A DNA stretch of 64,000 bases. Source: Streptomyces sp. NBC_00659. Its GTDB lineage: Bacteria; Actinomycetota; Actinomycetes; Streptomycetales; Streptomycetaceae. A program made the translations under genes and the position numbers. Location: the NCBI RefSeq assembly GCF_036226925.1, contig NZ_CP109031.1, positions 5,828,001-5,892,000 of the forward strand, read 5' to 3'. Positions 1 through 64,000 of the stretch are shown here, piece after piece. How positions within the stretch are numbered: the stretch's first letter is position 1; each line of letters starts with the position of its first letter. The notes under the pieces were generated by a model, which was not told the DNA's origin, searched no databases, and saw only the letters and a list, made by a program, of their open reading frames with translations.

Positions 1-921
1 GTCCGCTCCCTGCGCTACGGCGACGTACGCGGCACGGACACCCACGCCCTCGCCGATGTCGCGGCAGGCCTCGCCGAACGCGTCTTCGTCGGTCTTCCCC
101 CGGCCTGCGCCGCCCTCGACAGCGACGCCGCCGAGGAGATGCGCCGCCACCTCGACGCCGTGCACGGGGCCGTGGGGCTGCTGGAGGAGACGACCCAGGG
201 GGCCGCCGAGTCCGGGGGGATCCGCGGGCGCTGGTACGCGGTGCTGCGGGTGCTCGCGGCTCGGGACACGGTGCCGGGTGTGGTCAGAGGCCGGTCCGTC
301 CGCCTGCTCCTGGACGAGGGGGAACTGGCGCAGGAGGAGGCCGCCCGGCTCATGGGTCTCGTGCTGTCGCCGGGCACGGAACCCGCGGACGGAGCCGCTT
401 GGATCGAGGGATTCGTCGGGGGCGGCTCCGGCGGCATGCTGCTCGTGCACGACGAGCGGCTGCTCGCGCTGGTGGACTCGTGGCTGACCGGGGTTCCGGC
501 GGACGCGTTCACCGATGTGCTGCCGCTGCTGCGCCGGACGTTCTCGGCGTACGAGACGGGGGTGCGCAGGACTCTGGGCGAACTCGTCCGGCGCGGCCCG
601 GCGCCGCGGGCGAACACCGAGGCAGCCGGCTCGGGCTCCGGCTCCGGCTCCGGCATACCCGGGTTCGCCCCCGACCTCGACACCGGGCGCGCCGACGCCG
701 TCCTGCCGCTGCTGAGCCTGCTGCTGGGGCTGGCCGATCCCGACGCGGACACCGGCACCGACACCGACGCGGACACCGGCACCGGCGCTTACACCGGCAC
801 CGGAACCGGCGCGGAGATCGACACCGGCACCGGAACAGGCACCGGCTCCGGCAACGGAACAGGCACCGGAATCAGCACCGGCACCGACATCGACAACGAT
901 CTTGTGAGGGTGGCTCCATGA
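1..921 (+). CDS. DUF5682 family protein, C-terminal part (5' end outside window)
   Basis: The frame is open from base 1 and ends in TGA at 919-921, so only the last ~306 residues are seen. The sequence looks like the C-terminal part of DUF5682 proteins, which in Streptomyces sit between a MoxR-type AAA+ ATPase and a vWA protein; function is not established. The last ~55 residues are a low-complexity Asp/Thr/Gly tail made of repeated ACCGGC hexamers and are probably disordered. The stop overlaps the next start as ATGA, implying translational coupling with the vWA gene. The family call rests on overall resemblance plus context, not on a catalytic motif. Confidence 0.72.
   Translation, partial: VRSLRYGDVRGTDTHALADVAAGLAERVFVGLPPACAALDSDAAEEMRRHLDAVHGAVGLLEETTQGAAESGGIRGRWYAVLRVLAARDTVPGVVRGRSVRLLLDEGELAQEEAARLMGLVLSPGTEPADGAAWIEGFVGGGSGGMLLVHDERLLALVDSWLTGVPADAFTDVLPLLRRTFSAYETGVRRTLGELVRRGPAPRANTEAAGSGSGSGSGIPGFAPDLDTGRADAVLPLLSLLLGLADPDADTGTDTDADTGTGAYTGTGTGAEIDTGTGTGTGSGNGTGTGISTGTDIDNDLVRVAP
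745..895 (+). repeat. degenerate ACCGGC hexamer repeat
   Basis: Runs of ACCGGC/ACCGAC/ACCGGA units fill the 3' end of the DUF5682 gene and encode an Asp-Thr-Gly tail. Such hexamer runs are prone to slippage, so tail length probably varies between strains. Confidence 0.7.
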
Positions 922-2081
922 CCGAGGTGGCGGCGGGTGCCGGAGACGAGCGGCTGCGGCGATGGCGGCTGGTGCTCGGCGGCGACGAGGCGGACGGCAC
1001 CGGACGCGTGCTCTCAGGCCGGGACGCCGCCATGGACGGGGCGCTGAGCGCGCTCTACGGGAAGGGGAGCGGGGGACGGCCGGGGCGGGACCGCTCGGCG
1101 GGGCTCGGGGCGTCGGCGCCGTCAGTCGCGCGCTGGCTCGGTGACATCCGGACCTACTTCCCCTCCTCCGTCGTCCAGGTGATGCAACGGGACGCCATCG
1201 ACCGGCTCGGGCTCTCCGCCCTGCTCCTGGAGCCCGAGATGCTGGAGGCGGTGGAGGCCGACGTGCATCTGGTGGGCACCCTTCTCTCTCTCAACAAGGC
1301 CATGCCGGAGACGACGAAGGAGACCGCGCGGGCCGTGGTGCGCAAGGTCGTGGAGGACCTGGAGAGGCGGCTCGCCACCCGCACCCGGGCCACGCTCACC
1401 GGCGCCCTCGACCGCAGCGCCCGGATCAGCAGACCCCGCCACCACGACATCGACTGGAACCGCACGATCGCGGCCAACCTCAAGCACTACCTGCCCGAGT
1501 ACCGCACGGTCGTGCCCGAGCGGCTGATCGGCTACGGGCGTGCCTCGCAGTCCGTGAAGAAGGAGGTCATCCTCTGCATCGACCAGTCGGGGTCGATGGC
1601 GGCGTCGGTCGTCTACGCCTCCGTGTTCGGTGCCGTGCTGGCGTCGATGCGGTCCATCGCCACCCGGCTCGTCGTCTTCGACACGGCCGTCGTCGACCTC
1701 ACCGACCAGCTCGACGACCCGGTCGACGTCCTCTTCGGCACCCAGCTCGGCGGCGGCACGGACATCAACCGGGCACTCGCCTACTGCCAGTCGCAGATCA
1801 CCAGACCGGCCGACACGGTCGTCGTCCTCATCAGTGACCTCTACGAGGGCGGGATCCGCAACGAGATGCTGAAGCGGGTCGCGGCGATGAAGTCGTCGGG
1901 GGTCCAGTTCGTGACGCTGCTCGCGCTGTCCGACGAGGGGGCGCCCGCGTACGACCGTGAGCACGCGGCGGCGCTCGCGGCGCTCGACGCTCCGGCATTC
2001 GCCTGCACACCCGATCTCTTCCCCGACGTCATGGCGGCGGCGATCGAGAAGCGGCCGATTCCGATTCCGGACACGAGGTGA
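918..2081 (+). CDS. VWA domain-containing protein
   Basis: 387-residue protein. The start at 918 is chosen because it forms the ATGA overlap with the upstream stop; the frame is open further 5' but that part is the low-complexity repeat in another frame. A C-terminal von Willebrand A domain (~215-370) has an intact metal-ion site: D222-x-S224-x-S226 in the DQSGSM motif, then T281 and D307. Residues 70-200 are mostly helical. In MoxR-vWA loci the vWA protein is thought to act as an adaptor binding Mg-dependent ligands while the AAA+ partner remodels targets; the MoxR gene would lie upstream of this window. Target unknown. Confidence 0.88.
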   Translation: MTEVAAGAGDERLRRWRLVLGGDEADGTGRVLSGRDAAMDGALSALYGKGSGGRPGRDRSAGLGASAPSVARWLGDIRTYFPSSVVQVMQRDAIDRLGLSALLLEPEMLEAVEADVHLVGTLLSLNKAMPETTKETARAVVRKVVEDLERRLATRTRATLTGALDRSARISRPRHHDIDWNRTIAANLKHYLPEYRTVVPERLIGYGRASQSVKKEVILCIDQSGSMAASVVYASVFGAVLASMRSIATRLVVFDTAVVDLTDQLDDPVDVLFGTQLGGGTDINRALAYCQSQITRPADTVVVLISDLYEGGIRNEMLKRVAAMKSSGVQFVTLLALSDEGAPAYDREHAAALAALDAPAFACTPDLFPDVMAAAIEKRPIPIPDTR

Positions 2082-2520
2082 GCGTTCCCGCGCTGAACTT
2101 CCCGCCTTGAGCGTGAGCGCTCCCGTCCTGAGCGCGGATGACCGGTTTCGACTGGTTCGGAGACCCGGACGGCCGAAAGCCGACGGATCCACCCGACCGG
2201 ACCCCTGCGCGCCCGCCCGACAGGCTCCGTGCAGGGATGGGCCGGCCGCGCGGGGCCCTCAGCGGCTGCTCACAGGGGCCTCACCGGGTGATCCCCGGCC
2301 AGGTGAGGGCCCCTCCGCGCCGGATCTGTGACAGGTATCACCGCCGTCGTGTGAGCTGCGATTTAGGGACCCGTGCCCCACGGCGATAACCTGCGAGACG
2401 GACATGCCGCGCGCTCGGACATCGTGTGCGCCACCCTTGTGACAGCGGACGTCACGTTGCCCTTCGCGGCACGCCCACGCATCCAACGAACCGCGAGATC
2501 ACTGATAGGGACGGACGCGC
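2082..2520. other. intergenic region upstream of sucC
   Basis: No convincing gene. It holds a hairpin at 2275-2313 (GGGGCCTCACC against GGTGAGGGCCCC, one bulge) that may end transcription from the vWA gene, and presumably the sucCD promoter in the less GC-rich part around 2320-2480. A short plus-strand frame at 2138-2389 lacks a ribosome site and looks non-coding. Confidence 0.5.
2275..2313 (+). terminator. possible terminator after vWA gene
   Basis: Inverted repeat of 11-12 bp with a single bulge and a short inner loop, about 190 bp after the vWA stop. There is no U-tract, as is common in Streptomyces. Confidence 0.45.
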
Positions 2521-3699
2521 GTGGACCTGTTCGAGTACCAGGCGAGGGACCTCTTCGCCAAGCACGGTGTACCGGTGCTGGCCGGTGAAGTCATTGACAC
2601 GCCTGAGGCAGCCCGCGAGGCGACCGAGCGTCTTGGCGGCAAGTCCGTCGTCAAGGCCCAGGTGAAGGTCGGTGGCCGTGGAAAGGCCGGCGGCGTCAAG
2701 CTCGCCGCCACCCCGGACGAGGCCGTCGCCCGCGCGACGGACATCCTCGGCATGGACATCAAGGGCCACACGGTCAACAAGGTGATGATCGCCGAGACCG
2801 CGCCCGAGATCGTCGAGGAGTACTACGTCTCGTACCTCCTCGACCGCACCAACCGCACCTTCCTCGCCATGGCGTCCGTACAGGGCGGCGTGGAGATCGA
2901 GGTCGTCGCGGAAGAAAACCCCGAGGCCCTCGCGAAGGTCCCGGTCGACGCCAACGAAGGCGTGTCGATCGAGAAGGCCCGCGAGATCGTCGCCCAGGCG
3001 AAGTTCCCGGCCGAGGTGGCCGAGCAGGTCGCCGAGATCCTGGTGACGCTGTGGGACACCTTCATCAAGGAGGACGCCCTCCTCGTCGAGGTCAACCCCC
3101 TCGCCAAGGTCGCCTCCGGCAAGGTCATCGCCCTCGACGGCAAGGTGTCGCTGGACGAGAACGCCGAGTTCCGCCAGCCGGACCACGAGGCGCTCGTCGA
3201 CCACGCGGCCGCGAACCCGCTCGAGGCCGCCGCCAAGGCCAAGAACCTCAACTACGTCAAGCTCGACGGTGAGGTCGGCATCATCGGCAACGGCGCGGGT
3301 CTCGTCATGAGCACCCTCGACGTCGTCGCGTACGCCGGTGAGAACCACGGTGGCGTCAAGCCCGCCAACTTCCTCGACATCGGCGGTGGCGCCTCCGCCG
3401 CCGTCATGGCGAACGGCCTGGAGATCATCCTCGGCGACCCGGACGTCAAGTCCGTCTTCGTCAACGTCTTCGGTGGCATCACCGCCTGTGACGAGGTCGC
3501 CAACGGCATCGTCCAGGCGCTTCAGCTCCTCGCCGACAAGGGCGAGGAAGTCACCAAGCCGCTGGTCGTGCGTCTCGACGGCAACAACGCCGAGCTGGGT
3601 CGCCAGATCCTGTCGGACGCCAACCACCCGCTGGTCCAGCGCGTGGACACCATGGACGGCGCGGCCGACAAGGCCGCCGAGCTCGCGGCTGCGAAGTAA
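2521..3699 (+). CDS. sucC: succinyl-CoA ligase, ADP-forming, beta subunit
   Basis: 392 residues, the usual length for SucC. With SucD it makes the TCA-cycle succinyl-CoA synthetase (succinyl-CoA + NDP + Pi to succinate + CoA + NTP) in the cytosol. The N-terminal ATP-grasp domain begins with the typical [18 protein letters not shown], followed by the Gly-rich [10 protein letters not shown] loop. The C-terminal CoA-ligase domain carries the [16 protein letters not shown] segment. The GTG start at 2521 matches family N-termini, with a GGGAC-type ribosome site just upstream. sucD follows after 21 bp, so the two are co-transcribed. Confidence 0.97.
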
Positions 3700-3720
3700 G
3701 GGACGAGGGACTAAACAGCC

Positions 3721-4605
3721 ATGGCTATCTTCCTGAACAAGGACAGCAAGGTCATCGTCCAGGGCATGACCGGTGCCACGGGTATGAAGCACACCAAGCT
3801 CATGCTCGCGGACGGGACGAACATCGTCGGTGGCGTGAACCCGCGCAAGGCGGGCACGTCCGTCGACATCGACGGCAACGAGATCCCCGTCTTCGGGACG
3901 GTCGCCGAGGCGATCGAGAAGACCGGCGCCAACGTGTCCGTCCTCTTCGTGCCGCCGGCCTTCGCCAAGGCCGCCGTGGTCGAGGCGATCGACGCGGAGA
4001 TCCCCCTCGCGGTCGTCATCACCGAGGGCATCGCCGTCCACGACTCCGCCGCCTTCTGGGCGTACGCGAAGTCGAAGGGCAACAAGACCCGCATCATCGG
4101 CCCGAACTGCCCCGGTCTCATCACCCCGGGTCAGTCCAACGCCGGCATCATCCCGGGCGACATCACGAAGCCGGGCCGCATCGGCCTGGTCTCGAAGTCC
4201 GGCACGCTGACGTACCAGATGATGTACGAGCTCCGTGACATCGGCTTCTCGTCCGCCGTCGGCATCGGTGGCGACCCGGTCATCGGTACGACGCACATCG
4301 ACGCGCTCGCCGCGTTCGAGGCCGACCCCGACACCGACCTGATCGTCATGATCGGCGAGATCGGCGGCGACGCCGAGGAGCGTGCGGCGGACTTCATCGC
4401 GAAGAACGTGACGAAGCCGGTCGTCGGTTACGTCGCCGGCTTCACCGCGCCCGAGGGCAAGACCATGGGCCACGCCGGCGCCATCGTCTCCGGCTCCTCC
4501 GGCACGGCCGCCGCGAAGAAGGAGGCCCTCGAGGCCGCGGGCGTCAAGGTCGGCAAGACGCCGACCGAGACGGCCAAGCTCGCGCGCGAGATCCTCGCGG
4601 GCTGA
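3721..4605 (+). CDS. sucD: succinyl-CoA ligase, alpha subunit
   Basis: 294 residues. An N-terminal Rossmann CoA-binding domain ([11 protein letters not shown] near residue 15; [11 protein letters not shown] near 127) precedes the ligase domain with the phosphorylated histidine H251 in the GHAGAIVSG motif. A GGGACGAGGG ribosome site lies ~10 bases before the ATG. It is the second gene of the sucCD operon, which ends at the strong hairpin immediately downstream. Confidence 0.97.
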
Positions 4606-4620
4606 GCTGTCGCTCGACCG

Positions 4621-4667
4621 AACGCCGGTGGGCCCGCACCCTTTCGGGGTGCGGGCCCACCGGCGTT
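4621..4667 (+). terminator. sucCD terminator
   Basis: Perfect 21-bp inverted repeat (4621-4641 and 4647-4667) with a 5-base loop TTTCG, starting 16 bp after the sucD stop. Confidence 0.93.
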
Positions 4668-4780
4668 CCGCGTGATGGGTCACGGGCGTTCCGCGTCACT
4701 CGCGTCACCCGTATCACCGTCACGAGCGTTCCGCCTTGCCGGTCTTGCCGGCCTTGCCGGTGTCACTGGCGTCACCGGCG
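4668..4780. repeat. degenerate 9-bp tandem repeats
   Basis: Short imperfect repeats of the types GTCACCGGC and CTTGCCGGC fill the gap between the sucD terminator and the stop of the minus-strand gene. No gene is seen here. Confidence 0.55.
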
Positions 4781-5980
4781 TCAGCGGTTCTCCGGGATCA
4801 GCCGTTCCGGGCCGTTCATCTCCTGGGACCTCAGTCTGGCGCGCAGCTTCAGCTCCGCCGAGGACAGCGGCCCGGGGGCGGCCTTGGGCGGCAGGCCGTG
4901 AATGGTCTCCGGCGGCGCGAGGGGGGCCTCGTAGTGGTCCGGGGCCGTGCCCAGCGTCAGGGCGGTCACCCCGATCAGCAGGACCGTGAAGGCGATGGCC
5001 GCCCGGGTCCACTGCTGGGCCCGGCGCTCCCCGTACCAGCGGACCGTGCGGGGCTTCGCCGCGCGCAGCCGCTCCGCGCTCGCGAGTTCGGTGAGCCGCC
5101 GGTGCAGGTCCTCCGGCGACGACAGCTCCGGCAGCCGTGCGGCGACGGCCTCGCGCGCGTGCAGCACCCGGTTGGCCGCCGCGGGCGTGCTCGCCTCCGT
5201 CTCGGCCGCGGTCTCCGGCAGCCCGAGCCCCACGCCGTCGTACAGCACCAGGGTGCGCCGGTACACGGGCGGCAGTTCGAGGAGTACGTCGAGCAGGGCG
5301 CGGTCGGCGGCGTCGGAGGGTGGTGCTTCCGGGTGACGGTAGCGGGGGCGCAGCCGGTGCCAGGGGGAGAGCGCGTACTCGTAGGCCGTCGCGCGCACCC
5401 ATCCGGCGGGATCCGGGTCCACGGCCACCTCGGGCCAGCGGTACCAGGCCTCCTGGAACGCCCGTTCCACGGACTCGCGGGCCAGTTCGCGCCGCCCGGT
5501 CAGCAGATAGGCCTGTCGTACGAGGGCGGGGGTGCAGAACGCGTAGAGGGCGTCGAAGGCCTGAGCGGGCGTCAGTGACGGCTCCGGGAGCCCGGGGTGT
5601 CCGTCCTCGGTGAGCCATCCCTCGGCGAGTCGCTCCTCGGCGAGTCGCTCCTCGGCCCGGTTACGCCGAGGCCGCTCCCCGACCCGGGCGGCGGAACGTC
5701 TCTTTCCCAATCCCCTCCCCGCCCCCACCAGCTCGGGGGTGACGTCCTCCTGAGGGGTGTTCATCTCCGGCCGGGCGTCGGCCGGATCGGCCGCGAGCAG
5801 CCTCGTGTACGCCTCCCGCATGCGGCCGCGCGGGGCCGAACGGCCGGCCTCCCACGAGCGCACCGTCGCCCGGCTGACGCCGAGCCGGATGGCCATGTCC
5901 GCCTGGGTCAGCGACCGGCTCTCGCGCAGACGGCGGCGCTCCTTGGGCGCCGGCAGCGGGGTGGTGGGGCTCTGTGTCAT
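4781..5980 (-). CDS. XRE-type HTH / sigma-70-like / membrane protein
   Basis: 399-residue protein of mixed design. Residues 12-53 form an XRE-like helix-turn-helix (SLTQADMAIRLGVSRATVR). A linker with the repeat AEERLAEERLAE follows. Residues 141-206 resemble sigma-70 region 2 of SigE-type factors and 230-285 resemble region 4. Residues 324-344 form one predicted membrane helix, with a short C-terminal tail. The ATG at 5980 is preceded by a weak GGAA site; the frame is open a little further upstream but without better signals. It is divergent from the DUF6350 gene with only 108 bp between. Likely a membrane-tethered regulator; whether the sigma part binds RNA polymerase is unknown. Confidence 0.7.
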   Translation of the reverse strand: MTQSPTTPLPAPKERRRLRESRSLTQADMAIRLGVSRATVRSWEAGRSAPRGRMREAYTRLLAADPADARPEMNTPQEDVTPELVGAGRGLGKRRSAARVGERPRRNRAEERLAEERLAEGWLTEDGHPGLPEPSLTPAQAFDALYAFCTPALVRQAYLLTGRRELARESVERAFQEAWYRWPEVAVDPDPAGWVRATAYEYALSPWHRLRPRYRHPEAPPSDAADRALLDVLLELPPVYRRTLVLYDGVGLGLPETAAETEASTPAAANRVLHAREAVAARLPELSSPEDLHRRLTELASAERLRAAKPRTVRWYGERRAQQWTRAAIAFTVLLIGVTALTLGTAPDHYEAPLAPPETIHGLPPKAAPGPLSSAELKLRARLRSQEMNGPERLIPENR

Positions 5981-6088
5981 GTCGGGTTCCACAGATTGCC
6001 CCTTCGTACGAAAAAGTACATAACTGCATATTGAGCGACACATCCAGGGTTCGCCTGTTGCGACGAGAAAGCGCGTGTCGTTGGGAGC
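5981..6088. promoter_or_regulatory. divergent promoter region
   Basis: 108 bp between two divergent starts. An AT-rich patch at about 6005-6035 contains a small GTAC-GAAAAA-GTAC inverted repeat. Both promoters must lie here; exact -10/-35 boxes cannot be assigned by eye. Confidence 0.4.
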
Positions 6089-8023
6089 ATGAGAGCTGTG
6101 ACCCAAATCACCGACCGCAGGCTCTCGTTGTCGCTCCTGCTCACCCGGATGCGCGACCGATCACCCGGACTGGCCGCGAGCCTCCTGGGCGGCGCCGTCG
6201 CCGCGGGGCTCGGGCTCGCCTCGTTCGCCATCCTCGTCATGGTGCTGTGGATCAGCTCGCCGTACCCGGACAGCGGGCCGGGCAGAGCGCTGCATGTCGC
6301 CGCCGCCCTCTGGCTGCTCGCCCACGGCGTGGAGCTGATCCGCACCGACACCCTGTCCGGCCTGCCGATGCCGGTGGGGGTGACGCCGCTTCTCCTGCTC
6401 GCTCTCCCCGTGTGGCTGCTGCACCGGGCCGCACGGGAGGCGGCCGACGTCTCGTCGGAGTCGTCGCCGCGCACGGCGTGGGCCGGGGTCGTCGCCGGCT
6501 ATCTGTCCGTCGGCTGGGCCGCCGTGCTGTACGCCTCCGGCGGGACGCTGCGTCCCTCCTGGGCCTGGGCGGTGATCTGCCTGCCCCTTCTCGCGGTGAT
6601 CGCCGCGGGAGCCGGGGTCTGGACGGCGTACGGGAGGCCATGGGGGCCGAGCCCGTTCCGGGGGAGGCGGGCCGAGAGGATGCTTCCGCGAACCGGAGGG
6701 CGCCCGGTCTCGGCCGTGCGCCGTCTGGTCGAGGCGGACGACCGGGTGCTCGGCGGTGCGGCGCGGGCCGCCGTGGCCGGGGTCGGGGTCCTCGTCGGAG
6801 GCGGGGCCCTGCTCGTGGCGGCGTCGCTCGTGTGGCACGGGGACACGGCCCGCGCCTCGTTCGTGCAGCTCACCGGGGGGTGGTCGGGCCGGTTCGCCGT
6901 GCTGCTGCTGTGTCTGGTCCTGGTGCCCAACGCGGCCGTGTGGGGGGCGGCTTACGGGCTCGGGCCCGGTGTCGTCCTGAGTGCGGGTCATGTCGCCGGT
7001 CCGCTGACCGCCGGCGTCTCGGGGACGCACACACCGGCCGATCCGCTCCCCGCGTTTCCCCTGCTCGCGGCCTTGCCGCAGGAGGGATCCGCGGCGCCGT
7101 CGCCCTGGCTGAGCGTGCTGGTGCCGCTGGCCGCCGGGGTGACGGTGGCGTGGTTCGCGGTGAGGGCGGGGGCCGCGCGAGGAACCCCGGGCCGGGAGGA
7201 GGCCTGGCCGCTGGGGCGGACGGTGGCCGTCGTCTCGATCGCCGCCGGATGGTGCGGCCTCGCGCTCGGGGTGCTCGCCGGGCTGGCCGGGGGGCCGCTG
7301 GGGGTCCGTGCCCTGACCCATTTCGGGCCGCTGTGGTGGCAGGTGGGGCCCGCGACGGCCGTGTGGACGGCGGTCGTCGGGATTCCGGTCGCGGCGGGCG
7401 CGGCCGTGCGGCGGGACCGGGCGCGAGCGGCCGCCGGGGGCGCGGGTGCCCGCCGGGGCCCCCGAGTGACCGGGTGGACTCCGTGGCCACGGATGCGCGC
7501 CTGGCTGCCGGGGTGGAGGGGCACCTCCGCGCTGCCGACGCCGGTTCCGCTTCAGGGGTCGCCTTCCACCGCCGGCCGGGTCGACCCCGCGCTACTGGCG
7601 TCCGTCGTCGAGAGCTTCGATCCGTACGACCCCTACGACCCGTACGACAGCTACGACCCCTTCGAGCCGTACGACCCTCTGCCGGGGGAACCCACGGCGG
7701 GCGCCTGGAACGGGGAAGCGTCGCGGGAGACCCGCTGGGAGGCCCTGCGGAAGGCGGGCGGCCCTTCTGGGCCGGAGTCGCAGGACTCGGGGGACCCCGG
7801 GGACGGGGAGAGCCCCGAGGACCGGGGGGACCCGGCGGACGAGGGGAATCCCGAAGGCCGCCCGGCCCGCCGGAACGGGCTGGAGCACCCCGAGGGCCCC
7901 GCACACCGGAACGGCCTGGAGCGCCGGGAGTCGTCCGGGAGTCCGGAGGGGTGGGGGCCTCGAACCGAGGGCGGGCCGGAGAACGCCGGCCCGGACGACC
8001 TGGACAGCGCCTCGCCGCGCTGA
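6089..8023 (+). CDS. DUF6350 family polytopic membrane protein
   Basis: 644 residues with many hydrophobic helices over the first ~460 residues, starting with [23 protein letters not shown] long hydrophilic C-terminal tail is rich in Asp, Pro, Gly and Glu and includes repeated YDP units near residues 512-530. It matches the actinobacterial DUF6350 family, sometimes annotated as a cell division protein PerM homologue; no enzymatic motif is seen. The ATG at 6089 gives an N-terminus ~25 residues before the first helix. It is divergent from the HTH/sigma-like gene, which is a candidate regulator. Confidence 0.8.
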
Positions 8024-8061
8024 CCCGGGACCGGCCCTCGCCCTCGCGGGTTCCGGCTGCG

Positions 8062-8104
8062 GACCGGCCTCCGGCCCGGGAACGGCCCGGGCGGGAGGCC
8101 GGTC
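8062..8104. terminator. bidirectional terminator
   Basis: Long inverted repeat (GACCGGCCTCC and GCCCGGG arms against their complements, one unpaired G per side, AACGG loop) between two convergent genes; it should serve both. Confidence 0.8.
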
Positions 8105-8105
8105 G

Positions 8106-8978
8106 TCAGTTGTGGGTGCCCAGCAGTCCGCGCAGGTCCTTCGGGAGAAGGTCGTTGCAGGACTTCTTCGCGGCGGTCGTCAGGGCGTCGTTCGTGCAGG
8201 AGTAGTAGTCGCTGTAGACGAGGTGGGCGGTGAAGACCCCGGCGACCAGCACGATGGCCAGCGACGCGGTGACGATGCCGCTCACCGCGGCGGTCGTCTG
8301 CGGGCGGGTGTTCGGATCGGGAGCCGGCGTGTCGGGGTCCGGTGTACGCGCCTTGGAACGCAGGGCGCTGCTGCCCCAGTACAGGGCGAGCGCCCCGAGC
8401 AGCAGGGCCACGTACGGCCAGCCGAAGAGGACGAAGAAGAACGCCCACATGCCGGAGAGCAGTGCGTAACGGGCGCGGCGCTGGCCCGGGTCCGTGGGGT
8501 CCCAGCGCATTCCTCCGCCCGGCGTGCCGCCAGGGCCTTCGGGGCCGCCCTGCCCCTGCCCCTGCGGCGCGCCCGGCCGGTCGCCGAAACCGCCGCCGCT
8601 GGAGGGACCGGGCTGCCGGTCGCTCCACTGGCTGCCCCAGGGCGAGTGCCCGGAGCCCTGCTGTCCGTCCCCGTCGTTCTCGCCGGAGCCCTGTCCGTGC
8701 CGGCGTGGCTGCCAGGGCCGGTCGGGTGTCCCCTCCGGCGGCGGCGCGAACGGATTGTCCTCCTGGCCGGAGGAGGCCGGGCCGGACGGGGGAGCGTCGG
8801 GCGCGTCGGGTCCGCGCTCGTCCGAGGGGCCGCCGCTGCCGCCCGCCGAGCCGCCGCCGTTCCCGTCCGCGGAGCCGGGCCCGCTTGTGGAGCCGTCCTC
8901 GCCCGGCCTAGGCGGGGTGGACGAAGAGCGCCGCTCGCGCAGCAGGAGCGGAGGGAGTCGGAGACTGCGGTCCGGCAT
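8106..8978 (-). CDS. hypothetical Gly/Pro-rich membrane protein
   Basis: 290 residues from the ATG at 8978. Residues 20-165 are low-complexity (Gly, Pro, Ser, Asp, Gln). Two membrane helices are predicted at 175-201 and 231-254. The ~35-residue C-terminal tail contains two cysteines (YYSCTNDAL and KKSCNDLL), which may form a disulphide outside the cell. The frame stays open upstream to 9236 through imperfect repeats encoding VRSSGR units; the shorter start is preferred because upstream sequence is repetitive. No function is recognised. It lies between a DUF6350 gene and purN. Confidence 0.65.
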
Positions 8979-9449
8979 CAGGTGAGCGTCTTCCCCTTGG
9001 TGGTTCTGGCAGGCGGCGTGTTCACACAGTTTCGCGCTCGCGACGCGCGCCCCGAGCCGGTCCTCCCGGGCTGACGCCTCGGGCCGGTCCGCCCCGGACT
9101 GACGCCCCGAGCTTCGCACTCCGGACTCGCGCCCCGAGCTTCGTACCCCCGGACGCGCGCTCCGGAGGTCTCCGGAACCCGAGCCGCGGGTGGTGCCGGG
9201 GCCATGCCCCGGACGTTCGTCCTGGTCCCAGATCAACGTCTCGCGCGCACAGGGCGTTCCCCGTGCCGGAGGCGTTCCCGGGTGGATCCTCCCCAGACGC
9301 TACCTTCCGGCCTCGCCCCCGTCCCGTGGGGGCCGCCCGGTGTGCCGGTATCGTTGCTGACGGTCGGCCGCTTCGTAGACTTCCCCGTATCCCGGGGCGC
9401 GAAGCATTCGTACGACCGTACAAACGCTCCCCCGAGAAAGGGCCCTCTC
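8979..9449. other. intergenic region upstream of purN with imperfect repeats
   Basis: About 9047-9160 holds four imperfect copies of a ~27-30 bp unit beginning CGCCCCGAGC. The remainder should contain the purN promoter. An AT-richer patch with overlapping CGTAC motifs lies at 9405-9425. No convincing gene. Confidence 0.5.
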
Positions 9450-10070
9450 GTGGCCAAGACCAAGCGCCTCGTCGTGCTGGTCTCCGGATCAGGTACGAAT
9501 CTGCAGGCACTGCTCGACGCCGTCGCGGAGGCCGGCTCAGCGGCCTACGGTGCCGAGATCGTGGCCGTCGGAGCCGACCGGGACGGCATCGAGGGGCTCG
9601 CGCGGGCCGAGCGTGCCGGGCTCCCGACCTTCGTGTGCAAGGTCAAGGACCACGGCAGCCGGGACGAGTGGGATCTCGCGCTCGCCGAGGCGACCGCCGC
9701 GTACGAGCCCGATCTCGTCGTGTCCGCCGGGTTCATGAAGATCGTGGGGAAGGAATTCCTCGCCCGGTTCGGCGGACGGTTCGTCAACACCCATCCCGCG
9801 CTGCTCCCCAGTTTTCCCGGCGCCCACGGCGTCCGTGACGCGCTCGCGTACGGAGCCCGGGTCACCGGCTGCACCGTCCACTTCGTCGACGACGGCGTCG
9901 ACACCGGACCGATCATCGCCCAGGGCGTGGTCGAGGTCCGCAACGAGGACGACGAGAGCGCTCTGCACGAGCGCATCAAGGAAGTCGAGCGCATGCTGCT
10001 CGTCGATGTCGTGGGGCGGCTCGCCCGCAACGGCTATCGCATTGAGGGACGAAAGGTAGTTATCCAGTGA
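9450..10070 (+). CDS. purN: phosphoribosylglycinamide formyltransferase
   Basis: 206 residues, normal for PurN, which transfers a formyl group from 10-formyl-THF to GAR in purine synthesis. The N-terminus [18 protein letters not shown] is the substrate-binding loop. The catalytic Asn and His are in [14 protein letters not shown], and the catalytic Asp is in [12 protein letters not shown]. The GTG at 9450 is chosen because GAGAAAGGG lies 8-15 bases upstream and the N-terminus fits the family; the frame extends 5' without support. The stop overlaps purH as GTGA, so they form an operon. Confidence 0.95.
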
Positions 10071-11656
10071 CCGCCGACAGCACAGTCACGGCCGAGAGCA
10101 CCGAGGGCACCAAGCGGGTCATCCGGCGCGCGCTCGTCAGCGTGTACGACAAGACCGGTCTCGAGGAGCTGGCCCGCGGGCTGCACGCGGCCGGCGTCGA
10201 GCTCGTCTCCACCGGGTCCACCGCCGCGAAGATCGCCGCGGCCGGAGTGCCCGTCACCAAGGTGGAGGAGCTGACCGGCTTCCCCGAGTGCCTGGACGGC
10301 CGGGTCAAGACCCTGCACCCCAAGGTCCACGCCGGGATCCTCGCCGACCTGCGCCTGGAGAGCCACCGGCAGCAGCTCGCCGAGCTCGGTGTCGAGCCCT
10401 TCGACCTCGTCGTCGTCAACCTCTACCCGTTCAAGGAGACGGTGGCGTCCGGGGCGACCCCCGACGAGTGCGTCGAGCAGATCGACATCGGCGGTCCCTC
10501 GATGGTCCGCGCCGCGGCCAAGAACCACCCCTCCGTCGCCGTCGTCACCAGCCCCGCCCGCTACGGCGACGTCCTCACCGCCGTCCAGGGCGGCGGCTTC
10601 GACCTGCACACCCGCAAGCGGCTCGCCGCCGAGGCCTTCCAGCACACGGCCGCGTACGACGTAGCCGTCGCCTCCTGGTTCGCCTCCGAGTACGCGCCGG
10701 TCGACGACTCGCAGTTCCCCGACTTCCTCGGTGCCACCTGGGAGCGCGCGCACACGCTCCGCTACGGCGAGAACCCGCACCAGCCGGCCGCGCTCTACAC
10801 CTCCGGCACCGGCGGTCTGGCCGAGGCGGAGCAGCTGCACGGCAAGGAGATGTCGTACAACAACTACACGGACACGGACGCCGCCCGCCGTGCCGCGTAC
10901 GACCACGAGGACCCCTGCGTCGCGATCATCAAGCACGCCAACCCCTGCGGGATCGCGGTCGCGTCGAACGTCGCCGAGGCGCACCGCAAGGCGCACGCCT
11001 GCGACCCGCTGTCCGCGTTCGGCGGTGTGATCGCGGTGAACCGTCCGGTCACCAGGGAGATGGCCGAGCAGGTCGCGGAGATCTTCACCGAGGTCATCGT
11101 CGCGCCCGAGTACGAGGACGGCGCCCTCGAGGCCCTCACCAAGAAGAAGAACATCCGCGTGCTGCGGGCCCACCAGGCCCCGGCCGCCCCCGTCGAGATC
11201 AAGCCCGTCGACGGCGGCGCGCTGCTCCAGGTCACCGACCGGCTCCAGGCCGCCGGCGACAACCCGGCGAGCTGGACCCTGGCGACCGGTGACGCCCTGA
11301 GCGAGGGCGAGCTCGACGAGCTGGCCTTCGCGTGGCGCGCCTGCCGCGCGGTGAAGTCCAACGCGATCCTGCTCGCCAAGGACGGCGCCTCGGTCGGCGT
11401 CGGCATGGGCCAGGTCAACCGTGTCGACTCCGCGAAGCTCGCGGTCGAGCGGGCCGGCGCCGAGCGCGCCCGCGGTTCCTACGCCGCCTCGGACGCGTTC
11501 TTCCCGTTCCCCGACGGCCTGGAGATCCTCGCCGACGCGGGCGTCAAGGCCGTGGTCCAGCCCGGCGGCTCGGTCCGCGACGAGCTGGTCGTGGAGGCCG
11601 CGAAGAAGGCGGGCATCACGATGTACTTCACCGGGACGCGGCACTTCTTCCACTGA
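10067..11656 (+). CDS. purH: bifunctional AICAR transformylase / IMP cyclohydrolase
   Basis: 529 residues, full length. The N-terminal MGS-like IMP cyclohydrolase domain ([36 protein letters not shown]) is followed by the AICAR transformylase domain with the KHANPCG motif. It uses 10-formyl-THF to convert ZMP (AICAR) to FAICAR and closes the ring to IMP. The GTG start lies in the 4-bp overlap with purN, with GGGACGAAAGG upstream. Transcription ends at the hairpin 15 bp downstream. Relevant here because its substrate ZMP is the ligand class sensed by the riboswitch upstream of glyA. Confidence 0.97.
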
Positions 11657-11671
11657 TCCGGCGCCGAAACG

Positions 11672-11713
11672 CGAGGGCCGTGTCCCCCTTCACAGGGTGG
11701 GACACGGCCCTCG
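11672..11713. terminator. purNH terminator
   Basis: 15-bp perfect stem (11672-11686 with 11699-11713) and a 12-base loop, between convergent genes. Confidence 0.88.
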
Positions 11714-11759
11714 GTGCGTACCGGTGCGTACCGGTGCGTACCGGCGCGTACCGGCGCGT
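11714..11759. repeat. 10-bp tandem repeat GTGCGTACCG
   Basis: About four and a half copies: three GTGCGTACCG followed by GCGCGTACCG variants, placed directly between the purH terminator and the stop of the minus-strand gene. Confidence 0.85.
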
Positions 11760-12398
11760 TCAGTAGCGGGGACGGTTGAACCACGCGGCGCCGGACGGCG
11801 CGATCATCGCCGCCGCCATCACACCGCCGAAGCCGACCCACAGCAGCGCGAACACCAGCGACGCGGAGGAGCCGACGTCCGCCGCGTTGATCAGGGCGAG
11901 GAAGCCGAGCAGGGCGCCCAGGATGCCGTAGACCATGGTGGTGATCCGGATGCCCTGGCCGCCTCTGGTGAACTTGACCCCCAGCGTGATCGACAGACCC
12001 GCGAGGCCGAGCACGATCAGGGCGATCACGAAGAATATGCCCGCGGAGGCGTGGCCGATGTCGGACAGGCTGTTGTTGCCGAAGGTGTCCTCGCCCGAGT
12101 TGGAGACGTCGTTGATGGTCGCGGCGCCGAAGATGAAGCCGATGCCCATCAGGACCTGCACGCCCGCCACGATGAAGAGCAGCACGCGGGCGGTCATCAT
12201 CAGGCCCGGCATGGTCTGCGGCATCATGTTGCCCGCCGGGTAGCCGGGGTACCCGGGCTGCTGCGGGTAGCCGTAGCCCTGCGGCGGCACGGTCGGCGGA
12301 GCCTGCGGGTACCCGTAACCGGGAGCGCCCGGCGGTGCGGCGGGAGGCTGCTGCGGCGGCGGCGGGCCGTAGGGGTTGTTCGGGTCGCCGAAACTCAT
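11760..12398 (-). CDS. Pro/Tyr-rich four-helix membrane protein
   Basis: 212 residues. The first ~60 are a Pro/Gly/Tyr/Gln-rich cytosolic-type leader (PNNPYGPPPP, repeated PGYGYP). Four hydrophobic helices follow at roughly 66-87, 118-140, 148-170 and 179-199. Similar small membrane proteins are common in Streptomyces and have no known role. The ATG at 12398 has a clear GGAGGAAA ribosome site. It is convergent to purH and divergent from folD. Confidence 0.78.
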   Translation of the reverse strand: MSFGDPNNPYGPPPPQQPPAAPPGAPGYGYPQAPPTVPPQGYGYPQQPGYPGYPAGNMMPQTMPGLMMTARVLLFIVAGVQVLMGIGFIFGAATINDVSNSGEDTFGNNSLSDIGHASAGIFFVIALIVLGLAGLSITLGVKFTRGGQGIRITTMVYGILGALLGFLALINAADVGSSASLVFALLWVGFGGVMAAAMIAPSGAAWFNRPRY

Positions 12399-12732
12399 GG
12401 CGGGTTTCCTCCGTTGCCTGATGCGGGGACTACGCGCGGCACGGTTCGGAGGAATTTCTACAGAGCGGTCCGTCCCCCCGGTACTGCCCGCGACACTGTG
12501 GTGCTCATCGTTCTTTAGCACTCTCTTACTTGTCCAGCGCCATTCCGTATGTGTTGTCCAAGTGCAACATGAGTGATCATGGCCGGATACGGGTGAATCG
12601 GGCACACGGCGACTTCCGGGAGGCGGCCGAAAGGCAACGGAAAAGCCACAGAACGGCCGCTGAACGGCCGTTGCGGGGCCCCCGCGGCCCCGGATTGGAA
12701 CCTGGACCGCGTCATCCGGGAGGATGGGGGGC
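12399..12732. other. divergent intergenic region upstream of folD
   Basis: 334 bp with presumed promoters in both directions. The AT-richer segment at 12500-12585 is the likeliest place. A small hairpin formed by AACGGCCG / CGGCCGTT lies near 12653-12673. No ZTP-type riboswitch motif is seen here. Confidence 0.45.
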
Positions 12733-13587
12733 ATGACCGCCCAGATTCTCGATGGCAAGGCCACCGCAGCCGCGATCAAGTCCGACCTGACCGTCCGCGT
12801 GGCGGCCCTGAAGGAGAAGGGCGTCACGCCCGGCCTCGGGACGGTCCTGGTCGGGGACGATCCCGGAAGCCAGAAGTACGTCGCCGGCAAGCACCGCGAC
12901 TGCGCCCAGGTCGGCATCGCCTCCATCCAGCGCGAACTGCCCGCGACCGCGACGCAGGAAGAGATCGAGGCGGTGGTCCGCGAGCTGAACGAGGACCCCG
13001 CCTGCACCGGCTACATCGTCCAGCTGCCGCTCCCCAAGGGCATCGACGAGAACCGCATCCTGGAACTGATGGACCCGGACAAGGACGCGGACGGCCTGCA
13101 CCCGATGAACCTCGGGCGCCTCGTCCTCAACGAGCCCGCCCCGCTGCCCTGCACCCCCAACGGCGTCCTCACGCTCCTGCGCCGCTACGGCGTGGAGATC
13201 AAGGGCGCCGAGGTCGTGGTCGTCGGCCGCGGTGTGACCATCGGGCGTCCGATGCCGCTGCTGCTGACGCGGCGCAGCGAGAACGCCACGGTCACCCAGT
13301 GCCACACCGGTACCCGTGACCTCTCCGCGCACCTCAAGCGCGCCGACATCATCGTCGCCGCCGCGGGCTCCGCGCATCTCATCCGGGCCGAGGACGTGAA
13401 GCCGGGCGCCGCCGTCCTCGACGTCGGTGTCTCGCGCAGCGCCGAGGGCAAGATCGTCGGAGACGTCCACCCCGACGTCGCCGAGGTCGCCGCCTGGATC
13501 TCCCCGAACCCGGGCGGTGTCGGCCCGATGACCCGGGCCCAGCTGCTCGTCAACGTGGTGGAAGCGGCGGAACGCAGTGTCGGCTGA
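12733..13587 (+). CDS. folD: methylenetetrahydrofolate dehydrogenase/cyclohydrolase
   Basis: 284 residues, typical FolD length. It interconverts 5,10-methylene-THF, methenyl-THF and 10-formyl-THF, supplying PurN and PurH. The catalytic Tyr49-x3-Lys53 (YVAGK) lies in the [13 protein letters not shown] segment. QLPLPKGID and the C-terminal [10 protein letters not shown] motif are present, and the NADP site is around [13 protein letters not shown]. The ATG at 12733 is preferred over 12724 because GGAGG ends 9 bases before it. The stop overlaps the next start by 11 bp. Confidence 0.96.
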
Positions 13588-14554
13588 CGGCAACACCCAC
13601 GAGTCCGGGGCCGGCGCGGCGCGCGGCGGCACCGAGTCGGCCGTACGGGAGGCGGAGAGCGCGCTGCGCGCCGCTGTCACCGGCGGGCGTGACTCGGGTT
13701 CCGCTTCCGCGGGGGCTTCCGAACCTGGCGGGGGCTCCGCTTCCGCATCTGCTTCTGCTTCTGGTGGGGCCTCTGCCTCCTCGGGTGCGGGTGCGGGTGC
13801 CGGGTCGGAGGGTGGTCCTGTGGCCGGGGGTTCTGACGGTCGGGGGGCCGGGGCCGGGGCCGGTGTGCGGTCCGCGTCCGAGAAGGAGAGCGAGATCGAG
13901 ACCGAGTCGAGGACCGAGACCGAGTCGAAGACCGGGGCCGGGGCGGAGACCGAGGCTCATGCCGAGGCTGAGACTGAGGGCGACGCCGGGGCCGGGGCCG
14001 GGGCTGGGGCCGGCTCTGGGGCCGTGTCCGAGGCTGAGGGTGACGCCGGGGCCGGAGCCGAGTCCGAGGCTGACGTTGCCGGTGGGGGTGCGGCCGAGGG
14101 TGACGGGTCGGACGGGATGACCGTCCGGGACGCGATCAGCGCGCCCGATGCCCAGGGCGAGCCGCGGCGCACCACACGGCGCTTCCCGCTGTTCACCCGG
14201 GACACGGCACGGCCCGAGGGCGGCGGCCGGGCCGCGTCCGGGGACGCCCCGGCGCCCGCGCGCCAGTGGCCCATCCTCACCGTGCTGTCCGTCGTCGCGC
14301 TCGGCCTGCTGCTCACCGCGCTCGACGTGTTCCGCGTCGGCACGATCCTGATCGGCGCCGCGCTGCTCGCGGGTGCCGTGATGCGATGGATGCTGCCCAG
14401 CGTCGGCATGCTCGCGGTCCGCTCCCGCTTCACGGACATGCTCACCTACGGCGTCCTGGGCATCGCCATCGTGCTGCTCGCGCTGATGGTCCAGCCCAAC
14501 CCGTTGCTGGAGATCCCGTTCCTCGACGACACCTTGCACTTCACGGTCCGCTGA
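13577..14554 (+). CDS. DUF3017 membrane protein with long acidic leader
   Basis: 325 residues from a GTG overlapping the end of folD. Residues ~30-185 are an extreme low-complexity Ala/Gly/Glu/Ser/Thr region. The C-terminal ~110 residues contain the conserved DUF3017 part: three hydrophobic helices starting [20 protein letters not shown] and ending with [19 protein letters not shown]. Homologues next to folD are usually much shorter, so the leader is the odd part. Function unknown; coupling with folD suggests only co-expression. Confidence 0.82.
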
Positions 14555-14926
14555 ACCGCGGACGGCACGCGCGTGTGTGCCGGCCCGGCTGTGCGTGCCG
14601 GTGGCCCGCTCTCTCCTTCGGGGAGGGCGGGTCTCGTCGTTCTCGGGAATGAGGGCGGCCCGTCCCCTCCCCCGAGTCAAGGACGGGCCGCGATCGGGCG
14701 AGTGTTCCGCCCGGGGTCAACCCTTGTGCACGAGAACGGGCTGTTCAACAGCTTGCCGTCCGCTGTGGCACGGAAGTGACCATTCCGGCACGGTGTGCGC
14801 GCCGTATGACGGGAACCGTACAACTCCGGCTCTCGCAGCCGTCGTTGCCGCCCTCGCCTCCTTGTTCTCTGCCCTGTGGTCTGTACTGGTGGAACACTGG
14901 CGTGTACTGGGGGAGTGGGGGAATCG
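14555..14926. other. intergenic region
   Basis: 372 bp without a gene. A 11-bp hairpin at 14655-14691 (GCGGCCCGTCC/GGACGGGCCGC, 15-base loop) is a plausible terminator for folD-DUF3017. Near the 3' end are two TGTACTGG copies (14882-14910) just before the next start, which may belong to its promoter. Confidence 0.45.
14655..14691 (+). terminator. possible terminator after DUF3017 gene
   Basis: Perfect 11-bp stem with a 15-base loop, 100 bp after the stop. Confidence 0.5.
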
Positions 14927-15844
14927 ATGCCTCGTTGGAAGGCCTTGCCGGGCGAACTCGACCCGCGGGTCGAGGAGTTGGTCGGGCAGCTTCGACTGCT
15001 CGTCGACCGGAGCGGGTTGGGTGTCGTGGCCGTGGCCGACCGTACGGGCTACAGCAGGACATCCTGGGAGCGCTACCTGAACGCCGGGCTGCTCGCGCCC
15101 AAGGGGGCGGTCGTCGCGCTGGCCGAGGTGACCGGGGCCAACCCCGTGCATCTGGCGACCATGTGGGAGCTGGCCGAGCATGCGTGGAGCCGTTCGGAGA
15201 CGCGCCACGACACGACGATGGAGGCGATACGCATCTCCCGGGCGCGGGCCGTGCCCGGGGAGTTCGGTCCGGTGGTGCCGGGTCCCGCGGCCGGGGCGCC
15301 GGAGCCGCAGGACGCGCGGCCCGGCGGGGCCGGACGGGGTGAGGGCTCCGCGCGGCGGAAGCGGCGGCTGACGGTGTTCGTCGCCGGTGTCGTGGGGACG
15401 CTGGCCGTCGTCGCGGCCACTGTCTGGCTCACCCACGGCGGGGGGAAGAAGGACCCGGGCGCCACGCCGAAGACGCCGACGGCCTCCGTGAGTCCGCGGA
15501 CCGTTCTGCCGCCCGGGGTGAAGTGCAGTGGGGCCGCCTGCGCAGGGAAGGACCCCGAGAAGATGGGCTGCGGCGGCCGGCTGGCCACGACGGCGACCAG
15601 CGTGACGGTGGGGACCACTCTGGTGGAGGTGCGGTACAGCAAGACGTGCGGGGCGGCTTGGGCCCGTGTCGCGCGGGCGGCGGCGGGGGACCGGGTCGAG
15701 GTGTCGGCGGGGGCCGGGGCGAAGCGGACGGCTGTGGTGGGCGCGGACGTGGACACGTACACGCCGATGGTCGTGGTGGAGGGCGCCGGTGACGCGAAGG
15801 CTTGCGTGACGCTGGGGTCGGGGCTGACGGGGTGTACCGCGTAG
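14927..15844 (+). CDS. HTH-containing DUF2690 membrane-anchored protein
   Basis: 305 residues. Residues 12-80 form an XRE-like helix-turn-helix (VVAVADRTGYSRTSWERYLNAG). Residues 143-147 are basic, followed by a single membrane helix at about 148-168. The exported C-terminal part (198-305) has four cysteines (200, 205, 215, 241) typical of DUF2690. The arrangement resembles a one-component transmembrane regulator with an extracellular domain. The ATG at 14927 has GGGGGA upstream; the frame is open 5' but that part is non-conserved. No neighbour suggests the regulon. Confidence 0.78.
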   Translation: MPRWKALPGELDPRVEELVGQLRLLVDRSGLGVVAVADRTGYSRTSWERYLNAGLLAPKGAVVALAEVTGANPVHLATMWELAEHAWSRSETRHDTTMEAIRISRARAVPGEFGPVVPGPAAGAPEPQDARPGGAGRGEGSARRKRRLTVFVAGVVGTLAVVAATVWLTHGGGKKDPGATPKTPTASVSPRTVLPPGVKCSGAACAGKDPEKMGCGGRLATTATSVTVGTTLVEVRYSKTCGAAWARVARAAAGDRVEVSAGAGAKRTAVVGADVDTYTPMVVVEGAGDAKACVTLGSGLTGCTA

Positions 15845-15898
15845 CGGGTTCGCTGCGCTGGCGTCTGCGGGTCTCGGTCCGGTTCGGTGGGGGGTCGG

Positions 15899-16007
15899 GG
15901 CCGTGCCGGTACATCCGCCCGTCGCCATTGGATCAGACGTGGGTTTTCCGGGGAGCCGCTGCTCGATCCGGGCGTAAGCGACGGGCATGTGATGTACCGG
16001 CACGGCC
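15899..16007. repeat. 109-bp imperfect palindrome
   Basis: The two ends are a perfect 17-bp inverted repeat (15899-15915 with 15991-16007, core GTGCCGGTACAT). Just inside is a second perfect pair, GCCCGTCGC at 15917-15925 with GCGACGGGC at 15978-15986. The middle contains GATC-centred partial pairing. It could fold into one long hairpin. It is non-coding and looks like a MITE-like or structured-RNA element; no target-site duplication was recognised. Confidence 0.75.
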
Positions 16008-16054
16008 CCTCCCGTGCGTCGCCGACTGCGGGTGCATCGTGGTGGCCGGTCCGG

Positions 16055-16126
16055 ATTTCAGCCCCGGCAGGGGAAGTTTCAGCCCCTCCGGCGTTTGAGG
16101 AGCGGGGTCTTGGGCGGAGCCCGGGT
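16055..16126. repeat. dispersed Streptomyces intergenic repeat
   Basis: Contains TTCAGCCCCTCCGGCGTTTG followed by AGGAGCGGGGTC and GGGCGGAGCCCGG, a sequence I recall occurring many times between genes in Streptomyces genomes. Part is self-complementary. Role unknown. Confidence 0.6.
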
Positions 16127-17535
<1,409 letters not shown>

Positions 17536-17565
17536 TCCGATCGGACCAGAACTGATCTGAACGCG

Positions 17566-17599
17566 CGATGCCCGGGTGGTGATGACCACCCGGGCATCG
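17566..17599. terminator. mdh terminator (bidirectional)
   Basis: Perfect 15-bp stem (CGATGCCCGGGTGGT and complement) with a 4-base loop GATG, lying between mdh and the convergent large gene. Confidence 0.92.
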
Positions 17600-17620
17600 G
17601 TGTGTTCCAGGTCCGGTGGG

Positions 17621-20600
17621 TCACCCGCTTCCGACCACCAGCTCCGCGAGATCCAGAAAAGCCTCCGTCGTTCCCGTGCGCAGGCGGCCCAACTCCCGGA
17701 ATCCTGGAGACCGCAGCGACATGTCGAACGGGACGACGACGATCTGCGCGATGGGGGTGCCGAGACGCAGTGCCAGGTCGCCTGGGCGCACCCGTTGGCC
17801 TGCGCCCTCGATCTCCGAAGCCACCACGATCGCCTGGTCCGCAAGCGTGCGGCGTCCCGAGTTGCGCAGCCCGTCGAGCAGGGAAGCGGAGGAGTCGAGG
17901 AACCGCTCGGTGGTGCCGCAGCAGAGGATCAGCTGGTCCGTGAGGGTCAGAGCGACCTCGGCGGACCGGTCGAGCCGCGTGGGTGACCAGTCGGTCAGGA
18001 CGAAGGAGTAGTAGGGCGCCGTCTGGGCCAGCACGCGCGCGTACTCCTGAGCGTGTACCGGGTTGGAATTGAAGTGGCCCGAACGGTGCGCGATCACTTC
18101 CAGGCCCGATGCGAAATGGCTGGTGAGGACCTTGATCTCGTCGTACGTGACATCCGGCGCCAGCGCGGCGAGGTCGCGCAGAGTGGCTCGGTTGCGAGCG
18201 GTCAGGAAGGAGTCGAGCGCTCCTTCCGACGGCGCCCCGTCAAGGGCCAGGACAGGTTCGTCACGAACGGCGGCGAGCAGCGAGCCGAGGACCATGGTCG
18301 TGGTGGCCCGGCCGCTGTAGTGGTAGGCGCCCACGAGAGTGATGCGCCTGCTCCGGAGCAGCGGCTTGCGCAGCCGCTGCAGACGAGCGTCGCGGCCGGT
18401 GCCGCCGAACCCGAACCGGGGCAGGCGGAGCGAGGGGGTACGCCGCTTCGGCCGGGCACCGGTGGGCGGCAGAGCGAGCGGTATGTCCGTCAGGGCGTGG
18501 GCCGGCGTCGCGACAGGCGCTTCCACGTTGTCCCGCGTCGCCCGGGCCATGGCGATGTACCGGGCCATGATGTCCGCGACCTCTCCGGCGATGGGGCGCT
18601 GCGCCGGATCGGGGTCCAGACAGCGGAGCACGAGCAGCCTGAGCTGCTCCCATGTGTCGCCCTGCCACATGTGCATGCCCTCGGGCAGACCCGGCATGTC
18701 CCAGCCCGCCTTACTGCTGACGAGCTGGAGCATCTCGCCGAGGGACCGGACGTTGTCCGCGGAGGTCGGCACGGGGCCCGCTCCGAGGTAGCGTCCGTCG
18801 ACGACGCAGTCGGACAGGTTGCCAAGGATCACGGAGCGCCGTAGGACGAACACAATGTCGGGACTGAAGTCCGCGAGGACCAGGCCATTGACGTGACAGA
18901 CGGCGAGGGCGCTCGCCAGATGCCAGGCGACGACGAGGCCGGCGATCTTGTCGAACGGGGCCCTGCTGTCGAGCGAGGCCCGGCTGAAGATCTCCGACAG
19001 ACGGGGCGGCTGCGCGTCGGGTGCGTCGGCATCGGCGATGGGTGCCATCGCCAGCCAGGGCGGGGACGCGTCGAGCGCGGTGCCGTACAGCGCGGGCGCG
19101 TACTGTCCGCTGAGCCGGGTGAGAACCTCGGCCTCCACCTCGATCAACCGTGCGTTCGCCGCGGGGAGATCGGGGCGGGGGACACGGAGCACGGCCATCT
19201 CGTTCTGCGCGGTCGTACCCTGGTACACCACTGTCCGACGGCCCCGCCGCCGTCCTCGAAGCGTGTACGGCCCCAACTCGCGTGGGTCCTCGTCCGTCAG
19301 CGGCTTCCAGTCGTCCGGCCCGGCCGCGGGCGTCCCCTGCTCGGTGGGTTTGAGAGCGGCGGGTGGGCCGTCGACCGACACGCCGAAGCGGGTCAGCAGT
19401 CGCCGCTCGACACTGGTGAACGGGCTTTGGGAAACAGGCAGTTGGGCGTTGCCGTCCGGGTGGGCCAGCCAGGCGGGAAAGTCGGGTGAATTGCCGGCGA
19501 GTTGCTCCAGGCGGAGGCCGATGCTGCGGCTCGTCTTCAGGAGTTCGGCCTGCGGGACCGCGTCGAGGAGTACGGATTTCGACTCGTCGGAGAAGTCGAA
19601 GACGAGGTGCTTGGCGGGCAGCGGGCCGGGTACGGGCGCCGGATGCGGCCGGATGAGGCCCCCCAGGAACACTTCGGCGAGGTGCGCGGTGCGAGCGGGC
19701 CACGGGACGGCCGTCTGCACCAGCCGCATCACCGGTACCGACAGTGGTGAGACGGCAGCCAGATGGGCGGCGAGGCGATATGCCTCGGGAGTCGCGGCGT
19801 CGCGGAACTGCTGGGTGTTGTTCAGGTCGCGGGAGGCGGCGGCCACCGTGTATCGGCTGGGGCGAGCAAGTAGGGGAAGCTCCACGGTGGCCCCCGGAGA
19901 GGCGAGCAGATGCGCCCAGGCCCGCAGAGCGGCGGCCGTCGGTTCCAGGACCGGGACGCGTACGCCGGTGAACTCGGCGAGGTCGGGCGGCAGGACCCGG
20001 TCGGTGATCTCCCAGGAGGTGTTGGCGCCACCGACCCGCCGGGTGGTCGCCTGCCAGCGTTCGGCGTGAATGCCGGATGCCTCCCACAGCTCGGGTGGCA
20101 GAGTGTGCAACAGAGCGACTGGACCGCGTGCGGCCCACATCGCCAGAAGGTCGTGCATGGTCCCGTTGCGCCAGCCGGCGCCCATCCCGTCGCTGACGAC
20201 CAGAACCAGGGTGCGGCCCGAGGGATCCCGTACCGTACTCAGCGGCATCTGCGCGCTGTCGTGCTGGAAGGGCCGGGCGCGGAGTCGCGGCTCGTGGGCA
20301 TCGCGGGTGTCCAGACCGAGGACGCGCGTCGTCGCAAAGGCGCCCAGTCGTTCGAGCAGGGTGCGCAGTTCGGTGCCGAGCCGGTTCCACAGCAGCATCG
20401 ACAGGCCGTCGTCCACGAGCAGCACCAGATTCAGCCAGCGTTCCTGCACAGGCCGCTGCACCACGTCGGGGAGCCGCGTCTCGGCAAGTTCGGTGGCAGT
20501 GCGCTCCTCGTCGATCTCCAGTCGGTGCCGGCTGGCCAGTCGGCGACGCAACGGCCTCAACGCGCGTCCGAGTTCGAGTTCGTCGTCGAGGACCTTGCCC

Positions 20601-20959
20601 TCGGGAACCCGTATGGGCAGTGCTCTGCGCGCTTCCCGTTCGGGCCGACGCAGCCGGATCTCGGGGACAGGATTCTGGCGTGCCGCCGCATACAAGGACG
20701 GCTCGGTCAGATCAGGCAGGTCCGGGGTGTCGGACTCGGGTCCCGGCCGTGACAGGGGCTGTTCCGCGGGCTCGGGGGTGTCGGCCCGCGGCGCGGGCTG
20801 CGGGGATGGGCGAAGGCCCCGGCTCAGGGGAGCCGCATCGGTGGCAGGCAGGCGGCGGGCGAGCCAGAGCACGTCGAGGACCAGGTCCGCGTCCAGCTCC
20901 TGGCCGCCGGCGGCGAGGACCCTAAGGGCCTCGCCGAGTCGCTCGCCCTCGCCCGCCAT
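17621..20959 (-). CDS. SAV_2336-type protein with vWA-like, pseudokinase and ParA-like domains
   Basis: 1112 residues. Residues 170-400 form a SAV_2336 N-terminal-type vWA-like domain with a degenerate metal site (LLVDDGLSM, 180-188; VVSDGMG, 254-260). Residues ~390-535 are helical. Residues 563-803 follow a protein-kinase outline but lack catalytic residues: the ATP lysine site reads MAVLRV, the HRD loop reads LADFSPDIVF, and DFG is replaced by GNLSD. Residues 871-1112 resemble MinD/ParA-type P-loop NTPases, but the Walker A lysines are gone (SGRATTT). It may be a scaffold rather than an enzyme. Last gene of the operon: ATG at 20959, two bases after the MoxR stop, with a GTG at 20965 overlapping it. 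Confidence 0.82.
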   Translation of the reverse strand: MAGEGERLGEALRVLAAGGQELDADLVLDVLWLARRLPATDAAPLSRGLRPSPQPAPRADTPEPAEQPLSRPGPESDTPDLPDLTEPSLYAAARQNPVPEIRLRRPEREARRALPIRVPEGKVLDDELELGRALRPLRRRLASRHRLEIDEERTATELAETRLPDVVQRPVQERWLNLVLLVDDGLSMLLWNRLGTELRTLLERLGAFATTRVLGLDTRDAHEPRLRARPFQHDSAQMPLSTVRDPSGRTLVLVVSDGMGAGWRNGTMHDLLAMWAARGPVALLHTLPPELWEASGIHAERWQATTRRVGGANTSWEITDRVLPPDLAEFTGVRVPVLEPTAAALRAWAHLLASPGATVELPLLARPSRYTVAAASRDLNNTQQFRDAATPEAYRLAAHLAAVSPLSVPVMRLVQTAVPWPARTAHLAEVFLGGLIRPHPAPVPGPLPAKHLVFDFSDESKSVLLDAVPQAELLKTSRSIGLRLEQLAGNSPDFPAWLAHPDGNAQLPVSQSPFTSVERRLLTRFGVSVDGPPAALKPTEQGTPAAGPDDWKPLTDEDPRELGPYTLRGRRRGRRTVVYQGTTAQNEMAVLRVPRPDLPAANARLIEVEAEVLTRLSGQYAPALYGTALDASPPWLAMAPIADADAPDAQPPRLSEIFSRASLDSRAPFDKIAGLVVAWHLASALAVCHVNGLVLADFSPDIVFVLRRSVILGNLSDCVVDGRYLGAGPVPTSADNVRSLGEMLQLVSSKAGWDMPGLPEGMHMWQGDTWEQLRLLVLRCLDPDPAQRPIAGEVADIMARYIAMARATRDNVEAPVATPAHALTDIPLALPPTGARPKRRTPSLRLPRFGFGGTGRDARLQRLRKPLLRSRRITLVGAYHYSGRATTTMVLGSLLAAVRDEPVLALDGAPSEGALDSFLTARNRATLRDLAALAPDVTYDEIKVLTSHFASGLEVIAHRSGHFNSNPVHAQEYARVLAQTAPYYSFVLTDWSPTRLDRSAEVALTLTDQLILCCGTTERFLDSSASLLDGLRNSGRRTLADQAIVVASEIEGAGQRVRPGDLALRLGTPIAQIVVVPFDMSLRSPGFRELGRLRTGTTEAFLDLAELVVGSG

Positions 20960-20961
20960 GG

Positions 20962-21912
20962 TCACATCGCCCCTGTGAGCTGGTGGAGGACAGCGTCGAG
21001 AAGGCCCTCGGCGTTCAGATCGACGCCGCCGACACGCAGGAAGACGGCATTGAGGAGCTGGTCGGTGGCGAGTTCGCCCGGGGCCCGGCGGCGCAGGAAC
21101 GCGTCCAGCAGGTCGTCCGCCTCCCGCAGCGCGTCCTCGCCCAGATGGGCCGCGACGATGGCACGCAGCCGAGCCTCGTCCGGCACCGGCAGTTCGAGGC
21201 GGACACAGCGGCGCAGGAACGCGGGCGGGAATTCGCGCTCTCCGTTGCTGGTGATGACGACGACCGGGAACTCCGCACACTGGATGCGCCCTTGGTGGAT
21301 GCCCACAGTGCCGCGGTGGTCGGCGGTCTGCACCTCCACGTCGGCGACGTCCTCGGGGAGCCTGGTGAGCTCGGGGATGTCGAAGACCCCCTCTTCGAAG
21401 ACGGTGAGCAGGTCGTTGGGAAGATCGACATCGCCTTTGTCCATCTCGTCGATGAGCAGGGCGCGGGGGGCTGCGGAGGGGACCAGCGCGGTGCCGAGCG
21501 GACCGAGCCGGATGAACGTGCCGATGGACGGCTCGCGTTCACCCCGGTCGCGGCTCAGCGTCGTCTCGCGCAGTCGGCCGATGGCGTCGTACTGGTAGAG
21601 GGCCTCGGGCACGGTGGAACGGCTGTTGATGGGCCAGCGCAGCAGCTCACCCAGGTTCAACTCGTGAGCCACCGCCCGAGCCAGTGACGACTTCCCGGTA
21701 CCGGCCGGGCCGGTCACCAGAAGCGGACGGCGCAGATGCAGTGCGGCATTGACGACGTCGGCGTGCTGCGGCTCGATCAGATACGGCAGCTCGGGCCGGA
21801 CCACGTGAGCCGGGGCGAAGCGCCGCCAGGGCGGCGCCGGCGGAAGGGCGACGGCTCGGGGCGCGCCGTTTCCGCGGAACAGGCGCCAGTCGGCGTCGGG
21901 AGCGGTCGTCAT
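20962..21912 (-). CDS. MoxR-type AAA+ ATPase
   Basis: 316 residues. Walker A GPAGTGKS is at 68-75, Walker B LLIDEMDK at 152-159 and a sensor-1 segment VVVITSNGEREFPPAFLRRC in the C-terminal half; the arginine pair after PAFLRR is the expected finger. MoxR ATPases work as hexameric chaperone-like machines with vWA partners. Here the partner is the downstream SAV_2336-type protein and the upstream trypsin-VMAP-like protein. It lies 52 bp after the protease gene and abuts the next gene. All catalytic motifs are intact, making it the one apparently active NTPase of the operon. Confidence 0.93.
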   Translation of the reverse strand: MTTAPDADWRLFRGNGAPRAVALPPAPPWRRFAPAHVVRPELPYLIEPQHADVVNAALHLRRPLLVTGPAGTGKSSLARAVAHELNLGELLRWPINSRSTVPEALYQYDAIGRLRETTLSRDRGEREPSIGTFIRLGPLGTALVPSAAPRALLIDEMDKGDVDLPNDLLTVFEEGVFDIPELTRLPEDVADVEVQTADHRGTVGIHQGRIQCAEFPVVVITSNGEREFPPAFLRRCVRLELPVPDEARLRAIVAAHLGEDALREADDLLDAFLRRRAPGELATDQLLNAVFLRVGGVDLNAEGLLDAVLHQLTGAM

Positions 21913-21964
21913 GCCCTCTCCTGTAGTTCGGAAGTCAGAGGTGGAATGGGTCTGGGAGTGGGCT

Positions 21965-24112
21965 TCATGCGCTCTCCTGCGGTTCCGTCAGATGCAGTCG
22001 GGGCACGGTGCGGTCGGCGTCGGCCCAGGCGAGGACGGGGCGGCCGGGGAAGTCATGCGGGTTGACCATGGTCTTGGCGCGGTAGGAGCGGACGCCGTCA
22101 GGCAGTTCACGCGTGGCGACCTCCGCCATGTGCTTGACGACGTGCGAGTCCTTGTCCCGCCCCCGGTCCCACACCACTACTGGTACCCCGACAGCCAGGC
22201 AGACCTGCACGATGCCGTCGCGCAGACCCGGAGGTACGTCGACGGAGACGCGCACAGCGTCGAGCTTCTCCATCAGTTCGTAGTAAATCTGGTTCGGATC
22301 CTTGGACGCGTCCGAGAAGACCAGGGTTGCTCCGGAGTCGAGACGACTCCACCGACGGCGCCATTCGGGGAGAAAACGCTCGTGGCGGCGCAGGAGTTCC
22401 GGACAGTGCACGACGAGAGGAAACTCCACCCCGAGCACACCGGGCACGATCTCGTCGGGGGCCCGGCCCTCCCATTCGTCGACAGGCAGGTTGAGGCTGG
22501 CGCGGTCCACCAGGACCTCTACGAGAGGGCGTTGGTCATGAGGGGCGGACGGGGCGAGGGACTCCAGGACCCGCAGCAGCTCGCGGGCCGCCTCGGACGC
22601 CGTGCAGGAGTCGGCTGTGGCCGAGACCTGCCGGGGCCCCGCGCCCTCGTCGCACCAGATCCGCAGCCGGTGGCGCCCTGCCTCGGCCCGCCGCACCTCG
22701 ACCAGGACCCGCACCCGAGTCGAACGCGTACGTATGTCTCGGGCCCAGTCCTGGGCATCCGAGCGCCGCTCCGCGAGGGCCGAGCGCGGAATGCCGAGCC
22801 GGGCGGTCACTCCGTCCGACCAGAGACGAAGCTCGGCGCGTTTCGGTCCCGGGCACAGCATGGCCACGTACTCCATGACGCGCAGCAGGGCCGGGACCCG
22901 CGGCTCACCGCCGTCCGAGTGGCCGTCGCCGGGCAGCGTCTCCAGGTGGTCGAGCAGCGTGTCGAGGCTGCCCCCTCCGGAAAACGCGGCCACCAGCGGC
23001 AGCGCCGCGCGCACCGCTTCTCCGAACCGCCCGAGCACGGTGCGGTCGACGCCACGCAGCAGCTTGTGCAGGCGGGTGTGTTCGCGGGGGGAGAGGAGCC
23101 GGGGCCCACGTGAGAGATGGCCCGCGATCAGGAAGCGGTCGGCGGCTGCCGGGTCCCGGCGCCGCAGGGTCTCGGTGAACGCCGCGAGAGCCCGAGGATG
23201 GGTGAGGAGGAAGTCCGCGAACTCCTCGACCGTGGGCGGTGTCACCTCGCCGCCGTGGCCGACACCGCAGACGCGCGTCAGCTGCCGGGCGGCGTCGCCG
23301 CGCCCGGACGGCGACGGGAACGCGGCCTCCAACGCCTCGACGAGCAGCAGGTGGGCCGGATCGTCGGGGTCGGAGGGGGCGACATCCTGGAGATGGAACG
23401 CGCCCACGGCACGCAGCTCGGTCTCGATGTGCTGCCAGGGGATGCCCCAACTGCGCCGGATCAGGTGCTGGGGGCTGTGCGCGGCGTGGCCACCGGTGCG
23501 CGGATCGTGGGGAGGCATGAAGTGCGCCACGACGAGACCGACCACGGCCCTGTTCCGGGGGCACCACAGCGGGCCGCCACTGTAGCCCGGGCCGACGGCC
23601 ATTCCGGTCGCCTCGCCGTCGAGGTATCCCACAGGTCCGTCTGCGGACTTGACGGTCAGATCGGCGAACGTCGCTCCGCCCGCGCTGCCGTGCCAGGCCC
23701 GTACCTCCTGGCCCGCCTCCATGGCGGTCCTCGGGGCCGCCGGGCGCACGGTGTCTCCCGGTGTGTCGACCCGTAGTACGGCGAGGTCGCCGAGCCAGTG
23801 GTCGTCGCCTGCGTGCACCATCCCGCCATCCCGGGTTCGCGGCGCGATCCAGTGCGCCACGCGTGCGGCATGCCGCTGCTGTCCGTGCGGCCCTCTGAAC
23901 TCGACGGTGATTTCATCCGGTCCCGGAGCCCGCGACTCGAACAGCTCTTTGCCCAGGGCGTCGTTGACCACATGCGCGCACGTCACCACAGTGTCGGGGC
24001 CGAGAATCAGCCCGCCCCCGGCCACCTTGCCGTCCCGCGAGCGACGGATCGACGCCAGGCACGCGACCGGGTTGCCGTCATCCGGGAACCCGAGGGGTCG
24101 AAACCACCCCAC
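21965..24112 (-). CDS. trypsin-like serine protease with VMAP-like C-terminal region
   Basis: 715 residues. Residues 10-200 form a trypsin-fold protease with an intact triad: H47 (TCAHVV), D109 (LGDLAVL) and S178 (GYSGGPLW). There is no signal peptide, so it should act in the cytosol. The middle (230-430) is helical. The C-terminal ~250 residues resemble the VMAP-C domain of vWA-MoxR-associated proteins, including PLVEVLVDRASLNLPVDEW and the VPVVVWDRG and RPVLAWADADR stretches. The GTG at 24112 begins three bases after the upstream stop. In VMAP systems the protease is thought to be an effector released upon sensing; that role is inferred here. Confidence 0.87.
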   Translation of the reverse strand: MGWFRPLGFPDDGNPVACLASIRRSRDGKVAGGGLILGPDTVVTCAHVVNDALGKELFESRAPGPDEITVEFRGPHGQQRHAARVAHWIAPRTRDGGMVHAGDDHWLGDLAVLRVDTPGDTVRPAAPRTAMEAGQEVRAWHGSAGGATFADLTVKSADGPVGYLDGEATGMAVGPGYSGGPLWCPRNRAVVGLVVAHFMPPHDPRTGGHAAHSPQHLIRRSWGIPWQHIETELRAVGAFHLQDVAPSDPDDPAHLLLVEALEAAFPSPSGRGDAARQLTRVCGVGHGGEVTPPTVEEFADFLLTHPRALAAFTETLRRRDPAAADRFLIAGHLSRGPRLLSPREHTRLHKLLRGVDRTVLGRFGEAVRAALPLVAAFSGGGSLDTLLDHLETLPGDGHSDGGEPRVPALLRVMEYVAMLCPGPKRAELRLWSDGVTARLGIPRSALAERRSDAQDWARDIRTRSTRVRVLVEVRRAEAGRHRLRIWCDEGAGPRQVSATADSCTASEAARELLRVLESLAPSAPHDQRPLVEVLVDRASLNLPVDEWEGRAPDEIVPGVLGVEFPLVVHCPELLRRHERFLPEWRRRWSRLDSGATLVFSDASKDPNQIYYELMEKLDAVRVSVDVPPGLRDGIVQVCLAVGVPVVVWDRGRDKDSHVVKHMAEVATRELPDGVRSYRAKTMVNPHDFPGRPVLAWADADRTVPRLHLTEPQESA

Positions 24113-24115
24113 GGG

Positions 24116-24541
24116 TCACTCCCCGCCCGGCGCTGCAACACCATCGTTGCCCGTCGTCGGTTTCCAGCTGGCGCTCACAGTGAGGTGGGCTTGGCCGTTG
24201 CCGCCGACGATCCCGAGCTTGAGGTCCTGTCCGACCTGGACGCCGAAGGTCACGCTCAGTTCGGCAGGCGGGTCAGGCGCGGCCGTCACCGCGTCGTGCA
24301 CCTCTTGGAGCAGTGGACCGAGCGGCCGGAGCGCATGGCGCAGGGTGCCGACCGCGAACGCCGCGACTGCTCCGCCGCCGGAGGCCACGGGGACAGCGGT
24401 CCCCATGCCCTCGGGACGGTCTTCGTCCCCGCTCGGGCCGGAGACCGTCACGCCGTGGACGGGGGCGAGGAGGAACCGGACGGGCGTGCCGTCTTCGAAC
24501 TGTTCCTCGAACTGCGATTCTGTTGAGGTGGACACGGTCAA
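24116..24541 (-). CDS. Trypco1 / CU044_2847-like small protein
   Basis: About 141 residues (TTG at 24541) or 139 (GTG at 24535); neither has a good ribosome site, so the start is uncertain. It resembles the trypsin-co-occurring domain 1 family: an N-terminal strand region with FEDGTPVRFLLAPV, a central helix (FAVGTLRHALRPLGPLLQEVHDA) and a C-terminal ELSVTFGVQVGQDLKLGI motif. Such proteins are regularly encoded beside trypsin-like proteases in these conflict loci and may regulate or present them. First gene of the operon, three bases before the protease gene. Confidence 0.85.
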   Translation of the reverse strand: MTVSTSTESQFEEQFEDGTPVRFLLAPVHGVTVSGPSGDEDRPEGMGTAVPVASGGGAVAAFAVGTLRHALRPLGPLLQEVHDAVTAAPDPPAELSVTFGVQVGQDLKLGIVGGNGQAHLTVSASWKPTTGNDGVAAPGGE

Positions 24542-24927
24542 TATTGTGGCCGAGAGAGGCTCCGACAGCGGTACATCTGCCCAACTCGGTGGCTAATTCA
24601 ATGCATTGAGCATCGGTAGGGGGCATTGCCCGTTCTCGGGGGCACCCGGCCGCCGCCTCCCCGGTGCGCGGAACGGCTTCGTCCTGCCGGAACCCGCATG
24701 CTGCTGTCCGGGTCGGGGATTCCGGCTGACCGAGGGCGGAAAGGCGTACGGAAAGTACGTATCGAACGCATGTGCTTTGTCAGCATAAAAAGGGGTGCTG
24801 ATGGCGGAAACCTCACTATCGTCGTTACGTACGGTCCGCCGGGGGGCAAGGGCGCGGCAGGGGTTCGGCGGGAAGCGCGCCGAGATCGGGCCGTCGGGTG
24901 GGGCCGACGGGGAGCGGGGGTGACGGG
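24542..24927. other. intergenic region upstream of the VMAP-like operon
   Basis: 386 bp separating two divergent genes. It contains a 12-bp perfect palindrome at 24598-24609 and the inverted repeat TCAGCA/TGCTGA (24780-24785/24796-24801) around an AT-rich core, plus a less GC-rich stretch at 24745-24825 likely to hold a promoter. Short open frames here lack ribosome sites. Confidence 0.5.
24598..24609. promoter_or_regulatory. candidate operator palindrome
   Basis: TCAATGCATTGA is a perfect 12-bp palindrome about 57-74 bp upstream of the Trypco1-like start. It is AT-rich against its surroundings, so a regulator site is plausible, but no cognate regulator is encoded in the operon. Confidence 0.35.
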
Positions 24928-25938
24928 ATGGCGCAGCGATGGGACGCGGACCGTGGGCAGTGGGTCGACGACGGTACGGGCCGGACGGACGGGGTTCAGG
25001 ACGGTGTGGACGCCGGCGGGGCACCGCCGGCCGGGGACCAGTGGTGGGCGGCGGCCACGCAGGCGGGTCCGCTGCGGCCTGACGCCTATCCCCCCGCGGG
25101 CTCCGCTCCGCCACAGCCGCCACAGCCGCCGCACGGGCAACAGCAGCCATGGGCCCAGTCCCAGCAGCAGGCCCAGGCCGCCTGGTCGCACCAGCAGTCC
25201 CAGCCGCATACATGGCCCGGTGGCGTCGTGCCGCCCGGTGGCCGGCCGCCGGGGTCCGGTGACTCGCGGCGGCTGCTCCTGGTGATCGTGGCCGTGGCCG
25301 TGCTGGCGGGCGGTGTGGGCGGCGGACTGTGGGCGTTGACCCGGGGCGACTCGGCGAGGCATCCGGGCGCGCACCCTTCCACGCCCTCGGTCACCGTCAC
25401 GGCGTCGCAGCCCGGCTCGGTCCCGGAGACCTCGAACAGCTCCGGCGGCGAGGGCGTGTACACCGCCCCGGCCGTGACCACCGCCCCGGCACCGGCTCCC
25501 GGGTACAGCCGCTCGGTCGATCCGGTCGGCTACACCGTGGACGTGCCGGACGGCTGGGCGCGCGAGGAGAAGCAGGGCAAGCTGGCGCCCGTCGTCACCT
25601 ACACGGCGCCCGACGGAAACCGCAGACTCCTGGTGTTCGAGATCATGGAGCCCTCGGCGGCGGAATCCTCGGCGCAGGCCGAGAGCATCGCGCAGGGGGC
25701 CAAGGACTACCAGTACCTGGACCGGCGGAGCGGCACCGGCTGGACGGAGTTCAGCTACAGCTACTACGACAAGCGGTACGGAGCCACCCAGACCGTCGAC
25801 CACCGTTTCCAGGCCGCCGACGGCACTCCGTACGCCATCGTCGCGAGCGGTCCGCCGGGCACGGACATGTCCGGGCAGCTCGCGACGGCCGTCAACTCCT
25901 TCTGCCCGACCGGGGCCGCCTGCGTGAACGCCGCCTGA
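24928..25938 (+). CDS. hypothetical single-pass membrane protein
   Basis: 336 residues. Residues 25-110 are a Pro/Gln/Ala-rich cytosolic leader. One membrane helix lies at 115-137 (LLLVIVAVAVLAGGVGGGLW). The external C-terminal half (about 185-336) is a compact folded-looking domain beginning GYTVDVPDGWAREEKQGK, the pattern of small beta-rich extracytoplasmic domains in actinobacterial lipoproteins and kinases; it ends with a Cys pair (FCPTGAACV). No catalytic motif is recognised. The ATG at 24928 has GGAGCGGGGG upstream. Divergent from the VMAP-like operon; no clear link to it. Confidence 0.78.
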   Translation: MAQRWDADRGQWVDDGTGRTDGVQDGVDAGGAPPAGDQWWAAATQAGPLRPDAYPPAGSAPPQPPQPPHGQQQPWAQSQQQAQAAWSHQQSQPHTWPGGVVPPGGRPPGSGDSRRLLLVIVAVAVLAGGVGGGLWALTRGDSARHPGAHPSTPSVTVTASQPGSVPETSNSSGGEGVYTAPAVTTAPAPAPGYSRSVDPVGYTVDVPDGWAREEKQGKLAPVVTYTAPDGNRRLLVFEIMEPSAAESSAQAESIAQGAKDYQYLDRRSGTGWTEFSYSYYDKRYGATQTVDHRFQAADGTPYAIVASGPPGTDMSGQLATAVNSFCPTGAACVNAA

Positions 25939-25958
25939 CGCGGGCCAACCGGCTGCCG

Positions 25959-26906
25959 CTAGCGCGCGAGAGGTTCCCGGCCGGCTGCGGGCAGCCGCTT
26001 CTCGAACCAGTGCGCCGCGTAGACGTTGTCGTCGTAGCGCGGGATCTCCGTGTATCCGCACGCCCGGTACATCTCCTGGGCCTCGGTGAGCGCGGCGTGC
26101 GTGTCGAGTCGTACGACGGTGAACCCGCGTTCCGCGGCCCGCTGTTCGAGGCCGTCGAGGATGCGGCGCCCGAGGCCCAGCCGACGGGCCCCGGGGTCCA
26201 CCCACACATGGCGGATCTCGCCCGCCCCCGGGTCGAGACGGCGCAGTGCGCCGCAGCCCACGGGGCGGCCCTCCTCATAGGCGACGAGGAAGGCGCCCGC
26301 GTCGCCCGACACCTCGTGGGGCCGGACGAGGGTGGCGGGGTCGAAGCCCTCGGGGAACCGTTCGTCGATGTCGGCCGCGTACGCGTCGAGGCAGGCGCGG
26401 GCGTCGGGGGAGGCGCCGTCGACCGTCTCGACGGTGATCGCGGCGAGCCGGAGCAGCCGGTGGGCGGTGTCCAGGGCCGTGGTCAGTTCCGCTCGCCGGG
26501 GAGCGTCGAGACCGCTGAGCAGTCCCGCGGCGAGTGCGTCGGCCAGCCGGTTCTGCTCCTTGATCTCGGCCCGTCCGGCGGCCGTGAGGTCGGCGACCCG
26601 CAGTCGGCTGTCACCGGGATGGACGCTCAGCCGGACGAGGCCCTGTGTCTCCAGGGCCCGCATCATCCGGCTCAAGTACCCGGCGTCCAGCCCGAGTCTG
26701 GCCCGCAGTTCGCGCAGGGAGGCTCCCGTCCCGCCGATCTCGAACAGCAGCCGGGCCTCGCCGAGCGGGCGGTCCTGGCCGAGGTAGTGGTCGTCGAGGG
26801 CTCCGATGCGCCGCGTGAAGTAGCGGTTGAACCGCCGCAGCGCCGTCACCTGGTCCGCTGACACTGGCTCCATCTTCCTTCGGCTCTCTGTCCGGCTCGG
26901 GTCCAT
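25959..26906 (-). CDS. MarR-GNAT fusion regulator
   Basis: 315 residues. Residues 15-150 form a MarR winged helix (LSRMMRALETQGLVRLSVHPGDSR includes the recognition helix and wing). Residues 160-305 form a GNAT acetyltransferase with the acetyl-CoA loop RRLGLGRR at 241-248 and the terminal ACGYTEI strand. The ATG at 26906 has AAGGAAAGAGG upstream. A 25-bp near-perfect palindrome overlaps the region just 5' of the start, consistent with autoregulation. It is divergent from the betaine operon, its most likely target. The acetyltransferase substrate is unknown. Confidence 0.9.
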   Translation of the reverse strand: MDPSRTESRRKMEPVSADQVTALRRFNRYFTRRIGALDDHYLGQDRPLGEARLLFEIGGTGASLRELRARLGLDAGYLSRMMRALETQGLVRLSVHPGDSRLRVADLTAAGRAEIKEQNRLADALAAGLLSGLDAPRRAELTTALDTAHRLLRLAAITVETVDGASPDARACLDAYAADIDERFPEGFDPATLVRPHEVSGDAGAFLVAYEEGRPVGCGALRRLDPGAGEIRHVWVDPGARRLGLGRRILDGLEQRAAERGFTVVRLDTHAALTEAQEMYRACGYTEIPRYDDNVYAAHWFEKRLPAAGREPLAR

Positions 26907-26915
26907 GGCTGCCTC

Positions 26916-26940
26916 TTTCCTTGACTTTAGTCAAAGGAAA
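26916..26940. promoter_or_regulatory. MarR-type operator
   Basis: Near-perfect palindrome with the core TTGACTTTAGTCAA (26921-26934) flanked by TTTCC and AGGAAA. It lies 10 bp before the MarR-GNAT start and overlaps its ribosome site, between it and the divergent betaine operon. Confidence 0.75.
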
Positions 26941-27126
26941 GAGAGGCTGTCCATCGGTGCCGGCGTCCCGCCCTGTCGCTTTTCGGGGGATTTTTCAGTG
27001 ACCCGGCGCACTTCGGACTACGGATCGCGCATGCGGCCGGGGCCGAAGGGCAGGTGCTCACAGCTCACGGGGGCGATGCCCGCGTGACACAGGGGGATCG
27101 AACAGGAACGGAAGGCAACACCGACC

Positions 27127-28638
27127 ATGGCCGGACAGCAGGCAGAACAGACCATCCACGTGGGCGGCGAGTGGCGCGCGGCGCTCTCCGGCGCGACGCG
27201 CGAGATCCTCGACCCCGCCGATGCCGAGCCGTTCGCCGTGGCCGCGGAAGGGGACGAGAAGGACGCGGACCTCGCGGTCGCCGCCGCGCGCCGCGCCTTC
27301 GACGAGGGGCCCTGGCCGCGGACCCCCGTCGCCGAACGCGCCGCCCTGCTGCGCCGCGTGGCCGGTCTCCTCGTCCGCGACCGCGAGGAACTCGGGCTGC
27401 TCGAAAGCCGTGACGCGGGCAAGACCCTGGAGGAGGGGCGCATCGACATCGACTGTGTCGCCGACGCCTTCCGCTACTTCGCCGACCTCGTGGTGGGGGA
27501 GGGCGGCGGCCGCGTCGTGGACGCCGGTTCGTCCGACGTCCACAGCGTCGTCGTGCACGAGCCCGTCGGGGTGTGCGCCCTGATCACTCCCTGGAACTAT
27601 CCGCTGCTGCAGGCAAGTTGGAAGATCGCTCCGGCCCTCGCCGCCGGCAACACCTTCGTGGTCAAGCCGAGCGAGATCACTCCGCTGACGACCGTCGCCC
27701 TGCTCCGGCTGCTGGCCGAGGCGGGTCTCCCCGACGGTGTCGCGGGGCTTGTCACCGGCCCCGGGCACACCGTCGGCGCCCGCCTCGCCGAGCACCCCGA
27801 CGTCGACCTCGTCTCCTTCACCGGCGGCCTGGCCAGCGGCACGAAGGTGGCGCGCGCCGCCGCCGACACGGTCAAGAAGGTCGCGCTCGAACTCGGCGGC
27901 AAGAACCCCAACATCGTCTTCGCCGACGCCTGTGCCACCGAGGAGGGCTTCGACACCGCTGTCGACCAGGCACTCAACGCCGCCTTCATCCACAGCGGTC
28001 AGGTGTGCTCGGCCGGTTCGCGGCTCATCGTCGAGGAGACGCTGCGCGAACGCTTCGTCGCCGAACTCGCCCGCAGGGCAGGTGCGATCCGGCTCGGGCG
28101 CGGCACCGAGGACGGCGTCGAGTGCGGCCCGCTGGTCTCCGAGCAGCAGCGCGCGAAGACCGAGGCGTACGTCGCCTCCGCGCTGGCCGAGGGCGCGGTC
28201 CTGCGGGCCGGCGGCAAGCGGCCCGAGCCGTCCGAAGTCCGGCCCGCCGGCGGCTTCTTCTACGAGCCGACCGTGCTCGACCAGTGCCACCGCGGGATGC
28301 GGGTCGTCCGCGAGGAGGTCTTCGGGCCCGTTCTGACCGTGGAGACGTTCGCCACCGAGAGCGAGGCCGTCGCGCTCGCCAACGACACCGAGTACGGCCT
28401 CGCGGGCGCCGTCTGGACCACCGACGCCGGACGGGCCCGCCGTGTCGCGGGGCGGCTGCGTCACGGCACCGTCTGGATCAACGACTTCCACCCCTACCTG
28501 CCGCAGGCGGAGTGGGGCGGCTTCGGCCGCAGCGGCGTCGGGCGTGAACTCGGCCCCGCCGGACTCGCCGAGTACCGCGAGGCCAAGCACATCTACCAGA
28601 ACCTCGCGCCCGCGCCCGTCCGCTGGTTCGCCGGCTGA
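27127..28638 (+). CDS. betaine-aldehyde dehydrogenase-like aldehyde dehydrogenase
   Basis: 503 residues, full-length NAD(P)-dependent ALDH. It has the ITPWNYPLLQ and ALELGGKNPN motifs (catalytic Glu in ELGG) and the catalytic Cys in HSGQVCSAGSR, plus GFFYEPTVL and EEVFGPVL. It is closest in appearance to GbsA/BetB enzymes that oxidise betaine aldehyde to glycine betaine. The ATG has GGAAGGC 8 bases upstream. Position ahead of a GMC oxidoreductase and a betaine-type ABC transporter supports the substrate assignment, which is otherwise inference. Confidence 0.88.
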   Translation: MAGQQAEQTIHVGGEWRAALSGATREILDPADAEPFAVAAEGDEKDADLAVAAARRAFDEGPWPRTPVAERAALLRRVAGLLVRDREELGLLESRDAGKTLEEGRIDIDCVADAFRYFADLVVGEGGGRVVDAGSSDVHSVVVHEPVGVCALITPWNYPLLQASWKIAPALAAGNTFVVKPSEITPLTTVALLRLLAEAGLPDGVAGLVTGPGHTVGARLAEHPDVDLVSFTGGLASGTKVARAAADTVKKVALELGGKNPNIVFADACATEEGFDTAVDQALNAAFIHSGQVCSAGSRLIVEETLRERFVAELARRAGAIRLGRGTEDGVECGPLVSEQQRAKTEAYVASALAEGAVLRAGGKRPEPSEVRPAGGFFYEPTVLDQCHRGMRVVREEVFGPVLTVETFATESEAVALANDTEYGLAGAVWTTDAGRARRVAGRLRHGTVWINDFHPYLPQAEWGGFGRSGVGRELGPAGLAEYREAKHIYQNLAPAPVRWFAG

Positions 28639-28690
28639 CTCCGGTACCCGGCAAGAACCCCCCTTTCACGGCCTTTTGGAGCACCCCTTC

Positions 28691-30219
28691 ATGTCCCAGC
28701 ACGAGAACACGTACGACTACGTCGTCATCGGCGGTGGTACGGCGGGCTCCGTGATCGCGTCCCGCCTCACCGAGAACCCGGATGTCAGCGTCGCCGTCAT
28801 CGAGGGCGGCCCCAGCGACGTGGGACGTGAGGACGTCCTCACCCTGCGCCGCTGGACGGGCCTGCTCGGCGGGGAGCTCGACTACGACTACCCGACCACC
28901 GAACAGCCGCGCGGCAACTCGCACATCCGGCACAGCCGCGCCCGGGTGCTCGGCGGCTGCTCGTCGCACAACACGCTGATCGCGTTCAAGCCGCTGCCGT
29001 CCGACTGGGACGAGTGGGAGGCGGCCGGAGCCAAGGGCTGGGGCGCGATGCCGATGGAGGCGTACTGGACGCGGCTCCTGAACAACATCGTCCCGGTCGA
29101 CGCGAAGGACCGGAACGCCATCGCGAGGGACTTCGTGGACGCCGCGCGGTCCGCTCTCGGCGTGCCGCTGGTCGAGGGCTTCAACCGGCAGCCGTTCACC
29201 GAGGGCGTCGGCTTCTTCGACCTCGCGTACCACCCGGAGGACAACAAGAGGTCGAGCGCCTCGGTGGCGTATCTGCACCCCGTGATGGACGAGCGGCCCA
29301 ATCTGACGCTCCTGCTGGAGACATGGGCGTACAAGCTGGAACTGGACGGAAAGCGCGTCACGGGCGTCCACGTCCGCACGAAGGACGACGAGGAGGTTCT
29401 CGTCCGCGCGCGCCACGAGGTGCTGCTCTGCGCGGGCGCCGTCGACTCACCGAGGCTGCTGCTGCACTCCGGCATCGGGCCCGCCGGTGACCTGGAGGAG
29501 CTGGACATCCCCGTCGTCCACGATCTGCCGGGCGTCGGCGAGAACCTGCTCGACCACCCCGAGTCGGTGATCGTCTGGGAGACGAACGGGCCGATCCCGG
29601 AGAACTCCGCGATGGACTCCGACGCGGGCCTGTTCGTGCGTCGCGACCCCGAACAGCCGGGCCCCGACCTGATGTTCCACTTCTACCAGATCCCCTTCAC
29701 GGACAACCCGGAGCGCATCGGCTACGAACGTCCCGCGCACGGCGTCTCGATGACTCCCAACATCCCCAAGCCGCGCAGCCGCGGCCGCCTCTACCTCACC
29801 AGCGCCGACCCGACCGTCAAACCCGCCCTCGACTTCCGGTACTTCACGGACGAGGACGACCACGACGGCCGCACCCTCGTCGACGGCATCAGGATCGCCC
29901 GTGAGATCGCCGCGGCCGAACCGCTCGCCGGCTGGCTCAAGCGCGAGGTGTGCCCCGGACCCGATGTCACCGGCGACGAGGAACTGAGCGCGTACGCACG
30001 CCAGGTCGCGCACACCGTGTACCACCCGGCGGGCACCTGCCGGATGGGCGACCTCCTGGACGAACTCGCGGTGGTGGACCCCGAACTGCGCGTCCGCGGC
30101 CTCGACGGCATCCGGATCGCCGATGCCTCGGTGTTCCCGGCCATGCCCGCCGTGAACCCGATGGTCGGGGTGCTCATGGTCGGGGAGAAAGCCGCCGAAC
30201 TGATCGGGGGTGGCGCGCG

Positions 30220-30223
<4 letters not shown>
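28691..30223 (+). CDS. GMC-family oxidoreductase (choline dehydrogenase-like)
   Basis: 510 residues. The FAD-binding motif [14 protein letters not shown] is at the N-terminus, followed by the GMC signature around [16 protein letters not shown] and [20 protein letters not shown]. The C-terminal active-site residues are in [15 protein letters not shown] and [19 protein letters not shown]. Related to BetA; likely oxidises choline to betaine aldehyde for the preceding dehydrogenase. The ATG at 28691 has GGAG 11 bases upstream; the longer upstream frame overlaps the aldehyde dehydrogenase gene in another frame. The stop overlaps the next start as ATGA. Confidence 0.88.
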
Positions 30224-31418
<1,195 letters not shown>

Positions 31419-31419
<1 letters not shown>

Positions 31420-33368
31420 TGGCCACAGTCACCGCGTCCGCTCCGCGTACCGTCCTGCCCGCCCGTCTGCGGCACCCCGCCGTCGGCAAGCTCGTGCTGC
31501 TCGCCGTCCTCGCGGCGGTGCTCGTGCCCCTCGCCGACGCCCGCTGGTCCAGCGGAAGCTGGCCGCACGCCCTGACCGTCGACCTGACCAGACCCCTCGG
31601 CAGGGCCGGCGACTGGATCATCGACAACCGCGACAGCCACCCGCTGTTCCTGTACTTCTTCGGCTACGTCAGCAACGCCGTCGTCCTCTCCGTGCGCGGC
31701 GTCTATCTGCTGCTGCTCGCGGCAGGCTGGGCCGGAGTCACCGCCGTGGCCGCCGTGGTGGCCTGGCGCGCGGCCGGCGTACGGCTGGCGCTCGGCACCG
31801 GCGCCGCGTTCCTCGTCTGCGGACTGCTCGGCATGTGGGTGCCCACCCTGCAGACGCTGGCGGTCATGGTGGTCGCCGTGCTCGCCTCCGTTGTCCTGGG
31901 CGCCCTGCTGGGCCTCGCCGCCGGGCTCTCCGACCGCACCCACCGCGCGCTGCGCCCGGTCCTGGACACCATGCAGGTGCTTCCGGCCTTCGCGTACCTG
32001 CTGCCCGTCGTGCTGGTCTTCGGCATCGGCGTCCCCGCGGCCGTCCTCGCCACCGTCGTCTACGCCGCCCCGCCGATGGCCCGCCTCACCGCGCTCGGCC
32101 TGCGCGACGCGGACGAGGGCGTGATGGAGGCCGTCGCCTCGCTCGGAGCCACGGCCCGCCAGCGCCTGTTCACCGCCCGCCTTCCGCTGGCCCGCAGGGA
32201 ACTCCTCCTCGGCCTCAACCAGACGATCATGATGGCGCTGTCCATGGCCGTCATCGCCTCCGTGATCGGTGCCGGCGGTCTCGGCGACCGCGTCTACCAG
32301 GCCCTCGCCTCCGTGGACGTGGGCGCCGCACTCGCCGCCGGCATCCCGATCGTGCTCCTCGCGGTCGTCCTCGACCGGGTCACGGCCGCGGCGGGCGAAC
32401 GGCTCGGGGCGGCCCGCGAGAACACCTCCCGGCTGTACGGGGCGCTCGCCGTCCTCGCCGTCCTCGCCGTCGTGCTCACCGGCCGCCTCACGGGCCGGAC
32501 GGAATGGCCCGACGCGTGGGCGGTGAACATCGCCGAGCCGGTGAACAGCGCCGTCGACTGGATGACCGGCCACCTGTACTCGGGCGTCCCGTACATCGGC
32601 GGCACCGCCGACTGGGCGGGCCACTTCACCACCTGGGTCCTCGACCCGCTCCGGGACGGACTCCAGGGGCTGCCGTGGTGGGCCGTGCTGCTGGCCGTCG
32701 CCGCCCTGGCCTGGCTGATCGGCACCTGGCGCACCGCCCTGACCGCCGTCCTCGCGATGGCCGCGATCGGCGTGCTCGGCGTCTGGAAGCCGTCACTCGA
32801 CACGCTGTCGCAGGTCATCGCCGCCGTCGCCGTGACCCTCGTGACCGGCTTCGCCGTCGGCATCGCGGCAGCCCGCAGCGAGCGCTTCGAGCGCCTGCTC
32901 CGGCCCGTCCTCGACGTCTGCCAGACCATGCCGCAGTTCGTCTACCTCATCCCCGTGGTCGCGCTGTTCGGCGTCGGCCGCGCACCCGCCGTCGCCGCCG
33001 CGGTCGTCTACGCGCTGCCCGCCGTGGTCCGCATCACCACCCAGGGGCTCCGCGCCGTCGACCCGGCGGCCATGGAGGCCTCCCGCTCGCTCGGCGCGAC
33101 CCCGGCGCAGCAACTGCGCCAGGTCCAGCTTCCGCTGGCGCGGCCCGCGCTGCTGCTGGCCGTCAACCAGGGCGTCGTCCTGGTCCTCGCCGTCGTCATC
33201 ATCGGCGGCCTGGTCGGCGGTGGCGCCCTCGGCTACGACGTCGTGTTCGGCCTCGCCCAGGGCGACCTGGCCACCGGCCTGGTCGCGGGCGCGGCGATCG
33301 TCTGCCTCGGCCTGATGCTCGACCGGGTGACCCAGCCGACCGAACGCCGCGTGAGGAAGGGAGCCTGA
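31419..33368 (+). CDS. betaine ABC transporter permease, two fused ProW modules
   Basis: 649 residues, twice the usual length. Two complete permease modules are present: the first with its coupling EAA-type loop near EAVASLGATARQRLFTARLP, the second with EASRSLGATPAQQLRQVQLP. Each has 5-6 membrane helices, so one chain may replace the usual homodimer. The ATG at 31419 is chosen over the adjacent GTG (31416) because GGAAGGA lies 9 bases upstream; it overlaps the ATPase stop as TGATG. The binding-protein gene starts 1 bp after the stop. Confidence 0.9.
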
Positions 33369-33369
33369 C

Positions 33370-34332
33370 ATGCGACTCCGTACGACATCCACGGCCGTGG
33401 CCGGTACTTCGGCCCTGCTGCTGCTCACCGGCTGCGGCGCCGCCGACATGACCAAGCAGGCCTCGCCCTTCGCGAACGCCCAGGGCGCGAAGACGGTGAC
33501 CCTGTCCGTGCAGTCCTGGGTCGGCGCCCAGGCCAATGTGGGCGTGGCGCGGTACCTGCTCGAACACGAGCTGGGCTACCGCGTCGACACCGTCCAGGTC
33601 GACGAGGTGCCCGCCTGGGACGCGCTCAGCCAGGGCCGTGTCGACGCGATCCTGGAGGACTGGGGCCACCCCGACCAGGAGAAGCGCTACGTCGAGGACA
33701 AGGGGACGATCGCGTCCGGCGGCGATCTGGGCGTGACCGGGCACATCGGCTGGTACGTCCCGACGTACTTCGCGAAGCAGCACCCCGACGTGACCGACTG
33801 GAAGAACCTCGACAAGTACGCCGACCGGATGCGTACGCCCGAGAGCGGCGGCAAGGGACAGCTCCTCGACGGCTCCCCGTCCTACGTCACCAACGACAAG
33901 GCACTGGTGACCAACCTGAAGCTGGACTACCAGGTGGTGTTCGCCGGTTCGGAAGCCGCTCAGATCACGCAGATGAAGCAGTTCGCGAAGGAGAGGAAGC
34001 CCTTCCTCACGTACTGGTACTCCCCGCAGTGGCTCTTCGAGAAGATCCCCATGACCGAGGTGAAACTGCCCGCCTACAAGGAGGGCTGCGACGCCGACGC
34101 GGCGAAGGTCGCCTGCGCCTACCCGCACACCCCGCTGCAGAAGTACCTGAACGCCGACTTCGCGAGGACCGGCGGCAGGGCGGCCGCCTTCCTGAAGAAC
34201 TTCAAGTGGACCACCGAGGACCAGAACGAGGTCTCCCTGATGATCGCCAACGACAAGCTGACGCCTCAGGAAGCGGCGAAGAAGTGGGCGGACCGCCACC
34301 GGTCGACCTGGCGGTCCTGGCTGCCCTCGTGA
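33370..34332 (+). CDS. glycine betaine/choline-binding lipoprotein
   Basis: 320 residues. A signal peptide with lipobox LLTGC at about 18-22 anchors the mature protein outside the membrane. The OpuAC-type binding fold follows, with aromatic-rich stretches expected to cage a quaternary ammonium group (LEDWGH, TGHIGWYVP, YWYSPQW). Last gene of the betaine operon. Which of choline, betaine or carnitine it prefers cannot be read from sequence alone. Confidence 0.92.
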   Translation: MRLRTTSTAVAGTSALLLLTGCGAADMTKQASPFANAQGAKTVTLSVQSWVGAQANVGVARYLLEHELGYRVDTVQVDEVPAWDALSQGRVDAILEDWGHPDQEKRYVEDKGTIASGGDLGVTGHIGWYVPTYFAKQHPDVTDWKNLDKYADRMRTPESGGKGQLLDGSPSYVTNDKALVTNLKLDYQVVFAGSEAAQITQMKQFAKERKPFLTYWYSPQWLFEKIPMTEVKLPAYKEGCDADAAKVACAYPHTPLQKYLNADFARTGGRAAAFLKNFKWTTEDQNEVSLMIANDKLTPQEAAKKWADRHRSTWRSWLPS

Positions 34333-34347
34333 CGGGCCACCGTGCGG

Positions 34348-35100
34348 CTAACGCAGCTTCGCCGCCAAGTCCCCCAGTGCCTCGGCCGCCCGGCGTTGCA
34401 GCCCGGGACCGAACGTGACCCGTGTGGCGCCCAGTTCGCCCAGTTCGGCGGGGGACGTCCCGTCGAGCCGGGCGAACGCGTTCAGGGGCCCCTGGACACC
34501 GGACCGCAGCAGCGGGAGCACCTCGATCGGGGCCCCGATCGGATACACGCAGTCCGCGCCCGCCGCGACGTACAGCGCGGCCCGCCCGACGGCCTGCCCG
34601 GGATCACCGTCGCCGTACGCGAAGACGTCGACCCGGGCGTTCACGAACAGCAGGTCCGCCGCCGCGCTCCGCACCTCGGCCAGCCAGTCGGCGTGCCGGG
34701 CCGCGTCCTTGAGGACCCCGCCCTCGGAGTCCTCGAGGTTGCAGCCCACGGCCCCCGCCTCCAGCAGCCGTTCCACCAGCTCCCGGGGCGCCAGCCCGTA
34801 GCCGCCCTCGACGTCCGCCGACACCGGCACGTCGACCGCACGGGCGATCCGCGCGACGGCGGCGAACATCTCGGCGGCGGGCGTCTCCCCGTCCGCGTAC
34901 CCCAGTGACGCGGCCACCCCGGCGCTGGGCGTGGCGAGCGCGGGGAACCCCGCGTCCGCGAACACCCGGGCGCTCGCCGCGTCCCAGGGCCCCGGAAGCA
35001 CCAGCGGATCGCCCGGCACCCGTCCGTGGTGCAGCGCCCGGAACCGCTCGGCCCCGCCCGGCACCGGGTGCTCCCCGCCCGTGGCCGGCCGAGCCGTCAC
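34348..35100 (-). CDS. isocitrate lyase/PEP mutase family protein
   Basis: 250 residues of the PEP mutase/2-methylisocitrate lyase superfamily. The N-terminus PLVLPGPWDAASARVFADAG, the metal-binding SADVEGGYG and the NLEDSEGG motif are typical of the short, uncharacterised subgroup often annotated as phosphonomutase. Missing phosphonate neighbours argue against a role in phosphonate synthesis. The GTG at 35100 overlaps the stop of the upstream AhpD-like gene (GTGA), so the two are one operon, probably controlled by the divergent MocR regulator. Confidence 0.87.
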   Translation of the reverse strand: MTARPATGGEHPVPGGAERFRALHHGRVPGDPLVLPGPWDAASARVFADAGFPALATPSAGVAASLGYADGETPAAEMFAAVARIARAVDVPVSADVEGGYGLAPRELVERLLEAGAVGCNLEDSEGGVLKDAARHADWLAEVRSAAADLLFVNARVDVFAYGDGDPGQAVGRAALYVAAGADCVYPIGAPIEVLPLLRSGVQGPLNAFARLDGTSPAELGELGATRVTFGPGLQRRAAEALGDLAAKLR

Positions 35101-35675
35101 TTGTGCCCGCCCGGCCGGTAGTGGCCGGGCACCATGCGGCAGGTCACGGCGAACCGGTTCCAGGCGTTGATCATCGTGATCGAGGCGATCAGCTGGACCA
35201 GGTCGGCCTCCTCGAAGTGCCGGGCCGCGCGCTCGTACACCTCGTCCGGCACGAAGCCGTCCGTCAGGACCGTGACGGCCTCGGTCAGCTCGATCGCCGC
35301 GATCTCCCTCTCCGTGTAGAAGTGCCGCGACTCCTCCCACGCGCCGAGCTGGATGATCCGCTCCACGCTCTCGCCCGCCGCGAGCGCGTCCTTGGTGTGC
35401 ATGTCCAGGCAGAACGCGCAGTGGTTGAGCTGCGACGCACGGATCTTCACCAGTTCGAGGAGGGTGGGGTCCACCCCGCGCCGGGCCACCGCGTCGAGCC
35501 TGACCATCGCCTTGTAGACATCGGGGGCGAGTTCGGCCCAGGCCAGTCGGGGGGAGTGCTCGGGCGCGTACGGCGCGGCTCCGGCGGCGGGCGCCGCGGA
35601 GGCCGGGGGAGTGGAGCCGGCGGGGGTCGCCGGGGCTGTCGGGGTGTGCCGGGTGGTCGTGTCCTGCGTCGTCAT
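35097..35675 (-). CDS. carboxymuconolactone decarboxylase/AhpD-like protein
   Basis: 192 residues. The first ~40 are a Thr/Pro/Ala-rich leader. The rest is an AhpD-type helical domain with the redox motif C-x2-C followed by His: NHCAFCLDMH. The family reduces peroxides or acts as an alkylhydroperoxidase-like enzyme in the cytosol. The ATG at 35675 is 47 bp from the divergent MocR start; upstream ribosome site is weak. Co-translated with the PEP mutase-like protein. Confidence 0.88.
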   Translation of the reverse strand: MTTQDTTTRHTPTAPATPAGSTPPASAAPAAGAAPYAPEHSPRLAWAELAPDVYKAMVRLDAVARRGVDPTLLELVKIRASQLNHCAFCLDMHTKDALAAGESVERIIQLGAWEESRHFYTEREIAAIELTEAVTVLTDGFVPDEVYERAARHFEEADLVQLIASITMINAWNRFAVTCRMVPGHYRPGGHK

Positions 35676-35722
35676 GCCATCGACCCTACGAGGGGAGTAG
35701 CCCAGGGGTATGGTCCATTCCC

Positions 35723-37114
35723 ATGGGGAAAACGTGGGCCACTCTGGGTGTCGACCTCCATGTCGAGCCGGCCGGGTCCGGTATCCGCAAGGGGCTGACG
35801 GAGGCGCTGCGCGAGGCCGTACGCAGCGGCCGGCTGGCCCCCGGGACCCGTCTCCCGTCCTCCCGCTCGCTCGCCGTCGACCTCGGCGTCGCCCGCAACA
35901 CGGTCGCCGAGTCCTACGCCGACCTCGTCGCCGAGGGCTGGCTCACCGCGCGCCAGGGCTCGGGCACCCGGGTCGCCGAACGGAGCGTCGTACGACCGGC
36001 GCCCCAGGCCGCGCCGCGCCGCCGCGAACAGGCCCGTCCCGCCTACGACCTCGTCCCCGGCCGCCCCGACCTCGCGTCCTTCCCGCGCGCCGCCTGGCTC
36101 AAGGCGGCCCGCCGCGCCCTGACCAGCGCCCCGCACGAGGCCTTCGGCTACGGCGATCCACGCGGCCGCCCCGAGCTGCGCACCGCCCTCGCGGGCTACC
36201 TCTCCCGCGCCCGGGGCGTCCGCGCCGAGCCGGAGCGCATCGTGGTCTGCTCCGGCTTCTCGGACGGCCTCACCCTGCTCGGCGCGGTCCTGCGCCGCCG
36301 GGGGCTCCGCTCGGTCGCCGTGGAGTCGTACGGGCTGGACGTGCACTGGACGCTCCTGCACCGGTCGGGCCTGCGCACGGTCCCCCTGCCGGTCGACGAA
36401 CTCGGCACCGACACGCGGGACATGACGGGCGTGCGGGCCGTCCTTCTCACCCCCGCGCACCAGTTCCCGATGGGCGTGCCGCTGCACCCGGACCGCCGGG
36501 CCGCCGTCATCGCCTGGGCCCGCCGCACCGGCGGGCTCGTCCTGGACGACGACTACGACGGCGAGTTCCGCTACGACCGGCAGCCCGTCGGCGCGCTGCA
36601 GGGACTGGACCCCGGCCACGTGGTCCATCTGGGCACCGCCAGCAAGTCCCTGGCCCCCGCGCTGCGCCTGGGCTGGCTCGTCCTGCCGCCGTCGCTCGTG
36701 GACGAGGTCGTCTCCCTGAAAGGGGAGGGAGGCTGGTCCACCGGGGCACTGGACCAGCTGACCCTGGCGGAGTTCATCACCTCCGGCGCCTACGACCGTC
36801 ACGTGCGCGCCGCCCGCCTGCGCTACCGGCGCCGCCGGGACGCTCTCGTCGCGGCCCTCGCCGTCCACGCCCCGGACGTGCACGCCACCGGTATCGCCGC
36901 CGGACTGCACGCGGTGCTCCGGCTCCCGCCCGGCACCGAGCGGTCGGTCGTCCAGGCCGCCGCCTTCCAGGGCCTGGCCGTCCACGGCCTCTCCCACCAC
37001 CGCCATCCGGAAGCGGTCGGTCCGCACCAGGACGCCCTGGTCGTCGGTTACGGCACCCCGCCGGATCACGCCTGGTCGGGCGCCCTGGACGCCCTGTGCC
37101 GGGCACTTCCCTGA
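35723..37114 (+). CDS. MocR-family (GntR/aminotransferase) regulator
   Basis: 463 residues. Residues 1-80 form a GntR winged helix (GTRLPSSRSLAVDLGVARNTVAESY). The remainder is a fold-type I aminotransferase-like domain binding PLP, with the aspartate in DDDYDGEFRYDR and the Schiff-base lysine in GTASKSLAPALRLGW. It is divergent from the AhpD-like/PEP mutase-like pair with a 47-bp gap, the arrangement expected of a direct regulator. Effector unknown. The ATG at 35723 gives a normal N-terminus. Confidence 0.92.
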   Translation: MGKTWATLGVDLHVEPAGSGIRKGLTEALREAVRSGRLAPGTRLPSSRSLAVDLGVARNTVAESYADLVAEGWLTARQGSGTRVAERSVVRPAPQAAPRRREQARPAYDLVPGRPDLASFPRAAWLKAARRALTSAPHEAFGYGDPRGRPELRTALAGYLSRARGVRAEPERIVVCSGFSDGLTLLGAVLRRRGLRSVAVESYGLDVHWTLLHRSGLRTVPLPVDELGTDTRDMTGVRAVLLTPAHQFPMGVPLHPDRRAAVIAWARRTGGLVLDDDYDGEFRYDRQPVGALQGLDPGHVVHLGTASKSLAPALRLGWLVLPPSLVDEVVSLKGEGGWSTGALDQLTLAEFITSGAYDRHVRAARLRYRRRRDALVAALAVHAPDVHATGIAAGLHAVLRLPPGTERSVVQAAAFQGLAVHGLSHHRHPEAVGPHQDALVVGYGTPPDHAWSGALDALCRALP

Positions 37115-37133
37115 AGACTCACTCCCTGAAGAC

Positions 37134-37988
37134 TCACGACGACGCCGGCACGGACGTCTTCGTGGCCGGCGCCTCGCCGAACCGCGCGAGCGCCAGGGCC
37201 CCCGCCACCGCCACCGCGAAACCGAGGACCGCCAGCCAGGTCAACCCCTCGCGGGTACGGTCGCCCAGCCACACCACGCCCACCAGCGCGGGTCCGATGG
37301 TCTCCCCGATGACCAGCCCGGCGGTGGCCGTCGTCACCGAACCCCGTTCCAGGGCCGTGGTGAGCAGAAGGAACGCCGCGCCGCCGCCGATCAGCAGCGC
37401 GTACGTCGCCGGATTGGCCAGCAGCGTCCCCGGATCGAGGTCGGCGATCAGCCGCACCGCCACCTCGACCACCCCGAACCCGAACCCCGAGCCGAGTCCC
37501 AGCGCGAGCGCCCGCCCCCGGTCGGGCAGCCGCCCGCCGACGAGGGCCAGCAGCAGGACGGCCACGGACGTCCCCAGCGTCGCGTACTTCAACGCCAGGG
37601 ACCCCGTCCGGTCGCCCTCGGCGCCGGACGCCAGCCCCAGCATCGCGAGACCGGCGCACACCACCGCCACCGCGCCCCACTCGACCCCGCTGAGCCGCAC
37701 ATCGAGCAGCCGCGAGGCGACCACCGCGGTGACGGCCAGGCTCGCCGCGAGGGCCGCGCCGACCGCGTAGATCGGAAGCGACCGCAGCGCGACGATCTGG
37801 AGCAGGAACCCGACCCCGTCGAGGCCCAGTCCCGCCAGATAGCGCCACTGCCGCAGCGCCCGCAGCAGCAGGACCGCCGCGCCGCCGGCTCCGCCGCCCG
37901 TCCCGCCCTCGCCCGCGGCCCGTGCGGCCATCGCCTGGAGAACCGTCGCCGTACCGAAACAGACCGAGGCACCAAGGGCGCACATCAT
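37134..37988 (-). CDS. EamA/DMT-family transporter
   Basis: About 284 residues with roughly ten membrane helices, first MMCALGASVCFGTATVLQAMA. It is of the drug/metabolite transporter superfamily, without a recognisable substrate motif. The start is uncertain: ATG at 37988 or 37985, GTG at 38000, or a GTG at 38054 that adds a basic leader; none has a strong ribosome site. Convergent with the MocR gene (19 bp between stops). Confidence 0.82.
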   Translation of the reverse strand: MMCALGASVCFGTATVLQAMAARAAGEGGTGGGAGGAAVLLLRALRQWRYLAGLGLDGVGFLLQIVALRSLPIYAVGAALAASLAVTAVVASRLLDVRLSGVEWGAVAVVCAGLAMLGLASGAEGDRTGSLALKYATLGTSVAVLLLALVGGRLPDRGRALALGLGSGFGFGVVEVAVRLIADLDPGTLLANPATYALLIGGGAAFLLLTTALERGSVTTATAGLVIGETIGPALVGVVWLGDRTREGLTWLAVLGFAVAVAGALALARFGEAPATKTSVPASS

Positions 37989-38115
37989 TCCAAAGAGCAC
38001 GAAGCGACTGTAGGGGACGGCGCATCGCCGGGGGCCGTCGGGAACGCACCGCACGGCATCTCTAATCTGTCCCCTTCAATCAAAAGTGATCGGCAAAGAT
38101 CAACGGGGGAACGAC

Positions 38116-38457
38116 ATGGCAGACGTACGGCGCCAACTGCGCTCGGGCACGGTCGTCCTCGGCGGCATGGGACTTCTCGCGGCGACGCTCACCGCCTGTT
38201 CCTCGGAGCCCGACAAGCGCTGCGTCGACCGCGACAGCTACAACCGCGGCAAGGGCTACGAGGTCGTCGCCGACAAGTACTGCAAGTCCTCCACGAGCAC
38301 GCATCACGTCGGCTGGTACTACGGCGGCGACAAGAGGAGCAACCGGGTCGAGGGCGGTTCCTTCGTCAAGCCCAGCGGCTCCGGGGGTTCCGGCGGTTCG
38401 GGCGGCGGCGTCCACCGCGGCGGCTTCGGCGGCGGCAAGGGCGGCTCCGGCGGCTGA
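38116..38457 (+). CDS. small YgiB-like lipoprotein
   Basis: 113 residues. A signal peptide ends in the lipobox LTACS (Cys near residue 31). The mature part contains a CVDRDSYNRGKGYEVVADKYC segment, with two cysteines, and ends in a Gly/Ser-rich tail. Placement just before a glutathionylspermidine synthase-like gene parallels the enterobacterial ygiB-ygiC pair. The ATG at 38116 has GGGGGA upstream. Function unknown. Confidence 0.75.
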   Translation: MADVRRQLRSGTVVLGGMGLLAATLTACSSEPDKRCVDRDSYNRGKGYEVVADKYCKSSTSTHHVGWYYGGDKRSNRVEGGSFVKPSGSGGSGGSGGGVHRGGFGGGKGGSGG

Positions 38458-38460
38458 CCC

Positions 38461-38504
38461 GCGGTCCCGGGGGCCGGAGCACGCGCTCCGGCCCCCGGGA
38501 CCGC
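38461..38504 (+). terminator. strong hairpin between lipoprotein and ATP-grasp gene
   Basis: Perfect 20-bp stem (38461-38480 with 38485-38504) and ACGC loop, starting 3 bp after the lipoprotein stop and ending 51 bp before the next start. It probably terminates or attenuates read-through, or stabilises the upstream message. Confidence 0.85.
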
Positions 38505-38555
38505 CGCCGAGACGCCGAACCCACCCGCCCGCCGACACGGAGAACCCCGCGCCCC

Positions 38556-39740
38556 ATGGAACGCCGCACCATCACCCCCCGCCCCGGCTGGCAGCAGACC
38601 GTCGAGCGGCAGGGGCTGATCTACCCGCTCACCCGCCACCCCGACGACTCCCTGCGCCCCTACTGGGACGAGAGCGCCTACTACGCCTTCTCGCTGCCCG
38701 AGGTGGAGGCGCTGGAGGAGGTCGTCGAGGAGCTGCACGCCATGTGCCTGACGGCCGCCGGTCACATCGTCGAGCGGGGACGCTTCACCGACCTCGGCAT
38801 CGACGACCCCCGGGTCGTGGCGGCCGTCTCCGAGGCCTGGCACCGGCGCGGCGAACTCCCCTCCGTCTACGGCCGTTTCGACCTCCGCTACGACGGAACG
38901 GGCCCGGCGAAACTCCTCGAGTACAACGCCGACACACCGACCTCGCTGGTCGAGGCCGCCGGCCCGCAGTGGTTCTGGATGGAGGACCGCTTCCCCGGCG
39001 CCGACCAGTGGAACTCCCTCCACGAACGCCTCGTCGCGGCCTGGAGGAAGCAGGCCGCCCTCCTCCCGCCGGGCAGCCCGCTCCACTTCGCGCACTCCGC
39101 CGAGGACGAACTCGGCGAGGACCTGATGACGGTCGCCTATCTGAAGGAGACCGCGGAGCAGGCGGGACTCGACACGGACTGGATCTCCATGGAGGAGATC
39201 GGCTGGGACCCCCTCTCCGGCCGCTTCGTCGACAACCGGCTCGGGTTCATCCGCGCCTGCTTCAAGCTCTATCCCTGGGAGTGGCTCACCACCGACGCGT
39301 TCGCCGGTCATGTCCTGGACACCCTCGACAACGGCGGCGGCACCGGCACGACCCTGTGGATCGAGCCCGCCTGGAAGATGCTCCTCTCCAACAAGGCCGT
39401 CCTCGCCGTCCTCTGGGAGCTCTACCCGGACCACCCGAACCTCCTCCCCGCCTACCTCGACGGCCCCCGTGAGCTGGCCCGTACGAACGGCTACGTCGCC
39501 AAACCCCTGCTCGGCCGCGAGGGCGCCGGTGTGACGATCCACGAACCCGGCGCCGCCCCCGCCGTACGCGAAGAGGCCTGCTGCTACCAGGAGCTGGCAC
39601 CGCTCCCGTCCTTCGACGGCAACCGTGTCGTCCTCGGCGCCTGGGTCGTCGAGGACGAGTCGGCGGGCCTCGGCATCCGGGAGTCCTCGGGCCCGGTCAC
39701 GGACGAGTACGCCCGCTTCCTGCCCCACGTGATCCTCTGA
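38556..39740 (+). CDS. glutathionylspermidine synthase-like ATP-grasp protein
   Basis: 394 residues matching the GSP synthetase ATP-grasp family (YgiC/YjfC type) without an amidase domain. Typical features are RRTITPRPGWQQTVERQG at the N-terminus, FDLRYDGTGPAKLLEYNADTPTSL, LSNKAVLAVLWELYPDHPNLLPA and KPLLGREGAGV. Real substrates of this stand-alone branch are unknown; actinomycetes lack the glutathionylspermidine pathway, so peptide or polyamine ligation is only inferred. Follows the YgiB-like lipoprotein. Confidence 0.88.
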   Translation: MERRTITPRPGWQQTVERQGLIYPLTRHPDDSLRPYWDESAYYAFSLPEVEALEEVVEELHAMCLTAAGHIVERGRFTDLGIDDPRVVAAVSEAWHRRGELPSVYGRFDLRYDGTGPAKLLEYNADTPTSLVEAAGPQWFWMEDRFPGADQWNSLHERLVAAWRKQAALLPPGSPLHFAHSAEDELGEDLMTVAYLKETAEQAGLDTDWISMEEIGWDPLSGRFVDNRLGFIRACFKLYPWEWLTTDAFAGHVLDTLDNGGGTGTTLWIEPAWKMLLSNKAVLAVLWELYPDHPNLLPAYLDGPRELARTNGYVAKPLLGREGAGVTIHEPGAAPAVREEACCYQELAPLPSFDGNRVVLGAWVVEDESAGLGIRESSGPVTDEYARFLPHVIL

Positions 39741-39775
39741 CCGTCGACCGGGGAGGCCCCCGCCGGGCCCAGTTC

Positions 39776-40999
39776 CTACGCGCCCAGTACGGCCCGCAGC
39801 TGGGCCAGACCCCAGTCCAGGTCCTCCTCGGTGATGACCAGCGGCGGGGCGATCCGGACGGTGACCCCGTGGGTGTCCTTGACGAGGACACCCCGGTCCA
39901 TCAGCTTCTCCGAGATCTCCCGGCCCGTGCCGTACGCCGGGGCGATGTCGACGCCCGCCCACAGCCCGCGCCCGCGCACCGCGGTGACATGACCGGAATC
40001 CTTCAACAGACCCAGTTCACGGTGCAGATGCTCACCGAGCTCGGCGGCCCGCCGCTGGTACTCGCCCGACCTCAGCATCGCGATCACCTCCAGGGCCACC
40101 GCGCAGGCCAGCGGATTCCCGCCGAAGGTCGACCCGTGCTCCCCGGGCCGGAACACCCCCAGCACCTCGGCGCTCGACACCACCGCCGACACCGGCACCA
40201 CTCCGCCGCCGAGCGCCTTCCCGAGGACGTACATGTCCGGCACCACACCCTCGTGCTCGCACGCGAACGTACGGCCGGTGCGCCCCAGCCCCGACTGGAT
40301 CTCGTCCGCGACGAACAGCACATCGCGCTCCAGCGTCAGCTCCCGCACGGCCGGCAGGTAACCGGCCGGCGGCACCAGCACCCCCGCCTCGCCCTGGATC
40401 GGTTCCAGCAGCACGGCCACCGTGTTCTCCGTGACCGCCGACCGCATCGCCGTCAGGTCCCCGTACGGCACGATCTCGAATCCCGGTGTGTACGGGCCGA
40501 AGTCGGCCCGCGCCTCCGGGTCCGTCGAGAAACTGATGACCGTCGTCGTCCGCCCGTGGAAGTTGTTGCCCGCGACCACGATCTTCGCCATCTCGGCCGG
40601 GACGCCCTTGACTCGATACCCCCACTTGCGGGCCGTCTTCACCGCCGTCTCCACCGCCTCCGCCCCGGTGTTCATCGGCAGCACCATCTCCATGCCGCAC
40701 AGCGAGGCCAACTCCCGGCAGAAGTCCGCGAACCGGTCGTGGTGGAACGCCCGCGACGTCAGCGTCACCCGGTCGAGCTGCGCCTTGGCCGCCTCGATCA
40801 GCCGCCGGTTGCCGTGGCCGAAGTTCAGCGCCGAGTATCCGGCCAGCATGTCGAGGAAACGGCGCCCCTCGACGTCCGTCATCCAGGCCCCGTCCGCCGT
40901 CGCCACGACGACCGGCAGCGGGTGGTAGTTGTGCGCGCTGTGCTCGTCGGCCGAGGCGATGTACGCCTCCGTCGTCTCCCTGGCATCCATGGTGGTCAT
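39776..40999 (-). CDS. rocD: ornithine aminotransferase
   Basis: 407 residues, class III PLP aminotransferase. It converts ornithine and 2-oxoglutarate to glutamate semialdehyde and glutamate. Key parts: NFGHGNRRLIEAA, MNTGAEAVETAVKTARKWGY, the Asp in VADEIQSGLGRTG and the PLP lysine in VLGKALGGG; HGSTFGGNPLACAVA is also typical. The ATG at 40999 (MTTMDARETTE) is preferred over longer frames, with a GGAGA site upstream. Divergent from glyA; often paired with dimethylargininase in Streptomyces, not seen here. Confidence 0.93.
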   Translation of the reverse strand: MTTMDARETTEAYIASADEHSAHNYHPLPVVVATADGAWMTDVEGRRFLDMLAGYSALNFGHGNRRLIEAAKAQLDRVTLTSRAFHHDRFADFCRELASLCGMEMVLPMNTGAEAVETAVKTARKWGYRVKGVPAEMAKIVVAGNNFHGRTTTVISFSTDPEARADFGPYTPGFEIVPYGDLTAMRSAVTENTVAVLLEPIQGEAGVLVPPAGYLPAVRELTLERDVLFVADEIQSGLGRTGRTFACEHEGVVPDMYVLGKALGGGVVPVSAVVSSAEVLGVFRPGEHGSTFGGNPLACAVALEVIAMLRSGEYQRRAAELGEHLHRELGLLKDSGHVTAVRGRGLWAGVDIAPAYGTGREISEKLMDRGVLVKDTHGVTVRIAPPLVITEEDLDWGLAQLRAVLGA

Positions 41000-41090
41000 G
41001 GGATCTCCGTTCTCCGGCCTCTTTCCTATCGTCGCTCGCATGGTGGACCGGGGACCCCGGTGATCCGGCGCGCCCGGTAGGCTGGCCGGC

Positions 41091-41260
41091 GGGGCCGTGA
41101 CTGGCGCGCTGGGATGGGATCGACCATCGGGGAGCGGCACCCGCGCTGTGGCTTCCCCGGGGCGATCCCGGACCTCTGGACGGAGAAGCAGGCCGTTGTG
41201 AGGGGCCCGGACCGTCCGGGCGAGGAGTCGTGGCAACCGAGTGCCGTGCGCCTGGGCCGA
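41091..41260 (+). ncRNA. ZTP riboswitch (pfl motif) upstream of glyA
   Basis: The 5' domain 41091-41141 has the conserved CCGTGACTGGCG, a second stem GATGG/CCATC (41114-41127 region) and GGGGAGCGGC; GGGGCCG pairs with CGGCACC with one mismatch (stem P1). The 3' domain at 41245-41257 carries CGCCTGGGC, whose CGCC can pair with GGCG of the first part to form the pseudoknot. The two halves are joined by a ~100-nt linker. Ligand ZMP/ZTP signals shortage of 10-formyl-THF; binding is expected to raise glyA expression. Coordinates are approximate. Confidence 0.88.
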
Positions 41261-41295
41261 CCCGTGAACGCTGAAAGCAACGTCCGGAGGCCGTC

Positions 41296-42741
41296 ATGCC
41301 AGAGCCCCTTTCCACCGAGTCCACCGCCTTCCGCAGCGCCCTCGACGTGATCCGGGCCGTGGAGCCCCGTGTCGCCGACGCCATCGGCCAGGAGATCGCC
41401 GACCAGCGCGACATGCTCAAACTGATCGCGTCCGAGAACTACGCCTCCCCGGCCACCCTGCTGGCCATGGGCAACTGGTTCAGCGACAAGTACGCCGAGG
41501 GCACCGTCGGCCGCCGCTTCTACGCCGGCTGCCGCAACGTCGACACCGTCGAGGCCCTCGCCGCCGAGCACGCCCGCGAACTGTTCGGCGCCGAGCACGC
41601 CTACGCCCAGCCGCACTCCGGCATCGACGCCAACCTCGTCGCCTTCTGGGCCGTCCTCGCCGCCCGCGTGGAGGTCCCGGCTCTTGCCAAGGCCGGCGTC
41701 CGCAACGTCAACGACCTCTCCGAGGCCGACTGGGCCGAACTGCGCCAGGCCTTCGGCAACCAGCGCATGCTCGGCATGTCCCTGGACGCCGGCGGCCACC
41801 TCACCCACGGCTTCCGCCCGAACATCTCGGGCAAGATGTTCGACCAGCGCTCCTACGGCACCGACCCCGCCACCGGTCTCATCGACTACGAGGCCCTGCG
41901 CGCCTCCGCCCGCGAGTTCAAGCCGCTGATCATCGTCGCCGGGTACTCCGCCTACCCCCGTCTGGTGAACTTCCGCGTCATGCGCGAGATCGCCGACGAG
42001 GTCGGCGCCACCCTCATGGTCGACATGGCGCACTTCGCCGGCCTGGTCGCGGGCAAGGTCCTGACCGGCGACTTCGACCCGGTCCCGCACGCCCAGATCG
42101 TCACCACCACCACGCACAAGTCGCTCCGCGGCCCGCGCGGCGGCATGGTCCTGTGCGACGAGACCCTCGCCGAGCAGGTCGACCGCGGCTGCCCGATGGT
42201 CCTCGGCGGACCGCTTCCCCACGTCATGGCCGCCAAGGCCGTCGCGCTCGCCGAGGCCCGCCGCCCCGAGTTCCGCGACTACGCCCAGGCCGTCGTCGAC
42301 AACTCCCGCGCGCTCGCCGAGGGCCTGATGCGCCGCGGCGCCACACTGGTCACCGGCGGCACGGACAACCACCTCAACCTCATCGACGTGGCCTCCTCCT
42401 ACGGCCTGACCGGCCGCCAGGCCGAGTCCGCCCTGCTCGACTCGGGCATCGTCACCAACCGCAACGCCATTCCCGCCGACCCGAACGGCGCCTGGTACAC
42501 CTCCGGCATCCGCATCGGCACGCCCGCGCTGACCACCCGCGGGCTCGGCGCCACCGAGATGGACGAGATCGCCGGTCTGATCGACCGCGTCCTGACCGCC
42601 GCGGAGGCGGGCACCACCGCCAAGGGCGCGCCCTCCAAGGCGCAGCACGTCCTGGACGCGAAGATCTCCGACGAGATCGCCCACCGCGCGAGCGACCTGC
42701 TCACCGGCTTCCCGCTCTACCCGGAGATCGACCTCGGCTGA
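41296..42741 (+). CDS. glyA: serine hydroxymethyltransferase
   Basis: 481 residues, the longer actinobacterial SHMT form. It converts serine and THF to glycine and methylene-THF. Evidence: [51 protein letters not shown] and the PLP lysine in [14 protein letters not shown]; the DNHLNLIDV segment is also conserved. The ATG at 41296 has CCGGAGG 7-13 bases upstream. Expression is probably governed by the ZTP riboswitch ending ~35 bp before the start. Followed by a hairpin at 42751-42776. Confidence 0.95.
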
Positions 42742-42750
42742 CGCACCGCA

Positions 42751-42776
42751 CCGGGGCCGGATCCGTCCGGCCCCGG
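42751..42776. terminator. glyA terminator (bidirectional)
   Basis: Perfect 11-bp stem CCGGGGCCGGA/TCCGGCCCCGG with a TCCG loop, 10 bp after the glyA stop and just before the convergent stop. Confidence 0.88.
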
Positions 42777-42794
42777 ACCGGGGGAGGACACCCC

Positions 42795-43529
42795 CTAGAC
42801 CTCGACCAGCTCCGCGCGGACCTCGACCAGCTCCGCGCGCGGTTCCCGCAGCGGTTCGGCGTTCACCCGGCGGACCTTCGCGCGGCGGATGAACCACGTG
42901 GCCCCGGCGCCGAGGGTCAGGCCCGCCACGAGTCCGGGCAGCGCCCACGCCGCCGGGTCCGGCGCCACCCGGACACCGGACGCGCCCGACCCGGAGCCGA
43001 ACAGTTTTCCCTCCTGCGTGAGCTGGCCGAACACCGAGAGCGGCGCCCGGTGCCAGCGGAAGTCGCCGCCCACCAGGTCGGGAGCCAGATCCGACCGCAC
43101 CCACGGCGCGCCGTCCGCGGTGAGGAACACCTGGTCCTGGCGCTCGATGGCGACGTCACCCCCGGCACCCGTGACTCCCCAGATCACCGTGACCTCAGGA
43201 ACGGGAAGGTGGCCGTCCGCCCACTCGTCGGGCGTCTTCTTCGGCCCCTCGTACCGGGGGGACAGCAGCCGCCACAGCCGTCCGAAATCCGGATCGCCGC
43301 TGTGCAGGGTGGTCGTCCGTCCCGTGTCACCGGCGACGGTCAGGACGATGTCCGGGCTGTCGCCCGAGGAGCCCTGCGCGGCGTACTCCGCGCTCTCCCG
43401 GACCGCCGACGCGACCATCGGCGTGTTCGCCGCCGGTCCGGCCAGGGCGGACGGTGCCGCCGAGACCACCGCCGCGGCGGTCGCCCCCAACGCCCCCATC
43501 ACCGTGACCAGTTCACGAAGCCCGCACAT
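42795..43529 (-). CDS. secreted protein with C-terminal membrane anchor
   Basis: 244 residues. A signal peptide (LVTVMGALGATAAAVVSAAPSALA) precedes an extracellular domain with WRLLSPRYEGPKKTPDEWADG and VTVIWGVTGAGG stretches. A hydrophobic helix at ~212-230 and basic residues (RRAKVRR) follow, giving a type I anchor. The last residues are a duplicated AELVEV unit encoded by a 21-bp direct repeat. No known family is recognised; sequence suggests a surface sensor or structural protein. ATG at 43529. Confidence 0.75.
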   Translation of the reverse strand: MCGLRELVTVMGALGATAAAVVSAAPSALAGPAANTPMVASAVRESAEYAAQGSSGDSPDIVLTVAGDTGRTTTLHSGDPDFGRLWRLLSPRYEGPKKTPDEWADGHLPVPEVTVIWGVTGAGGDVAIERQDQVFLTADGAPWVRSDLAPDLVGGDFRWHRAPLSVFGQLTQEGKLFGSGSGASGVRVAPDPAAWALPGLVAGLTLGAGATWFIRRAKVRRVNAEPLREPRAELVEVRAELVEV

Positions 43530-43748
43530 GGAACCCCCAAACGGCCGACGCAGAGCCGGCCCGCACACCGTTGTGCCAATTTCTGGGTGCGCCGACGGAC
43601 CCGCCGGGGTTCCCCTCGACGGCGACGTCCGAGCAGCGCTCCGCCCTGCCGAATCCGGCTACCTGGGCGGATCGGCATTGTTAAGCGCCCATGACGCCGA
43701 AAGCACCCCCTCCAGGCAGAACGTCACCTCACCGTTGCACTTCCATGA

Positions 43749-44930
<1,182 letters not shown>

Positions 44931-45159
44931 CGGCCGAGGCCACCGCGGTATGCGGGGCCGCGCCCGGCCCTCCGGCGGCGGCACGGCCCCTACCACACCA
45001 CCTTCGGCAGTCAGTACGAGACGAGCGCGACACTCCTACACACGCCGATTGCGGGTCATACCGCCGTACAGTCGAAAGCCGGGGGCGGGCCGAGAGATCG
45101 TCCCCCTCCCGCGCAGCACCACCGAACAGCCCTGACCATCGACAACGACAGGAGACGAC

Positions 45160-45741
45160 GTGGGGACCGTAACGATCGGTGTGTCGATCGCGGTCCCGGA
45201 GCCTCACGGCAGCCTGCTCCAGGAGCGGCGCGCGGGCTTCGGCGACCCCGCGGCTTGCTGCATTCCCACGCACGTCACCCTGTTGCCGCCGACCGAGGTC
45301 GAGGAATCGGCGCTGCCCGCGATCGAGACGCACCTCGTCGAGGTCGCGGCCGCCGGGCGCCCGTTCCCGATGCTGCTGTCCGGCACCGGCACCTTCCGCC
45401 CCCTGTCACCGGTCGTGTACGTCCGGGTCGCCGAGGGCGCCGAGGCCTGCACCCGGCTCCAGAAGCAGGTCCGGGACGTCTCGGGTCCCGTCGCCCGCGA
45501 GCTCCAGTTCCCGTACCACCCGCACGTCACCGTGGCCCACGGCATCGACGACGAGGCGATGGACCACGCCTTCGAGGCGCTCTCCGGGTACGAGGCCGGG
45601 TGGCCCTGCACCGGCTTCGCCCTCTACGAGCAGGGTGCCGACGGCGTGTGGCGCAAGCTCCGCGAGTTCGCCTTCGGCGGCGCCGTGGTGCCCCCGCAGG
45701 CCACCTCGCCCGAGCGGGACACCACACTTCCGGCGCTCTGA
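45160..45741 (+). CDS. 2'-5' RNA ligase/phosphoesterase family protein
   Basis: 193 residues with the two HxT motifs of the 2H phosphoesterase fold: H38 in PTHVTLLPP and H122 in HPHVTVAHG. Such enzymes act on 2',3'-cyclic or 2'-5' RNA ends; the real substrate is unknown. The GTG at 45160 has a strong AGGAGAC ribosome site. It follows trpS by 229 bp. Some paralogues are cyclic-nucleotide hydrolases. Confidence 0.9.
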   Translation: MGTVTIGVSIAVPEPHGSLLQERRAGFGDPAACCIPTHVTLLPPTEVEESALPAIETHLVEVAAAGRPFPMLLSGTGTFRPLSPVVYVRVAEGAEACTRLQKQVRDVSGPVARELQFPYHPHVTVAHGIDDEAMDHAFEALSGYEAGWPCTGFALYEQGADGVWRKLREFAFGGAVVPPQATSPERDTTLPAL

Positions 45742-45754
45742 CGGGCGCGGAACG

Positions 45755-46510
45755 TCAGAGCGGCAGCCGCCTGAAGACCGCGCGCGGCGTGTGCCGCAGC
45801 GCGGACATGACCATCCTCAGGGCCCCCGGCACCCACACCGTCTCCGAGCGGCGCCTCAGCCCCAGTTCGATCGCCGCGGCCACCGCCTCCGGGGTGGTCG
45901 ACAGCGGTACCTCGGGCAGATGGGCCGTCATCCGCGTACGGACGAATCCGGGGCGTACGACCATGACGTGCGCGCCGGTGCCGTGGAGGGCATCGCCCAG
46001 GCCCTGCGCGAAGGCGTCCAGGCCCGCCTTGCTGGAGCCGTAGATGAAGTTCGAGCGGCGGGCGCGTTCGCCCGCGACCGAGGACAGCACCACCAGGGAG
46101 CCGTGCCCCTGCGTCTGCAGCGCCCGCGCGCACACCAGACCCGAGGACACCGCGCCCGTGTAGTTGGTCTGCGCGACCCGGACCGCCGCGACCGGCTCCT
46201 TCTCGTCCAGGGCCTGGTCGCCGAGCACCCCGAAGGCCATCAGCACCACGTCGATGTCGCCCTCGGCGAAGACCTTGCCGAGCACGGCCTCGTGGGACTC
46301 GGGATCGAGGGCGTCGAAGGCGAGGGTACGGACGTCCGCGCCGAGCCGGCGCAGCCGCTCGGCGGCCGCTTCCAGAGCGGGGGCCGGCCGTCCGGCGAGC
46401 CACACCGTGCGGGTCCGCCGGGTGATCAGCCGGCGCGCCGTGGCCAGCGCGATCTCGGACGTGCCGCCGAGGACCAGCAGGGACTGGGGGATACCGAAGG
46501 CGTCCTTCAT
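45755..46510 (-). CDS. DprE2-like short-chain dehydrogenase
   Basis: 251 residues. An SDR with cofactor motif VLGGTSEIALA and catalytic YGSSK (Tyr-x3-Lys in SNFIYGSSKAGLDAF) plus SSVAG. It resembles decaprenyl-phospho-D-erythro-pentofuranosid-2-ulose 2-reductase, which with DprE1 epimerises decaprenyl-phospho-ribose to the arabinose form. The DprE1 homologue is 82 bp upstream on the same strand, and phosphatase and prenyltransferase genes for the same pathway are adjacent, strongly supporting the call. Confidence 0.88.
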   Translation of the reverse strand: MKDAFGIPQSLLVLGGTSEIALATARRLITRRTRTVWLAGRPAPALEAAAERLRRLGADVRTLAFDALDPESHEAVLGKVFAEGDIDVVLMAFGVLGDQALDEKEPVAAVRVAQTNYTGAVSSGLVCARALQTQGHGSLVVLSSVAGERARRSNFIYGSSKAGLDAFAQGLGDALHGTGAHVMVVRPGFVRTRMTAHLPEVPLSTTPEAVAAAIELGLRRRSETVWVPGALRMVMSALRHTPRAVFRRLPL

Positions 46511-46592
46511 GACAGCGAGCTCCTAGAGACGGGGAACCGGAGGGGCGGGCGGGAACGGGCGCGCTGCGGGCCGGGAACGGCGCCGGGGCCCT

Positions 46593-47942
46593 CTACAGGC
46601 CGAGCCGGCGGGACAGGTCCGAGGTGAAGACCCCCCGCGGGTCCAGCTCCTGGCGCAGCGACCGGAACGCGCCGAGCCGCGGATACATGACGTCCAGCAG
46701 CTCGGGCCGCAGCCGCGCGTCCTTGGCGAGGTACACGCGCCCTCCGGCCTGCGCCACCTCCTCGTCCAGTTCGTCGAGGAAGGCGCCGAGGCCCGGCAGG
46801 CCCGCCGGGATGTCCAGGGCCAGGGTCCAGCCGGGCACGGGGAAGGACAGCCAGCCAGGATCGCCCTCTCCGAAGCGCTTGAGGACGGCGAGGAAGGACG
46901 GGCAGCGGCGTTCGGAGATCCGCCGCACGATCCGCCGCAGGGTCTCCTCCCGGCCGTGTCCGACGACGAACTGGTACTGGACGAAGCCGCCGCGCCCGTA
47001 GACCCGGTTCCAGTGCGGCACCCCGTCCAGGGGATGGAAGAAGGCCGGGATCGGCTGGAGTTCACCGGTCCGCAGGCGGGGCGCCCTGCGGTACCAGAGT
47101 TCGTTGAAGAGGCCGACCGTCGTCCGTCCGAGGAGCCCTTCGGGCACGAAGACGGGGGCGGCCGGGAGGCGCGACGGGCGGAACGCCAGCGGGTGTCTGC
47201 GGGCCCGCGGGGGGAGCGCGTCCAGCGGCGCGTGCTCGCCGCGGGTCAGGACCGAGCGCCCCGTCCCGGCCCCGCGCGCGAGGAGGTCGATCCAGGCCAC
47301 CGAGTAGCGGTACCGGTGGTCGGTGGCGGTGAGGCGGGCCATCAGGTCGTCCAGGTCCGCCGCGCGTTCGGTGTCGACGGACATCAGGGCGGTCTCCACC
47401 GGCTGGAGGCGGACGGTCGCCGTCAGGATCACGCCGGTCAGGCCCATGCCGCCCGCCGTGGCGTCGAACAGCGGGGTGCCGGGTCCGACCGTCCGGATCT
47501 CGCCGTCCGCCGTCAGCAGCTCGAAGGACAGGACGTGACGGGCGAAGGAGCCCGACACGTGGTGGTTCTTGCCGTGGATGTCCGCGCCGATCGCGCCGCC
47601 CACGGTCACATAGCGGGTCCCCGGCGTCACCGGCACGAACCAGCCGAGGGGGAGCAGGACCTCCATGAGCCGGTGCAGGGACACCCCCGCGTCGCACCGG
47701 ACCGTGCCGCCGCCCGCGTCGATGGCGTGGATCCGGTCCAGGCCCGTCATGTCGAGCACCGCCCCGCCCGCGTTCTGCGCGGCGTCGCCGTAGGCCCGTC
47801 CGAGCCCCCGGGCGATCCCTCCCCGGACCCCGCACTCCCTCACGGCGGCCGCCGCCTCCCCGTAGGTGCGCGGACGGACCAGACGGGCGGTGGTCGGGGC
47901 GGTGCGGCCCCAACCCGTGACGGAGACGGAGTCGGCAGGCAT
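46593..47942 (-). CDS. DprE1-like FAD-dependent oxidase
   Basis: 449 residues. A VAO-type FAD-binding domain (GIARGLGRAYGDAAQNAGG; IGADIHGKNHHVSGSF) and a substrate domain matching DprE1 throughout, including the catalytic lysine K407 in YLAKDAR and the C-terminal VFTSDLSRRL. The residue at the position of mycobacterial Cys387 (the site attacked by benzothiazinones) is alanine here: A375 in PGWTLALD. The ATG at 47942 is used; a TTG slightly upstream is less likely. It forms an operon with the DprE2-like gene. Confidence 0.9.
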   Translation of the reverse strand: MPADSVSVTGWGRTAPTTARLVRPRTYGEAAAAVRECGVRGGIARGLGRAYGDAAQNAGGAVLDMTGLDRIHAIDAGGGTVRCDAGVSLHRLMEVLLPLGWFVPVTPGTRYVTVGGAIGADIHGKNHHVSGSFARHVLSFELLTADGEIRTVGPGTPLFDATAGGMGLTGVILTATVRLQPVETALMSVDTERAADLDDLMARLTATDHRYRYSVAWIDLLARGAGTGRSVLTRGEHAPLDALPPRARRHPLAFRPSRLPAAPVFVPEGLLGRTTVGLFNELWYRRAPRLRTGELQPIPAFFHPLDGVPHWNRVYGRGGFVQYQFVVGHGREETLRRIVRRISERRCPSFLAVLKRFGEGDPGWLSFPVPGWTLALDIPAGLPGLGAFLDELDEEVAQAGGRVYLAKDARLRPELLDVMYPRLGAFRSLRQELDPRGVFTSDLSRRLGL

Positions 47943-48084
47943 GACCGTGACCGTAGCGCCGCCGAGGGTGCACAACGGGGCAATCTATCCAGCGCTCCCG
48001 GCTCCTCACCGAAATGGGTGATTAATGGGATGTCGTCCAAGATTGCCGTAGTTCTGCGACCACTCCCTAGAAGAGTGGGATCGC

Positions 48085-48663
48085 ATGGACGACCTTGACG
48101 ACCGCGACGAGATGGATCGGCGGCCTGACGGCACGGACCGTCCACCGGACGACATCGACCGTCCGCCTGACGGCATGGACCGCCGGGTGCTGTCCGTACT
48201 CCACGCGTACGGCGGGTACCCGCGGGTCGCGGCCGTCGCACGCGCCCTGTCCTGGAGCGGGGAGCACGGCGCCCTGTGGCTCGCGGCGGGGCTCGCCGGG
48301 GCGGCCGCCGACCGTGGGCGGCGCGGCGCGTGGCTGCGCGCGACGGCGCTCACCGCCGGCGCGCACCTCGCGAGCATGGGGGTGAAACGGATCGTGCGCC
48401 GCCCGCGTCCCACGCACGTGGCACCCCTGGTGAGAACGGCGGGACGGCACTCCTTCCCCAGCTCGCACGCGGCCTCCGCCACCGCCGCGGCGGTCGCGTA
48501 CGGCGCGCTCGGCGCGTACGCCGTCCCGCCGCTCGCCGCCGCGATGTGCCTCTCGCGCCTCGTCGTCGGCGTCCACTACCCCACGGACGTCGCCGCCGGC
48601 GCGGCCCTGGGCGCCGCGGCGGCCGGACTGGGCGCCCGCTGGATCGGGGCGGGCCATGGCTGA
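48085..48663 (+). CDS. PAP2-family phosphatase
   Basis: 192 residues with the three-part PAP2 motif: KRIVRRPRP, PSSHA and SRLVVGVHYPTD. Several membrane helices are predicted. The first ~30 residues repeat a DRPPD unit and are low-complexity. It most resembles the phosphatase that removes 5'-phosphate from decaprenylphosphoryl-5-phosphoribose (Rv3807c-like). The stop overlaps the following UbiA-like gene by 8 bp, supporting that role. It is divergent from the DprE1-like gene, with 142 bp between. Confidence 0.85.
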   Translation: MDDLDDRDEMDRRPDGTDRPPDDIDRPPDGMDRRVLSVLHAYGGYPRVAAVARALSWSGEHGALWLAAGLAGAAADRGRRGAWLRATALTAGAHLASMGVKRIVRRPRPTHVAPLVRTAGRHSFPSSHAASATAAAVAYGALGAYAVPPLAAAMCLSRLVVGVHYPTDVAAGAALGAAAAGLGARWIGAGHG

Positions 48664-49600
48664 GCGTACGGCGCTTCTGGAGCGCGCCCCGGCCCTCGCC
48701 CCGCCGCCGCGGAGCCTGACCGGGCTGCTGCGGGGGCTCGTCAGGACCGCGCGTCCCCGCCAGTGGGTGAAGAACGTGCTCGTCGTGGCCGCCCCGGCCG
48801 CCGCCGGCCGGCTCTTCTCGCTGCACGCCCTCAGCCAACTCGCGCTGGTCTTCCTCCTGTTCACGGCCTGTGCCGCCGCCGTGTATCTGATCAACGACGC
48901 CCGGGACGCCGTCGCCGACCGCGCCCACCCGGTGAAGCGCCACCGCCCGGTCGCCGCGGGCCAGGTCCCCGTCCCGGCCGCGTACGCCGTCGGCGGCGTC
49001 CTCGGGGTCCTCGCGCCCGCGACCGCCGCCTGGTTCTGCTCGCCGGCCGTCTGCGCGCTGCTGACCGCGTACATCGGCATGCAGCTCGCGTACTGCGTGA
49101 GCCTGAAGCACGTGCTCGTCGTCGACCTCGTCGTCGTCACGACCGGGTTCCTGATGCGGGCCATGATCGGCGGCCTGGCCCTCGGCATCCCGCTCTCGCG
49201 CTGGTTCCTGATCACCACCGGCTTCGGGGCGCTGTTCATGGTCTCGGCGAAGCGCTACTCCGAGGCCGTGCAGATGGCGGGCACGGCGGGCGCCACGCGC
49301 GCGCTGCTCACCGAGTACACGACCGGCTACCTGCGGTTCGTGTGGCAGCTCGCCGCCGGGGTCTCCGTCCTCGGCTACTGCCTGTGGGCCCTGGAGGAGG
49401 GCGGAGTGCCGAGCACCGGTCTGCTGCCGTGGCGTCAGCTGTCCGTGGTCGCCTTCATCCTGGCCGTCCTGCGCTACGCGGTCTTCGCCGACCGGGGCAC
49501 GGCGGGCGAGCCGGAGGACGTGGTCCTGAGCGACCGTCCGCTCGCCCTCATCGGCCTGGTCTGGCTGGCCATGTACGGACTCGCCGTGGCGAACTGGTGA
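48656..49600 (+). CDS. decaprenyl-phosphate phosphoribosyltransferase (UbiA family)
   Basis: 314 residues, 8-9 membrane helices. The UbiA motif region LINDARDAVADRAHPVKRHRP carries the metal-binding aspartates (N-D-x2-D), and PRQWVKNVLV is typical of the Rv3806c-type DPPR synthase. It attaches phosphoribose to decaprenyl phosphate, the first step of arabinose donor synthesis. ATG at 48656 within the 3' end of the phosphatase gene; its stop overlaps the GtrA-like start (GTGA). Confidence 0.9.
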   Translation: MAERTALLERAPALAPPPRSLTGLLRGLVRTARPRQWVKNVLVVAAPAAAGRLFSLHALSQLALVFLLFTACAAAVYLINDARDAVADRAHPVKRHRPVAAGQVPVPAAYAVGGVLGVLAPATAAWFCSPAVCALLTAYIGMQLAYCVSLKHVLVVDLVVVTTGFLMRAMIGGLALGIPLSRWFLITTGFGALFMVSAKRYSEAVQMAGTAGATRALLTEYTTGYLRFVWQLAAGVSVLGYCLWALEEGGVPSTGLLPWRQLSVVAFILAVLRYAVFADRGTAGEPEDVVLSDRPLALIGLVWLAMYGLAVANW

Positions 49601-50148
49601 GCGTCACCGAGGACCGGCCCGGTCCCGGTCTCCTCGCCGGGCGCGGGCCGGACACCGGGGCGCCGGATGCCCCGGGGCCCGCGGTCACGGAACCGGCGGC
49701 GGCACCCGGACAGGCCCGTCCCCGGAAGCGTCTCCTGCGCGAGCTTTTCGGGTTCGCCGCGGTCGGCGTCCTCGCCTACGCCGCCGACCTCGGCCTCTTC
49801 GTCTGGCTCCGCGGCCCGGCGGGTCTGGACCCCCTGACGGCCAAGTCGCTGTCCTTCGTCGCGGGCTGCTCGGTGGCGTACGCCGGGAACGCGCTCGGCA
49901 CCTACCGGCACACGGCGGTCCGGGGCCCGCGCCCCTGCCTGATCTTCCTCGCGGTGAACATCGCGGGCGCGCTGGTGCAGTTGCTGTCCATCGCCGTCAG
50001 TCACTACGGGCTCGGGTTCACCTCACCGCGCGCGGACACCGTCTCGGGCGCGGGAGTCGGGATGGCGCTCGCCACTGTCCTGCGATTCTGGGGTACCCGG
50101 TCACTGGTTTTCCGAGGCGAGGGCAGAGTCGGATCATGGACTGGCTGA
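49597..50148 (+). CDS. GtrA-family membrane protein
   Basis: 183 residues. After a ~45-residue Pro/Ala-rich leader it has four helices of the GtrA fold, with FGFAAVGVLAYAADLGLFVW and AKSLSFVAGCSVAYAGNALGTYR. In mycobacteria, the GtrA protein Rv3789 sits beside dprE1 and is implicated in handling the arabinose donor at the membrane. GTG start in a 4-bp overlap with the UbiA-like gene. The end overlaps the next gene by 13 bp. Confidence 0.87.
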   Translation: MSVTEDRPGPGLLAGRGPDTGAPDAPGPAVTEPAAAPGQARPRKRLLRELFGFAAVGVLAYAADLGLFVWLRGPAGLDPLTAKSLSFVAGCSVAYAGNALGTYRHTAVRGPRPCLIFLAVNIAGALVQLLSIAVSHYGLGFTSPRADTVSGAGVGMALATVLRFWGTRSLVFRGEGRVGSWTG

Positions 50149-51191
50149 AAAAGATTCCCGGCGTGGGGCCTTGGGTCGTACGCCTGATGGCCACGCACGC
50201 GTGGCGGTCGTACGAGCGACTGGACCGCGTCAAGTGGACGCGGCTCGCCGCGGCGATGACCTTCATCAGCTTCGTGGCGCTGTTCCCGCTGCTGACGGTG
50301 GCCGCGGCGATCGGGGCCGCCACGCTGAGCACACAGCAGCAGAAGGACCTCCAGGACAAGCTCGCCGAGCAGGTGCCGGGCATCTCCGACCAGCTCGACA
50401 TCAACGGCCTCGTCCAGAACGCCGGCACCATCGGGCTCGTCGCGGGCGCCCTGCTGCTGGTCACCGGCATCGGCTGGGTCGGCTCGATGCGGGAGTGCCT
50501 GCGCGCGGTCTGGGAGCTTCCCGACAGCGAGGAGAACCCCTTCCTGCGCAAGCTCAAGGACGGCGGAGTCCTCGTCGGCCTCGGCGGCGCCGTGCTCCTC
50601 ACCATCGCGGTCTCCACCCTCGCGTCCACGGCGATGGGCTGGTCGGCGCGGCACCTGGGCGTCGACGAGAACGGCTGGGGGAGCACCCTCCTCCAAGGCA
50701 GCGCCTTCGCGGTGGCCGTGCTCGCCGACTTCCTCGTCCTGCTGTACGTCCTCACGCTGTTGCCCGGTGTCGAGCCGCCGCGCCGCCGGCTGATCGTCGC
50801 CGCGCTGATCGGCGCCGTCGGGTTCGAGCTGCTCAAGCTGCTGCTCAGCGGCTACATGCGAGGGGTAGCGTCCAAGAGCATGTACGGCGCCTTCGGGGTG
50901 CCGATCGCGCTGCTCCTGTGGATCAACTTCACCTCGAAACTGCTCCTGTACTCCTCCGCCTGGACGGCGACACCGAGCGAGGAGCGGGACCGGGAAGCGG
51001 CGGACGACGACGCACCGGCGGGCCCGGACGGGGTGGCCGGTAGTCCCGCGGGCCGGCCGGTCCCGGGGGAACCGGCCGGACCGCGGGACCGGAGGGACCC
51101 CGAGGCTCCGAAGAGCGCGGAGGAGGCCCCCGAGACCCGCGCGGTCAGCGGCGGCGGCGCATCAGGTCCGGCAGCGGCCAGCGGCGGTTGA
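50136..51191 (+). CDS. YihY/BrkB-family membrane protein
   Basis: 351 residues. Six membrane helices over ~residues 40-285, with AAAMTFISFVALFPLLTVAAAIG and IALLLWINFTSKLLLYSSAW typical of the YihY family. The last ~65 residues are a Pro/Asp/Glu/Ala-rich tail. The role of the family is unsettled. It begins inside the 3' end of the GtrA-like gene and ends 47 bp inside the convergent carboxypeptidase gene. Confidence 0.9.
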   Translation: MDWLKKIPGVGPWVVRLMATHAWRSYERLDRVKWTRLAAAMTFISFVALFPLLTVAAAIGAATLSTQQQKDLQDKLAEQVPGISDQLDINGLVQNAGTIGLVAGALLLVTGIGWVGSMRECLRAVWELPDSEENPFLRKLKDGGVLVGLGGAVLLTIAVSTLASTAMGWSARHLGVDENGWGSTLLQGSAFAVAVLADFLVLLYVLTLLPGVEPPRRRLIVAALIGAVGFELLKLLLSGYMRGVASKSMYGAFGVPIALLLWINFTSKLLLYSSAWTATPSEERDREAADDDAPAGPDGVAGSPAGRPVPGEPAGPRDRRDPEAPKSAEEAPETRAVSGGGASGPAAASGG

Positions 51192-52464
51192 CCAGGAAGA
51201 CGCCCGCCGCGAGCAGGGCGACGAAGCCGCCCGTCAGGCCGAGCGCGACGCCGATGCCGGTCGAACCGCCCTTCGCCGCGGTGGAGGCCGCCACCGGCTT
51301 CGTGGAGGCATGTGCGGAGCCCGTGCCCGGGCTCGCCCCGCCCGACGCGTTGGCGCCCGGCTGAGCGGTGGTGTCGACGCCCTTGGGCGCGACCAGCTCG
51401 CCCACCGGCTCGACCTTGCCCACGGACTGGAATCCCCAGTCGAGGAGCTGCGCGGCCTCCTTGTAGACCTCGTTGTGCTCCTTCTTCTCCGGGTTCATGA
51501 CCGTGACGAGCAGCACCTTGCCGCCGCGCTCGGCGACGCCCGTGAAGGTGGCGCCCGCGTTGGTGGTGTTGCCGTTCTTCACCCCCGCGATGCCCTGGTA
51601 CGGGGTGATGTCGCTGTCACCGGACAGCAGCCGGTTGGTGTTGCGGATCTCGGAGGACGCGCGGGCGGACGTGCCCTTCTTGTTCCCGGCCGTCGTGCCG
51701 GGGAAGGTGGCCCGCACCGTCGAGCAGTACTCCCGGAAATCCTTCTTCTGAAGCCCCGAACGGGCGAACAGCGTCAGGTCGTAGGCCGACGACACCTGGC
51801 CCCCGGCGTCGTAACCGTCCGGGCTCACCACGTTCGTGTCGAGGGCCTGGAGGTCGTCCGCGTGCGCCTGCATGTCCTTGACCGTCTCGCGGACGCCGCC
51901 GTTCATCGAGGACAGCACGTGCACGGCGTCGTTGCCGGACTTCAGGAAGACACCGAGCCACAGGTCGTGGACGGTGTACGTCTCGTTCTCCTTTATGCCC
52001 ACCACGCTGGAGCCCGCTCCGATGCCCGCCAGGTCGGAGGGGGCCACCTTGTACGAGGTGGTCCGCGGGAACTTGGGCAGCACCGTGTCGGCGAACAGCA
52101 TCTTCAGGGTGCTCGCCGGGGGCAGCCGCCAGTGCGCGTTGTGCGCGGCCAGGACGTCGCCGGACTCGGCGTCGGCGACGATCCAGGAACGCGCGGTGAT
52201 GTCCGCGGGCAGGACGGGAGCGCCGCCGCCGAGGTTCACCTGGTTGCCGGGCCGGCCGAGCCGCTCGCCGCCCAGGCTCGACATGTTCGCCGGGGGTGTG
52301 GCCGAGGGCGTGGCCGAGGGGGACGCCGAGGGGGACGCCGAGGGGCTCGCCGTGGGGCTTGCGTCGGTGGTGACGGCGAACACGGGCGTAGTGAAGGAAA
52401 GGGTCAACAGCGTGGCGGAAGTGATCAAAAAGGATCGCTGAATGGTCTTTTTCGAGGCGGGCAC
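51145..52464 (-). CDS. D-alanyl-D-alanine carboxypeptidase (DacA/PBP5 type)
   Basis: 439 residues from GTG at 52464. A signal peptide (SFLITSATLLTLSFTTPVFA) is followed by a Ser/Pro/Ala linker. The serine-peptidase motifs are SxxK at S118-T-L-K121 and SGN at 176-178; the third motif is KNG (296-298) rather than KTG. A C-terminal membrane helix (IGVALGLTGGFVALLAAGVFLV) and basic tail anchor it. It trims peptidoglycan pentapeptides. No clear ribosome site precedes the GTG. The 3' end overlaps the convergent YihY gene. Confidence 0.92.
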   Translation of the reverse strand: MPASKKTIQRSFLITSATLLTLSFTTPVFAVTTDASPTASPSASPSASPSATPSATPPANMSSLGGERLGRPGNQVNLGGGAPVLPADITARSWIVADAESGDVLAAHNAHWRLPPASTLKMLFADTVLPKFPRTTSYKVAPSDLAGIGAGSSVVGIKENETYTVHDLWLGVFLKSGNDAVHVLSSMNGGVRETVKDMQAHADDLQALDTNVVSPDGYDAGGQVSSAYDLTLFARSGLQKKDFREYCSTVRATFPGTTAGNKKGTSARASSEIRNTNRLLSGDSDITPYQGIAGVKNGNTTNAGATFTGVAERGGKVLLVTVMNPEKKEHNEVYKEAAQLLDWGFQSVGKVEPVGELVAPKGVDTTAQPGANASGGASPGTGSAHASTKPVAASTAAKGGSTGIGVALGLTGGFVALLAAGVFLVNRRWPLPDLMRRRR

Positions 52465-52576
52465 GATCGAGAAAGTACAGGGGTTGTGGCGGGAATTCCC
52501 GTCACCGTTCAGGGGAGCCCCTTCGCCCTCTCCACCCCGGCGCCGGATCACGGTGGGCGACGGCGATACTGAACGC

Positions 52577-52819
52577 ATGAAGCTCAGCCGCCCCGTGTCC
52601 TGGTTCCTGCTCGCCTTCGGGGTGTGGAGTTGGGTCATTTGGGTCACTTTCGCTAAGAATCTCTGGGAAGACGCCAGTGGGCTCGCGTTCGACGACGCGG
52701 GTGATCCGACGGCGTACTTCTGGGTGCACCTGACGCTCACCGTCGTGTCGTTTGTCCTTGGGACGGTCGTCGGGGTCATCGGGTTGCGCGGCGTACGCGC
52801 TTTGCGCCAGACGTCATAA
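52577..52819 (+). CDS. SCO4848-family small membrane protein
   Basis: 80 residues with two helices: PVSWFLLAFGVWSWVIWVTF and FWVHLTLTVVSFVLGTVVGVIGL, separated by a polar loop with DASGLAFDDAGDPTAY. It matches the conserved actinomycete SCO4848 family, function unknown. The ATG at 52577 is the first start of the conserved part; 112 bp from the divergent carboxypeptidase start. The metallophosphoesterase gene follows after 16 bp. Confidence 0.88.
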   Translation: MKLSRPVSWFLLAFGVWSWVIWVTFAKNLWEDASGLAFDDAGDPTAYFWVHLTLTVVSFVLGTVVGVIGLRGVRALRQTS

Positions 52820-52835
52820 CGGGGGATACGACGTC

Positions 52836-54314
52836 ATGGTCATCTTGTTCGTGTTGGTGGGTCTGATCGTGCTGGCCGTGCTCGGCGGGCTGCACTGGTA
52901 CGCCTGGCGCCGGCTGGTGCGGGACACCACGAGCGGCCCCGGACCGGTCCGCCGGCTGGGCACGGCCCTCTTCGTCGCCGGGCCGCTGCTGATGGTCGGT
53001 GCCATCGTGAGCGAGCGGGCGGGCGCTCCCTTCCCGCTCCAGCAGACACTGTCCTGGCCCGGCTTCCTGTGGATGCCGCTGGGCCTCTACCTCGTACTGG
53101 CGCTGCTGGCCGGGGAGTTCGTACGGCCGGTCCTGCGACGGGCCCTGGAGCGCCGGGCCGCCCGACGCGCGGAGAGCGGCGGGGCCGCGTCCCCCGCCGC
53201 GGCCGAGCCCGTGGCGTCGACGGAGCCGGCCGAATCGGTGGCGTCGAAGACACGGACCGAATCGACGGGGCCCGCGGAACCGGCTGAATCGGTGGGATCC
53301 ACGGAACCGGCCGGATCGACGGGGCCCGCGGAACCGGCGGCATCAGTAGGACCCGTGGAACCGGCTGGATCAGTAGGACCCGCGGAACCGGCTGATTCAG
53401 CGGGACCCGTGGAACCGGCTGGATCAGTAGGACCCGCGGAACCGGCTGATTCAGCGGGACCCGTGGAACCGGCGGGAGCCGTCCGGTCGCCGTCGCGGCG
53501 CCTGTTCGTCTCGCGGGTCGTGGGCGGCACGGCCGCGGCCGTCGCCGTGGGGACCGTGGGGTACGGGACCTACGGCGTGCTGCGCGGGCCCAGGGTGAAG
53601 CGGGTCACCGTACCGCTCGCCAAACTGCCCCGGTCCGCCCACGGATTCCGGATCGCCGTCGTGAGCGACATCCACCTCGGACCGGTGCTCGGACGCGGAT
53701 TCGCCCAGCGGGTCGTCGACACGATCAACTCCACCCAGCCCGATCTGATCGCCGTCGTCGGTGACCTGGTCGACGGCAGCGTGAAGAACCTCGGCCCCGC
53801 CGCCGCACCCCTCGCCCGGCTGCGCGCCCGGCACGGCTCCTACTTCGTCACCGGGAACCACGAGTACTTCTCCGGAGCCGAGCAGTGGATCCGGGAGGTG
53901 CGGGAGCTGGGGATCCATCCCCTGGAGAACGCGCGGACCGAACTGGCCGGATTCGACCTCGCCGGCGTGAACGATCTCCAGGGCGAGAGCGAGGGGCAGG
54001 GACCCGACTTCGGCAAGGCGCTCGGAGACCGCGACACGACCCGAGCCTGTGTGCTGCTCGCACATCAGCCGGTGCAGATCCATGATGCGGTGCGCCACGG
54101 GGTCGACCTCCAGTTGTCCGGACACACCCACGGCGGACAGCTGTGGCCGGGCAACCTCATCGCGGCCGCCGCCAATCCGACGGTCGCCGGCCTGGAGCGC
54201 TACGGCGACACGCAGCTCTACGTCTCCCGGGGCGCGGGAGCCTGGGGGCCGCCGACCCGTGTCGGCGCGCCCTCCGACATCACGGTCGTCGAGCTGGCCT
54301 CGCGCGAAGCCTGA
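52836..54314 (+). CDS. membrane-anchored metallophosphoesterase with repeat linker
   Basis: 492 residues. Three N-terminal membrane helices (residues 1-100), a long repetitive Pro/Glu/Ala/Gly/Ser linker (~115-215), a Tat-like/helix segment (RRLFVSRVVGG), then a calcineurin-type phosphoesterase with DIHLG, GDLVDG, GNHEYF and GHTHGGQ metal motifs. The catalytic domain is likely outside the membrane; substrate unknown. ATG at 52836. The linker contains two perfect 54-bp repeats. Confidence 0.9.
   Translation: MVILFVLVGLIVLAVLGGLHWYAWRRLVRDTTSGPGPVRRLGTALFVAGPLLMVGAIVSERAGAPFPLQQTLSWPGFLWMPLGLYLVLALLAGEFVRPVLRRALERRAARRAESGGAASPAAAEPVASTEPAESVASKTRTESTGPAEPAESVGSTEPAGSTGPAEPAASVGPVEPAGSVGPAEPADSAGPVEPAGSVGPAEPADSAGPVEPAGAVRSPSRRLFVSRVVGGTAAAVAVGTVGYGTYGVLRGPRVKRVTVPLAKLPRSAHGFRIAVVSDIHLGPVLGRGFAQRVVDTINSTQPDLIAVVGDLVDGSVKNLGPAAAPLARLRARHGSYFVTGNHEYFSGAEQWIREVRELGIHPLENARTELAGFDLAGVNDLQGESEGQGPDFGKALGDRDTTRACVLLAHQPVQIHDAVRHGVDLQLSGHTHGGQLWPGNLIAAAANPTVAGLERYGDTQLYVSRGAGAWGPPTRVGAPSDITVVELASREA
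53349..53456 (+). repeat. two perfect 54-bp direct repeats
   Basis: Units 53349-53402 and 53403-53456 are identical and are followed by a partial third; related degenerate units extend 5' to ~53265. They encode Gly-Pro-Val-Glu-Pro-Ala-type linker. Confidence 0.88.
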
Positions 54315-54459
54315 GAATCGGCTGTGAAGAGAGACGGAAAAGATCATTTTCGTCGGTCCTGGGCACTCTTCCCGATTCGCTTCCACGGCCCAAACTCCTG
54401 TGATTAGGTGATCCGCGCCACTAAGGGAGTGGCGTGCGGGGCGCCTGGGGAGGGCACCG

Positions 54460-56016
54460 ATGCGATCGGTTCGCTTATGGATACCGGCGGCGCTGCTCGT
54501 TGTGGCGGGCGCCGGTGTGGCCGGCTGGCAGCTCATGCCGGCGAAGGGGAACGACAACCGCACCATCACGGTGGGCACCACGGACGCCGTCACCTCACTC
54601 GACCCGGCCGGCGCCTACGACGCCGGGTCCTGGGCCCTGTTCAGCAATGTCTTCCAGTCGCTGCTCACCTTCGAGCCCGGCGGCGCCAAGCCGGTCCCGG
54701 ACGCCGCCAAGAGCTGCGCGTTCACCGACACGAGGCTGCGCACCTATCGCTGCACCCTCCGTGACGACCTCACGTTCCCGAGCGGGCGCACGATGACCGC
54801 GGCGGACGTGAAGTTCTCCTTCGACCGCGTCAAGCGCATCAACGAGGAGGTCGGGCCCGCCTCTCTCCTCTCCAACCTGGCCGGCGTGGACGCGAGCGGC
54901 CGGACCGTCACCTTCCATCTGTCCTCGCCCGACGCGACCTTCCCGTTCAAGCTGGCCACCGGCGCCGGTTCGATCGTCGACAGCACCCGCTATCCCCGGC
55001 GCAGCCTGCGCACCGGCACCGGTGCCGACGGAACGGGGCCCTACGTCCTGAAGGCGTACACGCAGGGCGCGAAGGCCGTCCTCGCCCCCAACCCCGCCTA
55101 CAAGGGGGGCGTCGACGACCTCGGCAAGCCCGTCGTGCTGCGCTACTACGCCAACTCGGGGGCGCTCCAGGTGGCCTGGAAGGCGAAGGAGCTCGACGTC
55201 GTGGCCCGTCAGCTCCCGCCCGCCGTGCTCGCCGCGCTCTCGCCGAGCGACCCCGCGCAACGCGTCATGGAGGCCGACAGCGCCGAGACCCGCAACCTCG
55301 TCCTCGACGTGCGCGAAGGGTCGCCGCTGCACGACCGGCGGGTCCGCCAGGCCCTCGCCTCGCTGGTCGACCGCGAGACGCTGGTCGACCGGACGTACCG
55401 GGGGACCACCGACCCGCTGTACGGGCTGATCCCCGCGGGGATCACGGGGCACGCGACCTCGTTCTTCGACAGCTATCCGAAGCCCGATCCCAAGAAGGCG
55501 CGGGCCCTGCTGACCGAGGCCGGGGTCTCGTTGCCCGTGCGCTTCACCTACGGGTTCGCCGAGGGGCGGGGTGCCGCGGGCGAGGAGGCGGCCGAGCTCA
55601 AGCGGCAGCTGGAGGCGGACGGGCTCTTCAAGGTGACGACCGAGGGGTTCGAGTGGACCGAGTTCCAGAAGAAGTACGCGGAGGGCGGGTTCGACGCCTG
55701 GGCGGTCGGCTGGGTCGCCGACTATCCCGACGCGGACACCTTCGGCGCGCCGCTGGTCGGTACCGGCAACAGCATGAAGAACGGCTACACCGACAAGGAC
55801 GTCGACCGTCTGATCAAGGAGACCCAGCAGGACGCCGACCGAAGCCGTACGGCGGACGCGTTCCGGCGGCTCCAGGCGCAGGTCGCCCAGGACGTCCCGC
55901 TGATCCCGCTGTGGCAGCGCAGGGACTACGTCATCAGCACCGAGGACGTCAGCGGCGGCGAGTACCTGTCCGACGGGACCGGCGTCTTCCGCCTGTGGCA
56001 GCTGAGCTGGCTGTGA
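54460..56016 (+). CDS. ABC transporter oligopeptide-binding protein
   Basis: 518 residues, SBP_bac_5 family (DppA/OppA type). An N-terminal hydrophobic segment (WIPAALLVVAGAGVAGWQLM) lacks a lipobox cysteine, so it is a signal anchor or secreted form. The mature part has the family pattern ITVGTTDAVTSLDPAGAYD and YTQGAKAVLAPNPAYKGG with VRFTYGFAEG. No permease or ATPase genes are adjacent, so it is an orphan binding protein or shares a remote transporter. A short hairpin CGCCACT/AGTGGCG lies at about 54416-54434 upstream. ATG at 54460. Confidence 0.88.
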   Translation: MRSVRLWIPAALLVVAGAGVAGWQLMPAKGNDNRTITVGTTDAVTSLDPAGAYDAGSWALFSNVFQSLLTFEPGGAKPVPDAAKSCAFTDTRLRTYRCTLRDDLTFPSGRTMTAADVKFSFDRVKRINEEVGPASLLSNLAGVDASGRTVTFHLSSPDATFPFKLATGAGSIVDSTRYPRRSLRTGTGADGTGPYVLKAYTQGAKAVLAPNPAYKGGVDDLGKPVVLRYYANSGALQVAWKAKELDVVARQLPPAVLAALSPSDPAQRVMEADSAETRNLVLDVREGSPLHDRRVRQALASLVDRETLVDRTYRGTTDPLYGLIPAGITGHATSFFDSYPKPDPKKARALLTEAGVSLPVRFTYGFAEGRGAAGEEAAELKRQLEADGLFKVTTEGFEWTEFQKKYAEGGFDAWAVGWVADYPDADTFGAPLVGTGNSMKNGYTDKDVDRLIKETQQDADRSRTADAFRRLQAQVAQDVPLIPLWQRRDYVISTEDVSGGEYLSDGTGVFRLWQLSWL

Positions 56017-56021
56017 CGAGC

Positions 56022-56040
56022 GGCCCCGGTGTCCGGGGCC
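56022..56040. terminator. terminator hairpin
   Basis: 8-bp stem GGCCCCGG/CCGGGGCC with a 3-base loop, six bases after the binding-protein stop, between convergent genes. Confidence 0.7.
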
Positions 56041-56115
56041 CTCGGCTCCACGTGCGCGGGCGGCGGTCGACGGCCCCGGCCGTGACCGCCGCCCCGCCGC
56101 GCGGAGTCGGTCCTG

Positions 56116-58287
56116 TCACGGGTGCGGAGTGGATCCGTACGCCGTCAGGAAGCGGTCGCGGAACGAGCTCATCTTCCACACCGGGGCGTCGTGCTCGGGC
56201 CGGAGGCCGTCCGTCCAGCCCCAGTCGGCGATCCTGTCGAGCACCTTCGGGTCCTTCGCGACGATCGAGACGGGCACGTCGCGGCTGGCATGGTCGCCGC
56301 TGACCCGGGCGATCGGCTGATGGTCCCCGAGGAAGATCAGCACGGTGTTCTTGTTGCCGTGCTCCGCCAGCCAGTCGATCAGGCTCGTCACCGAGTACGA
56401 GATCGACTTGCCGTACTCCACCTTCGACTTCTGCGAGCTGGTGATGATGTCGCCGGGCTTCTTGCCGGCCTTCTGGATGGCGTCGTAGACCGAGCCGTCG
56501 CCGACCTGGTCCTGGGGGACCGTCTTGGGGATGGGCGCCCAGGGCTGGTGGCTGGAGGTCAGGATGATCGTCGACATCAGCGGCTTGTCGTGCTTCTTGC
56601 TGTGCACCAGGCGCTCGTACGCGGTCAGGGCGTACTGGTCGGGCATGGTCGACCAGCTGAACTTCGGCCCCTTGTAGCCGAGGTGGTGGGCGTCGTAGAG
56701 CTTGTCGATGCCGTAGAACTTCTGCTCGGGCCAGCCCTTCTGGATGCCCGGCATGACGCCCACGGTGTCGTAGTCGCCGGTCTTCTTGAAGGCGCTGATC
56801 AGGCTGAGGTGGTCGCCGGCGGTCACGGTGCGGTAGCGCTGCTGGTTGTTGATCCACAGACCCGACAGGAACGTCGAGTGGCCGAGCCAGCTGCTGCCGC
56901 CGTACGTCGCCGAGGTGAGCCAGCCGCTCTTCGCCGCGAAACCGGCCTGGGTCAGCTTCTTGTTCTCCGCGGTCAGTGTCGCGTCGACGTCCGGTGCGAT
57001 GACCGGGTCCTCGATGGCGCTGCGGCCGTAGCTCTCGATGAACGTGACGATCATGTCCTTGCCGCGCAGATCGGTGAGCATCTCGTCGGGCGGCGTGTTC
57101 GCGAAGTTGTCCTTCTTGGCGATCCTGGCGAACTCGGCTTCGTCCCGCAGGGTGTTCCGCACCCGCGCCGCCCGGTCCTGGACGACCAGCGCCGCGTGCT
57201 CGGAGGCGATGGGCACCCCGGTGTACTGCACGCCGAGCGCCGCGCAGGTGACCCAGGCCATGGCCAGGACCAGGGTCGTGCGGGTCGCCGTCTCGGTGTT
57301 CCTGGCCACCAGGTTGCCCAGCCGGACGACCGACAGCGTCATGAGCACCAGGACGGCGATCACGAGGGCCACGGCCAGCGCCGCGATGCCGAGCGCGCCG
57401 CCGTGACCGAACGTGTCCTGGAGGTAGGCCTGCGCGTCGCCGAACAGCGACCAGTCGAGGACGACGTTGAAGCCGCGTCCGAGGTATTCGTTGAAGCCGA
57501 TGTCGAGGATGTTCAGGACGGTCAGCACGCCCAGGGCCAGACCGGCGGCCACCGACAGCGCGATCCGCGGCCGGCGGGGCAGGACGATCAGCAGCGCGGC
57601 ACCGAAGATCGCCTCCACCGGGAGCCGCAGGAATTCCGCCGGACGGAAACTGCCCGCCTGGCTCGGCATGAGCAGCGCGAACAGGACGAGCGCGGCGGCG
57701 ACGAGGGTGGTCGTCCAGGCGAGGGCGCGGGCGGTGACGGGATGCCGGTCCCGCCAGCCGCGCCACCGGCCGCGCACGGGCGGCTCGTCTCCCGGAGGCT
57801 CCTCCCCGCCACTGCCCCCGTCCCCGTTGTCGACGGCGACGTCGGGCACTTCCTCGGGCACTTCCTCGGGCGAGACCGAGGATGACGGCGAGGCCGCGTC
57901 CGAGGCTTCGTCCGAGGCGGCGTCCGCGTCCCCGCCGATCTCACCGGGTGCTTCGGTCCCGGTCTCGGTCGCGGCCCGGACTTCGTTCCCGGCCGCGGCT
58001 GCGGACGTTTCGCTGTCGGTGCCCGCGGAGTCCGCCCCTTCGCCGGGGACGGCCTCCGCCGGCTTCTCCTGCGGGTCCTCGGAGCCGATCGAGGTGGCCC
58101 CCTCGGTCACGGCTGCCTCGGGGGCCGCCCCTGCCGCTGCCTCTCCCTCACCCGAGGCGGCGGCGTCCTCAACCGTGTCTGTGTCCGTGTCCGCGAGCGG
58201 CTCCGGTGTCGGCTCCGGTGTCGGCTCTTCGCGCGGAGGCGCCGCGTCCGTGTTCGGCAGCTGTCGAGAGCTCGTGTTGAACGACAA
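56116..58287 (-). CDS. LTA synthase-like sulfatase (membrane)
   Basis: 723 residues if it starts at TTG 58287, chosen because GGAAGGA lies 8 bases upstream; the frame is open to a TTG at 58392 with no such site. Residues ~15-185 form an acidic Glu/Ala/Thr/Pro low-complexity leader. Five or so membrane helices follow, then a large extracellular alkaline-phosphatase-superfamily domain with DMIVTFIESYGRSA, GGSSWLGHSTFLSGLW and LIFLGDHQPIARV motifs. It is probably a phosphoglycerol or sulfate transferase/hydrolase at the cell surface. Precedent in Streptomyces; substrate unknown. Confidence 0.85.
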   Translation of the reverse strand: MSFNTSSRQLPNTDAAPPREEPTPEPTPEPLADTDTDTVEDAAASGEGEAAAGAAPEAAVTEGATSIGSEDPQEKPAEAVPGEGADSAGTDSETSAAAAGNEVRAATETGTEAPGEIGGDADAASDEASDAASPSSSVSPEEVPEEVPDVAVDNGDGGSGGEEPPGDEPPVRGRWRGWRDRHPVTARALAWTTTLVAAALVLFALLMPSQAGSFRPAEFLRLPVEAIFGAALLIVLPRRPRIALSVAAGLALGVLTVLNILDIGFNEYLGRGFNVVLDWSLFGDAQAYLQDTFGHGGALGIAALAVALVIAVLVLMTLSVVRLGNLVARNTETATRTTLVLAMAWVTCAALGVQYTGVPIASEHAALVVQDRAARVRNTLRDEAEFARIAKKDNFANTPPDEMLTDLRGKDMIVTFIESYGRSAIEDPVIAPDVDATLTAENKKLTQAGFAAKSGWLTSATYGGSSWLGHSTFLSGLWINNQQRYRTVTAGDHLSLISAFKKTGDYDTVGVMPGIQKGWPEQKFYGIDKLYDAHHLGYKGPKFSWSTMPDQYALTAYERLVHSKKHDKPLMSTIILTSSHQPWAPIPKTVPQDQVGDGSVYDAIQKAGKKPGDIITSSQKSKVEYGKSISYSVTSLIDWLAEHGNKNTVLIFLGDHQPIARVSGDHASRDVPVSIVAKDPKVLDRIADWGWTDGLRPEHDAPVWKMSSFRDRFLTAYGSTPHP

Positions 58288-58600
58288 CCCGGCGGTCCTT
58301 CCGTGCGATGCGCGGTGGTGGCTCGGCGGGTCGATCGAAGCGACCGACGCGCCCTCGTCGTGGTGTACGGGGCCGCGGCGGCCCGTGTTCAACCGCCTCG
58401 GTCAGCTTCTGCCCAAGTCTGTTTCCGCAGGTCACGCCGGTGCGCGAGGGGGTTCCCGGCCGGCACGGCAGGCTCTGGGGCGACACCGGCCCCGCCTGGC
58501 CACCCCCACCCCGCCCGCGCCGCCGGTCCCACCGCGTCGGCGTCGTACCCGCATCCCCGCCGCCGGCCCCGCCGGCCCCGCCGTGGAGGCGCCCGCTTCC
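58288..58600. other. intergenic region upstream of sulfatase gene
   Basis: 313 bp between the histidine kinase stop and the sulfatase start, both on the minus strand. It contains a run of CCGCCGGCC-type repeats at about 58545-58580 and the GGAAGGA ribosome site for the sulfatase near its end. No gene; a promoter is likely. Confidence 0.45.
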
Positions 58601-60055
58601 TCAGCGCACCGGCAGTGTCACCGTCACCGCGAGACCCTCGCCGGGAGCCGTCCGTACTGTGACGCTCCCCCCGTGCGCCCTCACGACGCCCTCCACGATC
58701 GCCATGCCGAGCCCGCTGCCCGCACCGCGGCCGGCCCGGAAGAAGCGGTCGAAGACGCGCGCCGCGTCCTCCTCCGCGAGCCCGGGCCCCTTGTCCGCGA
58801 CACACAGCCGCAGCACGCCGTCCGAGCGCTCCAGGCCGAGCCGCACGGGTACGTCGCCGGGCGTGTGGGTGCGTACGTTGCCCACGAGATTGCCCAGCAC
58901 CTGCCGCAGCCCCGACTCGTCGGCCCGCACGAGGAGCGTGCCGTCGGCGTCCACGGTCACCGGTCGGCCGGGCTGCTGGGCGCGCAGATCCGCGGCCGCG
59001 TCCCGCACGAGCCGGCTCAGGTCGACGTTCTTGAAGCGCAGTTCGGGCCGCTGGTCGAGGCGGGCCAGGGTGAGCAGCTCGTCGACCAGCCGGCCCATGC
59101 GGTCGGCCTCCGCGTTCATCCGGTCCCAGGCCCGTCTGCGCTCGGCGGGATCGGTCAGCATCCCCTTCTCGTAGAGCTGGAGGTAGCCGCGGATCGCCGC
59201 CAGCGGGGTGCGCAGCTCGTGCGAGGCGTCCCCGACGAACCGGCGGAGCTGGGCGGCGCTGTCCTCGCGTGTCCGGTAGGCCGACTCGACCTGGTGCAGC
59301 ATGGAGTTGAGCGCGAGCCGGAGCTGTTCGACCTCCTGGGTCGGATGATGGCTGGAGGGGACGCGCCGGGTCAGATCGCCCTCGGCGATGGCGGACGAGG
59401 TCTCCACCATGGCCTCCAGCGGCAGCATCCGGCGGCGCACGCTGAACATCGTCAGACACGCGAGGAGCGCCAGCAGCAGGGTTCCCACGGTCAGATCGAG
59501 CTTGAGCGCCTTGGCGATGCCCTTGTGCAGTCCGTCGGTCGAGCTGGCGAACAGGACATAGGTCCCGTCGGCGAGCCGCCCCGCGGTCGCCCGGTAGTCG
59601 GCGCCGTGCACGGTGATGTCACGCGGGTCGGCGGAGCGGGCGAGGCCGCCGGGGTCGCCCACGGCTGCGGCGAACGCGCGCTGGGTGTCGGTGGGTTCGT
59701 AGCCGGCCACCTCGACGGCACGGCCGCTCCGGTCGACGGCCGCGAAGATCGATTCCGGCTTCGACGACTCGTCCGCGGCGGGTCCGATCCGCTCGTGCAC
59801 GAACGCGAGGGCGCTCAGCGAGTCGATCTGGCGCATGGTGAGCTGCGAGACGCCCAGTGAGTCCCGGGTCTTGAGCAGCTGGGCGTCCACCTGGTCGAGC
59901 AGATAGTGCCGCATGCCCATCAGGCTCACGGCGGTCGCCACCACGATGCCCAGCGCCAGCAGCCCCACGTTCGCGATCGTCAGCTGGCCGCGCAGCGAAT
60001 GGATGCCGTGCCGGTGGCGGTGGGGGCGGCAGCCGGGCCGGGCGGGCAGGTTCAC
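58601..60055 (-). CDS. sensor histidine kinase
   Basis: 484 residues. Two membrane helices flank an extracellular sensor (~residues 55-190), then HAMP-like linker (RRRMLPLEAMVETSSAIAEGD), a dimerisation helix with phosphorylated His in FVGDASHELRTPLAAI, and the ATPase with N-box LRQVLGNLVGNVRTH, G1 DKGPGL and G2 GSGLGMAIV. The GTG at 60055 overlaps the regulator stop by GTGA. Partner of the OmpR-type regulator. Confidence 0.94.
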   Translation of the reverse strand: MNLPARPGCRPHRHRHGIHSLRGQLTIANVGLLALGIVVATAVSLMGMRHYLLDQVDAQLLKTRDSLGVSQLTMRQIDSLSALAFVHERIGPAADESSKPESIFAAVDRSGRAVEVAGYEPTDTQRAFAAAVGDPGGLARSADPRDITVHGADYRATAGRLADGTYVLFASSTDGLHKGIAKALKLDLTVGTLLLALLACLTMFSVRRRMLPLEAMVETSSAIAEGDLTRRVPSSHHPTQEVEQLRLALNSMLHQVESAYRTREDSAAQLRRFVGDASHELRTPLAAIRGYLQLYEKGMLTDPAERRRAWDRMNAEADRMGRLVDELLTLARLDQRPELRFKNVDLSRLVRDAAADLRAQQPGRPVTVDADGTLLVRADESGLRQVLGNLVGNVRTHTPGDVPVRLGLERSDGVLRLCVADKGPGLAEEDAARVFDRFFRAGRGAGSGLGMAIVEGVVRAHGGSVTVRTAPGEGLAVTVTLPVR

Positions 60056-60741
60056 GCGAGCCCGTATCCGACGCCCCGGCGGGTCTGGATCACCGGCGGG
60101 CCCAGCGGTTCGAGCTTGCGCCGCAGGTAACTGATGTACGTCTCGACGACCGTCGATTCGGCCGGGTGCTCGTACTGCCATACATGGCGCAGGAGTTGCT
60201 CCTTGGGCACGATCCGGCCGCCGTTGCGGACGAGGAAGCGCAGCAGCGCGTACTCGGTGGGGGTGAGCTCGACCGTGGTGCCCGCGCGGTGGACGCGGTA
60301 CGTCGTCTCGTCCAGCTCCAGGTCGCCGTAGCGCAGGGGCGGGCGCTGCGGCAGGACGTCGTCGGAGCGGGTGCGGCGCAGGACGGCGGTGATGCGGGCG
60401 ACGACCTCGTCGATGTTGAACGGCTTGGTGATGTAGTCGTCGCCGAAGCCGAGCGCGCCGACGATCTCGGCGGGCGCGTCCCGCGCGGTGAGGAAGACGA
60501 CGGCCAGGTCCGGCTGCCGCAGGCGCAGTTCACGGCCGAGCGCCCGGCCGTCGCCGTCCGGGAGCATCACGTCGAGCAGGGCCGCGTCGGGGCGGGTGCG
60601 CTCGGCGAGGGCGAGCGCCTCGCGGACGGTTCCCGCCGCCATCACCTCGAAGCGGTGGTAGCGCAGCGCGATGGTGAGGACGTCCGCGATGCTCGGCTCG
60701 TCCTCGACGACGAGGACGGTGGCTCCGTCGTGAGCGGTCAT
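60052..60741 (-). CDS. OmpR-family response regulator
   Basis: 229 residues. Receiver domain with acidic pocket VVEDEPS and phosphorylated D57 in ALLDVMLP, then an OmpR/PhoB winged helix (ELTPTEYALLRFLVRNGGRIV; VVETYISYLRRKLEPLG; QTRRGVGYGL). ATG at 60741. It is divergent from the MMPL transporter by 149 bp; that transporter is a likely target. Confidence 0.95.
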   Translation of the reverse strand: MTAHDGATVLVVEDEPSIADVLTIALRYHRFEVMAAGTVREALALAERTRPDAALLDVMLPDGDGRALGRELRLRQPDLAVVFLTARDAPAEIVGALGFGDDYITKPFNIDEVVARITAVLRRTRSDDVLPQRPPLRYGDLELDETTYRVHRAGTTVELTPTEYALLRFLVRNGGRIVPKEQLLRHVWQYEHPAESTVVETYISYLRRKLEPLGPPVIQTRRGVGYGLA

Positions 60742-60890
60742 GTCCCCAGTATCGGCAGGGTCGTTGGCGGCGGGGGCCGTTCGCGCCTTGGAGTTGCTTG
60801 AGAGTCATGGGCGGGTCGTGTCCACCCGCGCGGGTGACCGCGAATCCTGGTGCCAGGACCTGGGGGACCGACCGACTAAGGAGCGTTGAA

Positions 60891-63314
60891 GTGGCGGCAT
60901 TGGCACGGTGGTGCTATCGGCACCGGCTGGTGGTCCTGTTGCTGTGGGTGGGTGCGCTGTTCGGTCTCGGCTTCGCGGCGACCACCGCGGGCACGGACTA
61001 CGCGAACGTGTTCTCCCTTCCGAACACGGACTCCAAGCGTGCGTACGACCAGATGGAGAAGGCCTTCCCGGACAGCGCGGGGGACACCGACACGGTGGTG
61101 TGGAAGGTCGCGGACGGCACGGTCCGGGATGCCTCGGTGCGTTCGCGGATCCAGCCCGTGCTGGACGAGATCGCCGGCATGAAGGGTGTGGGCCAGGTCG
61201 CGGGTCCCTACCAGGGTGAGCGGGGCGCCGCGCAGATCAGCCGGGACGGCACGATCGCGTACGCCCAGATCACCTTCGCCGAACAGGCGAACGCCGTACC
61301 CAAGGAGCTGGTGCAGGACGTCGTCGACATCGCGCAGGACGCCGAACGGGCCGGACTCCAGGTGGAGTTGGGCGGACAGGCGATCCAGCGGGTCCAGGAG
61401 CCGCCCACCGGGCTCGCCGAGATGGTCGGCATCCTGGCCGCGGCCCTCGTGCTCTTCCTCGCCTTCGGTTCCCTCTTCGCCATGCTGCTGCCGATCGGCA
61501 TCGCGGTCTTCGGGGTCGGTACGGGGCTGTTCTCCACGCAGTTGCTCAGCCACACCACGGACATCCCGGACCTGGCCCCGCTGCTGGCCACCCTGATCGG
61601 CCTGGGCGTCGGCATCGACTACGCGCTGTTCATCGTCACCCGGCACCGGCGCGGGCTCCTGCGGGGCCTGGAGTCCGAGGAGTCGGCGGTCGTCGCCCTC
61701 AACACCTCGGGCCGGGCGGTGCTGTTCGCGGGCGGCACGGTGTGCATCGCGCTCGCGGGCATGCTGGTGACGAACCTCCGCTTCCTGGACGGCGTGGTCA
61801 TCGGCACCTCCCTGACCGTCGTGTTCAGCGTGCTCGCCGCCACCACGCTGCTGCCTGCCCTCCTCGGCATCCTCGGCACCCGGGTGCTCAGCCGCCGCCA
61901 GCGGCGCAAACTGGCGGAGCGGGGCCCGGAGCCGGAGCGGGCCAGCGGGGCCGCGGCCCGCTGGTCGATGAGCGTGCAGCGCCGCCCCCGTACGATCGCG
62001 GTCCTCGCGCTGGCCGTGATGGCGGTCCTCGCCCTCCCCGTCCTGTCGCTGCACCTCGGCGCCACCGACCAGGGCAACGACGACAGCACGACGACGACCA
62101 GGCAGGCCTACGACCTGCTCGCCGAGGGCTTCGGACCCGGCTTCAACGGCCCCTTGCAGGTGGTCGTGACCGGCGGTGACACCGACGCCCTGGCGAAGAG
62201 CATCGGCGGCACGCCCGGGGTGGCCGCGGTCGCCGCGCTGCCGCCCGCCAACGGCGTGACGGTGATCCAGGTGGTGCCGACGACCTCACCGCAGTCGGTG
62301 AAGACCGACGACCTCATCGACACCCTGCGGGACCGGGTGATCCCGGACGCCGGGGCGAGCGCCCACGTCGGCGGCGTGACCGCCGTGTCGAAGGACTTCG
62401 CCACGATCACCGGCGACCGGCTGCCCTGGTTCGTCGCCACGATCATCGGCCTCGGCTTCCTGCTCCTGCTGATCGCCTTCCGCTCCCTGGTGGTCCCGCT
62501 GACGGCCGCCCTGATGAACCTGATCGCGGCCGCCGCGTCCTTCGGCGTCCTGGTCGCGGTCTTCCAGTGGGGCTGGGGCCTGGAACTGCTGGGCCTCGGC
62601 AAGGAGGGCCCGATCAACGCCTTCCTGCCCGTCATCATGCTCTCGCTCCTCTTCGGCCTCTCCATGGACTACCAGGTGTTCCTGGTGAGCCGCATGCACG
62701 AGGAGTGGGTGCACACCAAGGACAACGCGCGCGCGGTGCGGGTCGGGCTGGCGGAGACCGGCCGGGTCATCAACTCGGCCGCCCTGATCATGGTGTGCGT
62801 CTTCCTCGCCTTCGTCCTGAGCGGTGACGCGGGAGCGGCGATGGCGGGCGTCGGCCTCGCGGCCGCGGTCGCCCTGGACGCCTTCATCCTCCGTACGGCC
62901 CTGGTCCCCGCCGCGATGCACCTGCTCGGCAACTCCAACTGGTGGCTGCCCGCGGCCCTGGACAAGCGGCTGCCGCATCTGGCGGTGGAGCCCGCCGAGG
63001 AGCCGTCCGGTGACGCGGCTCCGGTCCGGGGCGGGGCCTCGGCCGTGCACGGGTTCGTCCGTGACGCGGAGGGCGAGGCGGTCGACGGGGCAATCCTCAC
63101 GCTGCTGTCCAAGGGAGGCCGCCAGCTGGACCGGGTGACCTCGCTGGCCGACGGTTCCTACATCGTCTCGGTCCCGGCCCCGGGGACGTATCTGCTGTCG
63201 GCGACGGCCCGTTCGTACGGGACGCGGGCACACCACGTCGTCGTCACGGACGAGCCGCTGGTGCACGACGTGGAGCTGGTCCAGGGAGAGGTGGACGCCG
63301 ACGCGGTCAACTGA
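60891..63314 (+). CDS. MMPL transporter with extra C-terminal domain
   Basis: 807 residues. Two MMPL modules of six membrane helices, each with a large extracytoplasmic loop; LGVGIDYALFIVTRHR and LFGLSMDYQVFLVSRMHEE carry the proton-relay aspartate/tyrosine pairs. Residues 719-807 form an added carboxypeptidase-regulatory/Ig-like beta domain (VHGFVRDAEGEAVDGAILTLL ... DGSYIVSVPAPGTYLLSATA), unusual for MMPL proteins. The GTG at 60891 has AAGGAG 7 bases upstream. It likely exports a lipid or hydrophobic compound. Confidence 0.93.
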   Translation: MAALARWCYRHRLVVLLLWVGALFGLGFAATTAGTDYANVFSLPNTDSKRAYDQMEKAFPDSAGDTDTVVWKVADGTVRDASVRSRIQPVLDEIAGMKGVGQVAGPYQGERGAAQISRDGTIAYAQITFAEQANAVPKELVQDVVDIAQDAERAGLQVELGGQAIQRVQEPPTGLAEMVGILAAALVLFLAFGSLFAMLLPIGIAVFGVGTGLFSTQLLSHTTDIPDLAPLLATLIGLGVGIDYALFIVTRHRRGLLRGLESEESAVVALNTSGRAVLFAGGTVCIALAGMLVTNLRFLDGVVIGTSLTVVFSVLAATTLLPALLGILGTRVLSRRQRRKLAERGPEPERASGAAARWSMSVQRRPRTIAVLALAVMAVLALPVLSLHLGATDQGNDDSTTTTRQAYDLLAEGFGPGFNGPLQVVVTGGDTDALAKSIGGTPGVAAVAALPPANGVTVIQVVPTTSPQSVKTDDLIDTLRDRVIPDAGASAHVGGVTAVSKDFATITGDRLPWFVATIIGLGFLLLLIAFRSLVVPLTAALMNLIAAAASFGVLVAVFQWGWGLELLGLGKEGPINAFLPVIMLSLLFGLSMDYQVFLVSRMHEEWVHTKDNARAVRVGLAETGRVINSAALIMVCVFLAFVLSGDAGAAMAGVGLAAAVALDAFILRTALVPAAMHLLGNSNWWLPAALDKRLPHLAVEPAEEPSGDAAPVRGGASAVHGFVRDAEGEAVDGAILTLLSKGGRQLDRVTSLADGSYIVSVPAPGTYLLSATARSYGTRAHHVVVTDEPLVHDVELVQGEVDADAVN

Positions 63315-63346
63315 GGCCGCCGGACGCCGGATCTTCCCCGGCGCGG

Positions 63347-63372
63347 GGGGCGTCCGCCTCGGCGGGCGCCCC
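63347..63372. terminator. terminator between convergent genes
   Basis: Hairpin GGGGCGTCCG...CGGGCGCCCC (one G-T) 33 bp after the MMPL stop and abutting the TetR stop. Confidence 0.6.
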
Positions 63373-64000
63373 TCAGCCCGTTTCCCCCGCCGGGCCGGCC
63401 GGGCCTCGGTCCGTCTTCCTCGCCGGGTCGGGCAGCGCCTTCGTCATCCCCGGCAGGAAGTCCGTGAACAGCTCGTGCACCTCGTGGACGAGGGGCCGCA
63501 GCAGACGGAAGCGGGCCAGGGAGACGCCGCGCGCCGTCAGACGCGCGCCGCGCTCGGCGAGCCGGTAGCTGCGCTCGCGGCTCTCGGTGCGGTCGAAGAC
63601 CCAGTACAGGACGAGCCCCATCTGGGAGAGCCACATCAGCTCGGGCAGCACCTCGCGCAGTTCCTCCGGCACCTTGGTCTTCGCCCCAGCCAGCACTTCC
63701 TTGTGGACGCTGATGGCCTCCGCGCGCGCGTGCTCCGACTCGGGGGAGAAGGGGCTGAGGGGACTGTCCGGGTCGGCGGCGTTCTTGAAGAACTGCACGG
63801 CGAACTCGTGGTACGGCGTGGCGATGTCCAGCCACACCTTCAGGACACCGCCCAGCCGGGCCTCCAGGTCCGTCTCACGGTCCAGTACCTCCCGGACCGC
63901 CTCCCGGTGTTCGGCGGCGATCCGGTCGTAGAAGCCCTGGATCAGGTGTTCCTTGCCGGCGAAGTAGTAGTACGCGTTGCCGACGGAGACCCCGGCCTCC
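63373..64000 (-). CDS. TetR-family regulator (5' end outside window)
   Basis: 209 residues remain; the frame is open to the window edge. The visible N-terminal part EAGVSVGNAYYYFAGKEHLIQGFYD is the end of a TetR helix-turn-helix with its recognition helix and following motif. The rest is the helical ligand-binding domain, ending TKALPDPARKTD. A GTG in the middle (63837) is not the start. Convergent with the MMPL gene, so not clearly its regulator; ligand unknown. Confidence 0.9.
   Translation of the reverse strand, partial: EAGVSVGNAYYYFAGKEHLIQGFYDRIAAEHREAVREVLDRETDLEARLGGVLKVWLDIATPYHEFAVQFFKNAADPDSPLSPFSPESEHARAEAISVHKEVLAGAKTKVPEELREVLPELMWLSQMGLVLYWVFDRTESRERSYRLAERGARLTARGVSLARFRLLRPLVHEVHELFTDFLPGMTKALPDPARKTDRGPAGPAGETG

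Follow-up and report, generated by a model that had tools for sequence, protein, structure and literature searches.

A complete trypsin-type VMAP ternary operon of Streptomyces, with a predicted CHAT/separase-like fold for VMAP-C

VMAP ternary systems were predicted by Kaur et al. in 2020, who found them widespread in multicellular bacteria and built on a strict gene order, 5'-VMAP-MoxR-vWA-3' (PMC7159879). As described in the accessible part of that paper, VMAP is composed of an N-terminal peptidase, a helical middle region and the VMAP-C domain, and the trypsin versions often occur with Trypco1 or Trypco2. The MoxR ATPase of these systems is defined by the N-terminal motifs WxhapG and PsWRxa, while the C-terminal domains of the vWA protein vary and include kinases, most of them inactive, joined to MinD/ParA domains that are inactive too. 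In the same part of the paper, VMAP-C is said not to be relatable to any known domain. Among the papers listed in our literature searches, we found no experimental report on a VMAP system. Here, we analysed a four-gene operon in the genome of Streptomyces sp. NBC_00659, within a stretch of 64,000 nucleotides, hereafter referred to as the window. Judged by its sequence, the operon conforms to the VMAP type already described, as a standard example of this predicted anti-invader module. What is new is one structural lead, a predicted model which suggests that VMAP-C resembles CHAT/separase proteases.

The operon occupies window positions 17621-24541 on the minus strand, in the order Trypco1, VMAP, MoxR and a giant SAV_2336-type vWA protein. 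Trypco1 (trypsin-co-occurring domain 1; 24116..24541), which has 141 amino acids and a TTG start, is separated by 3 bp from VMAP (21965..24112; 715 amino acids). A gap of 52 bp follows before MoxR (20962..21912; 316 amino acids), which lies 2 bp from the start of the vWA gene (17621..20959; 1112 amino acids). The coordinates, strand, order and 2-52 bp gaps given in the earlier note, which was made from the DNA letters, are thus correct. On one side, the operon is flanked by a convergent mdh (malate dehydrogenase; 16546..17535, plus strand; PF02866/PF00056), and on the other by an aldehyde dehydrogenase gene (27127..28638, plus strand; PF00171), which we take to be betB-like from the adjacent GMC oxidoreductase and from general knowledge. 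PADLOC gave no confident match for the operon. The genus loci repeat these genes in this order (Trypco1 in 57/57, MoxR in 57/57 and vWA in 56/57, with the paralogue loci L118 and L119 left out of the count). In the 80 named loci, some of which end at contig ends, Trypco1, MoxR and vWA are found in 77, 80 and 77, respectively. Because this order recurs across relatives, the arrangement is not due to chance.

Trypco1 matches PF19493 with 64.7 bits (cut-off 24.6; E 1.2e-17) and NF041216 with E 2.2e-13. VMAP divides into three parts, all on the minus strand. The trypsin-like peptidase domain, residues [33-193] (23534..24016), matches Trypsin_2, PF13365, with 48.5 bits (cut-off 27.6; E 1.9e-12), so that a trypsin-type VMAP is paired here with Trypco1, as is often so in VMAP ternary systems. 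Its triad, His47/Asp109/Ser178, is intact, and it is kept in 58/58 VMAPs of the genus set, the window protein included. A second set of 80 rows, which overlaps with the first, has the triad in all non-gap rows (His47 in 79/79, Asp109 in 78/78 and Ser178 in 80/80). No signal peptide was visible when the VMAP sequence was inspected by eye. The putative helical VMAP-M region, residues [205-465] (22718..23500), appears M0-like; it scores 24.0 bits with the VMAP-M0 profile, just under the cut-off of 25.9, and in the predicted model it consists of helices until VMAP-C begins with its first strand. VMAP-C, residues [466-699] (22016..22717), matches PF20028 over residues 479-699 with 133.8 bits (cut-off 27; E 1.1e-38). 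MoxR matches AAA_5, PF07728, with 28.9 bits (cut-off 22; E 1.3e-6), and its Walker A and Walker B motifs read as intact by eye. Near its N-terminus it has WRLFRG at residues 9-14 and PPWRRF at residues 27-32, which were matched by eye to the published motifs.

The vWA protein was taken to start at the ATG at 20959; the longest open reading frame, from an upstream GTG, was rejected, and close orthologues mostly have 1.1-1.15 thousand residues. Its N-terminal region, residues [27-489] (19493..20881, minus strand), includes the vWA domain and a linker and matches SAV_2336_NTERM (NF041121, NCBIfam) with 367.5 bits (cut-off 200; E 1.1e-109). The residues D183, S187 and D257, assigned by eye to a MIDAS-type site, are each present in 57/57 proteins; D183 and D257 correspond to the two aspartates at strand ends that mark the vWA domain of VMAP ternary systems. 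The sole Pfam vWA match in the window protein is VWA_CoxE (E 0.0084), below cut-off. Near residue 30, the segment DLVLDVLW holds a D-xxx-D pair, with the aromatic residue one position off compared with the vWA N-terminal motif [D/E]xxx[D/E]xxxa. With its MIDAS-type residues, SAV_2336_NTERM is the vWA component itself; the earlier note rightly saw it in the vWA place, but it replaces nothing. The identities proposed there for Trypco1, trypsin, VMAP-C and SAV_2336 all hold, with profile matches above cut-off, and so do the intact trypsin triad and the intact MoxR AAA+ ATPase.

The C-terminal half of the vWA protein, which was missing from the earlier note, comprises a pseudokinase domain, residues [546-825] (18485..19324, minus strand), and a degenerate MinD/ParA-like domain, residues [861-1112] (17624..18379, minus strand). 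Pfam gave no match on these two segments of the window protein itself. Profiles of relatives (n=26) match PDB kinases (profile A5, best E 1.6e-6) and PDB ParA/MinD proteins (profile A4, E 1e-5), and through them effector-type domains are recognised C-terminal to the vWA domain. When the members were scanned singly, Pkinase was matched in 4/26 and AAA_31 in 6/26. With the correspondence made by eye, 52/57 proteins have R in place of the kinase lysine and none has K there, and the residues of an active Ser/Thr kinase (VAIK Lys, HRD, DFG) were not found in the tail. At the P-loop lysine position, also placed by eye, 43 of the 57 have R, 10 have C, 2 have K and 2 have another residue, and the window protein has R; the 57 include 8 proteins with no ParA match, two of them also with no kinase match, in which these catalytic columns mean little. 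Since 2/57 keep the P-loop lysine, not all ParA-like domains are dead, and one relative (L091) retains an intact P-loop, GGVGKTT. In nearly all relatives, the residue patterns indicate that both domains of the tail are catalytically dead.

The kinase-ParA tail is present in 31/31 of the closest genus loci (L061-L091), and therefore fast swapping of bait or effector domains is not observed among them. Among seven distant relatives picked for unusual tails, L092 and L100 have kinase and TPR, L097 has kinase, TIR and TPR, and L101 has just a kinase. No domain was recognised in the tail of L099, and the matches in L108 (AAA/STAND-like) and L112 (zinc ribbon) all lie below cut-off. Across the 47-49 rows of the close clade, mean pairwise identity falls from 0.82 for MoxR through 0.74 for vWA-L, 0.71 for vWA, 0.65 for VMAP-C, 0.63 for Trypco1 and 0.55 for M to 0.54 each for trypsin, the vWA N-extension and kinase, and 0.52 for ParA. 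In 13 strains with an adjacent mdh, identity is 0.96 for mdh, 0.76 for VMAP-C, 0.64 for trypsin and 0.63 for M. The switch parts (MoxR, vWA-L, vWA and VMAP-C) are conserved while trypsin, M, the vWA N-extension, kinase and ParA diverge. As the trypsin-M half and the vWA tail both diverge fast, these rates do not distinguish a sensor from an effector.

A match to the window VMAP at E<=1e-60 is found in 59/392 genus genomes, and a full-length VMAP of at least 47% identity in 32/392, this genome included, which itself has three VMAP-C loci and three SAV_2336 loci. VMAP-C is rarer outside the genus: it was found in 12/246 genomes sampled across the phylum, 8 of these 12 from the genus. Of the 249 relatives found by scanning species genomes, 80 named loci were kept; mdh adjoins the operon in 14 of the 48 among them whose VMAP is at least 50% identical. 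Some relatives carry the operon elsewhere. On a tree, the mdh-adjacency label needs 5 changes compared with 13.2 in shuffles, and 0/500 shuffles were as low, in a test where near relatives favour clustering and loci ended by contig ends were scored as having no mdh. The operon has therefore mostly been inherited in place, and has been moved or lost several times. With 14 named genomes among the 80 loci carrying it beside mdh and relatives carrying it elsewhere, it is not the strain-specific insertion proposed before; neither is it universal, as most of the genus sample has no close copy. Profiles of both Trypco1 and VMAP-C match, and the operon is not at the mdh site in all Streptomyces, the two points on which the earlier note had let its reading depend.

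The comparison of mdh-betaine gene spacing, which had been suggested there, was made. Genes for mdh (E<=1e-100) and the betB-like enzyme (E<=1e-220) are found in 383/392 and 316/392 genomes, respectively. In the 117 genomes with both coordinates among the matches listed, on the same contig and strand, the gap ranges from 251 bp to 28.9 kb with a median of 3.6 kb, and the operon lies inside it in 7. At two loci outside this measured set, L063 and L075, mdh also adjoins the operon. From 17 gaps, mostly the longest, selected proteins of 8 were scanned. Three gaps (L294, L295 and L308) hold a Tubulin_2 operon, which in L294 also codes for PycTM, a Pycsar effector protein, and for a vWA protein. 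Genes for transporters and a ferritin-like gene occupy others. As its contents differ among genomes, the gap is a variable place.

With the VMAP ternary systems, as set out in the part of PMC7159879 available, this operon shares the gene order, VMAP-C, the N-terminal trypsin with its Trypco1 neighbour, the MoxR motifs, variable vWA tails, the inactive kinase-MinD/ParA coupling and the presence of several systems per genome. There is no essential difference; in the clade of this operon the kinase-ParA tail is kept and not exchanged. By the profiles and the definitions given there, the operon is almost certainly a VMAP ternary conflict system, as had been proposed. Because its combination of Trypco1, trypsin-VMAP, MoxR and vWA, and its type of tail, are already described there, the operon is not the undescribed system it had been taken for. 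The DGR-linked MoxR ternary systems of Thiohalocapsa, as far as the available part of PMC10907252 describes them, also share the trypsin-VMAP, MoxR and a vWA protein; in contrast, the window vWA protein gave no lectin domain match in a profile scan, and its tail consists of the dead kinase and ParA.

The predicted fold of VMAP-C resembles CHAT/separase protease domains in one model (pTM 0.60) with one aligner. Five sequence tests, profile level included, gave no signal linking CHAT to VMAP-C, and a Foldseek search with the model had poor E-values and no CHAT among the 50 matches listed. No His is present in half or more of the 51 VMAP-C rows compared. By alignment column, Cys570 is found in 34/51 rows and Cys638 in 32/51, but among the 19 distant rows two have the former and one has the latter. 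As a conserved His-Cys catalytic dyad is absent from the rows compared, VMAP-C was not assigned as a CHAT protease. It differs in this, and in the missing sequence signal, from TPR-CHAT/Csx29 of Craspase and from eukaryotic separase; furthermore, no RNA-guided partner is known for VMAP, and proteolysis would fall to the N-terminal trypsin. From the model, VMAP-C, unplaced until now, may be a worn-down relative of the caspase-like separase/CHAT proteases, and we infer that such a domain would be retained as a regulatory platform. On balance we lean slightly towards a wider form of this proposal, in which every VMAP core would be a former TPR-CHAT/separase-like protease, made up of helical VMAP-M and a VMAP-C of caspase fold that has lost its catalytic activity. 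A live peptidase, here the trypsin, would have been grafted onto this core. MoxR-vWA would then regulate the pseudo-caspase platform, as guide RNA complexes and securin do CHAT and separase. That the similarity reflects no more than a general alpha/beta resemblance, VMAP-C being an unrelated fold, is in our judgement less likely; the five sequence tests, the Foldseek E-values and the single model would agree with that, as would the top structural matches, which come from few distinct proteins and are therefore not independent.

On the observed domains, gene order and residue patterns, and on the predicted fold, a mechanism can be proposed, in which the complex, the trigger, the direction of signalling and the outcome are inferred. 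MoxR hexamers and the vWA protein would dock on VMAP-C and together work as a chaperone/co-chaperone switch, and the dead kinase and ParA-like domains would be a bait mimicking host signalling or partition proteins. An invader factor would bind these domains or the VMAP-M region, and the ensuing ATP hydrolysis by MoxR would remodel the complex. The VMAP trypsin, restrained until then by Trypco1 or VMAP-C, would be freed and could cleave host or invader proteins, limiting spread through the mycelium. As a whole, with the vWA tail as sensor, the trypsin as effector and the MoxR-vWA switch on VMAP-C, we regard this mechanism as evenly poised between right and wrong. A vWA sensor with a VMAP peptidase effector was proposed in the available part of PMC10907252, and a CHAT protease activated by rearrangement within its sensing complex is reported in that of PMC9729208. 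We prefer a vWA sensor because the trypsin is the only enzyme besides MoxR with its site preserved, and because the vWA tail has lost its catalytic residues in nearly all rows but has been retained and, in more distant relatives, is different, as a bait would be.

In the model of Kaur et al. themselves (PMC7159879, in the part available), the flow is reversed: VMAP-M would sense the invader, MoxR-vWA would set a threshold, and the trypsin would cleave the vWA protein, so that the dead kinase and ParA domains, once free, would act as dominant-negative effectors. Of seven stretches compared, the linker between these domains, residues [826-860], has the lowest conservation, with a median identity of 0.34, which would suit a cleavage site open to a protease, and vWA tails vary in distant relatives. 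However, with both domains dead, neither the kinase nor the ParA fold has any capacity for catalysis, and the cleavage site is postulated, with no sign of one here; we consider this direction possible but doubtful. A developmental or stress-proteolysis switch inside the Streptomyces cell, with no part in defence, would fit a four-gene unit and tail that are stable across a clade of many species and a GC content similar to the surroundings. It is made improbable by the patchy occurrence of full-length VMAP, a position that differs between genomes, three systems in one genome, and trypsin, M and VMAP-C identities that fall below that of mdh in the same 13 strains.

The vWA-sensor, trypsin-effector mechanism and its reversal are two opposite published models. 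This operon could separate them, as it is compact and complete, has an evident catalytic residue and belongs to a genus amenable to cultivation and engineering. If VMAP-C is a pseudo-caspase, two separately described bacterial immunity families would be united, and VMAP-C would gain an origin and a role. This would link VMAP systems with separase and with the caspase-fold immunity of Craspase, and the structures known for those complexes would guide experiments.

Two additional loci that combine VMAP-C, MoxR and SAV_2336 are found in the genome of NBC_00659 itself, at 6.33 Mb (L118) and 7.81 Mb (L119), and their MoxR proteins have diverged, with identities of 46% and 49%, respectively. Among the loci of other Streptomyces genomes, the ParA-like tail of L091 (L091:6603-7334) has an intact P-loop, GGVGKTT, which nearly all other relatives lack. 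The open frames of L175 are short, with 166 amino acids for MoxR and 710 for the vWA protein, and the vWA frame of L150 has 855 amino acids; these two copies may be broken or misassembled.

In the window, the interval that separates the operon from the betB-like gene contains a gene for a MarR-GNAT acetyltransferase (25962-26906, minus strand). A Pro/Gln-rich open reading frame of 346 amino acids (24898-25938, plus strand), which lies upstream of the operon, gave no match in a Pfam scan at an E-value of 1e-5.

The place between mdh and betB is occupied in three other Streptomyces genomes by Tubulin_2 operons of similar gene layout (L294:693-14682, L295:2-14352 and L308:1-11690). The operon of L294 also comprises vWA and PycTM (Pycsar-effector) genes, together with several genes without a Pfam match. 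In L308, a VMAP operon and the Tubulin_2 operon stand side by side at this place.
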